Shown here piece by piece: positions 1 to 64,000 of a DNA stretch of 64,000 nucleotides. Positions within the stretch are counted from its first letter, which is position 1; each line of letters starts with the position of its first letter. The translations under genes and the position numbers were made by a program. Source of the DNA: Tetraselmis striata (taxonomy: Eukaryota; Chlorophyta; Chlorodendrophyceae; Chlorodendrales; Chlorodendraceae); contig VCJN01002489.1 of NCBI GenBank assembly GCA_006384855.1, forward strand, positions 186,001 to 250,000. Direction: 5' to 3'. Below the pieces are notes generated by a model. The model had not been told where the DNA came from, did no database searches, and worked only from the letters and a program-made list of their open reading frames with translations.

Positions 1-402
1 TGCGATGGCCATGTTGCGCTCTCCGATGTTGCGCCCTGCATGTGCATACGTGTAAAAGTGTCAGCGACAAACAAGTAAACATCTACCGGAACAGCCAATA
101 CAAGGGACGGTCATCAGCTGCACGGCTTACCTTGGCCTTGTCGTCCATGAAAGTAGCAACCACAGGTCCGCCATGTTATTGCTCCTTGTCTAGCATTGTG
201 GCCAGCAACACGCCGTACACTTTTATGTACTTGAATAGGGCTGTACAATATTGCGCGTTGATGCTCTTAGACCTCAGCGTCCTCTGTTGGAATGCGTGTT
301 GCATGTCAAGCCTCCCGGCAGTCATACACACATGCACATACCAAAGTTCAGTAAACCACATCCAGCATTGTACGACATGCCGAGCAGAACAAGCACATCA
401 TG

Positions 403-587
403 TCACATATGAATTGCAAGGGCCCGTGTGGCGAAGATGTTCTTTGGGCAGAATTGCAGCTCCACCAATGCACGGGATGGGATGTTGATGCCAGCCTCCT
501 CTAAGTCGCCGTGCTCTTCCTCTGGGGCCTTCACTGCCTTGTTCACCATGGCTATGAAGGAAGTGTTGAATGGCAGCTTGCACCGAC
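403..587 (-). CDS. terminal exon of an unrecognised gene
   Basis: Read on the minus strand, a good acceptor (tttgcag, AG at 588-589) opens a 185-bp exon that ends in TGA at 403-405. It encodes about 61 residues with a plausible composition: it starts RCKLPFNTSF, has an acidic stretch EEEHGDLEEAG, then ALVELQFCPKNIFATRALAI. I do not recognise the family. Two short patterns, KLPF and VE(L/V)Q, also occur in the decayed minus-strand gene at 9.1-10.8 kb, so the two may be paralogues or pieces of one locus separated by the copia element. That link is inference from short similarities. Upstream exons were not located. Either a real 3' exon or a relic. Confidence 0.4.
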
Positions 588-1280
588 CTGCAAATAGAGC
601 ATAGCATGCATGTCAGTCTTTGCATGATGACCAGAATAGCCTTAGCAGGGCAGGAAAGACGTACCGTGCATGCGATCGTCAATACGCTTGCACTCCACCA
701 GCTGCAACAGAAGACCGCGGTCGGCGCCGCTCTGGATGCGCCGCGCGGCGGCAAGACCCAACTCCCCAAGATCCAAACAGCCATCACTACAAAAAAATCG
801 CAGGCACCCGACTTCCACGCACCTGTTGCCCGCCCCAGGCCAACTGCCGGCCCGCGCCCACAGCGGCGTGAAGAGCAGGCTCCACAAGATACTACCACAA
901 CAACCAACATGGACGCCAACAGACCCGAGGAGCAACAAGAGGCCGCGGTCGGCGGCCCTATCGATACGCCGCGCAGCGGCAGAGCCCAACTCCCCAAAAT
1001 CCCAACTACCATTGCCGCAAAGGAATTCACAGGCACCCGACTCCCACCTGCTATCCGCCGTCTCCGCCGCGTTTTGCGCCGCCAGTCCCACCAGCCCCCA
1101 ATCGATATTTCCCCTGGTACCGACTGTGCCACACAAGTCGCCATGCTATTCAGCGATCTGGCGACCCGCAACCGTGCGACGGGGGTCGACATGCGCCGTA
1201 TCCTTCTGAACCCGATCCGTACCCTCGGCCCCAAGCTCGGGGCACACACATCAACTCACGACGTCCGGGCGGTGACCTGA
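570..1280 (+). CDS. low-complexity ORF with internal duplication
   Basis: This is an open frame of about 236 codons rich in Ala, Pro, Arg and Thr. It holds a diverged direct duplication of about 105 bp (about 718-825 and 946-1050, spaced 228 bp) that stays in the same frame. Both copies encode the pattern AVG..(L/I)D.PR.G..QLPKI. Preservation of frame between diverged copies mildly supports translation, but no domain is visible and the start is uncertain. The first bases overlap the minus-strand exon at 403-587. It could be part of a retroelement ORF1 or a chance GC-rich ORF. Confidence 0.25.
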   Translation: MAACTDLQIEHSMHVSLCMMTRIALAGQERRTVHAIVNTLALHQLQQKTAVGAALDAPRGGKTQLPKIQTAITTKKSQAPDFHAPVARPRPTAGPRPQRREEQAPQDTTTTTNMDANRPEEQQEAAVGGPIDTPRSGRAQLPKIPTTIAAKEFTGTRLPPAIRRLRRVLRRQSHQPPIDISPGTDCATQVAMLFSDLATRNRATGVDMRRILLNPIRTLGPKLGAHTSTHDVRAVT

Positions 1281-1289
1281 CGCGCCCCT

Positions 1290-1949
1290 ATGCCGGCTGC
1301 CGCCTCTCCGACAGGGGTGAGCAGAGCTGGACTTGCCACTAACACGGAATCCGACGCGAAACTCGTCGCAGCAAGAACCATGCACCTGCGTAAGCGGGAC
1401 AGGCCGGCGACTATTCACCAACCGGCGCCGACTACAACCGATCAGTCGGCGATACACCATGGCCAGCTCCCCCGGGAGCTCCCGCCACCACCAACTAGCC
1501 AGCTACAAGAGGCTCACCCCCCGGCGGCGGCGGCTCCTCAAGACACGGAGATGGACGGCGAAGACCCGCCACCGGAAGACCAGCCGGCGACAAGCGTCGA
1601 TCCAGCCCCGCACCCCGAGCCGGCTCCACCGGCCGCAGCCGAAGCCCCCACCGCGACAAGAGAGGCCTCGGAGGCCACCAACCCCTCGAGCATACGTCCA
1701 CAACCAGCACACCAGCCCAGGCGTCCCGCCTGGCCCATCTCGGGGCAGAGGCTCATCGCCCCCGCCGCCCCCGCGCCGGACGACCCCCTTGCAACCGCAG
1801 GTGGGCCGTATGCGGATGCTGCTCCGCAGCCAAGGCACCCAACCCCAACCGGACGCACGCCCGCGGCTATCAGCGCCTCAACCCAAGAACTACGGACGTT
1901 TTTAGCCGGTACGCCCTGTTGTTTGCTACCAGTCTTGCAGGCGTTTTGA
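1290..1949 (+). CDS. Pro/Ala-rich ORF cut by the copia insertion
   Basis: Long GC-rich ORF with stretches of Pro, Ala and Glu (for example PPPPTSQLQEAHPPAAAA). It runs into the 5' LTR of the copia element, whose left edge is 1917, so the last codons are LTR sequence. No fold or motif is recognised. The sequence right of the element (from 8598) does not obviously continue the frame. It could be a disordered region of a real gene, a gag-like ORF of an older transposon, or a composition artefact. Confidence 0.2.
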   Translation: MPAAASPTGVSRAGLATNTESDAKLVAARTMHLRKRDRPATIHQPAPTTTDQSAIHHGQLPRELPPPPTSQLQEAHPPAAAAPQDTEMDGEDPPPEDQPATSVDPAPHPEPAPPAAAEAPTATREASEATNPSSIRPQPAHQPRRPAWPISGQRLIAPAAPAPDDPLATAGGPYADAAPQPRHPTPTGRTPAAISASTQELRTFLAGTPCCLLPVLQAF

Positions 1950-2408
1950 CCGGCTGTTTGGAGCCTTGACGCCTGCACACTCTCAGCAGTATCTGTAGAC
2001 GGCGGAGCGATCGTACGGCTACGAGTACGAGGACGCGAGTACATCTCCGGCAGCAGACGTACATCGGGGAGCGGCTGTACATCTACGAATACGAGGACGC
2101 CCGTGCGAGCACAATCAAGATTCCGGTACTGCTGAATATCAATGGTGGGCGCCATGCAGTACCAGAATATACTGCAGGATATCGGCCGATGCAGCAGCGG
2201 ATACTGTATTGTACGGACATAGATAATGCCAATACTCAGGCTCGCACAAATGCGTTAAGTACTGGCGACTACAGTCAGCGCGCGATGGCGCAAGGTGGCG
2301 GATGCGCTAATGGCTGGCGCGCGCACCATGGCGTGCGCGAGTATAAAGGCAGGGCGCGACCCGTTGTAACAGACAGTCGTTCTTTTCCCTCACGCCCATA
2401 TTTCAATA
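1917..2408 (+). repeat. 5' LTR of copia element
   Basis: 492 bp, starting TGTTG and ending TTTCAATA. It matches the 3' LTR except for a few substitutions and one T in a run (GTTTTGACC here, GTTTGACC there). A TATA-like GTATAAAG lies at about 2341-2348, so the transcript start (R) is expected some 25-30 bp downstream. The right edge is set by where similarity to the 3' copy stops. Confidence 0.96.
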
Positions 2409-3361
2409 GGTTGGGCCCTCGCTTCCCTTCATCTCCCAAGCCAAGGAGCGGCCTCTGCCAACCACAGAAGCATCACAACCAGGTTCTTCCGCCGCCCCTT
2501 GCTGCTGATTCTTGGGAGGGGACCTGCGCTGTTGGGCTGGGGACTCGAACGACTCGTTTTCGCTCGCTGAGAGCCGAGCGTGGCCGCGAGAAGCGGTGCA
2601 CTGACGGTGGCAGTCAGTGGGCGCCCTGGGACGGGGCGTGGGGCTCGTTTGCCTGTGCGACGCGAGGTCGCTGCTCGACACTGGCCTCCCTAGGCAGTGG
2701 GCGTCCTGTAGGGGCGTAGGGGTTGTTTGCCTGTGCAGCTCGACGCTGCTGTCGACCTCTCTCGTTTCGGCTGTGCCTCTCGACGCCTGGGGCCGCGTTC
2801 CGACGGCCCTTTCAGTCTCTCGAAGACTCGGGCCGGCTTCGAGTCGTGTCGACTCGTGTGCGCTTGTCGCTCGCCCAGTTACAGTGTGTCGAGCTGCCTC
2901 GCCGGCCACAGGGGGGGCAGACGGCCTCGTCGAGCGCTCTGTCGTGGTCTTGTGCCAGTGGTATCGACCCTCGTCACGAGGCAGGCAGGTTGCCGACTTA
3001 GCAGCAGTCTGCGACCGGAGAACGACGTAGTTTCCGCCGTGTTATAGGCGAATCTACGAGAATCAAAAATTAGCCGGATTTCCCGGTGGTTTTCCGATTT
3101 ATCGTAGCCGGTATTCTGATTTCCGCGAGGCCGCGGTTGTTTGTTGATTAATCGCGGCCGGTAATTAAAAGTTTGTGCGGCTCCGGTTGTTTTCTCTGCT
3201 CAATTTCGAAGTTTTGACCGAGTTTCTCCCTGTTGACCATCTCTGGTGGAGAGAGTTGCCACTGCGGCAAGCAGTGGTGGGGGCTTTTGGCCCTGTGAGG
3301 ACCAGACCGCTGACTTGGCCTCTGTCCCGCTCTGCAGTTGATTTCCATCACTGTGATCATC

Positions 3362-4240
3362 ATGCCGGAAGGAGTGTCCGCCCGCGCGCCACGCATTCCG
3401 TTGCCGCCCGTTTTCTCTAATCAGACCAAGGGGTGGCGCCACTGGAGGCACCAGATGGAGGCCTATTGCAACGCCACTGGCATGAAGCAGGCCATGATGA
3501 TGAGTGAGCATGCCTCATCTGATCAGCATTTCAAGCTGTATGCAACCCTGACTGCGCTGCTCCCAGAGGAGCTCCTGGATGTCATCCGTCGGCACCTGAA
3601 TGACAATGCTACCTCTGGAGGCCAAGCCTGGGCAGCTCTGCGCACCCGCTTTGAGGGAGGCCATCTCGGCAGGATCTCCGACATGTATGCGGTGCTCCAA
3701 TCCGGTCAACAGCGCACCGAGACTGCGGAGGCATACTACCATCGCCTGGACAACGCCTTCTTGGACTTGGTGGCTGAGGCTGAGGAGCATGAGGATGTTG
3801 AAGCTCCATCACATAACCAAGTTGTGACTCAGTTCCTGGCTGGCCTCCGTCCCGAGTACGAGCCCATCGTCGGTATCCTGCAGGTGACCGCGGAGCATGA
3901 GGTCCGCGTCATCACCTGGGAGGGTGACTGCCTCAAGCTGGCGCAGAACTACTCCAAGCGTATTGAGAACAACCATGCATCGGAGCCATCTGCGGAGGGC
4001 TACATAGCCAGTGGTGGCACCAAGCGCTCCGCCCATCTGGCCACAGGCGATGGATCTGGACCTCGCCGCCTTGGTGCACCTCTGCGCGGTGGATGCTGGC
4101 AGTGCGGTGGGCCTCACTTCAAGCGGGACTGCCCGCAGCGCCCAAGAGGCAACAAGCGTCAAGCTGCTGCGGACCCGGCACCGGCGGCTTTTGTTGCTGA
4201 TGAAGAGGAGGAGCATGTTGCTTTCATGGCTGAAATGCCG
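3362..4240 (+). CDS. gag: copia Gag (nucleocapsid/capsid)
   Basis: The frame opens with ATG at 3362 and encodes about 293 residues before the pol frame takes over. The first 230 residues resemble the copia gag polypeptide (Trp-rich start WRHWRHQMEAYC, then helical capsid-like sequence). A CCHC zinc knuckle lies at about 4094-4132, CWQCGGPHFKRDC. Its spacing is C-x2-C-x3-H-x4-C, one residue short of the canonical C-x2-C-x4-H-x4-C. The frame stays open to 4543, but from about 4240 sensible sequence continues in the -1 frame (GNTPPAKRVALSLLDDEW...). The gag-pol fusion therefore needs a -1 event, programmed or mutational. Function: binds and packages element RNA in the particle. Confidence 0.85.
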
Positions 4241-7200
4241 GTAACACCCCACCTGCAAAGCGCGTTGCGCTGTCCCTGCTGGATGACGAGTGGGATGATT
4301 GGGCGCCGGAACCGGGCACCCTGCCGTATGACCTCTTCGGAGGGGAGTATGAGTCCGAGGAGGATGTGCGGCCGGCTGAGGCTGCTGGTGCTGTTGCTCA
4401 GGCGAATGCGCGCGAGCATGACCTGGACAGCCACAACATGGATGAGATCATATCGCTGTCTGGGCTGTCTGACTGCTTCGGCATGTCTGATGATGAGGCG
4501 GGTAGTGCCTCTGGTGGCATGGGCGGCTCTGCCCGTGTTGTAACCAAGTCTGATTCCGCTTACTTGCTTGATGCGGTTGCTCTTGCGAGTGCTGTTGTCG
4601 ATGCACGAGGGGCGTGCGTGCTGGGGCTGAATGATGATCTCGGAAGCTACCCGGACGTGTGGGTGAAGGACAGTGGGGCGTATCCGCATTTGGTGGCTGA
4701 CCATGACAGCTTCGTGGAGTATGAGCAGCTTGCACCACCGGTTGAGGTGGGGGGTATTTGCTGTCTGGCGGTGGGCCGGGGGACGGTCTGGATGGTTGTT
4801 CGAGCCGATGGCGGCGAAGTACGCAGTGTGCTTCGTGGGGTTCTGCATGTCCCGGACTTGCCGGGCAAAACAAAGCATGGCTACCGCAGGTTGTTTAGCC
4901 AGCGGTTGGCGCAGGAGCGTGGCGCTTCGTTTCATTACACGGCCAACGGGGACTCCATGGGCTTGCGCTCTGCTGGCCGTGATATGACGGTCCCTATCGG
5001 GCGCGCTCCGGGGAGCAACTTGTACGCTTTCCGCAGCAGAATACTTCGGAGCGGGCATGCGCCCAGCCCTGCGGATGTTGTTGCGCTGCAAGCTTGTGGG
5101 AAGTTGTCAAAGTTGTTGTGGCACAGACGTCTTGGCCATCTGCATGCTGCATGCATGGATCGTTTGCTTGCGGAGAGCGTCTCGGGGATCACGTTCGCGA
5201 AGGATGAGATACTGCCGTTTTGTGACTGTTGCGCGTTGGCGATGTCTCACGAACGGCCGCGGTCGCGCATTGCGTCAAAGCGTCCTACTGGGCCACTGCA
5301 GAAGTTTGGAGCTGACATCTGGGGGCCAGTGGGTGTGACGTCCGTTGGCGGGTTCCGTTACGTGTTTGGGATGACTGACTACTACTCGGCATACAGCTGG
5401 GTGGTGTTCATGAAGTCCAAGGATGAGGCTCCGAGGGCTCTGCTGTTGGTGGTGCGCGCTATCAAGCGCGTGCATCCCCGATTTGGATACGACAAGAGTA
5501 CAGCTCGCCTGAGATTGGACAACGACTCAGTCTTCCAAAGTGCGGATTTTCGATCTGCATGCGATGGCCTGCACTTCGTTCCTGAGTTTTCTGCGCCATA
5601 CTGCCAATAGCAGAATGGTCTGCAGGAGCGTATGTGGGTTACTCTGTCCGAGATGACGGTGGCTATGCTGCTACATGCTGGCCTGGGTCGTGAGTTATGG
5701 GCGCTGGCCTTCTGTGCCGCGACGCACATCCGCAACAATGTCTACAGTCGGGGTGTCGGTTCTGTTCCCTACCGGCGTCACACTGGCAAGACCCCAGATG
5801 TGGCTGGGTTGCGGGTGTTCGGCTGTCCAGCGTATGTGCACGTGGATGCCGGGAATAGGTGGAAGCTTGACGCCAAGGCCTTTCGCGGGGTCTTCGTTGG
5901 TTATGGGCAGGAATCTCACACCTACTTGGTGTGGAACCCAGCTACTCGCCGCGTGGTTGCAAGTCGGAATGTGATTTTTGATGAGGGTTGGCGTGATGCG
6001 GCTTCCAGCAGCAAGGGGGGCGGTGGGGGCGATGCTGCTGCAAGCCTTGAGATGTTCCCCCAATACCAGGCACTTCTCGATAACAGCGGGGTTGGCAGCA
6101 CGTCCGACGCATCACGGCTGCAAGAGATAACCGAGGCTCACCGGCGTGTCGTGGATGAAACGGACGACGTTGAGGAGGAGCTTGAGATTGATGAGGAGCC
6201 ACTGACTGCAGAGGAACTGGAACTTAGACCGCAGCGACCCACGCTGGAGCTGACCCAGTTGGAGACGAACGAGGGAACCGACGATGGCGGGCAAGAGGAA
6301 CCTATAGTCCAGCGTGCTGAGAGGGACCCCTACCCTGCTCGTTCTCGCCGAGCTCCTGGGCAATGGTGGGTCGTGCATCCGGAAAACCCCAACGACGACG
6401 CTGCAGCTATGATGGCCGCCGCATTCGCGGCAGTGACACAGGGTGTCGATGAGCCCATCACGCTCAAGCAGGCCCTGTCCGGACCGTTCAAGGAGCAATG
6501 GGCGCAAGCCGTAGAGTCAGAATTAAACTCGTTGGAGAAGCAGGGCACGTGGGTGGTGTGCGAGTTACCAGAGGAGCGAACAGCCATTCCCAGCAAATGG
6601 GTATTCAAGGTCAAATACAACGCTGATGGCAGTATCGCACGCTTCAAGGCCCGACTGGTTGTCCAAGGCTGCCGTCAACGACATGGCATCGACTATGCAG
6701 AGACTTTTGCACCGACCGTGAAGTTCACCACTATCCGAGTGCTGTTTGCGATTGCAGTACAATACGGTTGGAATATCCATCAGGTTGATGTCGACACGGC
6801 GTTCCTGTATGCTCCAGTGGAGGAAGAGATCTACATGAGGCCGCCGCCTGGCTATGAGCAGTACGATGCAAGAGGGCGGCCCATGGTCTTGCGCTTGTTG
6901 AAGAGCCTGTACGGGCTGAAGCAATCACCCCGAAATTGGCACAACACCTTGCATAAGTTCTTGGTGTGCTACGGGTTTCAGCAGCTCAAGTCCGACCCTG
7001 GCGCGTACGTGTACTGGCAGGGTGGGCAGTTGATCTGCATCCTGGTGGTTTACGTGGACGACATGATCTTTGCCTTCAAGGACGCAGTATGGGGCGCGGA
7101 TTTCAAGACGGCATTAGGCGCCCGCTTTGACATCAAGGACTTGGGCGTCTGTGCCTGGGCGCTAGGCATGGCGGTGGAGCGAGACTGGGACAATGCGACG

Positions 7201-8083
7201 CTGAAGGTGCATCAGGCCAAGTACATTGATGACATGGTGCACAAGTTCAACCTTGCTGACGCTTACGCTGTGAGCACCCCAGCGGAGGTTGGTGCCGATG
7301 TCCCCGGTAGCCACAAGCCGTTGGCTGCTGAGATGCCATATCAGGCCCTTGTGGGCAGCCTGCTGTACGCGATGGTGGCTACCCGCCCCGATATTGCCGA
7401 AGTTGTGAGCAAGTTGTGCAGGGTGATGGCCAAGCCTGAAGAGCGCCACTGGCAGGCTGCCAAGCGAGTCCTGCGATACCTGAAGGGTACCAAAACCCTG
7501 GGGCTGACCTTCAGTGGGGGCAAGGCTGACGGCCTATTGCACGGGTACTGCGACGCCGACTGGGCTGGAGACGTGGTGTCACGACGCTCCACCACTGGCT
7601 TCGTCTTCATGCTTTGTGGAGCTGCAGTGAGTTGGAAGTCGCAGCTGCAGGCCACTGTGGCGCTGTCAACGGCGGAGCTGGGGACGTGGTGTCACGACGC
7701 TCCACCACTGGCTTCGTCTTCATGCTTTGTGGAGCTGCAGTGAGTTGGAAGTCGCAGCTGCAGGCCACATGGCGTTGTGTGCTGCTGTGTGCGAGGCGAT
7801 GTTCTTGCCCGAGCTGCTCCGCGAGCTGTGTTGTCCTCAGTCCGAGGCCACAGTGATCTTCGAGGACAACCAGAGCTGCATTGCGCTGACGCGCAACCCC
7901 ATGACCCATGGTCGCAGCAAGCACATCGCCATCAAGTACCACTTCACACGGGAGAAGGTGCTCAGCGGGGAGGTGGCAATTGAGTACTGCCCGACTGCAC
8001 AGATGGTTGCGGATGCACTCACCAAGCCTCTGGGAAGGCTGAAGCACGCGGAGTTCGCCCTGAAGATGTTTGGCGCGTTATGA
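4234..8083 (+). pseudogene. pol: copia Pol (protease-integrase-RT-RNase H), disrupted
   Basis: Protease active site DSGA lies in VWVKDSGAYPHL (about 4660-4695). The gag-pre-integrase zinc site (HRRLGHLH...CDCC) is at about 5116-5232. The integrase core has Asp in ADIWGP, Asp in RLDNDS and Glu in QNGLQER. TAG at 5608-5610 interrupts it where relatives usually have Gln. RT carries YVDD at 7051-7062 with intact fingers and palm sequence before it. RNase H begins YCDADWAG (about 7545), then a 113-bp direct duplication (offset 7570 to 7683) shifts the frame. The rest (MALCAAVCEAMFLPELL to the ADALTKPL motif) continues in another frame and ends at 8083. All enzymes of the cycle are recognisable but one continuous polyprotein cannot be made. 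Confidence 0.93.
7570..7768 (+). repeat. 113-bp tandem duplication in copia RNase H
   Basis: About 86 bp starting GACGTGGTGTCACGACG at 7570 recurs at 7683, giving a 113-bp period. Because 113 is not a multiple of three, the second copy shifts frame, ending the upstream ORF at 7743. The duplication falls just after the STAE segment of RNase H. Confidence 0.9.
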
Positions 8084-8101
8084 CTGCATGGCGAGTGGGG
8101 G

Positions 8102-8592
8102 TGTTGTTTGCTACTAGTCTTGCAGGCGTTTGACCGGCTGTTTGGAGCCTTGACGCCTGCACACTCTCAGCAGTATCTGTAGACGGCGGAGCGATCGTAC
8201 GGCTACGAGTACGAGGACGCGAGTACATCTCCGGCAGCAGACGTACATCGGGGAGCGGCTGTACATCTACGAATACGAGGACGCCCGTGCGAGCACAATC
8301 AAGATTCCGGTACTGGTGAATATCAATGGTGGGCGCCATGCAGTACCAGAATATACTGCAGGATATCGGCCGATGCAGCAGCGGATACTGTATTGTACGG
8401 ACATAGATAATGCCAATACTCAGGCTCGCACAAATGCGTTAAGTACTGGCGACTACAGTCAGCGCGCGATGGCGCAAGGTGGCGGATGCGCTAATGGCTG
8501 GCGCGCGCACCATGGCGTGCGCGAATATAAAGGCAGGGCGCGACCCGTTGTAACAGACAGTCGTTCTTTTCCCTCACGCCCATATTTCAATA
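8102..8592 (+). repeat. 3' LTR of copia element
   Basis: 491 bp, preceded by the purine-rich GGCGAGTGGGGG and followed directly by the CGCCC target duplication. The TATA-like site reads GAATATAAAG here against GAGTATAAAG in the 5' LTR, one of about four differences between the copies. Confidence 0.96.
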
Positions 8593-8597
8593 CGCCC

Positions 8598-9097
8598 GGA
8601 ATACATTCTTCGAATTTACCAGCACTGTTCCCCACAAGTATTGCAAACAGTGTATCGCCCGACCCGCGGGCTTGGTACAGGCACGAGATGAAGTCATCAT
8701 GCCATTAAACGCAGTATAATGTGGGAAAAAAATCAGAGATGGAGGGCATTGTAGCCCCCACCCCCCCCAAGCTAGCCGGCTCAGCGGTACATAAATAATG
8801 CGCACAATGCAGCTATTCCAGTCAGCTCCCCTCCTCCATCACACCTCAGTAGCAGCAGGCGGGACGCCCCTGGCTGCCTTAGCGTGCCTGCTGAGCTATG
8901 GACGGGATGGGTCTGACTTAGGTAGGGACAGCAAGGGGCGCTGCTGTCTTAGCTATAGCCCACTGGAGGGAGGAGGGGCTAGGAAACATAAGAGGATGGC
9001 CGATAGCTTGAACTGTGATAACACGTCGTGCTCCCCAGTGTGGTTAGAGATAGCAGGTCCTAAGAACAACTCAATCTGAGCGAGTGGATGCAGCAGA
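8598..9097. other. no gene seen between copia element and 9.1-kb gene
   Basis: Only short ORFs in all frames and a C-rich run at about 8757-8768. No conserved coding signal, tRNA or repeat edge was recognised. Confidence 0.5.
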
Positions 9098-10829
9098 CTA
9101 GACGTTGTAATCAATTTCAATTTCCACCAGCTGGGCAGCCAACTTATTAGCCCAGAAAACGTCGAACTCGGTCGAGTTTGGCTCATCGTTCAGCTTTCTT
9201 TGGTCAAACATTATGTCAGGGTCGTTTGCAAATAGGGCGTACCTGGCCAGGGTAGCCGCCTCGTAAATGCCATCGAAGGGCAGCTTCCCTTCGGTGAGGT
9301 ACTCGAACATGGCTTTCGCTGCTGCCTTGCTAGACATGAACCATGGCCTCAGCACGTTAGCGAAGTACGCATGCTTCGCGGCCCTGTTACATTGCACCTC
9401 GACGGTAGCATGTAGACCGGTGCTGAGCACGTTCGAGCGATTCACCATGTCCATCCTACCCTCAGCGGGCGCGCGAGGGGGTACCTTCCAAATATAGTGC
9501 AGCGCGAGCCTAGCTCGGCTCCCCCGTATTGCCAAGTCCACAACATGAACGCGCCGGGCAGCCCCTTTCTCATAGCATGGAGGAAGTCATACCGGGAGTA
9601 CTTCCGCATGTCGCGGAGGAACGACTCTGTCACGTTCATTGGGTTGTATGTGTCGGTATGCTGCTCGAGAAACGCGTCCAGGCGGGCGATACGGGATGGT
9701 GCCTTGTTCGTGCGCGCCTCGAAGAGGTTCATGCTCATATGGGTTTCGACATCCGGGGCAGGAAGGTTGTGCGCTGCTGCCTGCCTAGTGGCTTGTTGGA
9801 ACACTGTGTTGCGGTAGGCCTCGGCTGATTGCCATACATTCCACAAGCGGAGGTACATGGTCATCCACTTCCCTCCGACACCCACTTGCCTATGATAGCG
9901 AACGCTTCCTCGAACGACAGCACGGCGGCACGTATACGTGTCTCGATCTACTCACCCTTTTTTCCTTTGTCCTTTCGACCGAAGAACAACTCGAGCTCGG
10001 CGTGCGGCGGGGGGCAACCTAGTTGGCGGGAGAGTCGATGCGTCAGGGTACCGGGGTAGTCTATTTATATAAACGGTCCATACACGAGGGGGGGGGGGGG
10101 GGGGGGGGCGACGGTTACGGTGCAGGGCCACTTGCATGCGTGCGCTATGTCCTGGAATGCCCTCGCCCACATAGGGCCGGAGAGCTGCCACATTCAGGCC
10201 GTAAACGCGTTCATGAACGGGATGACGTGGGTGAGCGCCTTAGCGGCAGTCCAACCAACCTGAAACTTCTCGAAGTAGTCAAGCTGATCGTTATGCAGCC
10301 GCTGCTCAACGGCCATTCTCTTGAAGTCGCGACGAGGGGGGAAACACAACACGTCGGGACTCTGCGCAACGTAAAGCATGGTGAACATATATAGGTTTCC
10401 ACGCCAATGATGTTCCGGCTCTTTGACAATAATCTTTAAGATGAACGTTTTGGTTAGGCGGGAGAGGCATTACTCGACCGGGTGATGCAGCACGTCCGTG
10501 CAGTCCATCGTACCCGTCCCCACCTACATCTTTTTCGACCGGTTATTGCTAGGCGGCACGTGCAGTGAGTCATGTTGCAGCCTTACTTACAACGAAATCT
10601 GTTGTACCTTGATGGCGTCTGCTAGCGTGGGCAGCAAGATCGATCCGTCCGGGGCAGATGTGATTGCAATCCTTAGCAGATCCATGCAATCGCTGTTCTC
10701 CACCCATTCATGGGTCTTCATGAGTAGCTTATAGGTGTCCCCAAGGACTCTGTCGTTCCACCTAACCGAAACGCGGAGCCTGTGCAGAGGCACAAGTAGT
10801 CGTGACGACGACGCCATGGTAATGCGCAT
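9098..10829 (-). pseudogene. unrecognised multi-part gene, probably decayed
   Basis: Exon 1 runs from ATG at 10817 (or 10829) to a strong donor GTAAGT (GT at 10589-10590). It encodes about 75 residues (MASSSRLLVPLHRLRV...). A second block at about 10460-10194 includes IIVKEPEHHWRGNLYMF and FPPRRDFKRMAVEQRL and ends in a stop. A third block at about 9930-9098 encodes a charged helical protein (MRKGLPGAFMLWTWQYGG, then GKLPFDGIYEAATLARYALF) ending VEIEIDYNV and a stop. At least two frame changes occur (about 9870 and about 9530), and a G21 run (10088-10108) sits between blocks. A TATA-like element lies upstream. Family not recognised. The KLPF and VE(V/L)Q patterns recur at 403-587. It may be a gene in decay, a transposon ORF, or a gene with indel errors. 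Confidence 0.4.
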
Positions 10830-10965
10830 GCGCTCGTATGTGGGAGTGGGTGGCTAGCATAGGTTGCTGTCGGGTGTTGGAAGTGTGATGAGGGAAGGTA
10901 GGAGGCGTACGGTTTGGATGCGGGCGCGCGCGGCGGCAACAGCAGCGGCGGCGGCGTAGGATAGG

Positions 10966-10974
10966 ATATTTATA
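10966..10974 (-). promoter_or_regulatory. TATA-like box upstream of the 9.1-10.8-kb gene
   Basis: Minus-strand TATAAATAT, about 140-150 bp upstream of the candidate ATG at 10817/10829. Placement would give a 5' UTR of roughly 100 bp. Inferred from sequence only. Confidence 0.35.
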
Positions 10975-10979
10975 CGAGT

Positions 10980-11440
10980 ACATGCGGTGCACAACGGGGG
11001 CACTAGAAGGCTGCATACTGCTTAAATTACTTATTGCGAAACTTTCGCAACGTACGGAACAACCCCATCCTTCCGTTTCCATGCATAATACTGACCTAAA
11101 CCATGTCATTATGTCAGAATGGCCTAAGATCCCTCTACCATCCATTAATCTCGCTGTCGCGACTATCATCCGCGGGATGGTGATGATGCCGCCGGCAGCA
11201 TAATGAAAATTTTACATCAGGGCTTTAACAAATGCGCACTACAAACAGAACTAACAACAACTATGAAGGGTTGCCAGCAAAAGAGAGACATAAGCCTGAA
11301 ACCAAGGTCGAGCAGGAGGCCAGGAAGCCCAAAACCAAGGGGGAGCCAAGGGAACCACGAAGTCGCCAAGCTGCCAGGAAACAAAGGGACCACCGCCCCG
11401 GGGTAGGCCATCAGCCGCGGCGAGGACGCTTGCAGCCAAT
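10980..11440. other. no gene seen
   Basis: Short uninformative ORFs only. This lies between the 5' end of the 9.1-10.8-kb gene and the 3' end of the LINE-like remnant. No poly(A) or simple tail marking the LINE 3' end was seen. Confidence 0.4.
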
Positions 11441-11448
11441 GACCCGGG

Positions 11449-13810
11449 TCATAGCAACAAAGGCCGACGAGCGACGCGACGCATGCGCAGGAGCACCATC
11501 ACGTGCCGCGCGCACGGCCGCGACCCCGCCAAGAACGTTGTATGCATGTGCCATGTTGATGAGCAAGGAGAAACGGCGGCGCCACGCAGACAAGAGCTAG
11601 CCGATTTTTGGCCAATGTGTGTGTGGCTAGCTTTCGCGAGCTCCACCAATAAGGCCTCAGCGTGCGGGGCCTGCGAGCCGAACTCGGAAACGGCGAAAGG
11701 AAGAAAGCGAAGCATGCCGGTGGCGTTTCGGACACCCTCGTCATACTTCTGGATTTTGTGGCGCTCTACAGCCCGCAATGCGGTCGTTGGATCCGAGCTT
11801 GACACGCCGAGGATAGGAGCAATGGTGGTATCGACAGCAGCCCTGTTCCCGCGGATACCACCATACATACCCATAAAGCCCAACAACGGCCGGCCGGCCG
11901 TTGCTGCTCTTCGGAAGAGAAACAAGCACCGACGGGTCCGTGAGGATCTGGACACCCACGCCCAGCGCGGACTTCACGTCGTGGGTAACGTCGGAAAGGC
12001 CATGTGCCGCCCACTCGTGTGCGGCGTGATTGGAGTCGCCCCCAGAGCAACGAGCCACGTGATCAGCGTACGCGACCACCCAATCAAGTTGAAGGAGTGA
12101 ATTCCACGCCGGCATCCTCAAAACGGGCCAGCATACCTTGTACCGAGAAGGAGCAAAAAGCACAAGGGCATGGCTCACCAAGGGAGAGGACAGGAGCCGC
12201 CGGAAGGCCAAATGGGCGGCAAGCGGCAACGCGGAACATGGAATCGTAGTGCTCAGGGGAACGCTCACGGACTTCACCAAGGCGACCCTCACTTGGAGGA
12301 TCAGTCATCAGGAACGCTGTCGCAGCGCGTAAGAGGCGGCCTCGGAAGCGGTTGCTGTCAGGGCCGCTTGTAGGCATACGCGCAGCAAGCTTTGCGAAGC
12401 GGACCGTGTGAATGCGGTGGCTCAGGGTTTCCTGGACTTTTCGCATGGAGTGCAAGGAGAAATCCGAGTAATGCGGGATAGCTTGGAGGTCGGCCGCCGA
12501 GCGCATCGCAGACGCCGGCTCAGCCCCAACGGCCGAGCAGCCGGCACGGGCAACATGAGAGCGCTTGGAGGGGAGCAACTTTAGGGCAGAGTCAAACGGC
12601 CCTGCTAGATCCTCGAGCACCGCGTCTCCACACTCGTCAACGACACGGGTATGAGCAGCGCGAAACTCGACAGCCCACATCGGCGCCGACATGGTGGCGC
12701 CGGCATCGGGCTCCAACGCTGGGGTGGCAAAAGCCTAGTGAATCGAGGACGCCCCAAACATGGTAGAGGCTATGAGGGCTGGATACGCCTGACGGGTCGG
12801 AAAGGAACGCGCCGGCGTCGCTCAGGGTGGCGTGTTGAGCACGGAGGAAAATTGCAGCCTGGCCAACCACAAGGGCGGCAGCGCCGATGTGGGAGGCATC
12901 TGCGATAACCACATTATCGCCAATGCCGAGGCCCCCAAATTGGACCGGGAGGGACAGTTGCGTGCGCATGGAGGGCGTATCCAAGAGGTCGGGCCTAACA
13001 ACCCATATGCCGGCGAGCGTTGAAAATGCGGCGGCGTCTGCATCTTCAAGGAAGGACGTAATAGTGTCGACATACCCCTCAGAGCGACCCAAGCCCCGAG
13101 GCGTGGAGCGAAGGTGGTGGCCGAAACGACGGCCGCCAACTTGCAGCAAACGAGTAGCAGTGTGGGAGTGGAAGTGCTCGGCCAAACCGATAAGCCGGGA
13201 GCCGAATTAGTGAAATTGGCCGAAATTGGCTCGCGGCGAAAGTGGCCGCGAGCCCACAGGGGCACCGAGCACCTTGATTCCGGACGAAGAGGCTGCAACA
13301 CCATGCAACAAATGCCCAAAAGGGAGGGCGCCGGACGGGGACGAAGAGCCAAGCTGACAATACGCATGTCGTTTGCGAATGGTGACGCTTAACCCAAAGG
13401 CGGCAAAAGCGGACAGGGCCACCCATGAAGCAAGCGCAAGTCCGTCACCAGTGCCGACCAGGTTGACGTCGTCAGAGAGTGACTGGGGGCAGCCGCGGCG
13501 ATGCGAGCATACACTCGGGCAGCGACGGCGGCGAACATGAGGCCGAGGGCGCAACCCTAGCGCAACCCTCCACGGCTTGGAATCTGGAGAGAGGGACCGG
13601 GTTGGGAGCCGTCGAAAACGTAAAGATTTGATTCTTTACCATAAAGTGTGTTCGCCGATCGTTAGAGGCTGCCAAACAGGGTCCTTGAGCAGTGTGCGGA
13701 ACATTTCGGAGCGGTAGAAGGAATTGAACGCGTTTTCGGCGTCAAGCTGGACCAAGACGAGGGATGGATCCGAATCTAGGAGAGATCGCACAAAGGAATT
13801 GAACTAATAT
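11449..13810 (-). mobile_element. non-LTR (LINE-like) retrotransposon remnant, 5'-truncated
   Basis: Minus strand, in transcription order. RT motif A is LVQLDAENAFNSFYRSEM (about 13760-13700). The catalytic-box region LSDDVNLVGTG (about 13470) is followed by a thumb segment with GLSVTIRK. The connection LPVQFGGLGIGDN lies at about 12940. A long helical region follows, then an H..C..RH-like segment (DHVARCSGGDSNHAAHEW, about 12040), and a C-terminal PD-(D/E)XK-like region with AVERHKIQKYDEGV and FLPFAVSEFG (about 11780-11680). Reading needs at least three frame changes (near 12700, 12090 and 11950) plus an in-frame TAA near 13190, so the copy is dead. The N-terminal endonuclease/ORF1 part is absent. 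Placing it among LINEs with a restriction-like endonuclease is inference from this layout. Confidence 0.7.
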
Positions 13811-14640
13811 TTCCGCCGGCAGCATGGAAACGCAAATAGTTATACTATATATGGTCCCTACCAAAGAGTAAAGTGAAGATGGGTCATGGTCGATTAAATT
13901 CCTGGATTATGTCGCGCGCTAAGCATATTTCAAAATCATTAACCCCGAGTCCTGTAAGTACGGTACTGGTACGGATTAGCGACCTAGCGACTCATTCATA
14001 CTCATACAATACCGGTATAACAAGGAGCAGTAGTACGCATGTTTTTCTTTCGCCTCCGGGTCGGGACATGAATGGCAACGGTGAAGTGAAACCCTTGAAA
14101 TACCTGGTAAAAGTGAAGTAATAACCGGCCGAAGCCGCCCCATATCACTTGACTTCGTGCGCCAAATGCAGTCGCATGTATTGGCAATTGCAATAAGCCA
14201 ACGAATAATGCAGTCGCCAATATTGCAACTAGTCGCTATAGGTCTGGCATCGCCATTAGACCGTTGCGTCATTTGAACCCCGAAGGGCTAATGCATCAGC
14301 ATTTGGGTAAACCGCCAAGGTAAACCGACACGGACCCGAACGATATGCCGATGAAATTACATAGCCGGGAATCGATCCGGGACATCCTAAGTAGAAGACC
14401 ATCGCTCTAGCGAGCAGACAGACGACGAGGTATGTTAAAGAATTACCAGTATTACGGGATCCCGTAATCCGGACAAGCGGCCTAGGCGAGTTGGGACTAG
14501 CCGACCTATATATCCACGCGCGTCGGCCCATTTTTCAGGTCCACATACAAGTCGCGACGTACCATGGTACCGAATCACTACGTCCTTATTAGACGTTGTA
14601 TGACATGGGATGATGCTTGTGATACGATCTAAATTAGTTC
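13811..14640. other. no gene seen
   Basis: AT-richer DNA with short ORFs. A minus-strand segment near 14345-14410 has a box-B-like GGATCGATTCC but does not fold into a credible tRNA. Otherwise featureless. Confidence 0.4.
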
Positions 14641-14650
14641 TTTATGGGGT

Positions 14651-14822
14651 TTCCTCCTTTCCGAGCCGCTTTTCCGGCTACCGCTGCTGCTAATAAGTGG
14701 TACGGGCTACTGGTTCATCCGTTATTTGCCGCGCTCGTGTGTGTGTAGCACGAGTAGACATAAAAGAAGCCGGAAAAACAAAGCCTGTCAACTTCCAGTT
14801 TCGTTGTGTCACGCACATAGCG
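14651..14822 (+). repeat. repeat X, copy 1 (5' of recombinase)
   Basis: Starts with cctcctttccgagccgcttt, contains agtggta and a gcacgagtagacataaaag block, and ends with the ttccagtttcg block. About 170 bp. Matches X2 downstream of the recombinase in the same orientation, and inverted copies at 33.8 kb and 62.1 kb. Confidence 0.8.
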
Positions 14823-15286
14823 ATTAGTTGTCTCGTAACATGTTGCAAGGTCACATGTTGTGTCAAGATGACACCCGGCTCACCATCCGCGTGTGTATAA
14901 TTCTCATCCGTACGTCCGTCCGTCACTCACCATGCCACACGGCGAAGAGCCCGTCGCCGAGTCGACACCGAATCGCTGCATGCAGACATGCATGCCCAGT
15001 CTACATTGCTGCTCGAGCTTACATATCGCCGTTGGCCCAATTGACGGCTCGTGAAAGTGGTGTTGATGCAGGTGGAGCAATGGCTCTGGCTTCGGGCAGC
15101 GCGTCGCGGGACAACCGATAGGAAGCGGGGGAGCCGCGTTGCGCCCCGATTTGCTAGAGCCAGCCCCAAGCGGCCGTGTCCGAGAACATTAGCCCGGTGG
15201 AGGCGACCACTGCCACTGTCGTCCGGTACGTCGCTTGGATTGGTGAGCGGGCCACATAGGGGCTAAGTCGTTACAACCCTACATGT

Positions 15287-16202
15287 CAGCAATCAACACG
15301 TTCTTTGAATTGCGCCACATCGACTAAATCGCAAAGGACAACATGCACCTCGCCGGCGCGCGGCGTGGCGTGCTGCTAAGGCAACACAACATGGAGGCCG
15401 CCCCTTCGCGAGTCCCGTTACGTGCTGATGTCGCTTACGCTTTCGTCGAGCGGGCCGAATTGATTGTGTCTCCCCCCCCCCCCCCCCCCCCCCCACCCCC
15501 GAGTACCAGTACGAGTTCCGGGCCCTCATGGCCGCGGTTGTCAATTTCTTTGCCAGGGGACTTACTGGCGTGTCTTGCCGAGTGCGGGACGTCCATGTCA
15601 GCTCCTACAACATCACCATGCAGGTGCACCGTGAGAAGGGGCGTGCCGGACGGCGCGGCCCCAACGACCTACGTGTGCTACTCCTTCCCGTGTCGGAGCA
15701 CCCCCACGTCGCCCGTCTCGTGCACCACTTAATCGACAACGTCCAGTCTGCCCCCCTGGTCCCTCCTGCCTTGGCCGAGACAAACTTCTGGGCGGCCTCC
15801 CCGAGCGAGCAGTCAAAATCTTGGACTGCCGCTACAATGTCGGAGTGGTTATGTACGACCGTTCGTCTCGTGGGTGCTGCCCCTCCCGCGGGCACTTCCT
15901 GGAGGTCTCACACTCTTCGCAAGGGTGCAGCCTTTGCTGCTAACGCCATCGGAGTTCCGCTGTCCCACAGCAGTCGCCACCAAGGCGGCTGGGCCACGAA
16001 CTTCGACGTCGTTCTGTACTACATCGACTCCAACGTCCTCCCTTCACCTAGCGCGTGGTTCTTCTTTGGTCACTTCGCGCCCCTTCACCACTTGCAAGTT
16101 CAACAAGACTCCGCATGCAATGGCCTTCCGGGTGCCCCCTTCGTGACCAGGCGCTACCAATGCTTCATCAATCTACCGATCTCCTCGTTCGCTCATCACT
16201 AG
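15287..16202 (+). pseudogene. DIRS tyrosine recombinase, frameshifted (copy 1)
   Basis: The core-binding part (SAINTFFELRHID, about 15287) hits a TAA. The next frame (ADVAYAFVERAELIV) runs into a C23 run at 15472-15494, after which the protein resumes in another frame (EYQYEFRALMAAVVNFFARG). The catalytic domain is intact to the stop: the HxxR box in HTLRKGAAFAANAIG, His in RHQGGWA, and the candidate nucleophile Tyr in LYYIDSN. Compared with the copies at 31-33 kb and 62-64 kb, most of the N-terminus is deleted (between about 15100 and 15210). Function in relatives: integrates circular DIRS cDNA without target duplication. Confidence 0.8.
15472..15494 (+). repeat. C23 run inside recombinase coding sequence
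   Basis: 23 C, one A, then CCCCC. The paralogous copies at 31.8 kb and 63.0 kb have only 5-6 C at this place, encoding PPPEYRYD. The run is therefore an expansion that breaks the reading frame. Confidence 0.9.
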
Positions 16203-16236
16203 CAAAACCAGACTCAACTTGAAATGATATAAACTA

Positions 16237-16405
16237 GTTCATGGAGTTGCCTCCTTTCCGGACCGCTTTTCCGGCTGCCGTTACTTGCTGTTAAGTGGTA
16301 TTTGTTACTAGTCCACCCGTCGCTGCGCCCGTTTGTGTGCAGCACGAGTATAGACAGAAAAGCAGCCGTAATAGCTGCGCCTGCCATCTTCCAGTTTCGC
16401 TGTGT
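16237..16405 (+). repeat. repeat X, copy 2 (3' of recombinase)
   Basis: Direct repeat of X1 (cctcctttccggaccgcttt start, gcacgagtatagacagaaaag, ttccagtttcgctgtg end). It follows the recombinase stop by about 35 bp, so the recombinase is framed by X repeats. Confidence 0.8.
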
Positions 16406-16512
16406 TACAAAGCGCCCCCCTGATTCCGTTTTCCCTCCACGCTTTCACCAAACCTTCCTGCCCCAGCCATCGGCTCTTGCCTGCGCGAACGTTTTGGCAA
16501 AACCGTTTCAAA

Positions 16513-16542
<30 letters not shown>
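16513..16542. repeat. G30 homopolymer
   Basis: Uninterrupted G30 between repeats X2 and Y1, at the junction of the two halves of the DIRS-like composite. Confidence 0.95.
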
Positions 16543-16543
<1 letters not shown>

Positions 16544-16672
16544 GGGGGGCTTTGTGGTTTGCCGAAAACGAGCTTTGCCTTGGGTTACAGTGTTTTCTAA
16601 GGCGGGAGCCTGTCGGCAGCCCGCAAGAACAAAAATCACGAAGTGAGGGAGGGAGGGAGGGACGGACGCGGA

Positions 16673-16975
16673 CCATCACATGGTAGGTGGTGCGCGAAGA
16701 CAAAAGATAAGTACAGCAGATAGCCCGATAGTTTTTATAAGAATTCTACATCGAGTGGGGTCGACTCACAGCGTCGTGCTAGAGTTGACCGTGATCGTTT
16801 GTATAGCAATTTTCCTTAGCCAGATTTCGGGTGTTGAAGCACACTCGTACTAGCGTGTTTTTAGTATGATGTATAGCTGCGTGCGTTGCATGCGTGCCAC
16901 ATTGTGTAACGTGTACGCAGGCGAACGCGCGCAGCGCGCGCTAGGCGGAAGGAAACCCCAACTACTGGTGGTAAA
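16673..16975 (+). repeat. repeat Y, copy 1
   Basis: About 300 bp starting tcacatggtaggtgg and ending caactactggtggtaaa, sharing about 85-90 percent by eye with 20435-20735 in direct orientation. It includes the shared block agtttttataagaattct and a CpG-rich gcgcagcgcgcg motif. Confidence 0.85.
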
Positions 16976-17437
16976 AATTTCAAAGGAAGGGGGCTGTGTG
17001 GTTTGCCGAGCTCAATCTTGGGGCGGCACGACGCGGGAGGCCGCCGGCCGGCCCGATGTGGGGCAGGCGAGGGGCGCTCATAACGCCGGGGCTGGGCACC
17101 GGGCTCGGATTGGGAGCCGAAAGGCGACCACTAGCCACTTGGGAGGACCGACGCAAGCGCGCATGCCGATGAGCAGGCGGCTGGGGGCGAAGAGGTCCGG
17201 GGAGGGCGGGTAGACAATCACATCGGATGCCATTTCCGAGCGGCGCTGGTGCGAGCTGCGGTCGGGCCAGTAGGGCACGATGACGGTGGCCGCCGCGCCG
17301 GAGGTGTGGAGTTTGATGACGAGGTCATCGATGAGGCCCCAGGGAGGGTTGCACTAGTTGTGCTCACGACGCCACGCGCCATCGGAGAGGCGCAGGCTAT
17401 CGGTAGCCTCGCTGCAAGGGTCACGCCATAGGGAGTT

Positions 17438-18206
17438 AACAGTAATTTAACCTATTTTGCACCGAGGAATTCATTTTGCACCGTAGGGTTTGTTTATACC
17501 CTAGTTCCCGGGTCTACTATCAGTACTTAAGACTCACTGGTGATGTAGCTTGGGTTTGTAGACCTAGGGTGCAGTGTAGCATTCACCAGCGTGCAGGCCA
17601 GCCGCGACGTATATCCAATGTTGGTTTTGGAGGATTTTGTCCAAAATGGGACAAGATATGAGGCAAATCAATATTTATTATGATGATTACATCCATCGGC
17701 TAGCCACAAGACGTTGCTAATAGTTTATTCGTTGAGCATCCCCAACTCAAGCAAGTCCTTCTTCGTGGCTGCGTTAAACTTGACGACTCCGCCGGGTTTG
17801 CGTTGCGCTAGGGTGGTTGACATGACGTGGACGCAGTTGTTTCGTGGCGGGCTGATTTGCCACCCAGTCTGCGCATATGTCTTCACGACTTGGACGCTTT
17901 TACCGTACCACTTCTTTCTGACCATGGTGCCGTCCTCGTTGAACACCTCGCGACTTCCCGACGCGTCGTGGATGGCCTTCGCGTACGATAGGGGGACGGC
18001 TTCAACAAGCTTCCAAGGAAGCGTCAGGCGCTTCTCCCAGCTTGTGTCAACTGGCTTCTTCCCTCCTTTTGTCTGCGCGTACAACCATAGGGGCATGAGA
18101 GGTTTGCCCTTTGCATTGGCATGGAAGGGCTCGTATACGGCCACGGTCAACGTGTCTTCGGTAGTCTCGCGCGACTTCACAAGCCCGATGACGAATCTCG
18201 ACAGTT
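17438..18206 (-). mobile_element. 769-bp insertion with own ORF inside the DIRS polyprotein
   Basis: The DIRS protein breaks after the NARRPRYN segment and resumes at LWRDPC. Removing 17438-18206 rejoins them in frame as RYNSLWRDP, which fits the family pattern. AGTT (plus strand) stands at both edges, 17434-17437 and 18203-18206, consistent with a 4-bp target duplication. No terminal inverted repeats or LTRs are obvious. The left part has the short direct repeat ttttgcaccg (two copies). It carries a minus-strand ORF to 17725. Element class unknown. Confidence 0.6.
17725..18206 (-). CDS. unrecognised ORF carried by the insertion
   Basis: The open frame continues from DIRS sequence through the insertion edge and ends with TAA at 17725-17727. 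About 155 residues lie within the insert. They are basic and globular-looking (for example TLTVAVYEPFHANAKGKPLM, LTLPWKLVEAVPLSYAKAIH, FNEDGTMVRKKWYGKSVQVV). No catalytic signature was identified. It does not resemble the transposase, integrase or methyltransferase domains I know. The native start is unclear: no ATG lies close to the edge, so the first codons may come from read-through. Could be a cargo gene, a small transposase, or a captured host exon. Confidence 0.45.
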
Positions 18207-18964
18207 GTAGCGTGGGCGCCGCGCGTTTTCCATGGTAGGGAAGTGGTCGATGGTGTGATGCCCCGAGATGTTGTCGAGGTGGTTGAAGTGGCGCAAATTG
18301 AACGCCCAGTCGTCGTAGACGATCTCGCGGCTGAGGAGATCTGGCCATATGTTGGCCGTGGTCTGGATGCAACGCGCATGGATGGATGTCGTCGGATTCA
18401 AGGATGAATCACAGTTTTCGTAGCTCCGTCATAAGCAGAGGGGAGCGGGAGGTGAGGTTGGCGAGGATGTGGACCACCTCCGTGTCGACCTCGCTGCTCC
18501 GAGAGGAAGGTGAGCACGCGGCGTATCGGATAGCCTTAAGCTCCTTGTAAGTGATGCGCAGCTCGCGGTTGCCGTCGTACTAGAAACCGCACGCCTCCGT
18601 GGTCTCGTTGAAGATGGCACCCCACACACTCGTAGCCGGAGGTATACGACATACATGTAGGCCGTCTCCACGGGCATGTCGATGGAACGGCCGTTGCTGT
18701 GGTTGGGGACCGCCACCCACCTACCATGCGAGGTTGTGTCGCAGTCGGTGCGTCATCTTCACGCGCCCGCTCCACGAGTCGTTCGTGCGGAGCACGTCGT
18801 GCAGCTCGCGCAAGTAGAACCGTGCCTTCTTGATGGCGAGGAACAAGAACTGGGCACGACCTGTCACGGACGCAAGCTCCCGCCGCACATGAAGCCATCG
18901 TGCATCTCGCTTAGCACGGAGGATTAGGCCAAGGGCTATGGCAACGAGTGAATCGAGTTTCCGA

Positions 18965-19008
18965 GGGGGGAAGGGGGGGGGGGGGAGGGAGGGGGGGGGG
19001 GGGGGGGC
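18965..19008. repeat. interrupted G-tract cluster
   Basis: Runs of G6, G13, G3 and G17 separated by single or double A, lying inside the minus-strand RT gene, so C-rich on its coding strand. It falls between the RT and RNase H regions and interrupts the frame. Confidence 0.85.
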
Positions 19009-20434
19009 TCAAATCGTACCGTTTTGCGAGTCGAACTCCAAACCGAGATGCTCCAGTCGGTGTACCGGCCCACTAACCCTTGTCGGGATGCCGGCTGAGA
19101 CCTAACCTTCCGAGCAGGGAGGTGAGGCGGTCGCGCACAGCGTAGCCTTGCGCCCGGCTAGCGTAGACGCAAAGCACATGAAGTAGTCCATGTACGGGAG
19201 CATATGCGGCCGCCACGGAAGTGGCTGCGGAGCGCCTGACGTCGGCCCATGCTAAGCTTGTTGCAACCATTGGGAGATTATTGCGAAGTCGGGGCGCCGC
19301 AGATGGCGGATTGGCGGTTGAACGCAGCAGTGAGAGAGCAGAAGTAATATGGGCTCAGACTCCAGCCCATGGGGAGCCCCGCCAGCCGGTAGAGGTTGCC
19401 TCGGTGCGGTAGCATAGTCGCGGTCCTCGGGAGCAATGCCGACGGCGTACAAGCCGTCGCGTAGGTCCATGGAGAGCATGTAGTCACCTGGTCGGGCCAG
19501 GTGACGCAGTCGAGTGAGGGTCTCGAAACTCAGGTCCCGCTCCTCGCAGTACCCGTTGAGGGGTCGTAGGTCGATGATGAGCCGCCACTTACTGACACCC
19601 GGCTTAGGGATGAGGAGCACCCGAGAGACCCGCCGCGAGCAGTGGTCTTCCTCTCACGCTCTGCTAGCCAGGAAGCGAGCCAGCTCGCCGTCCACGAAGC
19701 GTAGTTGGTCGGGGGTGGCGTCCTCCATCGAGACTCCTTGGTGAAAGGGGGCGGGCGGCCCGTTCTTGAACGGGGTGCGCACGCCCTTGCGGATCATGTC
19801 GACGACCCTGCGTCCGTCGCCGATGTCCGCCCATGCTTGCCAGCTCATGTCGCAAGTAGTCATACTCAGGAGTGAACGAGTCGGCACGCGAGCCGGACGG
19901 AGTCCACATGCATGGCCGTGCGTCTGGCGCGTAGGTGTGCGTCCTCGATCGGGGGCGACACCGACCGCCCTAGGCCGCGTGCCCATCGCGTGTCGAGGCA
20001 CGAGTATCTGACCATAGGGAACAGCTCGTCCGGTCACGGTAGTCGAGTTGGCCACCGGCCGAACATGGAATCACTATCAGTTTCGGGGTAGGAGTTTGAA
20101 TCGGCCAGTTAGGCCGAGGCGCCGGGCAATCGGCGCCAATTTGGAGCGTGCCATGAAGGCGAGGGCACGCAGATGGGGCCACCAGTACCACCAACCCGCG
20201 CAACATGCGCCGTCGGGATGGGGGGCTCGACGAGAAGGGGCGGGGCACGGTGTCTTTCGAAGGTGCGATCTACAGTCGATATATAGTTGTCAGCATGCCG
20301 GCAATAATCGCCTATTCGCACCCAAGAAGACGGTACCGGCGGTCGGAGGACGGCGGGTCTTCACACGCGGGTCGGGCGTGCGGAAAAGCCATAGCGTCTT
20401 GCACCGGACGAACCCGTGAGCATCGAGGATGCCA

Positions 20435-20735
20435 GTCACATGGTAGGTGGGGCGCGAAGACGGAAGATGGGGACAGCAGATTGCCCGCTAGTTTTTATAA
20501 GAATTCTTCATCGAGTGGGGTCAACTCACAGCGTGGTGCCGGACTTGACCGTGCTCGTTTGTACAACAGTTTCTCTCAGTCAGATTTCGGGTGTTGCAGC
20601 ACACTCGTACTACCGTGTTTTTACTACGATGGATATAGCTGCGTGCGTTGCATGCGTGCCACATTGTGTATCGTGTACGCAAGCACACGCGCGCAGCGCG
20701 CGCCAGGCGGTAGAAACCCCAACTACTGGTAGTAA
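20435..20735 (+). repeat. repeat Y, copy 2
   Basis: Direct repeat of 16673-16975. Together they bracket the minus-strand RT gene (about 4.06 kb outer span). The right end lies about 480 bp upstream of the PKD2 start codon. Confidence 0.85.
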
Positions 20736-20740
20736 ACAAA

Positions 20741-21220
20741 ATGAAGCCAGCAGGTGCCGCCAGTAGTACTTCACCGGCTTCCGACTCTTCCCCGCCGTGC
20801 TACTGACCTACTGTAGCCAACGACGCCCTTCACGCCGGGCGCCGCGGCTGCGCGCGAGGGCGCGAGGCATGCGCCCATCTCGGCAGCATGCCGCGGCGCA
20901 CCCCCCTATCATACTGGTCGGAAAGTCCTCCCAACCCTCACACCCCCGTGGGTATAGGCGTGCAGACACACAGCATACTCCTTCCGTCTCTGAGCCAGCT
21001 AGCTAGAGGAAGTCGAGGACGCGATATCCGCGCTTCGTGCCGAGAGAGCGGCCGAGCAGGGCGGTGCGGCCAACGTGACGGGCATGCCAGTGCGCCTCCG
21101 CTGCTGAAGGCCGACGTCCGCTGCCGAGCAGCCCGGCCGGAGCGCGGCGGGAGGGAGTGGCTGGATTGATTAGAGGAGAATCTGGTAGGCGGCAGCGTCC
21201 ACCCCCCTTGCGTCATCAAG
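20741..21220 (+). promoter_or_regulatory. upstream region and 5' UTR of the PKD2 gene
   Basis: 480 bp of GC-rich DNA between repeat Y2 and the start codon. No clear TATA box. A transposon edge therefore lies within 0.5 kb of the channel gene's start. Confidence 0.35.
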
Positions 21221-24200
21221 ATGAGCATGGGGAAGAAGCTGGCGGGGGGCGGCGAGGAGGAGGACTCGACGCTGATTGCGGCGGGGGGGCAGAGCTCCGC
21301 CCCCGACCAGTCAGGTAATGCTGCCACCACAAAGGGCAAAAAAACCGCCAAGAAGAAGAACAGGTTTCAGGAGACATGGGCCAAGTGGGTGGCAGTGCGC
21401 GAGCTTTCGCTGTACTCCCTCTTCGTGCTCCTCTTCACGCTGGCCGTCTTCAATGCCAAGCCTGGCTGGATTCAGTTTGAGCTGCAGAAGCTGCACAAGG
21501 CAAGCCTGGGCGGGGGGATCACCGCCGTCGCCAACATCAACCAGATATACACCTGGCTGGGGAGTACCTTCGCGGACAGCTTCTTCCCAATGTACGATGC
21601 CAAGGGGGAACTCCTCAGCGCCGGCGACCGCCTGCGAGTGAGCGGCCAATCGCTTGTCATTGGTGCTGCGCGCCTGCGATCTGTGAGGGCGTCGCAGCGC
21701 GAGTGCCTCATCCCCAACTTCCTCAAGGACATCAACGGACAGCAAGGCTTTGTGCTCAGACAGCTACAGCTCGCACACCCGGTTGACTACCAACATCTAC
21801 GCTGCCAACTCTAGCCACATGCCCGACCTGGCCGGCGCCAACTTCACCCTCCCGTGCGCACCCACCGCCCACCACACAACTGTCGATGCTCCACCTTGGA
21901 TCACCACTGATGTTGCCTCGTATGCCTGAGTGCTACCGTACTCTGCTCCTCGTTCCCGCTGCCTGATGCCGCGGATGCCGCGCCCCTCCCAGGTTCAAGT
22001 ACCGCACAGCCACGGAGCTGGACAGCACGATGCTGTATACCATGCAGGGAGTGTATGCCAAGTACTTCCAGGTGCGCCCAGCTGACCCCAACGGGCCTTA
22101 CTGTGGATCTTCATTTCAGGCGCAGGCTTGGGTAGTGGCGGCACTTTCATCTCATTGTGTTGCTGGGAGGGGTGCCACCTTTGTCCGCTCGGTGGTGCGC
22201 TAGCCCGTCCGAGTGAAGTTGGCCTGTGCCGGTGCGCAGGACGGCTTCGCTCTGGACGTGATTCCCAATGTGGCGCCCAACCAGCTGGCATCGTACGTGG
22301 CGTCATGCCTCCCAAACCTTGCGGACAGCCTGGAGACGTGCAAGAACAACCTGCTGGCGGATGGCACGCTGCAGCTCACAGACTTCGGATTCAACGGCGA
22401 CGACGGCACTGTGGGCGGTGACAGCGAGTACAACGCCAAGTTCTTCCAGGTGCGCCGGCCGCCGCGGGCTGGCGCGGAGGGGCAGCGCTGCGTGAGCGAG
22501 TTTGACCTCGAGGGCAACACGTGCGCGGACATGGAGCAGCTCTTTGTGCCGGAGGCGCTGGTGCCGCACCTGCACCGCTGCCAGCGCGTGCCGGACACCG
22601 CCGGCACCTGCCAGCTGCCGTACGTCGGCTTTGCGCAGCTGTACGAGCTGCACAAGCCCAGCCGATGCGGCGCCTGCCTCTGCATGTGTGACACAGACCC
22701 GGTGTGCGCGTCCTCCTGCAGCGCCAAGGACGTGTTCCTCGACCAGCTGGGGTGAGCCCTCCCCCCCCCATCCAAACCATTAAGGTATTGCAAGGATTCC
22801 CTCACCAGAATGTGACCAATATCTTGCCCGACAGCGCAGCTGCAGTGATATGAAGCGCACATCCACCGCCAAGCTGCTGCTGATTTAAAGGAAGAGCAAT
22901 TTCAATGATTTAAAATGATTATATTCGAGCTGCTGATCTCAGAGACCCGGGTAATGCATATTTTGATTCATTACAACGAGGACTATATGTCTTTCTGTCT
23001 CGTGTAAAATTCAATGGAACCATTAAATATGCTCGTCAATTAATTCTCCACCGGCAACTTTCAGTAAACATGGCAGTAGCAAGTTGGCCAAGTTAGAGTT
23101 TATAACCTGGAGATAGCAGTCAAATAGAAGAGAAACTGAGCTGTTTATTTTATATTAATAGTAAGAATTCTTCAATATAGATAGAAGATGTTGATGCGCA
23201 AAGCGCTGTGCAGCATTCGGATGCTGCTGGAGTACGCCCCTGCCTGCAGGAATGACTGACGCGCCCCCCCGCGGTGCCTCCTCCTGCCAGGATGCTCAAG
23301 TACTTCAACTGGGTGAATGCGTCCACCACGCGGGCCGTCATGCTGGACGTGAGCATGCTGAACCCGCACCAGAACCTGATGACCATGTGGCGCGGCGTGT
23401 TTGAGATGCCGCCCACGGGGCAGATCCAGCCGTACGTCACCTCCGACACCGTCAAACTGTATAGGTGAGCCCTCGGGGCGGCAGGGCCGCCATGTGGAGC
23501 GCCTTTTCACCCGGACAAGCAGTGAACGCTGCCATGTGTGCCCCTTTTGCATGCTGCCATCATATCAAGCAAAGTGTTGCTGAGAGGCGCAATTACCGTA
23601 GGCTTAACACCGGTCCGCGGGCCTTCAAATGATCCATTGTTTTGTAGCTTCGCATCGGGGGAGGGGGTCAGAACGTTGTATATCCGTGGACCGTTTGTAT
23701 TCGTTATACGTCGGGTCATGACGTGCTGCGCTGACCATGGTGCGCGGCGGCTGCAGGTACACCTCCTTTGTGGACCGAGTGTACCTAGGCGGGGAGATTG
23801 TGCTGCTGGCGCTGCTGGCCTACTACATCCTGGCGGAGATCTTGGAGATGCGGAAGGAGGGGAGGGTGTACTTCAAGGATGTGCGAGACCCCCCCCCCAC
23901 CCTCCTTTCCCCCTCCGTTCACCCCTGCACTGGCCCATCCCGGCGGAGTCAATCGCCACCGCGCTGACTTAGGCTCCCCGCCTGGCTGCCCCCACAGGCC
24001 TGGAACTACGTAGACTGGGCCAACTATGTTCTGATCCTGGCCGTGGTCGGTATACGCGTGGCCAGCATCATCGTCATCAACAACTTCACGGTGGAGAGCG
24101 CCCTCACGCCGCTCTACGTCGACTACCCCCCGCTGGCAGAGTTTGCCACCACGGTGAGGATGCGGCACTGCTCTGTGGTCAGATACATGGCAAGATTTCC

Positions 24201-27200
24201 TACAGCTATCCAGCCTATTTGGATGGAAGCTCGGCAATTAGAAATATAATTGATTGTGTTTCGATAATTGGATGAATTTGAAAGAAAACTCACAGATACA
24301 TCTCAGTCGTATTGTGAATTGATTTCTAGCGCCAAGTACGTTCTTTGAGTTTGTATTGCCCATTTGTTAAGGAAAATGTATTTGTGCATTGTTTCAAATT
24401 ACATAGCAATACAAGACTATGCGTACCGATGCACACCGATAAGATTACGTTAACGATTACTACGCGTTTTAGGTCGTAAGGGTAACATCCTTATTGCATC
24501 TTATCCTCGTCATCCTTACTGATACCGGGTAGAATACTGGGTATACAACGCATATATTATCCTGGTAAGGATTATACATTTAACGCGTTTGGTAAGGATT
24601 ACAATATACGTCGCCCCTTGTAGTCGCAGCGTAGATATAAATGATCACATACTCCTTAGTACCGCGTCTCTACGATCTACTATGCTGGAACAACTTCAGC
24701 AATAATAAGACTGAAATACTGTAATAGCGGAATAGAATAGAATAGAAATAGAAAAAGGAGAAGGGTGGCAAATTCAAGACGGCCAGGGCCCGCCGGTTTA
24801 ACTATTTGCCATCTACGCCCTAGTTGTAAGATGTGTTTGCTGCCGCCTTGCCCGCCTTCATCTATCACGGCCAGTAAAAACATCCATTGCAACGCCTCTC
24901 AGACCCTGGTGACCGGCTGTACACGGGATGGGGGGCAGAGCGGCCCGTGTCTAACCGCGCTCCACACTCAAACAGGAGCTCAACCTGCTGGCGTTCAACT
25001 TCTTCCTGCTTTACTTCAAGATCTTCAAGTACATCAAGAACCTGCCCAAGATGAACTCGATCGTGATGACGATCGCGAGCGCGGGGTTCGAGCTCGTCCT
25101 CTTCATGGTCATGGTGTGCAGTCCCCCGCCACGCGGGCGGCGCCAGTCGTTGCAATGCCGGCGCTTCCTGCGATGCGACACCCGCTGCGTGGTTGAGCAT
25201 TACTGTTGCTGCGCGTGGTGTCCCCGCAGGCGGCGATCGTGCTGTTTGGCTTCTGCTCCGCATTTTACGTCTCCTTTGGTGCGGACGTGGCGTCGTTCAA
25301 GGGGCTGGGAGAGAGCCTGGGCTCGCTGTTCCAGGTCTGCCTGGGGGTGTTTGACTACAAGGTAAGACACGCAGCCTCGGATGTTGCCGGGCAACACGCC
25401 AATCCATCATGCCCCAGGTTGCCATGCCAGGCACTCTGCCTGAATCCTCAGCGCCCCTGGCAGGCACTCGCGGCGGCCAACCCCCCGATGGCGGTGCTGC
25501 TGTTCTACCTCTACATCGTGGTTGTTGTCTTTGTGATGCTCTCCATGTTTGTGGCCATCATCGACGATGCCTACAGCACCATCAAGGTCCGCTGCGGGAT
25601 GCTGCCTGCCCGCCCCCCCCCCCCCCCCCTCTGCGCCGCAGGCTGGCATTGCCCTCGTGCCACCTCTACCTCTAGGGCTGCGTCTAAGGTAGGGATTGTC
25701 TGTGTTTCCCTCAACGGAAGTGTGAAGTTTCGCTTCACAACGCAGCGGCCGTGGCGGTTGTTTCACGCTTGCGTGGCCTTTGGGATAAGCGACTGTCAGA
25801 ATTATCTGGAATTGGGTCCTTTGAGGATTTAGGGTTGCAGGTCGAGTGTATACGGGGAATGAGATCTCGCAATGCTCTGCATATTTTCGCTCCCGGGACA
25901 GGACCGGCATCAGCAAAACCCTTGCATCGTCTCTGCGACGGCCGTTTCGGCAGCGATCCAGTTACAGAAAGCCCTGGGTAGGCGACGCTCTGTTATAGTT
26001 GTCAAACTAATTGCCGAAACATTCCGCAAGATTAAATGGAGGCCAGTGACGAAATTTCCAACACTGCTGGATCTAAAACACTGCCATCGATTTCCCCGGT
26101 CGCAACATCTATGTTCGGTACACGTAGGCCATGTCGGGTGTTTAAGCTGAACTTGAATTGGTGATATGTGCTCCAGCCGAACTATGCTGTAGTTGAGATG
26201 TTTCCGGGACCCCCAAAATGAAGCTTCAAGAAGTGCTTTTGGGTCACTTAGTAACGTAGCTTAATTTGGTCAGCTTTTATAATTCAAGTGGACAGCTTGG
26301 AATCGAAGTACTTACGCCCCGGTGCCGCGCCCCTCCAGGACTCGCAAGACGAGAGAGAGGCGCAGGCGCAGCTGCAAAGGATGATGGGCAACATCACTAA
26401 CGCGTTCAGGCGCAAGAAGGACCTCAACTCCCTGGGCAAGGCGCTGATGATGGCGGACCACTCCGGGGAGGGCGGCAACCTCGATGGCATGGTGGATCTG
26501 GAGGAGCTGCGGGAGGTGCTGCAGGACCATCCCAATGCGCTGACCATCCTCAACGTGAGCGCCGCGCCCAGCCCTGTCCTGCGCCCCGATGCCTGCGTGC
26601 CGTGCTTGGTGTGGCCGGGAGGGCTGACCCGTGCGCGCGGCCCCGCAGTGCCCCACGGTGGAGGACGTCATGATGCGGTTTGACGACAGCGGCGACGGCC
26701 AGCTGGACCGCAAAGAGCTGAAAGCCATCCTGGAGGTGCTGGTGTCAATGGAGGAGGAGGAGCAGGGCCACATTCTGAACGTGGAGGACCAGGAGATGGA
26801 CCCGCAGGAGTGGAACAAGCTCTCCCTGCAGGAGCGCATCGACCTGGGCCGCAAGGGTTTCCGCCCCAGGTGAGGACCCCCCCCCCCTCCCCGCACGCGC
26901 CAACATCCTACTCGCCGCCCAACAGCGGACCTTGCTGGACACAGGGTTCTGCTTCGCTTCATAATAATGCCCCCCCCCCCCCCCCCCCCCCCCTGCTATA
27001 CACACACCCAACCCCGGCGAAAGAGGAAAAACATTATTTTATCTGGAAGTATATCAGAATACACCACGAATATAACGCGGAATGTCCAACTCGATGGTGC
27101 CAAGCATTTTCAGTGACCCGCAAACCAAATGGAATGTTAGAGTACATTCTGCCCCCCCCCCCCCCCCCCCCCCGCCCTTCCTTCCCGGGTACCGTCTTCT

Positions 27201-27458
27201 TTCCCCCATTAACACCGCAGCCTCCACCGCCCGCTCCCTATGTGAGCGGTTCTCATCGTTGCATCTGCCTGGCTTCACAGGAGCAAGCTGGAGCTCGACT
27301 TCAAGCTGCTGGACAACAAGGTGGAGGAGGTGGAGCAGGAGCTGACGGAGCTGTCGCACAACGTGGCGAAGAAGCTCAGCCTGATGGTAGACCTCATGGT
27401 CGGCCTGGCGGACACCGTGAACAACCCCAACCGCAACCACGTGCAGCAGCGCCTGTGA
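21221..27458 (+). CDS. PKD2: polycystin-2-like cation channel (PKD2/TRPP), 12 exons
   Basis: Exons: 21221-21919, 21993-22071, 22240-22751, 23291-23464, 23757-23880, 23998-24153, 24976-25113, 25230-25361, 25464-25586, 26339-26554, 26649-26869, 27281-27458. All introns are GT-AG and phases agree, giving about 916 residues (human polycystin-2 has 968). Order: basic N-terminus, TM1 (RELSLYSLFVLLFTLAVFN), a large extracellular polycystin domain with Cys-rich segments and N-glycosylation sites, TM2-TM6 in exons 5-9 with the pore region in exon 8, and an EF-hand loop DDSGDGQLDRKE in exon 11. The C-terminal coiled coil (KLLDNKVEEVEQELTELSHN) is in exon 12. One apparent +1 frameshift lies in exon 1 near 21750. 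Known relatives conduct Ca2+/cations in cilia or ER; location here is inference. C-rich tracts mark introns 3, 9 and 11. Confidence 0.92.
26970..26993 (+). repeat. C24 run in PKD2 intron 11
   Basis: First of two long C runs in the 411-bp last intron (the second is C22 at 27152-27173). The same intron opens GTGAGGA followed directly by C12. Confidence 0.95.
27152..27173 (+). repeat. C22 run in PKD2 intron 11
   Basis: About 107 bp before the acceptor of the last exon (AG at 27279-27280). C is on the coding strand. Confidence 0.95.
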
Positions 27459-27629
27459 CCGCGCCCGGCCGACACAGTACATATGCCTTGGTCGCTCCTC
27501 CCTTGGGAGAAAGTGATCTAGAGAGGGGGAGGGGGGGACTAGCGGCGGTCCTCATGCTCGGAGGCGTCGAGGCGCTGAGAAGTGCCAAAGCAGGCGGCCC
27601 GGTGACGGCATGCAATAGACGCTGAGGAA

Positions 27630-30600
27630 ATACATGTATGCTCACAGAGACGCGCAAGGAGCAATGTGGGTGCGTTGCTACTGGTGACGTATCCACTATG
27701 CGCATGTATGACGTATCCACTGTGACATATCACACTCTCGCACTTCACTCAACTATAATGTGACATAATCACGATCCCAGCGCGCTTGTGTCAGCATCAG
27801 GTAGATTATTATTGCTATTTATTACTGCGCTCAATATCGAACCTTTTGTACAGCATCCCACAAAACCCGTCGCCCAGTTTGGATGGGCGCTCGCACAGGG
27901 AATTGTTGATCCATCAACTGTGCTTGCCGATGATAGACATATCACATCTGTCGCTTCATTTGCACAGCTACACACATCTTATAAAATAACAAGATGTATA
28001 TGTATGGAGACCCACCGGCAGCAACGTGGGTGCGTTGATGTAGATGTATCCACTATGTGCGAGTGACACACTCTCGCACTTTAATCAGCAATATTATTAC
28101 AGCATCACGATCCCAGCGCGTTTGTGTCAAATCGATTTTTATTGCTATTTATTACTGCGCTCAATATCGAACCTTTTGTACAGCATCCCACAAAACCCAT
28201 CGCCCAGTTTGGATGGGCGCTCGCACAGTGTAATTGTTGATGCATCAACTGTGCTTGCCGATGATAGACAGATATATCACATCTGTCGCCCCATTTGCAC
28301 AGCCACAGACAACTTATAAAATAACAAGATGCATATGTATGGAGACCCACCGGCAGCAACGTGCGTGCGTTAATGTTAGATGTATCCACTATGTGCGTGT
28401 GACACACTCGCGCTCTTTAATCAGCAATATTATTACAGCATCACGATCCCAGCGCGCTTGTGTCAAATCGATTTTTATTGCTATTTATTACTGCGCTCAA
28501 TATCGAACCTTTTGTACAGCATCCCACAAAACCCGTCGCCCAGTTTGGATGGGCGCTCGCACAGTGTAATTGTTGATGCATCAACTGTGCTTGCCGATGA
28601 TAGACAGATATATCACATCTGTCGCCCCATTTGCACAGCCACAGACATCTTATAAAATAACAAGATGCATATGTATGGAGACCCACCGGCAGCAACGTGC
28701 GTGCGTTAATGTTAGATGTATCCACTATGAGCGTGTGACACACTCGCGCTCTTTAATCAATTATGATATGACAGCATCACGATCCCAGCGCGCTTGTGTC
28801 AGCATAAGGCGGATTAGTATTGCTGCCTGCGCGTTCAATATTGATCTTTCGTACAGCATCCCACAAAACCCGTCGCCCAGTTTGGATGGGCGCTCGCACA
28901 GTGTAATTGTTGATGCATCAACTGTGCTTGCCAATGATAGACATATCACATCTGTCGCCCCATTTGCACAGCCACAGACATCTTATAAAATAACAAGATG
29001 TATATGTATGGAGACCCACCGGCAGCAACGTGGGTGCGTTGATGTTAGATGTATCCACTATGCGCGAGTGACACACTCTCGCACTTTAATCAACTATGAT
29101 ATGACAGAATCATGATCCCAGCGCGCTTTGTGCCAGCATAAGGCGGATTAGTATTGCTGCCTGCGCACTGAATATCGAACCTTTTATACAGCGTCCCACA
29201 AAACCCGTCGCCCAGTTTGGTGCGGAGATGGGTGATGGATGGGCGCTCGCAGAAATTAATGGTTGATGCACCGTCGTGTGCTTGCCAATGATAGCAACAT
29301 CACAAGCTCCGCCCAACATCTGTACAGTTCCACAAATCTTTTAGGATAAAAAGATATGTATATATATGTGTGTGTGTACGGAGACGCACCATCAGCAATG
29401 TGGGTGTGTTGCTGGTAGACTTGAAACCATGGCGGGCATGTCGCACTCTCACAGTTTCATCAATTATAATACAGAATCACGATTCCAGCGCGCGTCTGTC
29501 AACAGTGAACAGGCAGATTATTGCTGCCTATTACTATTGATGTGCTCAATATCGAGCTTCTTGTTCATCAGCATCCCACAGAACCTGTCGCGCAGTTTGG
29601 AGGGGCGCGTGCACAATTGATTAATGGTTGATGCAGCGCCATTCTGCTGTGCTTACTGCCGATAGCCACCTCACAAGTTCCGCCCCATCTCTACAGTTGT
29701 GCACTTGCGCTTCTCATACAACAGTAAGAAACGTATAAATGTATGCTCACGAAGACACAGCAGTAGCAATGTGGGTGCGTTGCTGGTAGACTTAAAACCA
29801 CGGGCGCGTGTCACACTCTCGCACTACTCATTACAGCAGAATCGTTTTATTCTAGCGCGCGTGAGTCGACAGAGGGCGCGGACGGTTATTGCTGCTCGGG
29901 CTCAATAGCGAGCTATTTGTACAGCATCCCACAAAACCCGTCGACCAGTCTGGATGGGCGGCGCGTGCACAGGTTAGAATGGTTGATGCACCTTTCTGTG
30001 CTTGCCGATAGCCACATAACAAGTTTCGCCCCATTTGTACAATCACAGCCATCGTGTACAATACTAAGAAATGTGTGTATGTATGCTCACGGCGACACAC
30101 CAGCAGCAATGTGGGTACGTGGCGGGTAAATCTACACCGTGGCGCCTAGTGTCGGACTCTCAAATCGCTTATTATTGCATCATAGTCAGTATGATATTCT
30201 AGCGCGTTTTCGTCAACATAGGGCGAGCGGTTATTGCTGCTCGCGCTCGCGTCAGTATCGAACCTTTTGTACAGAATCCCACAAAACCCGTCGTCCAGTT
30301 TGGAAGGGCGCGCGCGCACAGTCGATGCACGATTCCGTGCTCGCCAGTAGGTACACGAGCTCCCCGCCATATATAAACAGTTCTACCATCAACCTTATTT
30401 ATTGGAGAAATGTTCATGTTTGCTCATCACGACGACATACTGGCAGCAATGTGGGTACCTTGCTATGATGGTAGACATTTCACTGTGGGCATAAATCATA
30501 CTGCCCTTGCACTTCAGCAATCGAATATACTGTGGCAACATATACTGTCGTGGTCTTATCTCCCCTTGCCTGCGCCAACGGCGGGCAGGCGGCTGCCGCT

Positions 30601-31300
30601 TTCTTCAGTGTCGAACCGTATAATTGCACAGCATCCCACACAACTCTTCGCCAGCGCCCGCCCGCGCACGCGCACGATTGTTGCGGCATTCATCCGCGCC
30701 GTGCTTGCTGAGGCTCCGCCGTCAGGTGCTGTTTTACAGTTTCATCCATATCTTGTTGAAGCATAAATGTATACGTGTATGCTCACGGTGATGTACCAAC
30801 AGAAATGTGGTTGCTTTCCTGGTAGGTTTTCACAATGAATTTTATTTCACCATGGGCGAGTTACACGTACTCTCGCACTTGAATGTGCTACTATTACACA
30901 ATCATGATCCTAGAGCGCTTGCATTGCGACAACACATGGCGGGTTGCTGGACGCACCTACTTAATATCGCACCTTTTGTACAGCATCCCGCAAAACTCGC
31001 GTCCCACGCTTTTTATGGCCGCGGGCTGCACGCTCAGTTAATCTCTGCGCCATTCATTCGTCCTTGCCGATTCTCCGTCATCAGTTTGTTTACAATTCCA
31101 TCCATATTTTGGTGATAAATTATTTACTTGCATGCTCACATAGACACATCAGCAGCGATGTGGGTCATTTTTTGATAGATGACTAACTTCCATCAGCAGC
31201 TTGTGTACACTCTTACACCTTAATTGACAGCTAATCTATACTCATGATCGTAGCGCGCTTGCGTTCACATAAGGAGGGCGGCAAAGCGGTTAGTGCTGTT
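27630..31300. repeat. satellite array, about 336-bp units, about 11 copies
   Basis: The marker atcccagcgcg occurs near 27773, 28109, 28445, 28781 and 29115 (spacing 336, 336, 336, 334), then in altered form near 29485, 29853, 30200, 30560, 30910 and 31250. A second marker, cccacaaaacccgtcgcccag, recurs in step. The first four or five units are nearly identical. Units to the right diverge progressively and lengthen to about 340-370 bp. The array starts some 170 bp after the PKD2 stop codon. Short ORFs in the units repeat because the DNA repeats; I see no sign that they are genes. Confidence 0.93.
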
Positions 31301-31555
31301 TCATGCTTTTTGTGTTACACCCGACATTGTCAAGCAGTAGCCGTTGCCATCGGCACTTTGAGGTAGGCAAAAACAGATATAATCGCAAAAGCGGTACGTG
31401 TTGCGCTTAATAAGCTTCAGTAGAACCAGACCGGTACAATGCGCTATCTTCTATAATATGTATGAATATTATGATTCACATATAGCCATGCATGATGGGA
31501 CAGAATTGGGAGTTCGTGTCGGCCAAAGCAACATGGGACTCGCCTGGGGGCTTGA

Positions 31556-32605
31556 CTAAAAAATGTCAATGAAGTGCCGGTGTAGACGAGCAACGCATGG
31601 ATGCTCGGCGACGGGCATGAACATGACGCGCATGTCGTCGGTGCCACGCTTTCTGGAGCGGCCCTCCTCGCGGTCAACATGTAAGGTGATGTTGTACGGA
31701 TCGACGTGTACGTCATGTACTCGACAAGACACATCAGCAATCCCCCGGGCGAAAAACATGAAGTTGTCGACCGCGGCCACAAGAGCGCGAAAGTCGTACC
31801 GGTACTCGGGGGGAGGAGCAGCGACGAGTAGCTTGGCCCGCTCAACAAACGAGTAAGCGACATCAGCGGGTAGAGGGACACGCAGGACCACCGCGCATAC
31901 GTAGCGTTGCCGGAGCATCATGCCCCGACGAGCAGCCGTGAGGTGCACGATGTCCTTAGATACGGGGTCGATATTGTGCAGCTCGAAGAAGGTGTTGATG
32001 GCCGATAGGAAGAGTTGCAGCGACTTAGCCTCAATGTGACCCCGCTGGCCGATCGAGGCGACGTACTAAACGGCCGTCGCGGACATCGCCTCTAGGAAAC
32101 TGATGTTCTCCGAGTCGTAGAAATCGGGGAACAACTACTACGGCTTTCCACTGTAGCTCTTCAAGGTTTGATCATAAAGGAGGCCAGAGAAGAGGTCGAA
32201 GACCCGCTGTCCCATCTCGTCGGATCTGAAAGGGTAATGTAGACAAGCACGGAGTGACGCCACCCCAGCGGCAACCGCTGCGGGCTCGTCAATCACGTAA
32301 GTGCGACGCTTGACATAGGCGGCAACAGGGGGCCGAGACAACCGGGAAAAATATTCGGCGGCATCCGTTCAGTCGCCGGCAGTTGCATTGTAGGGGTTGG
32401 ACACGGTACGGGTTTGCGGGACAAGGTTCAAGTAGGAGGGCCGGCCCGTGCGCAAATTGCGCTCATAGCGTGCGTCGCGCGCGTGACGTACGCGCGCGAA
32501 TGACGGTCGTTGCGAACCAGTTGTAGCCACAAGTGTAACAAACGATGAAGGGCGCTGAGTAGAAATGGTACGGGAGACGGATTGTTGGTCCGTAGTCGTG
32601 TGCAT
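31556..32605 (-). pseudogene. DIRS tyrosine recombinase, truncated (copy 2)
   Basis: From the minus-strand start near 32605 the protein has an Arg/Ser-rich lead, then AAVAAGVASLRACLHYPFRSD. Next comes the core-binding helical region (FYDSENISFLEAMSATAV, YVASIGQRGHIEAKSLQLFL, SAINTFFELHNIDPVSKDIV), then ADVAYSFVERAKLLVAAPPP and the start of the catalytic region (GRSRKRGTDDMRVMFMPVAE). It stops at 31556 (LHRHFIDIF), before the HxxR...Tyr catalytic half, which is missing. Internal TAG codons occur near 32135 (two in a row) and near 32070. It cannot act as a recombinase. Confidence 0.75.
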
Positions 32606-32757
32606 GTATGCGGATGGTCGAGCCGCACTCGGCTGAAGCTACACGGAGCGCCGCACCGAGAGAGGTATAAGTGAAGATTATTGTAGGGAAGGGGGGTCCG
32701 GTGCGGACACGGGGCGCTTATCCCGCCGTTGAGCTGCCACAGTCTGTTGTGCAGCGG

Positions 32758-33207
32758 TCACCGAAAGATGGTCTCGCAAAGCGCTCGCAGCTCCGACGAA
32801 AGGCGACCCACGCCATCACTCGCGACCTCCGTCGCGTCCACTACGTCCGCGCCCGCGCCCACGACTTGCGAATGTCGCATGCACGCGTGCATTACCTGTG
32901 GCCTTGGCAGTACTTGCGACTGTCGCCTCGAAGACCCGACGCTTGCAATCGCGCACCAGGTCGCCGATAGACAACTTACTGAATAGAGCTGCTCGGCCGC
33001 GGGCTGGAAGTGTTTAGCCCGCAACACGTTCAGCACGCCATGGTCATCGTGCACGCGCTTTATCTCGTTTAGCTTCCGAAGGAATAAAGCCAGACGAAAA
33101 CGGAACGCCTTGTCGATGACACCGGCGTGATTGCGCGCACTCGCGAGGTAGGGTGTGAAGTATCGGTTAGCATCATGGATATAGGACAGTAGCTCGTCGA
33201 GAGCCAC
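32758..33207 (-). CDS. unassigned ORF in DIRS module copy 2
   Basis: About 149 codons, opening ALDELLSYIHDANRYFTPYL and with a basic helical stretch RLALFLRKLNEIKRVHDDHG. It lies between repeat X and the recombinase, on the recombinase strand. It may be a gag-like ORF or the recombinase N-terminus. A partly homologous segment appears at the right edge of the window (after about 63900). Not recognised. Confidence 0.3.
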   Translation of the reverse strand: MALDELLSYIHDANRYFTPYLASARNHAGVIDKAFRFRLALFLRKLNEIKRVHDDHGVLNVLRAKHFQPAAEQLYSVSCLSATWCAIASVGSSRRQSQVLPRPQVMHACMRHSQVVGAGADVVDATEVASDGVGRLSSELRALCETIFR

Positions 33208-33794
33208 AAAAAGGGCGGCGTGTGAGCCCTAGAACACGTCAGTCAGAGGCACTCTTCCTAAGCCAAAAAACGCCGGTCGTCACGCTTGAGGCAGTGGTTT
33301 GTGAAGTGGGACCGTAGTGGAAACAGACCGGGCGGCAACCGGCTAACCATGCGAACCCCTCGTAACCATGATCTGCTCTCTGCAGTAGCCATGTAGTCAT
33401 CCGCGAGGTCGTCATCCTCGTCACTCGCGGATTTTGAACCGACACGACGGCAATGGGCTAGCTCTGGCAAGTCGGGGCGCATTGTGGCTCCCCCGCTGCA
33501 TGTTGGTTAGCATGCGGCGCGCTGCGTAAATCCGGAACCATGTGCCCTATCTCCCTCGCCATCGCGACCACGAGCCGTCAATTGAGCCAGCGGCGAAGTA
33601 AGCTCTAGAGCAGCAACGGAGATTGGGCATGCATGTCCGCGTGAAGCGACTCGAGTGTCGGCTCGGCGACGGGTTCTTCTCCATTTGATTTGGTAACGCA
33701 CGGAATTACGGACGAGAATATCTCACTCGAATGACGAGCCGAGTGCGTTCTTTAGACAACATGTGACCTTGCCTGCAACATGTTATGGGGAATT

Positions 33795-33935
33795 TAATCG
33801 CTGTGTGGAACACTGCGAAATCGGAAGATGTTCGGCTCAACTGTTGCGGTTGCTTTTATTACGTATGCTCGTGTCACGCGCAAAGGGGCACATCGACGGG
33901 TGAGCCTGTAAGCCATACCGCTCCGGCAGCACATG
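33795..33935 (-). repeat. repeat X, copy at DIRS module 2
   Basis: Inverted relative to X1/X2. Blocks aaatcggaagat, cttttattacgtatgctcgtg and the cgggtgagcctgtaa region align with the reverse complement of X. Confidence 0.7.
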
Positions 33936-35280
33936 CAGCTACATACCGGGAATGAAGGAAAGGAGGAACCCCCATAAACTATTCAAGTTTATGGGTTTTA
34001 AACATATCAACAGTATGACGCCCGCCGTCAGGCAGCGGCCTATCGGGGGCGGAGGATTATGGGTGCGGCGGGCTTGGCAGCACCAACCCCCGCCTTCACG
34101 TGGTGGGATGAGAGCCGTGCCCGGCTGGATGCGGCAGGGGGCTGAGCGGGGTGGGCGGTTGTGGCGGGTCCTCGGATCCTGCGAATCTGCGACCACCGGA
34201 GAGCCCTACGGGGGCTTTGCAAATAAAACTCGTTGTCTTGCTGGCGCCACCGGGCAGCAACCATGTACATGGGGCTGCTAAAGACGAAAATCTAGTACGG
34301 CCTCGGCGTTGCGTCGGCCTCTCCGAGATCCGCCTAAGGGTGGGGAGGGGGTCGGTACGACTCGGACGGGGGCAGCCTACTCGGGAGGGCTGTTTGAATA
34401 AAATCGTGTTATCGTCCCTCGGTACGACCCGCGACCGGCATGCACAAGATGTGGCGTACCCCCCGCCCCCCCTCCCCCCCCCCCCCCCACCCGTATGTAT
34501 TCCACATGTGAATCACTCGAATCCCGGCTTAGTACAGCGGTGTGTTCGGCGGCGCCCTGCGGCCGACGACCCGTTCGGAACACCCGGGAAACCCTCAACC
34601 GTCCCGTGAGCATAGCGGGCAAGGCCATAAACCCTCAGCCGAACGTCACTTGACCTCCCGGTGCTGGGCGCATCGGATCGGAAGGCATAGGTGCATGAGA
34701 TTTATGTTACGCCGCAGACAGCGTACGCGGCCCGGATTCACACCAGCTTGTGCGGCTAGGTGTAAGCCGGCGTGTACGCATTTACGCTCATCGCAGCGTC
34801 ATCAACAGCGTGACCCGCTGCCGGTAGCCTGATATAGGTACGTGTCCGCCCGCCCACGCCGGGACCTGCCGGTGCGTGTGACTGACCCGGCTCTTGCGGA
34901 TACTCTAACGTTTGAAGTGGGGTAGCCGAGGTTCCTACGAACCCCGCGGCCCACTGCACCCTGACCTAGTAGAGTCGCTTGCTCTTCCTCTTCAGCAGCT
35001 ACTGCGCGGGTGTTGCCCGTTGGTGCGCAACGCTTCATCCGTCGCTTCAGCTGTCGGTAGGCGTGGAATAATTAGCTGAATTATTCAAACGCCGACTGCT
35101 AAGCGGAGAGCGCGCGTTGCGTGCCGCCCCCGCCAAAAACACCATTTCGCCGCCACTGTCAGCACTGACAGCTCCGAAGTCGGCGAAATAGACCTTTCAT
35201 ACGCCGCCACTGTCACCACAGCTCCGAAGTCGGCGAGATAGACCTTTACATCGGGGGGCGCGGTCAGTCTGGGGGCTTGT
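33936..35280. other. no gene assigned
   Basis: Short GC-rich ORFs, a C-rich run near 34465-34488 and a weak imperfect repetition around an aataaaa(c)tcgt block (about 34225 and 34398). No domain, splice-bounded exon or RNA gene was recognised. Confidence 0.4.
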
Positions 35281-35301
35281 TTTTTTCCCGCCGCCCCGGG
35301 A

Positions 35302-36160
35302 CTAGTAACAGTACAATACAACATGGGGGATGTACTAAACGCGCGTACATGTAAGGATTACCTGTAGTGACTATATCTCTGCTGCGGATCGGACCCACTA
35401 CCAATAATCCTTTCGCTGCTGGGTACTTCTTTCTTCCTAGCCCATGCCTAGCCCCGGTGGTTGGGAGCCACATCATTGTGCCTTCGACAAAGCACAATCC
35501 CGTCACTGTCGACCTCTATGGCCACGCGCTCATGAACCTCCCGGCACCTGGAGACGCTCATTGGCGCGTACATCAGCACGACGCTATCGCATACGCCTTC
35601 CGCGATCACCATTTTCACGACTTGGGTATCGCTAAGCGCCGGGAGGTGGATGATTGACTTGTTCCAGCAGGCAATGCCTCTCGGCAACACCGTAGTTACC
35701 CACGGATGAACTCCAGGACGGGCAACAATACAGTACAACATGGGGGCTATACTAAACGCGCGTACATGTAAGGATTACCTGTAGTAACTATATGTGCTGC
35801 GGATCGGACCCACTACCAATAATCCTTTCGCTGCCGGGTACTTCTTTCTGCCTAGCCCATGCATGGCACCGGTGTTTGGGAGCCACATCATCCCGCCCTC
35901 GACAAAACACAATTCCGTCATTGTCGACCTCTATGGCGACGCACGCGCTCATGAACCTCCCCGCACCTGGAGACGCTTATTGGCGTGTACAGCACGACGC
36001 TATCGCAGACGCCTTCCGCGATCACTATGTTCATGACACGGGTATCGTTGTACGCCGGGAGCAGATGGATGACTTGTTCGAGCATGCAGTGCCTCTCAAC
36101 AACACCGTACCCAGGGATGAACATAAGAACATGGTGCCGGACGCAGAGATCTCCCTCCCG
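35302..36160 (+). repeat. tandem duplication, about 420-bp unit, containing an ORF fragment
   Basis: Unit 1 (about 35302-35720) and unit 2 (about 35723-36160) share long near-identical stretches, for example gcgcgtacatgtaaggatta and tgctgcggatcggacccact. Both encode the same peptide pattern: GPTTNNPFAAGYFFLPSPC, then DLYGHALMNLPAPGDAHWRV, then AFRDHHFHD. The second unit has a small indel and the first an early stop, so both reading frames are damaged. Confidence 0.8.
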
Positions 36161-36570
36161 GCGTTCAACGTCGTGACCGGGAGCTATGATCCTGGAGCTT
36201 AAATTCCACGTTGTTGGAGTTCAAGACTATGCCCCGGGCCACGGCTGTGGATCGGTTTGAGCGCTCCTTGCTGGGCGACATACAACGGGGGTTGGCAGTG
36301 CGGGATGCAGCGTGGCACATAACGGAGCCGGGACAGAAGGACCCTCTTCGAGACATCATGGATATGTCGGATTACACGGGCATGGTCTTCGGCACTGTGG
36401 GTGAGGTGAGCAAGGGGGTGCGCCGCATTGTGCGCAGTGTCGCATGGCTTGCTTGGCCGCGGATCGGGGTGCCCTCTCATCGCGGGGCACTCGGTGCACC
36501 ACCCGGGCTGACCATGAGGCCTTACTCGCAAGAGATTTCCTGGGGTCTTCTGAGCTTGGTGGCGGCTTGA
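35930..36570 (+). CDS. unrecognised ORFs downstream of the duplication
   Basis: Unit 2 continues as HALMNLPAPGDAYWRV to NVVTGSYDPGA with a stop at 36200-36202. Overlapping it, another frame from 36211 (TMPRATAVDRFERSLLGDIQ, then RDIMDMSDYTGMVFGTVG) runs to 36570. Amino-acid composition looks protein-like across both, so they may be one gene with a frameshift or intron at about 36190-36215. Family not recognised. Confidence 0.3.
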
Positions 36571-37004
36571 GAGCGTGCTTTGCTGCCTCATCAGACGAGT
36601 GACGCAAATTCGTCCGCTATCCCGTTGCCGAAGTTGCACATCACGTCCGTGGATCACCCTTGCACACACGTGCACGCGTGGCCCGGACTTTGAACCGTGC
36701 GCGCATCACTCATCGGTTCCATCCCGCCTCGTGCGGGATGCGGGCCGGCATCCCTTGCTGTTTGTATTGATCTTTTTGTACACTACGCTTCAAAATTAAT
36801 GGTAAGCAAACGGTACTCCGGGGTAGTTGGCGAGTATTTTGCGATTCCGAAACCATTACGAAAACCCCGCGAACCTGGGACGCGCGATGACCTGCCGGTG
36901 TTTACCTAACCCGAAATGTCCGAAAACACTTGCTCAAATCGTAGAATTTAGGTGGAAATATATGACATCTATGACGGATTTGGACTTAGGGGGTTTTTTA
37001 GGTG

Positions 37005-37041
37005 CTCTTACGGCGCGCGCCTGCGGCGCGCGCCGTAAGAG
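37005..37041. repeat. perfect 17-bp inverted repeat with 3-nt loop
   Basis: Arms 37005-37021 (ctcttacggcgcgcgcc) and 37025-37041 are exact reverse complements around tgc. The stem is mostly GC with an alternating CG core, so a very stable hairpin or cruciform is possible. Confidence 0.95.
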
Positions 37042-37560
37042 TTGGATACATGCTTTGCCCCACCGTGTAGAGGCAGTCGTGCACTACCACATGCATGGGT
37101 CGCCAAAATTTTCGCGGTCTCGTTACACAAAAAATGGCCGCCTACGCGAGTACGTGCATCGCGACACGTGTAACAATTAGGTAACGCGTATGTACGCGCG
37201 CATTACTAGCGGCAAGAAGACGCGATGCGGGATCGCTCGCGGTGCCATCTGAGCACATGGATGGGCAGTCGATTGCTACAGAGCCATGCCAAAGACCCGC
37301 CACACTTTGGCGCCTAGGAATATTTTTCTGATTATTTGTGCTAATGTAAACTCAAGACTCGCGAAATTCGTGTGTGGTTTTTACATCTACGTACATCTCA
37401 ATGTACAAGGCCCAATCAATTCAATGTAAAATATGGGGCTTGTAGCCAACACTCCTACTCAAAACACCCCCCTATTATATGTGGCGCATCGAGCTTCGAT
37501 TGCACATGAGCACGAACCCTACTCCGACTAGGGTTTGCCATTTATTTTGACGCGTAGTGT
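37042..37560. other. no gene seen
   Basis: AT-richer region between the hairpin and the FAM241-like promoter repeats; only short ORFs. Confidence 0.4.
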
Positions 37561-37562
37561 AC

Positions 37563-37822
37563 TACTGCTTTTAGCGGTGTATTTGTTACTGGCCTTTTTG
37601 TAATTCACAACACTAATCCGTACGAGTTGACTTTAGTACTGCTTTTAGCGGTGGATTTGTTACTGGCCATTCTGTAATTCAATCCAGACGGTACCGTTTT
37701 TTAAGCGGGGTTTAAGCGATTCGTCTCACTGTGTTGATCTTTCAGCAGGTCTGCTGTTTTTTAGTTACCCGGTACGACTGCTTTTTAGCGGTGGATTTGT
37801 TGCTGGCCTTTTTGTAACACAC
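37563..37822 (+). promoter_or_regulatory. three copies of a 45-bp repeat upstream of the FAM241-like gene
   Basis: Copies near 37565-37610, 37637-37683 and 37770-37820 share ctgcttttagcggtg followed by atttgttactggcc and ttttgtaa, each preceded by a gtac or acgac block. They lie 160-415 bp upstream of the start codon at 37979. A regulatory role is inference from position; they could also be a small decayed array. Confidence 0.5.
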
Positions 37823-37978
37823 CAGTACCCGGTACGGCGGGATCGGTATAGGCACAGGCACGAGACAAGACAGCCGCAGGCATCGCGATCTGAAGCACGC
37901 CCTTGATTTGTGCCCGACCTGCAGACTGCAGCCTACAGTCATACCCGTTCTGGTGTCCGCCTGCTGTCTGCGTTCGCA

Positions 37979-38480
37979 ATGGTTCGCATCGTCAACGGGG
38001 AAGTGCTGCAGGGTGCTCCCCCCCCCCCCCCCCCCCCCCCCCCTCGGGTTTTATCTGCCGACAAGTTGCTGTCGTCGCCGAGCGCCGAATCCTCCTCTAC
38101 TACCCCCCCCCCCTCCCCCCCCTGTCACCCCATCCTAGCCGGCAACCCTTACGCTGCCGCCGTATGGCATGTCTAGCTACCTTAACAGTCCCCGCACACG
38201 GCCTAGCAGCTGTGTTGCGTTCTTGGGGCGCAGTGGCTACCTGAACTGGACCCATGCTCTGCCCTTCCATACTCATCCAAATATGCAAAGCCGCACTCCC
38301 TGTACCTGTACTCGTACTTCATGCACCATATCCCCGACAATCCGCTTCCTGCCCTCGGCTGATATCACGAGCCGAACATTGAAGGCCCGCCTGTATTTTG
38401 CGCTGTGGGACCTGTGCGGCGTAGTAGGTGTTGCACGTGGCGTCGGGGGGGCGAATCGCGGTGGTAAGGGGGTGGGGGGT

Positions 38481-38511
<31 letters not shown>

Positions 38512-39753
38512 CGGGGGGCTGTCACGGGACATCTGTCGCTGTGCAGATAGCTAGGCTGAGTATCGGGCAAGCCATGTCGCGCGACCGAGTGTCCTTGGTG
38601 CCTCCACCCATGCACTGAAACGATGGTGCAGTATCAGCGAGTCAGTATACGTGGTCTTCCAGTACGATCGCTGCCGAGATGTTCGAATTTGGAATGCCCG
38701 TGCGCATCCGAAACTCCTCACTATGAAGGGAGGCGCGTTTCAGCTATCCCAGTGACGCTCTGTTTCATTGCGTTGGCCTTTCCCGCACGCATGGAGTCAG
38801 ACCATTCGTGGGCAGCGAGTTCATGATAGCTATTTTCCGATGTTTAGGATGAGTGTAGCTCAAATGGTGAGCGTGCTGGTAGTCGTTGAACAAGAGCAGT
38901 GGGCACCCCTGGCGATCGGGGGCTCCCTCCGCCTCCTTGTTGCTCAGCGGACGCATGCCTCACGCCACGCCACAGCAGTGCTGACGACCCCCCCCCCCTT
39001 CTTTCACACACCTCCTTGGGTGCATCGCGCAGATGACGACCCGAGGCTGAGGCAGCATCAGCAGCAACAACAGTCCGGCGTTACACAGGCGCCCGGCGGC
39101 GCCCCTCCGCCTGTGGCGCGCAACATGTTCGACTGGAGCGCGCCCCCCCTGGCGTGAGCCCCCCTCCCTTCCGAATCCCTGCTCCCTCCCTGCCAACGCT
39201 CAGCCAGGCAGCGAGCACCACAGGGGTCGGCGCTCTTGTTTCCGGCATGCCCTCCAGCGCCACGGGGGCGGCCCATCACCATCACTCCATCCCAGCCGCC
39301 AGTGCGAATGTCCCGCAGCGCCGGAGATGCCCTAATGCTCCCCCTCCCCCCCCCCCCCCCCCCAAACCTACCATTCTCCCGCGCCGCCCCTCTGCCATCC
39401 ATGCAGGCTTGCGACAGACCCAGCCGGCAGCGCCTTTCTGGGGCTGCCCGACGTCGTGGTCTACGGCCTGTGCATCAAAGCCATGCACTACTGCGCGCTC
39501 GCTGTTGCCTGCTTGGCGCTCGGATGGTGTGCCCCCACCCGGCTGCTTATCCCTGCGCCCTCCACCCTGCCTGCGGCCCTATCACTGGAAGGCGCGCCAC
39601 CCAATCTCGAGCTTCTGCCAGGGACAGTTGTTTGTTCGATGTGCGACATGCCCCCCCCCCCTCCCTTTCTGGCTCATGCGTGGATGATGTCACCACAGGC
39701 GCGGCTTCTTTGGCGGGGGCCTCCTGCTGGGTATGCCCCTCGCTGGCAGCTGA
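37979..39753 (+). CDS. FAM241-like small ER membrane protein, 4 exons
   Basis: Exons 37979-38012, 39033-39153, 39407-39526 and 39699-39753 have compatible phases and encode 109 residues ending in TGA. The N-terminus MVRIVNGEVLQDDDPRLRQ matches the hallmark opening of the FAM241 (DUF4605) family, whose members are about 120 residues. A Gln/Pro-rich linker follows, then a conserved-looking LGLPDVVVYGLCIKAMHYC. A single hydrophobic segment spans the last splice (YCALAVACLALG then WRGFFGGGLLLGM). Known FAM241 proteins are small membrane proteins of the ER/endolysosomal system. Intron 1 begins with GTGCT followed at once by C26 (38018-38043), and the second donor also reads GTGAG then C6. The fit to the family at both ends makes this gene model strong. 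Confidence 0.82.
38018..38043 (+). repeat. C26 run at the 5' end of FAM241-like intron 1
   Basis: Begins 6 nt after the donor GT (38013-38014), on the coding strand. Confidence 0.95.
38481..38511. repeat. G31 run in FAM241-like intron 1
   Basis: Longest homopolymer in the window. It is G on the coding strand, an exception to the C-on-sense pattern seen elsewhere. Confidence 0.95.
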
Positions 39754-39974
39754 CTGCCTCCTGGGCTTGGCTGCCCGCATCCGGACGGATGTGCAGCTGT
39801 GGGCCAACCCGCACGTGCCAGCGAGCCCTGCGGCCGCCGGTGTGGTGTGGGGTGTCGACCATGGGAGGGCATCGTATGAACGATGGCCTCGTTGCATGCC
39901 ACGGGTCGCGGTGAATGTGGTGCAATGCCGAGCGCTGCTCACCTTGCCGGCTGCCATGGTGCCGCGCAGTGCTG

Positions 39975-40573
39975 ATGTACCACAGCCAGGCGAACGCGCC
40001 GCCGCCGCCGCCGCCGGCGGGCCCACCGGGAAGCGGCACGATGCGCCTTCGGCCGCGCGGCAGCGGCGCCACCTCCGGCGCAGGGCAGCCGGCGGCGCAG
40101 CCGGGGGCAACTCCGGCTCAGGGCAACATGTTCTCGCAGTACCTGAGCCAGCCGCCCGCGGGCCGGTGAGCCCCCCCCCCCCCCCCCTCGCTTGCAGTAT
40201 GGGGATATAGGCCAGTGGAATATACGATATGTGCACCGGTGCCGATGCGCCTACAAGACCCTTTATCGTAAGCCTGACAGTGGGCTGGCATGCAACCCAT
40301 GAGAACGTGCGCTACCCTTGCGCTATCGGTTCGGCCGAATTTGACCTCTGGCAGGAACAGGGCAGGCTCTTGTTTGATGTGTGTGTAGAGGCGCGTCAGC
40401 ACCCGTACATACATACATACATACATACATACATAGAGAAAGGGGGGGGGGGAGGGAGGGAGGCAGGACAACATACAATGACGATATCATCGCATAACGA
40501 AAAGGCATCCCGGAGGCCCACAGGAGCGCCGCTTGGGCCCTATCCCGTACGCAAACATACATACATTTATACA

Positions 40574-40644
<71 letters not shown>

Positions 40645-40906
40645 CTGTGTGTGTGATACCCTAGGAAGGCATGTCTGTGCGTGCTATCTAAGGGCGTGGT
40701 GGGGGACTGGAGGACCCCAGGGGGGGGGGGGGGGGGGGGCGTTGCAGGGTAGCGGAGATGCTGACATGCCCCCCGCCCTTTGCCCCGGCACCTGTGCTCC
40801 CTGGCTGCGCAGAGAGTATCGCCAGCGCCTGGGGGCCGACAACAGCGGTGACAGCGGCGAACCGCAGCGGTTTGCGGGGCGCGGCCAGCGGCTCGGCAGC
40901 TCCTAG
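39975..40906 (+). CDS. small Pro/Gly-rich protein with C-terminal SHP-like (p97-binding) box
   Basis: Proposed exons 39975-40165 and 40813-40906 (GT at 40166-40167, AG at 40811-40812) join in phase and give 94 residues. The N-terminal two thirds is Pro, Gly and Ala-rich, with NMFSQYLSQPP before the junction. The C-terminus reads QRFAGRGQRLGSS and stops (TAG). The F-x-G-x-G-x-x-L pattern is that of the SHP box by which p47, UFD1 and Derlins bind p97/Cdc48. The GNMFSQ segment resembles ARNMFDW in the FAM241-like protein just upstream. Start choice is uncertain: an acceptor-like AG lies just before 39970, so this may be the end of a longer gene. Function is inference. Confidence 0.45.
40240..40425 (+). 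repeat. RepA dispersed repeat
   Basis: Diverged copy with the core gaatttgacctctggcagg, an agggcag block, and a right end gcgtcagcacccgtacat. Compare copies at 46.9, 47.0, 52.0, 55.0, 55.6 and 58.4 kb. Confidence 0.6.
40405..40643. repeat. microsatellites: (ACAT)n, then (AT)n followed by (GT)n
   Basis: (ACAT) repeats at about 40407-40434 are followed by a G9 tract. At about 40578-40608 (AT) repeats pass directly into (GT) repeats to about 40641. They lie in the intron of the SHP-box gene model. Confidence 0.9.
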
Positions 40907-41140
40907 CTTCCGCCCTCTGGGCCCTGCCTTTCTCGCCCAGCCCTTCCGGATGGTGCAGTCAGCCGGCCATGCCTCCTGTCGCCGCAATGTAGCCGAGCCC
41001 TCTGGTCAGCTTTCGACGTCATTATAACGCTTCGGTAGTTACATTACCTAATCCTTACCTACGGGGATGGGTGCTCGGGGCTGGGGACATAGTGCTGTAT
41101 GTGGGGCTTTGCCCCCGGGGGAAACACTATGCTGGCTGTT

Positions 41141-41162
41141 GGGGGGGGGGGGGGGGGGGGGG
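41141..41162. repeat. G22 homopolymer
   Basis: Immediately left of RepB copy 1. Confidence 0.95.
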
Positions 41163-41166
41163 ATCG

Positions 41167-41305
41167 GGACTTGGCCTTCAGAGGGCTGCATGCTGCGGGC
41201 TGTGGCCAACCCCATGCGGGTACATGCAGCCGGGCCGCAAGGCAGCTGGCCTGTGCAGTTTTAAAAATACCAACAGGAACAAAGTTTTAAGAAATCTCAT
41301 TTTTA
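41167..41305 (+). repeat. RepB dispersed repeat, copy 1
   Basis: ggccttcagagggctgcatg, then a ggctgtggccaacccc block, a gccgggccgcaaggcagctgg block and an AT-rich right end. It matches the reverse complement of about 50890-51045 and part of 43850-43910. Confidence 0.75.
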
Positions 41306-42150
41306 TCTTAGCTTTCTGTGTGTGTGTCTGTGTGTGTGTGTGTGGGGGGGGGCTTCTGTCAGCTGTTCGATGGTACAACTCTTTTGTAACTGTATTATCT
41401 TTATAACTACAGACGGATAACTACAGATGATATAGTGCTATATTATTTGGTGCAGCTTGCTGCAGGACAGAGGGGGCTCCGATTGGCTGTGCCCATAAAC
41501 CAGTGTGGCAACATGATATATCTCCATCAGACTATCCACTGCCGCGGTCTGCCTGGAATACCCCTCTGCTTGTGGCAGTGACACCCGCGGAGCTGTGATT
41601 TGTGGTTGACCTACGCTAGCCGATTAGTACGTGGAGATGTGTGTTGGTGGTGGGGGTTTGGATGGGGACGACATGGGCATGTGATGGGCGGGTGGAGCAC
41701 TGCGCGATTGAGTGGCAATTGCATGGCTGAAACGTGGCGATGCCTAACCCACGCATGCAAGTGACCCAGTGACAAGGGGAAAGTGGGGGGGCATCGTCTG
41801 TGGAGGCGTCACCTGCCTTGCTTGCGCTGCAGGCCGACCTCACCTGACAACACATGGACTTGAAAGTGCAGGTTTATATTGCACCTGGTACGTATCCAAG
41901 CACTGGTACCAGCGCCATATCTGGGCCACGCGGCGATAGAATCATGACTGCGGCATAGTCCCTCCAAGATGGTTGCCAGAAGTGTGGGTGCCATGTAAAA
42001 TTTTGTGGTGAAGTATATCGGGTGGTTTATGTGGTGATCGATAAAGGCCGCCATATACACTTCCCCAAAAACATTGCTTGGCACTCACACTATATAGGGC
42101 GGTGATTATAAAGCGGCACTTTCCATTTTAGCAGAGGCATGAAGCATTGT
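41306..42150. other. no gene seen
   Basis: Includes a (TG)n microsatellite near 41320-41344. No coding exon recognised on either strand. Confidence 0.4.
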
Positions 42151-42151
42151 A

Positions 42152-42640
42152 TTAGTCGTGCTGTAATCTGGTGCGCAGCCCTGGAATGCACAGTGTGCGC
42201 CAAGCCGTAGCCGCCACCGCAAAGCCTACCAAAGTACCAGCCCATCCTGTGTGATCCCTACCTGCAGGGAAATGCCATCGAGGGCTCCCGATAGTGTACT
42301 CGGCTATACGGCGATTCCCGGCTGCTGAGGAGACGATTATGCGGATGCCTCCAACGAAATCTGTGCGGTAAAACTGAAATTTTCCCGAACAGGTGGATAG
42401 CGTCCACTGGCCTAACATTGAGACAGTTTTGGTAAGCAGCCGCTCGCCTGCGAGCACCGTGAGTTGCCACCCTCCATCGGTGGCCTGGGATATGCGCGTC
42501 TCCAGTGCCCCCCCCCCCCCCTCCCTCCCTCCCCCCTCCCCACCCCCGGGTCCCAGATGGTGCCACTGGACCCCAAGTGCAGCCAGACTGCGGGCAGCGG
42601 TGCACCAGGGTGCCCCAGCAGCAGGCGGTCTGAGCCCCAT
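42152..42640 (-). CDS. unrecognised ORF with C-terminal hydrophobic segment
   Basis: Minus-strand open frame ending in TAA at 42152-42154. From about 42510 down the sequence is protein-like: TRISQATDGGWQLTVLAG, then GQWTLSTCSGKFQFYRTDF, then a hydrophobic stretch WAGTLVGFAVAATAW near the end. The upstream half is a Gly-rich stretch over a G-rich tract and may be intron. No family recognised. It could be a terminal exon of a gene whose other exons were not found, or chance. Confidence 0.35.
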   Translation of the reverse strand: MGLRPPAAGAPWCTAARSLAALGVQWHHLGPGGGEGGGREGGGGALETRISQATDGGWQLTVLAGERLLTKTVSMLGQWTLSTCSGKFQFYRTDFVGGIRIIVSSAAGNRRIAEYTIGSPRWHFPAGRDHTGWAGTLVGFAVAATAWRTLCIPGLRTRLQHD

Positions 42641-44100
42641 GTCATATTTGAGCTACTATACTTATTGTTAAAAATAGTAGTACCGTTGTTATTATGTCGG
42701 ACTTATTTTTCTGCGACACGCGATCGTTCGCGTCCCAGTCCACAACCGCTCCGAAACCACATCCATCTCCGTGTCCAGTGGTAGGGCAGCGCGCGACAGC
42801 TGCCCAGCCCGCGCCCATGGCGGTGGCGCTGATGATTTTCCGCAGCAGTGACACATTATTACGCACACATTATTCAGTATTGCTGATTATGCACGACGAT
42901 TCCAGATTTGGCTAGTAGAGTTTAACCGTGATTCTAAATTGGAAATTCTTTTGTTTACAACTCTCTTCATGTTCAGTCTTTCCGAAAGCTTAACAAGCCC
43001 GCTGTTACGGCCCCGACCGACACAAAGTCGCACCGCCCGGATCTGGTGCCCCGTAGCGTGTGGTCCTCTGACGGCCGAGTCCCTACGCCCCTCCAAGCAG
43101 CTAGTACAGTCATTCCTCGTTGGCTCATTATTGTACATCACGAAGGCGGAACGATGTACTGTCATATTTTAGTTAGATGCAAATATAACCACACAATGAA
43201 AAGCATGCTGCTGGATGCATTTTCCATCTGCGTGCATTTGTGGACGGGTATACAGGAGCTGGATGTTGTGCTAATATTCTAAAGGGGGGGGGGGGGGGGG
43301 GTCCACAGCAACAGCAGCGTCAGTGCGGCTAGGCCAAAGGGAAGTTTTGACATCGGATCATAAGGCGTCTTCGCCCGTACCTGCTCCAAGGTCGAAATGA
43401 GCGCTGTTGCGCGCTGCCACTATTGATACAAACAGGATATTTGAAATTTGAAGTTTCTTCTTGACAAGCTGTGTTAACCCAAATAACAGGTTAACGATAA
43501 ATATACTAGACCACAAAAATAAAGTGCCGCACGAGAAATAATCGCATATCGCCGAGTGCCGACGCAAAGGGGGTTCTATCGCTGATGTTGCGATACAAAT
43601 AACAGCACAATCAACGTGCAATCTCGGTTAATAGTATATGCGCAACAGCGACATACAATGCAGTGGAATTGGAACCTGCACTGCATATTTTACTACATGC
43701 ATCGCTAAAGAACTGCAGGGACTATATCAAGGCCACAACGCCTCATATTGATGATGCTCTCGAGCAGTGGAGGCCGGTGGCGAGGCTGCCAATATTTTAC
43801 CAGCAAAAAAAACAGTAGCCATACTTTGCGACAGTACTTCATGCAAGGACTGGCCTTCAGAGGGCTGTACTCTATGCGCTTTGATTAGTGGATCCTATGC
43901 GGCTTCGTACACTACGACACCTGGCCAGGTTAACATCAAAGACTACGCAGGAACTAAGTTGTAAGCTCATTCAAGTTACATGCAAGGTCGCTGCCCTTCC
44001 TGTTACTGCATCTTGCAGCTCATACGACGGGCAAGACATCTACAGTAGTACAGATCATTGCATTTCAAGCATATTCTTTCACGCATGGCAAGTATGCAGC
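42641..44100. other. no gene seen
   Basis: Contains a G18 run (43284-43301) and a partial RepB copy (about 43850-43920). Otherwise short ORFs only. Confidence 0.4.
43850..43920 (+). repeat. RepB dispersed repeat, partial copy
   Basis: ggactggccttcagagggctg followed by diverged sequence; matches the left end of RepB copy 1. Confidence 0.5.
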
Positions 44101-44243
44101 GGCCGTTGCCGGCGATGATGATGCTTGGAAACCGCCAAGCTATGTACAACTATGTACAAAGCGCTCCAGAGGGCCATGTGGCAGGGCCTCCCCTCGCTCT
44201 AGAGCTCGTTGCAAACTGGCAGCAACTGGCGTCGTAGCGCTCA

Positions 44244-47200
44244 TCAAGTCCCCAGGAGTTCACCACCACCAGCGTCGTCCTCATTGCCATCTGCATCGCT
44301 GCCGTCGGGGTCATCAGATGGCAGGCAATCGGCACTGCTGCTGAGATGCATCCGGGTGATGCGCTTTCTTGCTGATACCATGATGTCTTTCCTTCCTGCC
44401 AGGATCTTGCACATCGCCTCGTGCTGAGGCCAGGCCGCGGTCTGGCAGTCCTTGCTGCAGTACTCTGTGATGTAGCATCCCTTGCAGCGCTTGAGGGCCA
44501 CTCCTGAGTTGCTACCCAGCGCCCTGCAGTGCTGACGGTGCGGTGATGTCTCGAGGGAGGCGGCTGGGGGCTCCGTCATGCCGCCCCCGCCTCCCTCGTC
44601 GTCATGTGGAGGAGCACGGGTGCCATCATGCAGACTCGATGTCCCCGCAGCAGTCTCATCAGCGCCAGCTGTAGTCTGAGGTGGAGCCGCGCTGGCGGAG
44701 TCTGCGGCCGCACTCCCATGCAGTGCCGGTACCGGACGAGATGGCGCAGGGCTCGGGAAGCCGCTTGCGAAAGCGTATTGGCAAAGCTCAGCAAACGCCA
44801 TAAGGCGCATGAGCGCCCGGTCGAAGTTCAGCGACTCTCGCAGGGCTTCCTCCTCCTCTCCACCTGGGCGATTGTGGGGGAGGGCGGGGGACCTGCTGTG
44901 TCCACCCCGCACTGGCCGCAGAGCTCGCCCACGAGGTGCACAAGCGCCCCCGCCCAGCCGACGAGGTGAACAGCAGCGACAACCCGAGCCGCAGGGCGCA
45001 CACGGCAGAGTCGGCGCCACATTGGTGTCAGTGTCGCACAGTGCAAGCCAGCAGAGGGCAGGGCAGCATCGTAGAGCGCCACCCGTAACGTGCACGGCAG
45101 CAGAACATTCCGTGCTAGTAGTCATGAAAACCTGACCCTGGGCTTGCACTTGGCGCAAGTCAGCACTTGATAAAAGTATCCTGGCACAGCTCACGATATT
45201 ATAGCACCAGCGGGACAACAAGGAGGCCACCCACACAAATTGGCTACTTATATCTGTGCCTGTCTGTCTGTGTGCGTGTTTGAGGGGAGGGTGGGGGAGG
45301 GGGACATCAAGAGGAAAGAGTATCTTGCCAACGCAGAGGGAGTTCTGGGTTATAGACCGGTTATTTTGATGTAGTTCGGTGCCACGACATCCACCAAACT
45401 AAAACGTACACGGCATGTTCCTCTGGCTGGTACGTCCACTGCTTTGATTCACGAGTACGGCAGCGGGTAGGCCCGCACCACTCGGTCACGTTGTTGTCAG
45501 CGATCTCCCGACTCACACAGCGCAGGTTCAGGAGGACACCGGCGTCTGCAAACTCGAGGGCTCGTGCCAGCTGCACTTCCCAGGGCCTCAGGCTCGTATC
45601 ATGCTCAGCATCCTTGCTGCGCGGCGCCGCACGGACCAGCTGCGGGTAGATGGCGTCCATGCCCCCAAAAGGCATAACAGTGGCCTGGGCAGCGTGGAGC
45701 GGCACCGCATCAGCAGCAGTGCATAGATTGAATGCAGTCAGGCATGACGGCTCGTGTGGGGTTGGAGCAGCGCACGTCACTACCGAGCTCCTCAGGATGA
45801 AGGGGAACAGGCAACTAAATGCATACGCGCCGCGGCAGGGGAGCGGTTGGCAGCTGTACATGCGAGAGCATTTCCATCCGAAGAGGCCTGTACTGGCCGT
45901 TCAGGTGGGCCTTGAGCATGTAGTTGCTCTGGCAGGCGTCCATCAGCCCCCCGCACGTGTTGCTGCGGGCCAGCGCCCGGGTGCGGCTGGGATCCAGGGC
46001 TTGATGATCAGCTGCTGCCCGGCGCCCACTTCCAGCCCCCTCAGCAGGATTATCTTCATGCTCAGCCGTTTCAACACGGCCCTCCTTGCGGCCTGCGTAA
46101 ACGGTTCATTCCCAAGCCGTAAGTCACAGGGAGCATCCGCCGCGGCCAACCACAAAGCAACGCGTACAATGTCGGTGCAGTGTTCATGTGGCCCGTTCAG
46201 TCTCGGTACACAGCAGCATGTCATTTCATCAGGCGATCGGACTGGGGCGCATTGGTCGCGCTGGGTCAATGGTGGCCATGTCAGTTTGTTATGCGAGGAG
46301 TGGAGCTATGCCAGCGGGCAGTAGGAATATGGCGCTACTGATACATGGAAAACACCCTCCCCCTTTCCATGCGCTGATCGAGAGGCAGATTGTCACAGGC
46401 CTAACAGGCCATGGCCATTGTACCTGCAGTCCCCCGGGTTCCCCAGTGCATGTCCAGGGCCCGGGCGCGCACTTCCTCAGACACTCGCATGTAGTGACAG
46501 GCGGAGCTCGACATGAGCCTGCCAGTGTTCATCGTATCATCAGGATGGCCAGAGCATTTTTCTTGAGGTGGGGGGGCGGCGGTTCATGTATGCATGGCAC
46601 GCAAGCCAGTGGTAGTGTAATGCTGAGGTAACAGACATGGATTGGCATGGTATGCACAACAGGCGCTTCAAGAGGTTTGCATGGCTGTCAGCATAACTTC
46701 TTATTGCACCCCACTGCATCGTGGTATGTGTCACATCAGCGCCGGAGTGTTCACGCCCACTCGCACAGCATATTTTGCCACGCCGAACTTCGCGAGCAGG
46801 GGGCGAGGGGGTACGCCTGAGACCGCACCCCATGAGAATCCTTATTATATGCTTTGAATCGGGCTTGTGTGCATCCTACACGAACATCTGATACAGTACG
46901 CCCGACGTAGTTTCGTCTAAATTTGACCTCTGACATACACCTTGTGTCCCCATAGCGCCCGAGATGGCAGATCCTGAGAGCAATTCAGCCCGGGTGGCGG
47001 AGCGCAGCAGACTAGCATGTTGTAATTATTTTCAAGTCTCAAATCGACCTCTGCCAAGTAGGGCGGGTTCGTATTTGCGTTAGTGGCCTCATCACCGCGT
47101 CGGCACCCGTACATGCTGCATGGTGATGCCCACATCACACCGCTCCTGGCTACATTGATTATCGTTGGCCCCCGACTGCACAAGCGCAGCGCATCGGCCT

Positions 47201-48915
47201 GCTGGCTGCGGCGCAGAGGGAGACGGTCTATTATACGCCACCTGACCGCCTGCCACGCCTCATGCCAGTGCCCCAAGGCGCGAGCAGTATGGGCTCTGGC
47301 AACAACGGATTGCGCAGCGGCCTCGTGTAGTGGCACCTTTACTCAGCTGCTGAGCTTTCGCACCAACGCCGGGTCCTCCCCCCTGAAGAAAGGCTTCAGA
47401 TTCTTCACGTTGTAGATACCCTCCTGGAGCTGCCATTGCACGTTGTGAGCAGCAGCGGCACGCGGCCTCGGAGCAGTCACTCATCCTGCGGCATAGTGGG
47501 CATTGGGCGTAACGTCTGCGGCGATATGGGCCACGCTCACAAATGGCTGCCAGAGCTTCCTGGCCAGACTGGACACGCTTGGAGGCACGTTTTCGCGGGA
47601 CATTTCCGGGCCTGAAAGACTGGATATGGACAGAGCCAGTTTGCGGCCAGCTTGAGGCCGCATCTCGGCGAATAGCGAAGCGGAGAACGACAGGGCCCTG
47701 AGCATGCGCAGGATGCTTTCCAGGTAGCCCTCCAACTTTGGCCCGCCCCTGATGCACTTTGACAGAGCTGCTGGTAAGCCCAGGCCCGCCAGCGCTTCCA
47801 GCTGGCCGCCTGCCTCGTCATCTAATGCAGCCAGGTCACAACAGACCATCCGTGAGAAGCTCGTCTGTCTGGCTGGCTATTGGGCCGTGGGCCACATCCG
47901 AGGTGCTTCGCCGGTGGATAGATCACCCCTAAATGGTAGAGCACCACAACCAAACGTGTTCAGCGGAATGCAGAGCGGGCTGCTACCAGGGAACAAAGGT
48001 CGCAGAACAGCTGTTCAGACGGGGGTGTCGGTCCATCATTTAGCGCAGCCGGAACGTGTGTAATAGGGTCTAAGTAGAGGAACTTGGCGTGGGCGGTGTC
48101 AGCAGCAAGTAGGCACGTTGGAATTCATGTGGGATCTTTGATGAGGCACCGCCCTATGTGCCCCCTACTTGTTAGAAAAAGTAACCGCCCCGGGCGCTGG
48201 TAACCGCGAATCCGAGCACACGAGTCGTGACCATGCCTCGGGACGCCTCTGACCTTGGAGAACAGGCAGCATGAGCAGCAGGACGTTCCTGAGAGGCACT
48301 TTCCGCAGCTCGGCAATGGGCTGCAACTCGAGCACAAGGTCCGCGAACGCGAGCAGATTCCTCTCGCCGCAGAGCAGCGGCGACTCCTCCGCGCAGTGCG
48401 AGCCTTCGTCGTTGCAGAATGACTCCAACAACGACTTTGTGATGTCTGCCGCGGGCTGCAGGATTTCCTGCATTTGGAAAAAGTCCAGTGCGGCCACCAG
48501 GGGCATGCATTCCCGGCTGATACGCTCAGACACGCCCAGGAGCAGCTGAAGGTCCCCGAAGAAGTCCGACTTGGGCGTGTCGACTTCCTCTCCTCTGGCG
48601 GCCGCCTTGACGGCGGTGTCCAGCCTGGCCAGCGCGGGCTTGAGCAAGGTTGTGTGTCACCAGGGCCCGCCCCTCGATGCAGGCGGCCAGCCACTGCCTT
48701 AGAGCCGCGAACGCCTCCTTGGCCGGGCTGAGCGTGGACATGTTCCCAAAATGCGACACGGCCAGCGCTGCTGTTCCCTCGTCCAAAGCCGAGACGACGT
48801 CCTTCTCCCTACGACGCATTGTGAGCAATGCTTGGAAGCCTCTTTGTTTGGCCTTCTTATTCCGGCGTGTCGACGACGTCAGGAAACATGCGATCTCAGG
48901 ACGTATGCGGCCCAT
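44244..48915 (-). CDS. MYND-type zinc-finger protein, multi-exon
   Basis: Resolved parts on the minus strand: 48915-48661, 48638-48254, 47821-47541, 45684-45517 and 45114-44244 (TGA). The 45517/45114 junction is phase-consistent with a GTGAGT donor. The N-terminal helical repeat region (MGRIRPEIACFLTSSTRRNK, then LDTAVKAAARG, then LRMLRALSFSASLFAE) resembles the all-helical body of algal MYND proteins. The C-terminus has a MYND finger: KRCKGCYITEYCSKDCQTAA, then a W..H...C tail at about 44420-44500. MYND fingers bind proline-rich peptides in partner proteins. Two frame changes could be ultrashort introns (22 nt at 48639-48660, 29 nt at 44864-44892) or indels. Exons between 47541 and 45684 are unresolved; HNVQWQLQEGIYNVKNLKPF near 47400 may be one. 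It could be two genes. Confidence 0.6.
46830..46935 (+). repeat. RepA dispersed repeat
   Basis: Core tttcgtctaaatttgacctc preceded by an acgaacatctgatacagtac block. Lies in the MYND gene region. Confidence 0.6.
47028..47118 (+). repeat. RepA dispersed repeat
   Basis: Core aaatcgacctctgccaag, then agggcgggttcgtattt and the right end gcgtcggcacccgtacat. Confidence 0.6.
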
Positions 48916-49498
48916 GCTACAGTCCAGGCTAGAGTGGCTGAAGTTGCGGCAAACACATCCGGGCTCGTCGTGCCGCTGAGTTACACGTTGCCAGGGTACA
49001 ATTACCTGAAGTCATGTGAATCCTTCCAAGGAATATGCAAGAAATGCGAGCTGCGACAATATTCACATTTTGCGCAGCTTTATTTCATCGTACGCGCCGA
49101 GACGAGTTCTGCATGAGACTGTCCATATTGATTCGTTGCATCGACTACAACCAATACATTGTTACAACCAACGCATCGTGGCATCTTGGTTGCATGCCCT
49201 ATCGACCGCAAGATTCGAAATGGTAGCAGCGTCGGCGACTACTGCCCACAGCGCAGTCCGACGGCCCGGTAAAACTGTGGCATTAATACTCACGGCAGGG
49301 CCGTCGGTTATTACGAGTCGTAATGGCACCGGGGCGCCAAGGCAATAGGTGGCAGCATTGCAATGTCCGGCCCAATGAGTATGCTCTCTCATGCGCGCGG
49401 CTTCCTAGAACTTCGTCGTAAAAAGGGTGTGTTTTAGTAGAATGTAACTTGGCACTGAAAGATAAGTTGAAATGGTGTCACACGGCAACGCAATTTTG

Positions 49499-49900
49499 TT
49501 AACGCAGGGCGACTCGTCTTGACAGCAGTGCTAGGGCGGCAGCTTGTCTAAGGTAGCTCTTGAACCAGCCCGGCTTGAGAGTGACGCAGCGCTCCGCGTC
49601 GCTAAGGGCGAGATGCAATATGTTCTGGCGACGAGCCTCGTCGTGTTACCCAGTGCCACTCTCAGAAGCCAGGGCGACACGCGCGTGGCTCCTGTTCGAA
49701 TAGGCAACCTCGTTATTTACCTCTTTCGCGAGCCACGTGCTGTAAATGCGTGTCACTTCCGCAAAGTCCCCTCGCTCAAACGCCGCGTTGCCGGCCTGCC
49801 TAAGCTCTTCCGGTGTCGAGGTCAGCTCCACCGAGGACGCCGCTGCGGCAGCGCCACCGTCTCTTTTCGTTGAACCCCTGTCTCTCCGTGCTCGCGCCAT
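49499..49900 (-). CDS. short TPR-domain protein (2 exons)
   Basis: Exon 1 runs from ATG at 49900 to 49650, exon 2 from 49601 to the TAA at 49499-49501. The 48-nt GT-AG intron between them joins in phase. Residues about 25-75 form a TPR: STPEELRQAGNAAFERGDFA, then STWLAKEVNNEVAYSNRSHA. A second helix pair follows after the splice (DAERCVTLKPGWFKSYLRQA). The basic N-terminus (MARARRDRGSTKRDGG) is followed by Ala. Total about 117 residues, short for a TPR co-chaperone, so it may be truncated at the C-terminus or continue through an unrecognised splice. TPRs of this type bind Hsp70/Hsp90 tails; that role is inference. Confidence 0.6.
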
Positions 49901-50880
49901 GACGCCGGCTGTATGTGACGCCGACGTCGTGGGGACGCGCCACACTATACAAGTCATGCGCCAAACTACGGTGGTGATTGATATCGCGCAGTGGGAACTA
50001 GCGTCACAGCGCTGCTATAGGTGTGCATCTTAGCGATCGTTGTGATTTGAAGTCGCGCTGCCTCAGACTGCACACGTGCATGCACGCGCATTGGGCCGCG
50101 GCGGTCGACGACTGCTTTGTCGTGCACACCGCAGGCGGAAGTCAGAGCCCTGGCGCCAGTGTCTGACTGTACCTGGACTGTAATACCAATCATAATATTA
50201 GTCTAATTTGCCCCTCGTCGTGAGTTGCCGTGCAGCGACTATGCATCCTCGACCGCGCGGCAGCATGCCTGCTGCTAGGCCGTACATTACAGGACTACAG
50301 ACCTGCTCCTTGCAATCTATTTAATAAAAGGACGAACATCGTACTGCACCCTCACACCTATAACAGCCCCACACAGGGAAAAAGCGTGCCCAACTTGTAC
50401 AGCAATATATATAATATTTGTCGCTACTGTTATTTCACGTATACATGATAACAACAAACAGAGGGTTATTTGCATTGTATTGTCGTATCCCAGGCATCGG
50501 CTTATTATTGGCACGCTAAGCTCACGGTCAGTTATTCGTGTCTCGGCCGGTTGTTCATCGCGTTGCGCTCGCCCCTCTGCCTAGCTGCCACCGCCGCGTG
50601 AGCTACATGGCACGCTAAGCTCCACGCGCAAGCAGAGCCGCACCATAGCGACCCGACGAAGGTATATGCATACTCATGATGGCGGGCATTTTTCAATATT
50701 TCGCTTCTACAACGCGGCAGCAGATGGAAAAATACGGCCACCTTGTGCGAGCCAGATCAAGTTGTCATGAAACGCCAACCTTGCGACCCATTACTATCCG
50801 CGTTGTACATGACCGACGGGTGCATTTACATCCCACTGACCCCCGGAGGCGTAGACATGGGCTTGACCTGACGGAGCACT
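49901..50880. other. no gene seen
   Basis: Intergenic stretch upstream of the TPR gene (minus) and downstream of the mutase gene (minus); only short ORFs. Confidence 0.4.
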
Positions 50881-50884
50881 ATGC

Positions 50885-51045
50885 AGATGGGACAAAAAAA
50901 CTCGATTTTAAATTTGTTGCAACTTTTGTTCCTGCCAGTCTTCCAACCACGCAGACCAGCTGTCTTACGGCCCGGCTGCATGAAGCCACACAGGGTCGGC
51001 CGTAGCCCGTAGCATGCAGCCCTCGACTATTAAAGCCAGGTGGGA
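50885..51045 (-). repeat. RepB dispersed repeat, copy 3 (inverted)
   Basis: Reverse complement of RepB copy 1: cggcccggctgcatgaagcc, an agcatgcagccctc block, and aatttgttgcaacttttgtt matching the AT-rich end. Lies just downstream of the mutase stop codon. Confidence 0.75.
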
Positions 51046-51152
51046 CCAAATACACGGCTGGGGAGGCTTGACAACAAGGCTCCCAAAGCAACAGCGAGGC
51101 GGAGACGACGACGCGATGGACGCCCTGCCTGGGTAGGTGATCACAGTCCGCC

Positions 51153-54100
51153 TCACGCGGAGGCCCCACCGGACTCGATGAGCTCGATCATGCTGAGCGC
51201 CGCCTGCGGGATCTGCGTCCCGGGGCCAAAGATGGCCTTGGCGCCGCAGCTGTACAGAAAGGGGTAGTCCTGCTCGGGGATGACGCCGCCGCAGACGATG
51301 ATGGTGTTGCCCATGCCTTGCGTGGCCATCTCGCGCACCAGCTCCGGAACCTGAAGGCAACACCGGCGCATAGCCGGACACAAGAGAGTGGGCATGGAGA
51401 TAAGAAAAGGACCACAACGGGATGGCAGCATCACACCCGTCTCCATAGTATTTTCACTGTAATGCCATGCCATAATGACTCTAGTTGTAATGACATTGCC
51501 TTAACGACTCAGTGAGCAGCTGCGACATTATGAGGCAAACTTCAAATTAAACGCCACAATTGAACGCTCGCGGGAAGAGGAGCGACTAGAGCGGTGGCGG
51601 CTGGGGGTGCGGGTAGAGGCTCACCAGCGTCTTGTGGCCAGCCGCCTGTGAGGAGACGCCCACCACGTGGACGTCGGCCTCCATGGCGTGCCGCGCCACC
51701 TCCGCCGCCGTCTGAAACAGCGGCCCGATGTCCACGTCCCAGCCCAGGTCTGCGAGCCCGCCCGCAATCACCTGCGCGGAGGGGTGCGGATTCGTGCGGC
51801 AGGATGGCGGGGGGGGGGGGGGGGGGGGGGTCCCGCTCAAAGCTGCATGGACACAAACCGCGGACTGTGGCAGGAAGGAACGCCGCCCCGGAGGCGCCTG
51901 GCGGCTCGGTGGCTTTATGTACATTTAGTTGCCGTAAAAAAATGCGGTAAACAAGGATTACAGCCCGGGTACAGTAAGGGTGCCAGCGCGGTGATAATAC
52001 CACTGCGAAGCACAACTCGCCCTGCCTGCCAGCGGTCGAATGCAGACGAAACTGTAGTAGGGAATGCTCTTACCTGCTCAATGCAAAGCCCATTTTGAGG
52101 CTCAATGCAAAGCCCAATAAAAGGCGAGCTGTGACCCGTAGTGTATACGGATACACCACCTTTGCTGATCAACGTGATCGTTTTTTCGTTGTGTCGCCGG
52201 CGCCCCATTTGCCCATGCATAAAGTATGAAACAATGTGTCTTACAGGCTGAGTAGTTGGGCGGATACAATTCTTATAAGTACGTCGGATGGCTACGTGAA
52301 AATATCAATGTCGGCATTGCGAGCACACGTAAGCCATATGTCCTCCAAGAGTGAAGCCCAGCTGAACGTGCTGAGGCTGACACGGAACGCCCGGGACATG
52401 TGCCCGAAGGTCACTCAGCAACATGTATGTTCGATTCCGTCTCTTGAGGTCCCAACCATTTCCAGTTCCGACTCTTCAAAACAGTTGGATATGTTTGCTT
52501 TGGATAATGAAAGTAATACCATCTTAAAACATAGATGGCTGCAAACCATTTAGTATGCGGGGTTGCATGGCATAGAAGGGATATGAACACGCACCGGCTT
52601 GACGATACTATACAGATTGCAAGGCGACATCACACGTGGTATGCGCCAGGCCTCGCTGCTGCCGGGGGTGGGGAGGAGGGGGTGGGGGGGGGGGGGGGGG
52701 GGCGCGGGGAAGTTGGGAGGGGGCAAGAGGGGGAGGATGGACATCGCAGCGCATGTGGATAAGCTTTAGTGCTTTAGCGCATGTGGATAAGCGTTTGATG
52801 GGAAGAATGTATTAATATGGTATTGCTTTCATTATCCAAAGAACACTACTGGTTGAGATGCTGAGATGAGCCACGGGGGGGGGGGGGGGGGGGGGGGGTT
52901 CAAGTATTGCTTACCCGGGCGCCGCGGTCGTGGCCGTCCTGCCCCATCTTCGCCACCAGGATGCGGGGCCGCCGCCCATACTCGAGCTCGAACCGCTCTA
53001 TTATAACACAGGGTCAAATGGCGGTTTCCAAGGCGGTTAGGGCCGAGAACACGTGAAGCATGAGTGTGAGTGAGGGTGGGGATGGGTCGCAACAAGGGGC
53101 AATGCCGGGGCGGATCACCTCTTTGCGGATGTTGGGCAATCAGGCAATACCGTAATCCTACTTTGGGTTCCAAGTATATTATTGTATGTCATTTTTTTTT
53201 CGACCCCCTCGCGAAGAAGGAAAACCCGTGTTTATCTGTGAATCAGAATAAACCGTGAACACATCACTGAATATATATATTTACATGAGCGAGCAGCAGA
53301 AGGCGATATCGGAACTGTGGTGCAACACAGTTCCTTGTTGTGACCGCGAACCCAAATTACTAAATGTTACGGGAATATGCAGTCACCGGGCGCACCTGCG
53401 GCCTGCAGGGCCTGTCGGAAGTCGTCGTCCTGGCCGTCGCCGCCGCCGGGCGTACCGTGGTCGCGGCTCTTGCCATACACCCCGGCCACGATGGTGCCGG
53501 TCGCCTGGTGCCGCCCCCACGCCGCCTCCAGCGCGTCGGAGATCTCGCCTACGGTGCAGCGCGCGCGGGCCGCGTCGACCGCCAGCGTCAGCAGGTTGGG
53601 CTCTCGCGAGCTGGACGCCGCCGCGGCCTGCAGGCGCGAGAGGCACTCGGCCGCAGCGTCGCCGTTTCGGCTGGCTCGAATACCCTGACGCCACACAATA
53701 CAGTCAGTGACGCACAGGCCGACCTCCCAGATGGGGAGCAGCGTGGTGTCCCCGTCTACCTGCCGGCGGTTCTTCCTTAACCAGCCACCTCTTCCCGCAG
53801 TCACGAAGTCGATCAACCCCCCCACGGGCGCTCGCTTAGTAGTTAATGGGCAATGAGGGTACTAGGCAATATATATATACACACATACATACATAAAATT
53901 TACATTTACATATATACACATACATAAATAAAAAATATATATATACATATGTGTGTATGGATGTATACATATTTATAGACATATATATGTATGTATGTAT
54001 GTATATATAGATATATATATATATACATACTTATATTCATATGTGGGCGGTACAGGGCTGCCAAGGATGTACACCGGTAGCATGCTTGTACAAAATCTCC

Positions 54101-57100
54101 AACTCGATGGCGCCAAGCACCACATCGTTTTTTTGACCCGCAAAACCAACTAATCCTGAATATCTGTTACCGGTATGCGGCCGGGTTTAAAATAGGGGAC
54201 AGCGGTGGTTTAAAATAGGGAGCACCTGCAGCCGCTCCGTCTGCTGCTTCAGCACGGCGGCGTTGTCGATGGAGCGCACTTCGATGGTCTCCTTCTCGGC
54301 CCCAGGGGAGCGGTACCTGCAGGGGCACATGCACCTGTGACGAGCGGCCGCGCACCTCCCCCCTTCCCAATATAAATGATGTAATGGAAAGCCCTTTGCA
54401 TCGAACGGGTACTGCAGCTATCGTATAAATGGCAAGTTGGTGCACAGACAGCAACACAATCCAGAACCCACGATTTCAGTACTACGTTGCTGATGTTTAG
54501 CCGAATCCACGTCTGATGGAAACACACACGCACACACTTGCTAGAATTTGTTATTTTGTGGGATGGTTAGATCACACTGCTCTTCACGTGCAACGGAGTC
54601 CACTTGTCGGCTAGAAAGTGGCGGACGGGATCGCACTTGTTGACGCCCACGATGGTCTGCGCGCCGCTGTCGATGCCGGCCTGCAGGCGCGCGGCGCACT
54701 CCTCGATGCGCCGCTTGGGCAGCCCCGTCGCGATCGCCTCCGTCATGCCGCCCGCCGCCTCCACCTCCCGCACCACTTTCTGCCGACGCCACACAGCAAG
54801 CACCGCCACACTTACATGTGTGCCGAATGAACGCTTCGAACGTGGCAGCCGATCTGGTCATTCGGCAGCCGCAGGACAACTTCCATTCTCTGTAGGTTGC
54901 TATGGGCACGTTTTCTGACTACGGGTCCTGGTGCGAACACTGTGAATAGGAACCCGACCAGCCTATCAAGAGGTCAAATGTGGATGAAACGATAGCGGGA
55001 TTATTTCGGATGATATTATAGGTTGCACGCAAGCCCAATTTGAGGCTTACGGTAGAGCCGGCCCTTCTTGTAGGTCCGTCTGCGCGGGTACTTTCACAGC
55101 CATTGTGTTGCTGAGATGCGCTATGCCTATGACCTTTCAGCATTGCGCTCCTGCCCTCATCCATCGATCACCTGCGACGTACGATATGGCGACGTATCCC
55201 GATACCAAATTACAGGACGATGCAAGCTAAGGCGGTACCGTTACGATTCGCGAGTGACGATGATAAGAAACCCGCAGGGATCGACACACCAACTGAAAGA
55301 CTCGCAGTCACTCGCTCTAACAACAGAGTAGTGTTTGGGTGATCGGCAGGGACGCGCACTGCTTGACTGTGCGTATGAATATCTTTCCGGTGTCGGCCAA
55401 CTGTTGCCATTCTTGGTGCTGTGCGCACCGGGGCGCCATAGTTTCAAGAGTGGGGAATCCGACACTCCACAGCCCGCGCAGCAGATATCGCAGCATGCAC
55501 GTAAATACGGGCACGGACGCGGCAGTACGAGCACTGCGAATAGGATGCTGCCCTGCCTGCTGTCATGAGGTCAAATGTAGACAAAACGATAGCGGACCTA
55601 TAGCGAATGTTTTTATAATAAGCTGCATGCCAGCCCATTTAAAGGTGCATAATAGGGGTCTCTATAGGCGCGCCGGCACCCGTACATTCTTTTTGAACTA
55701 GATTGCAGTGACGCTTGCGCGCCGCGCCCGTTGTCATATTTTCCTTTTGGAACCACGCGTGGCCGTTGGTGGTGTTTCCGTTGGTTCAGGGCAGGAAGCG
55801 CTATTTGGCACCCGCCCGCATCATGCGCATGGGGACAAGAGGTCAAGAGCGTTTTCAGGCACGGGAGGAGGCGCACCTCTGCGGCCGCCTCCAGCTGCAG
55901 CGTGAGCGACTCCATGAAGTAAGATCCCGCCCAGGGGTCCGCGACCTCGGTGATGCCTGTCTCCTCCTGCGCACACGCATGCAGGTAGCGCAGGCACCCA
56001 GGTGCGGATCAGCCGGGCGCAAGCGTCAGGGCGGCGGGTGCAGCAGCCGGCAGCCGGTGCTCGGCATGTCGAGGCAAGGAAAATGGCCTAGCTAAAAGGA
56101 GGTGAATGGCCAGCGTCCCAACCTGCCTGTGTGGACGCAGCACCGCAGGAGAGAGGGAGGGGACGGGCACTATCATTACACTAATGTACACTGTTATTGT
56201 TATAATGAGAAATAAAGGTCTTATTATTGGGTTCGCAGGTCGCAAAGATAATGAATTGATTTTCGCCATCCAGTCATATATTCCGTACAATATTCGTTGT
56301 GTATTCTGTGAGGTTTCCCGAGCATTCACATTTTCCCTTCTTCACAAGGGTGTCCAAAACAAACACATGTGGCGAACCTAAAGTGTGGCTACTGCATTGC
56401 AAGAACGCTTCCTTTTTTTTCCGGTGGGGGGGGGGGGGGGGGGGGGGGGGGGAGAGGGGGCTGGAGGGCAATTGAATGACGCTCCACCAGAAGGCCATCC
56501 ATCCGAGGGTCAGAGGTCACCTGCAGGATGAGCTGCGTGTTGCGCGCCAGCCGGGCGCTGAAGTCGGTGGGCAGCGCGATGGCCTCGTCGAAGGAGTTGG
56601 TGTGGAGCGACTGCGTGCCGCCCAGCACGGCGGCCATCGCCTGCATGGGGAGCGGGGTGGGGCACGGCTAAATGGCGACCTGGACACCTCAGCTCCGCCA
56701 TCTCCAGCGCGGGGTATGCGTGGGGTAGGCTGCGCGGCGGCGTCACCTCCACGGTCGTCCGCATGATGTTGTTGTACGGCTCCTGGTGAAGAGCGGCGCT
56801 GGGGCGTCAGAGGGGAGTTGATGGCAAAGCGGAGGACAACAGGGATGGCAAGCCAGCGGCAGATCGTCGTTTGTTTTTGTGGGGAAGGATAGGGGACGGG
56901 GTTGGTGGTGTGTGTGTGTGTGCGGGGGGGGAAGCGGGCGGGGGGGGGCGGGGGGGGTCACCTGCGCCGTGAGCGAGTAGCCCGAGGTCTGGCAATGTGT
57001 GCGCAGCATCAGCGACTTCTCATTCTGCGGGTCAAATCTGCACACCACGGGCCAGTGCGGGCGCCATCAGCCTCGCTGTGTCGCAGAGATGTGCAACCTT

Positions 57101-57514
57101 GGGGCAGTAGTGACAGCCAAACCCGCAACCTTGGCTGGTCCGCCAACGCATGGAACGAATGCGTGCTCATTGACCGGCTCTCTGGGAGGAGAGGGCGGGC
57201 CTTCACCTCTCGCGTACAAGGCGCGCCCACAGCCGCCTCGCGGCGCGCAGCTTGGCAATCTCCTCGTAGAAGTTCATGCCAATGGCGAAGAAAAACGACA
57301 GGCGAGGCGCCACCTGCGCGGTGAAACGCCCGAGTCTGCTGAGAGGGCTGTAGGGAACGCTGTCCCGCCATAGCGGGGCGGGCGAGCGAAAGCCTAAAAA
57401 CCGCATCCGCAAGAGAGTGGTGTAAATCTGCGTAGCTCTCTGTAAGAAGCTCGACGCTGGTTGCAATTATCGTCACTACATGAATATAAATAAATAAATA
57501 TTAAATATATGTAT

Positions 57515-57562
<48 letters not shown>

Positions 57563-60500
57563 GTATATATATATCGTCACTCATTATACACGCGAAGCAA
57601 TCACCGACCAGACTTCCGGCCCCCTTACCGGGGGGGGCAATATAAAGACATCTTCATATTTTTTTGCTTTGGGCGCGCTATATACAGCTGTTCTTGACCC
57701 CCACGCCAGGAAGAAAAAGCGTTCCTTATCTGGAAAGATACCAACTCATATCACTACAGGATCTCCGACTCCGTGGCGCAAAACAATCCATTCTTTTTGC
57801 GAGCCATGAACCCAGACGGCACATGTTACGGGTATTCGAACGAACGGTCCGATCTCCTTGACGCCGGCACCCATTCTCCACCGAGAACTCTCTTGCTGCG
57901 GATATGGTCCACAGAGTTGCACAGAGTGGCGCCAATGGCAGGCGGCGGCGATTGTCACGGGACGGGTGAGGTGCGGCGCGGCGCCCCACCGCGTCCACCG
58001 ATAGCCCGGCCTCCTGCGCGCAGCGGATGTACTCAAGGCCGTCCGCGATGGTGTAGCCCAGCTCCAGCACCGCGTTGGCGCCGGCCTCCTGCATGTGGTA
58101 GCCGGAGATGGAGATGGGGTGGAACTTGGGCATGGCTGCGCTGGTGAAGGCCATGATGTCGCCCACCACGCGCATGGAGGGGTGCGGCGGGTAGATGTAG
58201 GTGTTGCGGACCATAAACTCCTGCGCACCAGGCACAGGACAGCGCCGCTCTCAGACCTGGCACACCTACATATCGATATACCGAGCACCCAGGAATGAAC
58301 ATTGGAGTTGGTGCGTAGGATATAAGCGGGTGCCGACACACCTATCTTAGAGCCCTCATATAACCATCGAATAGGCTAGCATGCAACCTTTAATAACCTT
58401 CGCTTTAGTTCCCCTGTAGTTTTGTCTACACTTGACCTCTGAAAGGCAGGGCGGATCCATATTCGCAGTGGTCCCATTACCGGGTCAGCACCTGTATGTA
58501 TGGTATACTTCATGCCTGCATCTACCGCCCGCAGCAGCTTCAGATGAAGACGGCGGAATGAAGGCAATGACGACCGTGATTTAACGTACATACGGGAAGC
58601 GTCACACATCATGATGTCGGGGTGACATTACCCATATTATGAAGTAACCGGCGCTGCTGTCTCCACTACCGCCGGCAAAGTACCATTCAATTGGATTTTG
58701 GGGTTCAAACATAATGGAGCGTCTTGCAACATCATGTGGGGATATCCGTGTAGTATCATGTATTATGATATGTTGCAGTATGTATTGATACTATTACGCT
58801 TCTCTCATCATCAGTGGGTTGAGGGGGTGGGGAATGAAACGCAAGGTGTAGCAACCCCCAAAACGGAGTGGGTACGGTTGCGAATACCGATTCCCACACA
58901 TAGCGTCCTAGTCACGACCCGCCAAATCCAGGTATGGTGGCGTCATTGTGAGGGGCGGGTGGCGGTGGTCAGTCAGTCCGTTAAGGCGGTGAAAAGTGCG
59001 GCGGGCCACCTTGAGGATGTCGTTCTGCATCGTGCCCGACAGCTTGCTGGCCGGCACACCCTGCTCCTCCGCCGCCACGATGTACATTGCCATGATGGGC
59101 AGCACTGCGCCGTTCATCGTCATGCTCACGCTCATCTGGTCCAGCGGGATGCCGTCAAACAGGATCTGCCGGGCGAGCAAGCGGGAGAGCAGCACAGAGA
59201 CATGTCAGCAGGCTTGCAGGGGTGAATCGCCCTGCAGGCTCACCTATCAGTCCGCCAACGCGCACCCTCATGTCCTCCACTGAGTCGATCGCCACGCCCG
59301 CCATGCCCACGTCGCCCGACACGCGCGGGTGGTCCGAGTCGTACCTGAGCCAGAGGGGGGGGGGGGGGGGGGGGGGGAACCAGATAATTCAGGACGTGAG
59401 TGCATCGGGACGGTGGAGGCTTGGCGGTAAGCTAGAAGTTGGGGGAGCAGCCTGCTTGAGCTGGCAGAACGTTCGGCAGATGGCGCACAGGCTGAGCAAG
59501 GCAGATAAAAGGGAGTTATCCGTTAACTCTCCGTTGCTCTCCGTTGTTTGAGCTTAGGACATGCTTGTTTGTAATTCAGCACAAGGAGTGAAGAGGGGGA
59601 AGGATGGGGGGGGGGGGGGGGGGGGGTCGAGGCCGCACCCGCGGTGGGTGGCCAGGTCAAAGGCGACGCTGAGCCCCTTCTGGCCGCCCTCCAGGTTCCG
59701 CTGCAGCACCACAAGCGCGGCTCAGAGGGTCACCCTAGGAAAGGAGGAAAGCAACCGCAGGCAGCGAAGGATGGCTGATTGGAGCGAGGGTGAAGATGGC
59801 GGGGTTAGGCGGGTGGAGGGAGGGAGGAGAGGGGGGGGGTGGGGGGGGGGGGGGGGGGGGGGGGGGGGAGAGACACACCCCACCTTGTAGAAGGCGTTGC
59901 TCTCCTCCGCGGTGGAGAAGCCCGCGTACTGGCGAATGGTCCACGGCCGCTGCGTGTACATCGTGGCGTACGGCCCGCGGGTGAAGGGGAACACGCCTGG
60001 CAGCTGGGGGTTGGCAGTCGATTGGGTCAGATGACGGTATCACTGGGAAACGCCGGCGCTGAGAGTGACACTACCTCTCACCTGTGCAGCACTGAGTGGG
60101 TGTGTCTGGTCAAAGGGAGGGGGGGGAGGGGGCACCATGCTGTTGATGCAGTGAGGGATCGCAGGGTGTGAAGCGGGATGGGTGGAACAGGGGGGGGGGG
60201 GGGGGGGGGGGCAGGGCATTGCTGACCTCGTCATATATGGAAGCATCCGCCGCCGCTTCACGGTGCTGCCGCCAGTACACCGCCTCCAGGGCCAGCCCCT
60301 ACGCGCCATCATGGGCACGGCAGCCTGAGCGGACTCTTTGCCTGAGGTCCGGCGCGTGCGAGCGGGGTGCTGCGCAGGGATCGAGCAGGGCGCTGCGGCG
60401 AGCGGCAGGCGGTGGAGTTTTTGACACGGAATGGAGACCGGCTTGGCAGCGGCTGGCGCGAGCGCTGGGAGCAGGAGGCAAGGGAAGTGTGCACCAGGGA

Positions 60501-61624
60501 AAGGAGATATGGGACGGATAGTATGTCCAAGTATACAAGTATCCATGGGGGAGGGGTGTGGGGAGGGAGGGGGTGTGGCGTGGGATACCCGAAGGAGTAT
60601 CAGGGCAGCGGCCGCCGCGGAATGTTGCACGGCTTTGGCGGCAGAGCTCATGGCTCAGACAACATTACCTCATTCTATGCGTCGCGGTGAGGCGTCTATT
60701 CCCACCAGTGCGGTGAGGCGTCTATTACGGCAGCGTCATGCCGCCCACAGCCATGAATACAAGTAGCTTGATATCAATAGCAGGATGAATACTGATTATA
60801 AACTCGAACATCAAATTCTCAGAGCAGCCCCTCCCCTGCCCTTCTCCGAGCTCCGCCCACGACTGCCACTACGACGAGGCGCACTTGGCAGCATGTTTGT
60901 ACGGCGGTACCACCACCGGGCCCTGGTACCAAGTAGCAAGCGGCAGGCGCCACCATGCTCCCTCCTGCGAGTAGATAGCCCCCCCCCCTCTACCTCTTTC
61001 CTTCCCGGGGTCGGGATCATTTGATTGGCCATCCAGGAGCTCTCACGAGCTTTCTACCTAGTGAGGCTCTGCCGGCGCCCGTCACTCCGTTAGCCACCTT
61101 GAGTCCCAGTATCGTTGCTGGACGTGTTGCACCTTCAGAGGCCTATATCTATCCTACATTCGTCAATGTTAGTAATACGAGTGCAAATATCGAGATGCCC
61201 GTCTCGGAGTCTTCGTTTCTCTCGAAATGCTGGCCGCTTCCACGAACAAATGGGTCGACTAGAGCGACTACCCTGAAGTTCAGGTACCTGTAGTCGCTAC
61301 AGCAGTGAATAATAGATGTCGCTGCTTTTTTGCGCGGTGGCAGGCGGGCGGCAGAAGGGGAATGAGGTTCGGTACCGACTGGCTGTTCTCCGGCGGGCGG
61401 CCCAGCGGAGACCCGCGTGACTCCTTCTCCGCCTTCCGCCGCCACTCCGCCAGGCTGTCGTTCGCGGACGAGGAGGCGGCACGGGTGCCGACGGGCAGGG
61501 CGATGCCGCCGGGAGGGCGTCCCCTGACTACAACGGTCACCGGCGGTGTCCGCCAGCAGCGCTCCGCCGCGCAAAACGCCGAGCTGCCGCGGCGAGCGGC
61601 TCGCGCCAGCGCGGAGCCTGCCAT
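51153..61624 (-). CDS. MUT: methylmalonyl-CoA mutase, mitochondrial, adenosylcobalamin-dependent
   Basis: Converts (R)-methylmalonyl-CoA to succinyl-CoA. Exons, 5' to 3': 61624 to about 61405, (60298-60227 candidate), 60003-59884, 59700-59639, 59344-59266, 59165-59010, 58220-57990, 57313-57207, 57037-56962, 56782-56747, 56640-56521, 55966-55877, 54779-54637, 54316-54226, 53684-53396, 52997-52915, 51771-51625, 51350-51153. From 60003 on all phases fit, giving 675 residues with no stop. Exon 1 encodes an Arg/Ala-rich presumed mitochondrial presequence, then [10 protein letters not shown]. Substrate domain: [20 protein letters not shown] and [12 protein letters not shown] with the conserved Tyr-His. 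B12 domain: MGQDGHDRG (DxHxxG), with the His that ligates cobalt, and GGVIPEQDY. The segment just before [10 protein letters not shown] is the only unclear part. Long C-on-sense tracts and four RepA repeats fill the introns. Likely functional. Confidence 0.93.
51809..51830 (-). repeat. C22 run (sense) before the penultimate mutase exon
   Basis: G22 on plus. It lies about 40 nt before the acceptor of exon 51771-51625, where a pyrimidine tract is expected. Confidence 0.95.
51950..52130 (-). repeat. RepA dispersed repeat in mutase intron
   Basis: Inverted copy: cactgcgaagcacaactcgc, then cctgcctgccagcggtcgaa and the core remnant gcagacgaaactgtag, with a gctcaatgcaaagccca flank. Confidence 0.6.
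52875..52898 (-). repeat. C24 run (sense) just after a mutase donor
   Basis: Starts 17 nt after the donor GTAAGC of exon 52997-52915. A second run, G19 on plus (52684-52702), lies further into the same intron. Confidence 0.95.
53870..54045. repeat. AT-rich microsatellite region in mutase intron
   Basis: Mixed (TA)n, (ACAT)n and (TATG)n tracts in the intron between exons 54316-54226 and 53684-53396. Confidence 0.85.
54900..55090 (-). repeat. RepA dispersed repeat in mutase intron
   Basis: Inverted copy: aagaggtcaaatgtggatga, then aacgatagcgggattattt and gttgcacgcaagcccaattt. Confidence 0.7.
55500..55690 (-). repeat. RepA dispersed repeat in mutase intron
   Basis: Inverted copy: atgaggtcaaatgtagacaa, then aacgatagcggacctatag and agctgcatgccagcccattt; right end ggcgcgccggcacccgtaca. 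Confidence 0.7.
56426..56452 (-). repeat. C27 run (sense) in mutase intron
   Basis: G27 on plus, about 70-95 nt after the donor of exon 56640-56521. Confidence 0.95.
57515..57560. repeat. (CA)n microsatellite in mutase intron
   Basis: About 20 CA units followed by a short (AT)n. Confidence 0.95.
58310..58512 (+). repeat. RepA dispersed repeat in mutase intron
   Basis: Plus-oriented, best preserved copy: gtagttttgtctacacttga, then cctctgaaaggcagggcgga, ending ccgggtcagcacctgtatgt. Confidence 0.7.
59355..59377 (-). repeat. C23 run (sense) directly before a mutase acceptor
   Basis: On the coding strand the run is followed by tctggctcag and exon 59344-59266, so it forms the polypyrimidine tract. 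Confidence 0.95.
59606..59626 (-). repeat. C21 run (sense) after the donor of exon 59700-59639
   Basis: Begins about 12 nt after the donor GTGCGG. Confidence 0.95.
59841..59868 (-). repeat. C28 run (sense) after the donor of exon 60003-59884
   Basis: Begins about 16 nt after the donor GTGGGG; a C9-C10 block follows. Confidence 0.95.
60190..60211 (-). repeat. C22 run (sense) after the candidate exon 60298-60227
   Basis: Begins about 16 nt after GTCAGC, the same spacing as at the two downstream donors. This supports 60227 as a true exon end. Confidence 0.95.
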
Positions 61625-61716
61625 TGTTTCACGTGTAGTTGGAAGTTGCAAGGGCAGGGGGGAATTGGCGCCTGGACGTGGGGTTGTTGAGGAGGAGCGA
61701 GGCTGGGTGGAGTTCC

Positions 61717-61738
61717 GGGGGGGGGGGGGGGGGGGGGG
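61717..61738. repeat. G22 run upstream of the mutase start codon
   Basis: About 95-115 bp 5' of the ATG at 61624, C-rich on the mutase sense strand. Confidence 0.95.
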
Positions 61739-61739
61739 T

Positions 61740-62050
61740 TCCGATTGAGTGCAGCTGCGAACGTGGCAGGTTGAGTCAGCTGACGACAACTACAGGTATG
61801 GCGATTCGCGCGGCTGACGAAAAAGACGACGAATGACGCGCGTCATCATGCAGAGTCCCCCCCCCCCCCCCGTCGCGCGCGGCGCCTTGTAGCGATAAAA
61901 AGTTTGTGGAAAAGTATACATTTCAAAGTTGACGAGTCGTCGAGTTTTCTCATCAGAAAGTAGGTCGTGCATGCTGTGTTAACACGGACAAGAGCCAGAC
62001 TTGGCGGAGAGGTTCAGTGAAAGCGTGGATGGAAACGCGGTTAGGGGTGG
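61740..62050. other. mutase upstream region, no gene seen
   Basis: Short sequence between the mutase 5' end and DIRS module 3. It has a C14 run at 61858-61871 on plus, the opposite orientation to the mutase intron tracts. Confidence 0.4.
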
Positions 62051-62062
62051 GCGCTGTGTGGA

Positions 62063-62200
62063 ACACAACAAAACTGGAAGATGGCAGGGTCAACTGTTAC
62101 GGCTATTTTTATGTCTGCTCGTGCTTCATGTGAAGGGGCGCAGCTACGGGTGAACTAGTAATCCGTGCCACTCGAGCAGATTATGCATCTAGAATAGCGG
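62063..62200 (-). repeat. repeat X, copy at DIRS module 3
   Basis: aaaactggaagatggcaggg, then ggctatttttatgtctgctc and a ctacgggtgaactagtaat block: reverse complement of X1/X2. Confidence 0.75.
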
Positions 62201-62234
62201 CTGGAAAAGCAAGAAACCCATAACCCAGTTTAGA

Positions 62235-63580
62235 TCATTTCAAAGCCGAGTCTGGTTTTGCCAGGACCGAGCGAACAAAGAGAGCGGCATGTTGACGAAG
62301 CAGAGGTAGCACCATGTCACGTAGGGGGCACCGGAAGGCCCACGGCTGCGGAGTCTTGTTGAACTTGGAAGTGGCGGCGGAGTGGCGCGATGTGGCCGAA
62401 GAATAACCACGCGCCAGGTGAAGGGAGGACATCGGCGTCGATGTAGTCCAAGACGACGTCGAAGTTGCGCGCCTATCCGCCTTGGTCAGTGGCGGTTGTG
62501 GGGCAGCGGGACTCCGATGGAGATCGCAGCAAAGGTTGCACCTTTCCGGAGGCTGTGGGGGTCCAAGAGGTGCCGGTAGGGGGGACGGCACCAACGAGTA
62601 GCAGACGAACGGCCATAATGAGCCAGTCCGACATGGTAGCGGCAATACACGACTTGGAGTGCTCGCGAGAGGTGACCGCCCAAAAGTTAGTCTCGGCCAA
62701 GGAAACATGGACCGGGGGGACCGACTTGACGTTGTCGATGAAGTGGCGAAGGAGACGGGCAAACACAAGGGTGCTTCTCCACGGGAAGGCGCAGTAAGCG
62801 CAAGTCATCGGGGCCGCGGCAGGCGGCGCGGCCCTTCTACTACTAGTACGCCTGCATGTACTAGTATGCGAGTCGACGTGGACGTCCCGCACTCGGCAGG
62901 ACACGCAAGTCAGCCCTCGTGCGAAAAATATGAGCTTGATGCCCGCGGCCATGAGGGCCCGGAAGGTAGTCGTACCGGTACTCGGGGGGAGGAGCAAAAA
63001 CAATTAGCTCGGCACGCTCAACGAAAGAGTAAGCGACGTCAACACGCGGCGGTGCGCGTACGGCGACATTCTCCAGGCAGCGTTGCATGAAAACCTAAAC
63101 TGCGCGCCGCGGTGAGGTGCAAGCTGTCCTGAGCGATGGGGTCGATGTTGTGCGATTCGACGAACGTGTTGATGGCCGAGAGGTACAGGTAGCTAGGGCG
63201 GCAACGACTGAGCCCCAATGTGGTCCCGCTCACCGATCCAGGCGACATACCCAACAACGGTAGCAATAGTCGCCTCCAAGGGGGTGATTTTCTTCGAGTC
63301 GTGACAGAACTCGGGGAATTGAGTCTGACTTAGCTTCCCATATTAGCTGCGCAGAGTCCGGGCATTGAGGAATTGGAGAGGAGGTCGAGGGCGCGGTGCT
63401 CTATCTCGTCCGAGCCGAAAGCCTCATGTAGACGGGCCCGAAGTGAAGCTGTCCATGGAGGCGAGAGCTTCGGGCTCGTCAATGTAGTGAAAGCGACGTT
63501 TGGCACAAGCGATAACATGGGGCAGGCCATCCCGGCAAAAAAATCGGCAGCTGTTGCCAAGTTGCCGGCGGTTGAGCTGT
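62235..63580 (-). pseudogene. DIRS tyrosine recombinase, decayed (copy 3)
   Basis: Core-binding part: TIATVVGYVAWIGERDHIGA and SAINTFVESHNIDPIAQDSL (about 63280-63130), then VDVAYSFVERAELIVFAPPP (about 63020). The catalytic half spans several frames: LRKGATFAAISIGVPLPHNR (about 62545), a stop in place of the Trp after DQGG, then RNFDVVLDYIDADV carrying the candidate nucleophile Tyr (about 62440). Stops and frame changes make it inactive. Unlike copy 2 it keeps the catalytic half, and unlike copy 1 it keeps the N-terminal half. Confidence 0.72.
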
Positions 63581-64000
63581 AAATGATACACGGTCCGGGT
63601 TTGCGGGGCAAGGTTCAGGCAGGAGGGCGCCCGTCGCGCTCGTAGCGCGCGTTTCGCGCGTCACATATCCGCGGATGTGAAGGTCGTTGCGAACTTGTAA
63701 CCCGTACAATAACAATCGACGGACGCAGTCATGAAACTGCACGGGAGATGGGTTGTTGAACCGTCATGTGCATGCATGATGTGCATGCGTGCGGATGGTC
63801 GAGCCGCACTCGGTTGTTGTTGCACGTAGCGCCGCACCGAGGAAGGTATAATGAAGTATGTAGGCAGGGTAGAGGGGTCCGGTCCGGACACGGGGCACTC
63901 ATTCCACGTCGCTGCGCTGCCAGGGTCCGCAGTGTGGTGGCCACCGTAAGGTGACCTCGCAAATAAGCGCCAGCAACTCTTACGGAAGGCGCCCCACGCC

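Follow-up and report, generated by a model that had tools for sequence, protein, structure and literature searches.

The polyprotein of a DIRS-like element in the window (the whole stretch of DNA analysed here, 64,000 nucleotides) is split by a short segment that has AGTT at both edges. This raises the questions of what the segment is and how it came to lie there. An earlier note, made from the sequence alone, had suggested either a small undescribed mobile element or a captured piece of a gene. The features on which our answer rests are collected in Table 1; other copies are referred to by locus labels (L or C with a number).

Table 1. Positions of the insert, its borders and its host element in the window
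Feature	Position	Strand	Basis
Host DIRS element	14641..20720		Split direct repeats and relatives
Target-site duplication (TSD), first AGTT	17434..17437		Single 4-mer here in five DIRS relatives; family TSD of 4 bp
3' terminal piece of a terminal inverted repeat (TIR) DNA transposon, 765 bp	17438..18202	sense minus	96-97% identity to 39 copies
Right-end TIR, AACAGTAATTTAACCTATTTTGCACCG	17438..17464		Counterpart of the left TIR in 17 copies
3' non-coding part of the transposon	17438..17724	-	Sequence reading
Last exon of the DUF7869 gene, 158 codons and stop, 5'-truncated	17725..18201	-	Alignment with other copies
TSD, second AGTT	18203..18206		Window sequence and five DIRS relatives

We searched the genome with one DIRS flank, scored 40 places of 520 candidates, and read the best five besides the window (L046-L050). 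The site is uninterrupted in all five, and each has a single 4-mer there: AGTT in L047, AATT in L046, L049 and L050, and ATTT in L048. In the window, the DIRS frame on the minus strand runs as ...RRPRY up to 18207 and resumes with NSLWRDPC from 17437, so that leaving out 17438-18206 joins PRY directly to NSLWRDP; other stops are present nearby in this DIRS copy. Because the relatives are uninterrupted with one 4-mer each and the DIRS frame rejoins without the insert, 17438-18202 (765 bp, or 769 bp if one AGTT is counted in) is a genuine insertion with a 4-bp duplication in a DIRS-like element. The claims of the earlier note that a DIRS polyprotein is split between two AGTT copies, and that excising 17438-18206 restores its reading frame, are thus both borne out. 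Intact DIRS copies carrying the segment, or invariant flanks, would speak instead for a normal part of the DIRS element; the five relatives read all lack it, and the flanks of its other copies vary and are unrelated. With nothing in its favour, this reading is refuted.

The host has two pairs of split direct repeats (14641-14812 and 16238-16408; 16676-16958 and 20436-20720), from which we take it to be PAT-like. The Pfam match of the host to RVT_1 is weak (E 0.096). A polycystin-like gene part adjoins the DIRS element at 21221-21814 on the plus strand (Polycystin_dom, E 9.9e-6), and part of a Copia-type polyprotein lies at 5632-7743, also on the plus strand, open for 703 codons (RVT_2, E 5.6e-68; retroviral SH3-like domain, E 6.3e-26). 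The window also holds runs of at least 15 C or at least 12 G, up to 31 bases long, at 15472-15494, 16513-16542, 18973-19007 and about 20 more places.

Next, the insert itself was compared with the genome, and 40 matches of 446 candidates were scored, the window included. Among these best matches, all 39 other copies end at query base 765 and never at 769; the flanks therefore vary among copies. Towards 17438, the copies all run out at AACAGT, or ATCAGT for L009, and the sequence beyond is unrelated, except that L014 and L026 have one common flank and look like a duplicated locus. At 18202, where the window copy stops, all 39 continue. Outer flanks were retrieved on both sides for 18 copies, and both TIRs were found in 17 of them, C1496 being without the left one. 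The left TIR reads AACAGTAATGCAACCTATTTTGCmCCG (17 copies, with GT for GC in one) and the right TIR AACAGTAATTTAACCTATTTTGCrCCG; both have single-base variants, and the repeat is imperfect and about 27 bp long. The far end of C2384, AACAGTAATGCAACCTATTTTGCCCCG, is the inverted partner of the window end, and TGAA lies outside both ends of that copy. The earlier note had expected a mobile element to recur with differing flanks and 4-bp duplications, and it does: the outer 4-mers are identical in 12 of the 17 copies (11 of 16 loci if the duplicated C483 and C613 are counted once). The five without a matching 4-mer (C226, C809, C436, whose ends are 15.8 kb apart, C2449 and C58) could reflect recombination between copies or mis-paired ends. 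The TSD 4-mers vary between copies, and therefore there is no fixed target word.

Full copies thus have TIRs at both ends and a TSD of fixed 4-bp length, as in class II elements, and 17438-18202 is almost certainly the terminal piece of a TIR DNA transposon. The earlier statement that the segment has no TIR was half correct: one TIR is present, and its partner is missing while the TSD is intact on both sides. Likewise, the segment is indeed a mobile-element insertion with AGTT as its TSD, although it is the end of a transposon of about 12.5 kb rather than a small element in its own right.

Non-LTR retrotransposons have no TIR, a fixed 3' end and ragged 5' ends, and a 5'-truncated LINE insertion shows one fixed end, one ragged end and a TSD. 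The window copy has just these three features and is shorter than the others, and from the first 40 matches, in which one end is fixed, we had considered a LINE. The left TIR ruled it out: the fuller copies are a DNA transposon with a matching TIR at the other end, the spacing of the ends is clustered, introns are kept and a left-only remnant (C407) exists. The paired TIRs refute a 5'-truncated non-LTR element, which we regard as extremely improbable.

The genome contains 210 exact matches to the right-end pattern (0 to its reversed-pattern control) and 515 matches to the left-end pattern with up to two mismatches; right ends are included in the latter number, as the two patterns differ at two bases. 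Pairing 100 listed right ends with 69 of 100 listed left ends in the same contig range gave 22 pairs among the matches listed, of which 16 are spaced 11.9-12.8 kb apart and the remaining six 7.3, 10.6, 18.6, 20.2, 23.9 and 28.0 kb. The 78 right ends left unpaired are not thereby truncated, as left ends with mismatches were absent from the listing. The full element is about 12.5 kb long, abundant and of the cut-and-paste kind, and copies with both ends are present. Thirteen of the 39 copies, which are best-scoring matches and not a random sample, differ from the majority at no more than two of about 770 columns, and this near-identity suggests recent activity. Against the majority sequence of the other 39 copies, the one in the window has 24 differing sites and 6 gap columns, and it is therefore probably older than the many near-identical copies.

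We also analyzed the interior of the copies. Six of them (L014, L026, L042, L053, L069 and L092) have one foreign border in common, ending in GAATCTCACAGTG or a close variant; we read their apparent truncations as a nested element starting CACTGTGAGATTC and not as ragged ends. This second repeat interrupts several copies at different points and looks like a CACTG-ended transposon, presumably EnSpm-like. Another repeat border recurs at L041 position 8374 in nine copies (L052, L055, L062, L066-L068, L096, L101 and L108); the outer flanks of the nine differ, and the six that were read contain the motif GGTTCGATTC, which we take to be a tRNA B-box. We read this as a nested SINE-like insert that seems to have spread along with its host transposon. 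A 24-bp unit, GATGACAGACCGTTTCGTCCCACT, is repeated in arrays at L041 3029-3514 and 6335-6922 and also in L087; these arrays vary in length among copies. The C2384 copy, 9.8 kb long, holds two such arrays and is without the stretch between arrays that C2449 has.

The insert's open reading frame, which the earlier note had put at about 155 residues ending at 17725, is real: it runs on the minus strand for 158 residues from 18201 to a stop at 17725-17727. In line with the note, which knew no family for it, a Pfam search with it matched none. It is not a captured gene piece, however, but the last exon of the transposon's own DUF7869 gene. In C2384, oriented like the window's minus strand, a DUF7869 exon lies outward (upstream) of this last exon, and the domain scores 129.4 bits against a cut-off of 26 (E 1.6e-37). 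L041 has GT-AG introns at 7599-7677 and 8656-8803. Other copies align through both, and this retention of introns disfavours spread by way of spliced RNA. A genome search for DUF7869 scored 150 of 548 candidates; all 150 lie above the cut-off, and 13 have a listed stop. DUF7869 was found in none of 14 control genomes; in viral contigs, six pattern matches were obtained and none confirmed, and a degenerate motif gave 0; phages gave no match. Neither DUF7869 nor DUF7869-like motif strings were found in the literature searched, outside which most subscription papers lie. In the PDB the best sequence match was a tail tube protein (E 0.04), not a convincing relative.

The translation carries the motifs EIDSMD, QMDN and GHTHERVDQ, each containing D, as expected of a DDD/E nuclease; transposases of the DDD/E type have an RNase H-like fold. 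Since DUF7869 is the only domain recognised in the scanned pieces, is open in most copies scored and has these motifs, we infer from sequence that it is a candidate transposase or catalytic domain. Several long reading frames lie on the opposite strand, at L041 838-6333 (minus). The six compared with Pfam gave no match above chance (best E 0.18), and a PDB search with the largest found nothing at E up to 1. These frames could belong to a single intron-containing accessory gene or to several such genes.

How, then, did the window copy come to have only one end? The TSD, the empty sites and the structure of the family indicate that the DIRS polyprotein was entered at AGTT by a transposon of about 12.5 kb whose imperfect TIRs are 27 bp long and whose TSD is 4 bp. 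We infer that this copy would later have been excised by flush cleavage at its ends, leaving a copy of the TSD on each side of the gap. Gap repair from the 17438 side would then have copied 765 bp from a sister or homologous copy and stopped, after which the new end would have been joined to the opposite side of the gap, where AGTT was still in place. Such a product would retain a single TIR and a last exon cut short, with the TSD preserved at either edge. As a whole, this chain of insertion, excision and one-sided, interrupted gap repair is the reading we favour, and it is probable though well short of certain.

The usual product of abortive gap repair keeps both ends and has an internal deletion, and the window copy departs from it in keeping one end only. 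Excerpts of a study of such events attribute deletion derivatives of Ac/Ds and PIF/Harbinger to abortive gap repair (PMC2213677). As far as these excerpts go, those derivatives are like the window copy in being non-autonomous remnants of a full copy with the TSD kept.

We therefore looked for remnants of the same form at other loci, reading 39 of the 46 listed right ends without a listed DUF7869 match. In 16 of the 39, the sequence read ended before an inner border was reached. Among the other 23 (20 distinct outer flanks), the outer 4-mer was found at or within 4 bases of the inner border in none. Nine of the 23 borders are the common SINE-like border and several others the CACTG-ended one; few are therefore real tests of a truncated end, since most look like nested insertions. 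Of the 47 unpaired left ends, 20 were read, three of them with one common flank. One, C407, is a left-only remnant in another DIRS element, with 91 matched bases plus one; GTGC lies outside it and CTGC at its inner border (three of four TSD bases), most empty sites have GTGC, and, of the 60 bases fetched from its outer flank, roughly positions 4-40 aligned to DIRS copies. In C237, TTTT stands at either side only after a shift of the border by about two bases, which is weak, and none of the remaining left ends of the 20 read is a one-sided remnant with a TSD. Thus, the signature of abortive gap repair, a kept TSD with sequence lost inward, fits the window copy, is approached in C407 with three of four bases, and is seen at none of the 23 other borders. 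C407 shows that either end may be retained, and it supports one-sided gap repair. Among the ends read, one-sided remnants occur for both ends of the transposon, though uncommonly, and the form with one TIR and an exact TSD is rare.

The exact TSD beside an end that is not a TIR is also what one-ended transposition would leave, in which one TIR and an arbitrary internal site are used and a fresh 4-bp TSD arises at integration. However, the inner end (GTCGAGATT, read inward) is unlike the TIR, and internal ends are not used recurrently, given the absence of the outer 4-mer at the 23 other inner borders; we consider such an event unlikely. It is equally doubtful that a later chance deletion removed the part from the last exon through the left TIR of a full-length copy. 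Internally deleted copies do occur (L011; L054/L103 and L060/L098, each pair being one locus; and C2384 as compared with C2449), but the deletion would have had to stop exactly at the border between element and TSD, and no microhomology is seen at the C/AGTT border. Interrupted gap repair remains our preferred origin for the window copy.

Finally, we compared the transposon with described families, as far as excerpts of the sources allow. Sola elements have a DDD transposase, a 4-bp TSD, TIRs of 11-1124 bp and lengths of mostly 2-9 kb, some above 15 kb (PMC10741241). On that partial account, the Tetraselmis transposon shares the 4-bp TSD, has three D motifs where Sola has DDD, and lies within the Sola range of size and TIR length, with 11.9-12.8 kb in 16 of 22 pairs and a TIR of about 27 bp. 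The Ectocarpus element Sola1-1_Ec32 is described in excerpts as a Sola-1 element of 21.5 kb with a gene on the strand opposite the transposase, and Ectocarpus giant families have nested elements fixed in many copies (PMC12477816). An opposite-strand gene would also be present in the Tetraselmis transposon, some Sola elements likewise exceed 10 kb, and the nested insert in many copies recalls those of the L052 type here. In contrast to what those excerpts give for Sola1-1_Ec32, no ParB or methyltransferase was found by Pfam among the six opposite-strand reading frames tested, and the 24-bp tandem arrays inside the Tetraselmis transposon set it apart from Sola. Members of the CMC/Transib clade are characterized, in the excerpt available, by a C(2)C/H(3-4)H motif (PMC12730594); by eye, neither C(2)C nor H(3-4)H is present in DNTVREN...GHTHERVDQ, the interval presumed to separate the second acidic residue from the third, if GHTHERVD holds the latter. 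The transposon may work like Sola, with which it agrees in TSD length, size and TIR, and we do not file it as Sola. A more tentative possibility, which we rate as rather unlikely, is that proteins with DUF7869 serve as transposases in an undescribed superfamily of their own, one of giant eukaryotic TIR transposons with a 4-bp TSD.

The insert is what remains, with one end only, of a large and abundant TIR transposon, and the surprise in this is modest. What had been an unexplained insert can now be assigned to an element whose two ends and TSD are defined and which has a candidate transposase, and DUF7869 gains a concrete, testable role; of these results, the most useful is that this domain is linked to a mobile element of defined ends. 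If the proposal of a separate superfamily were true, a Pfam domain of unknown function would become a new class of DDD-type transposase, accompanied by a further set of genes on the opposite strand.
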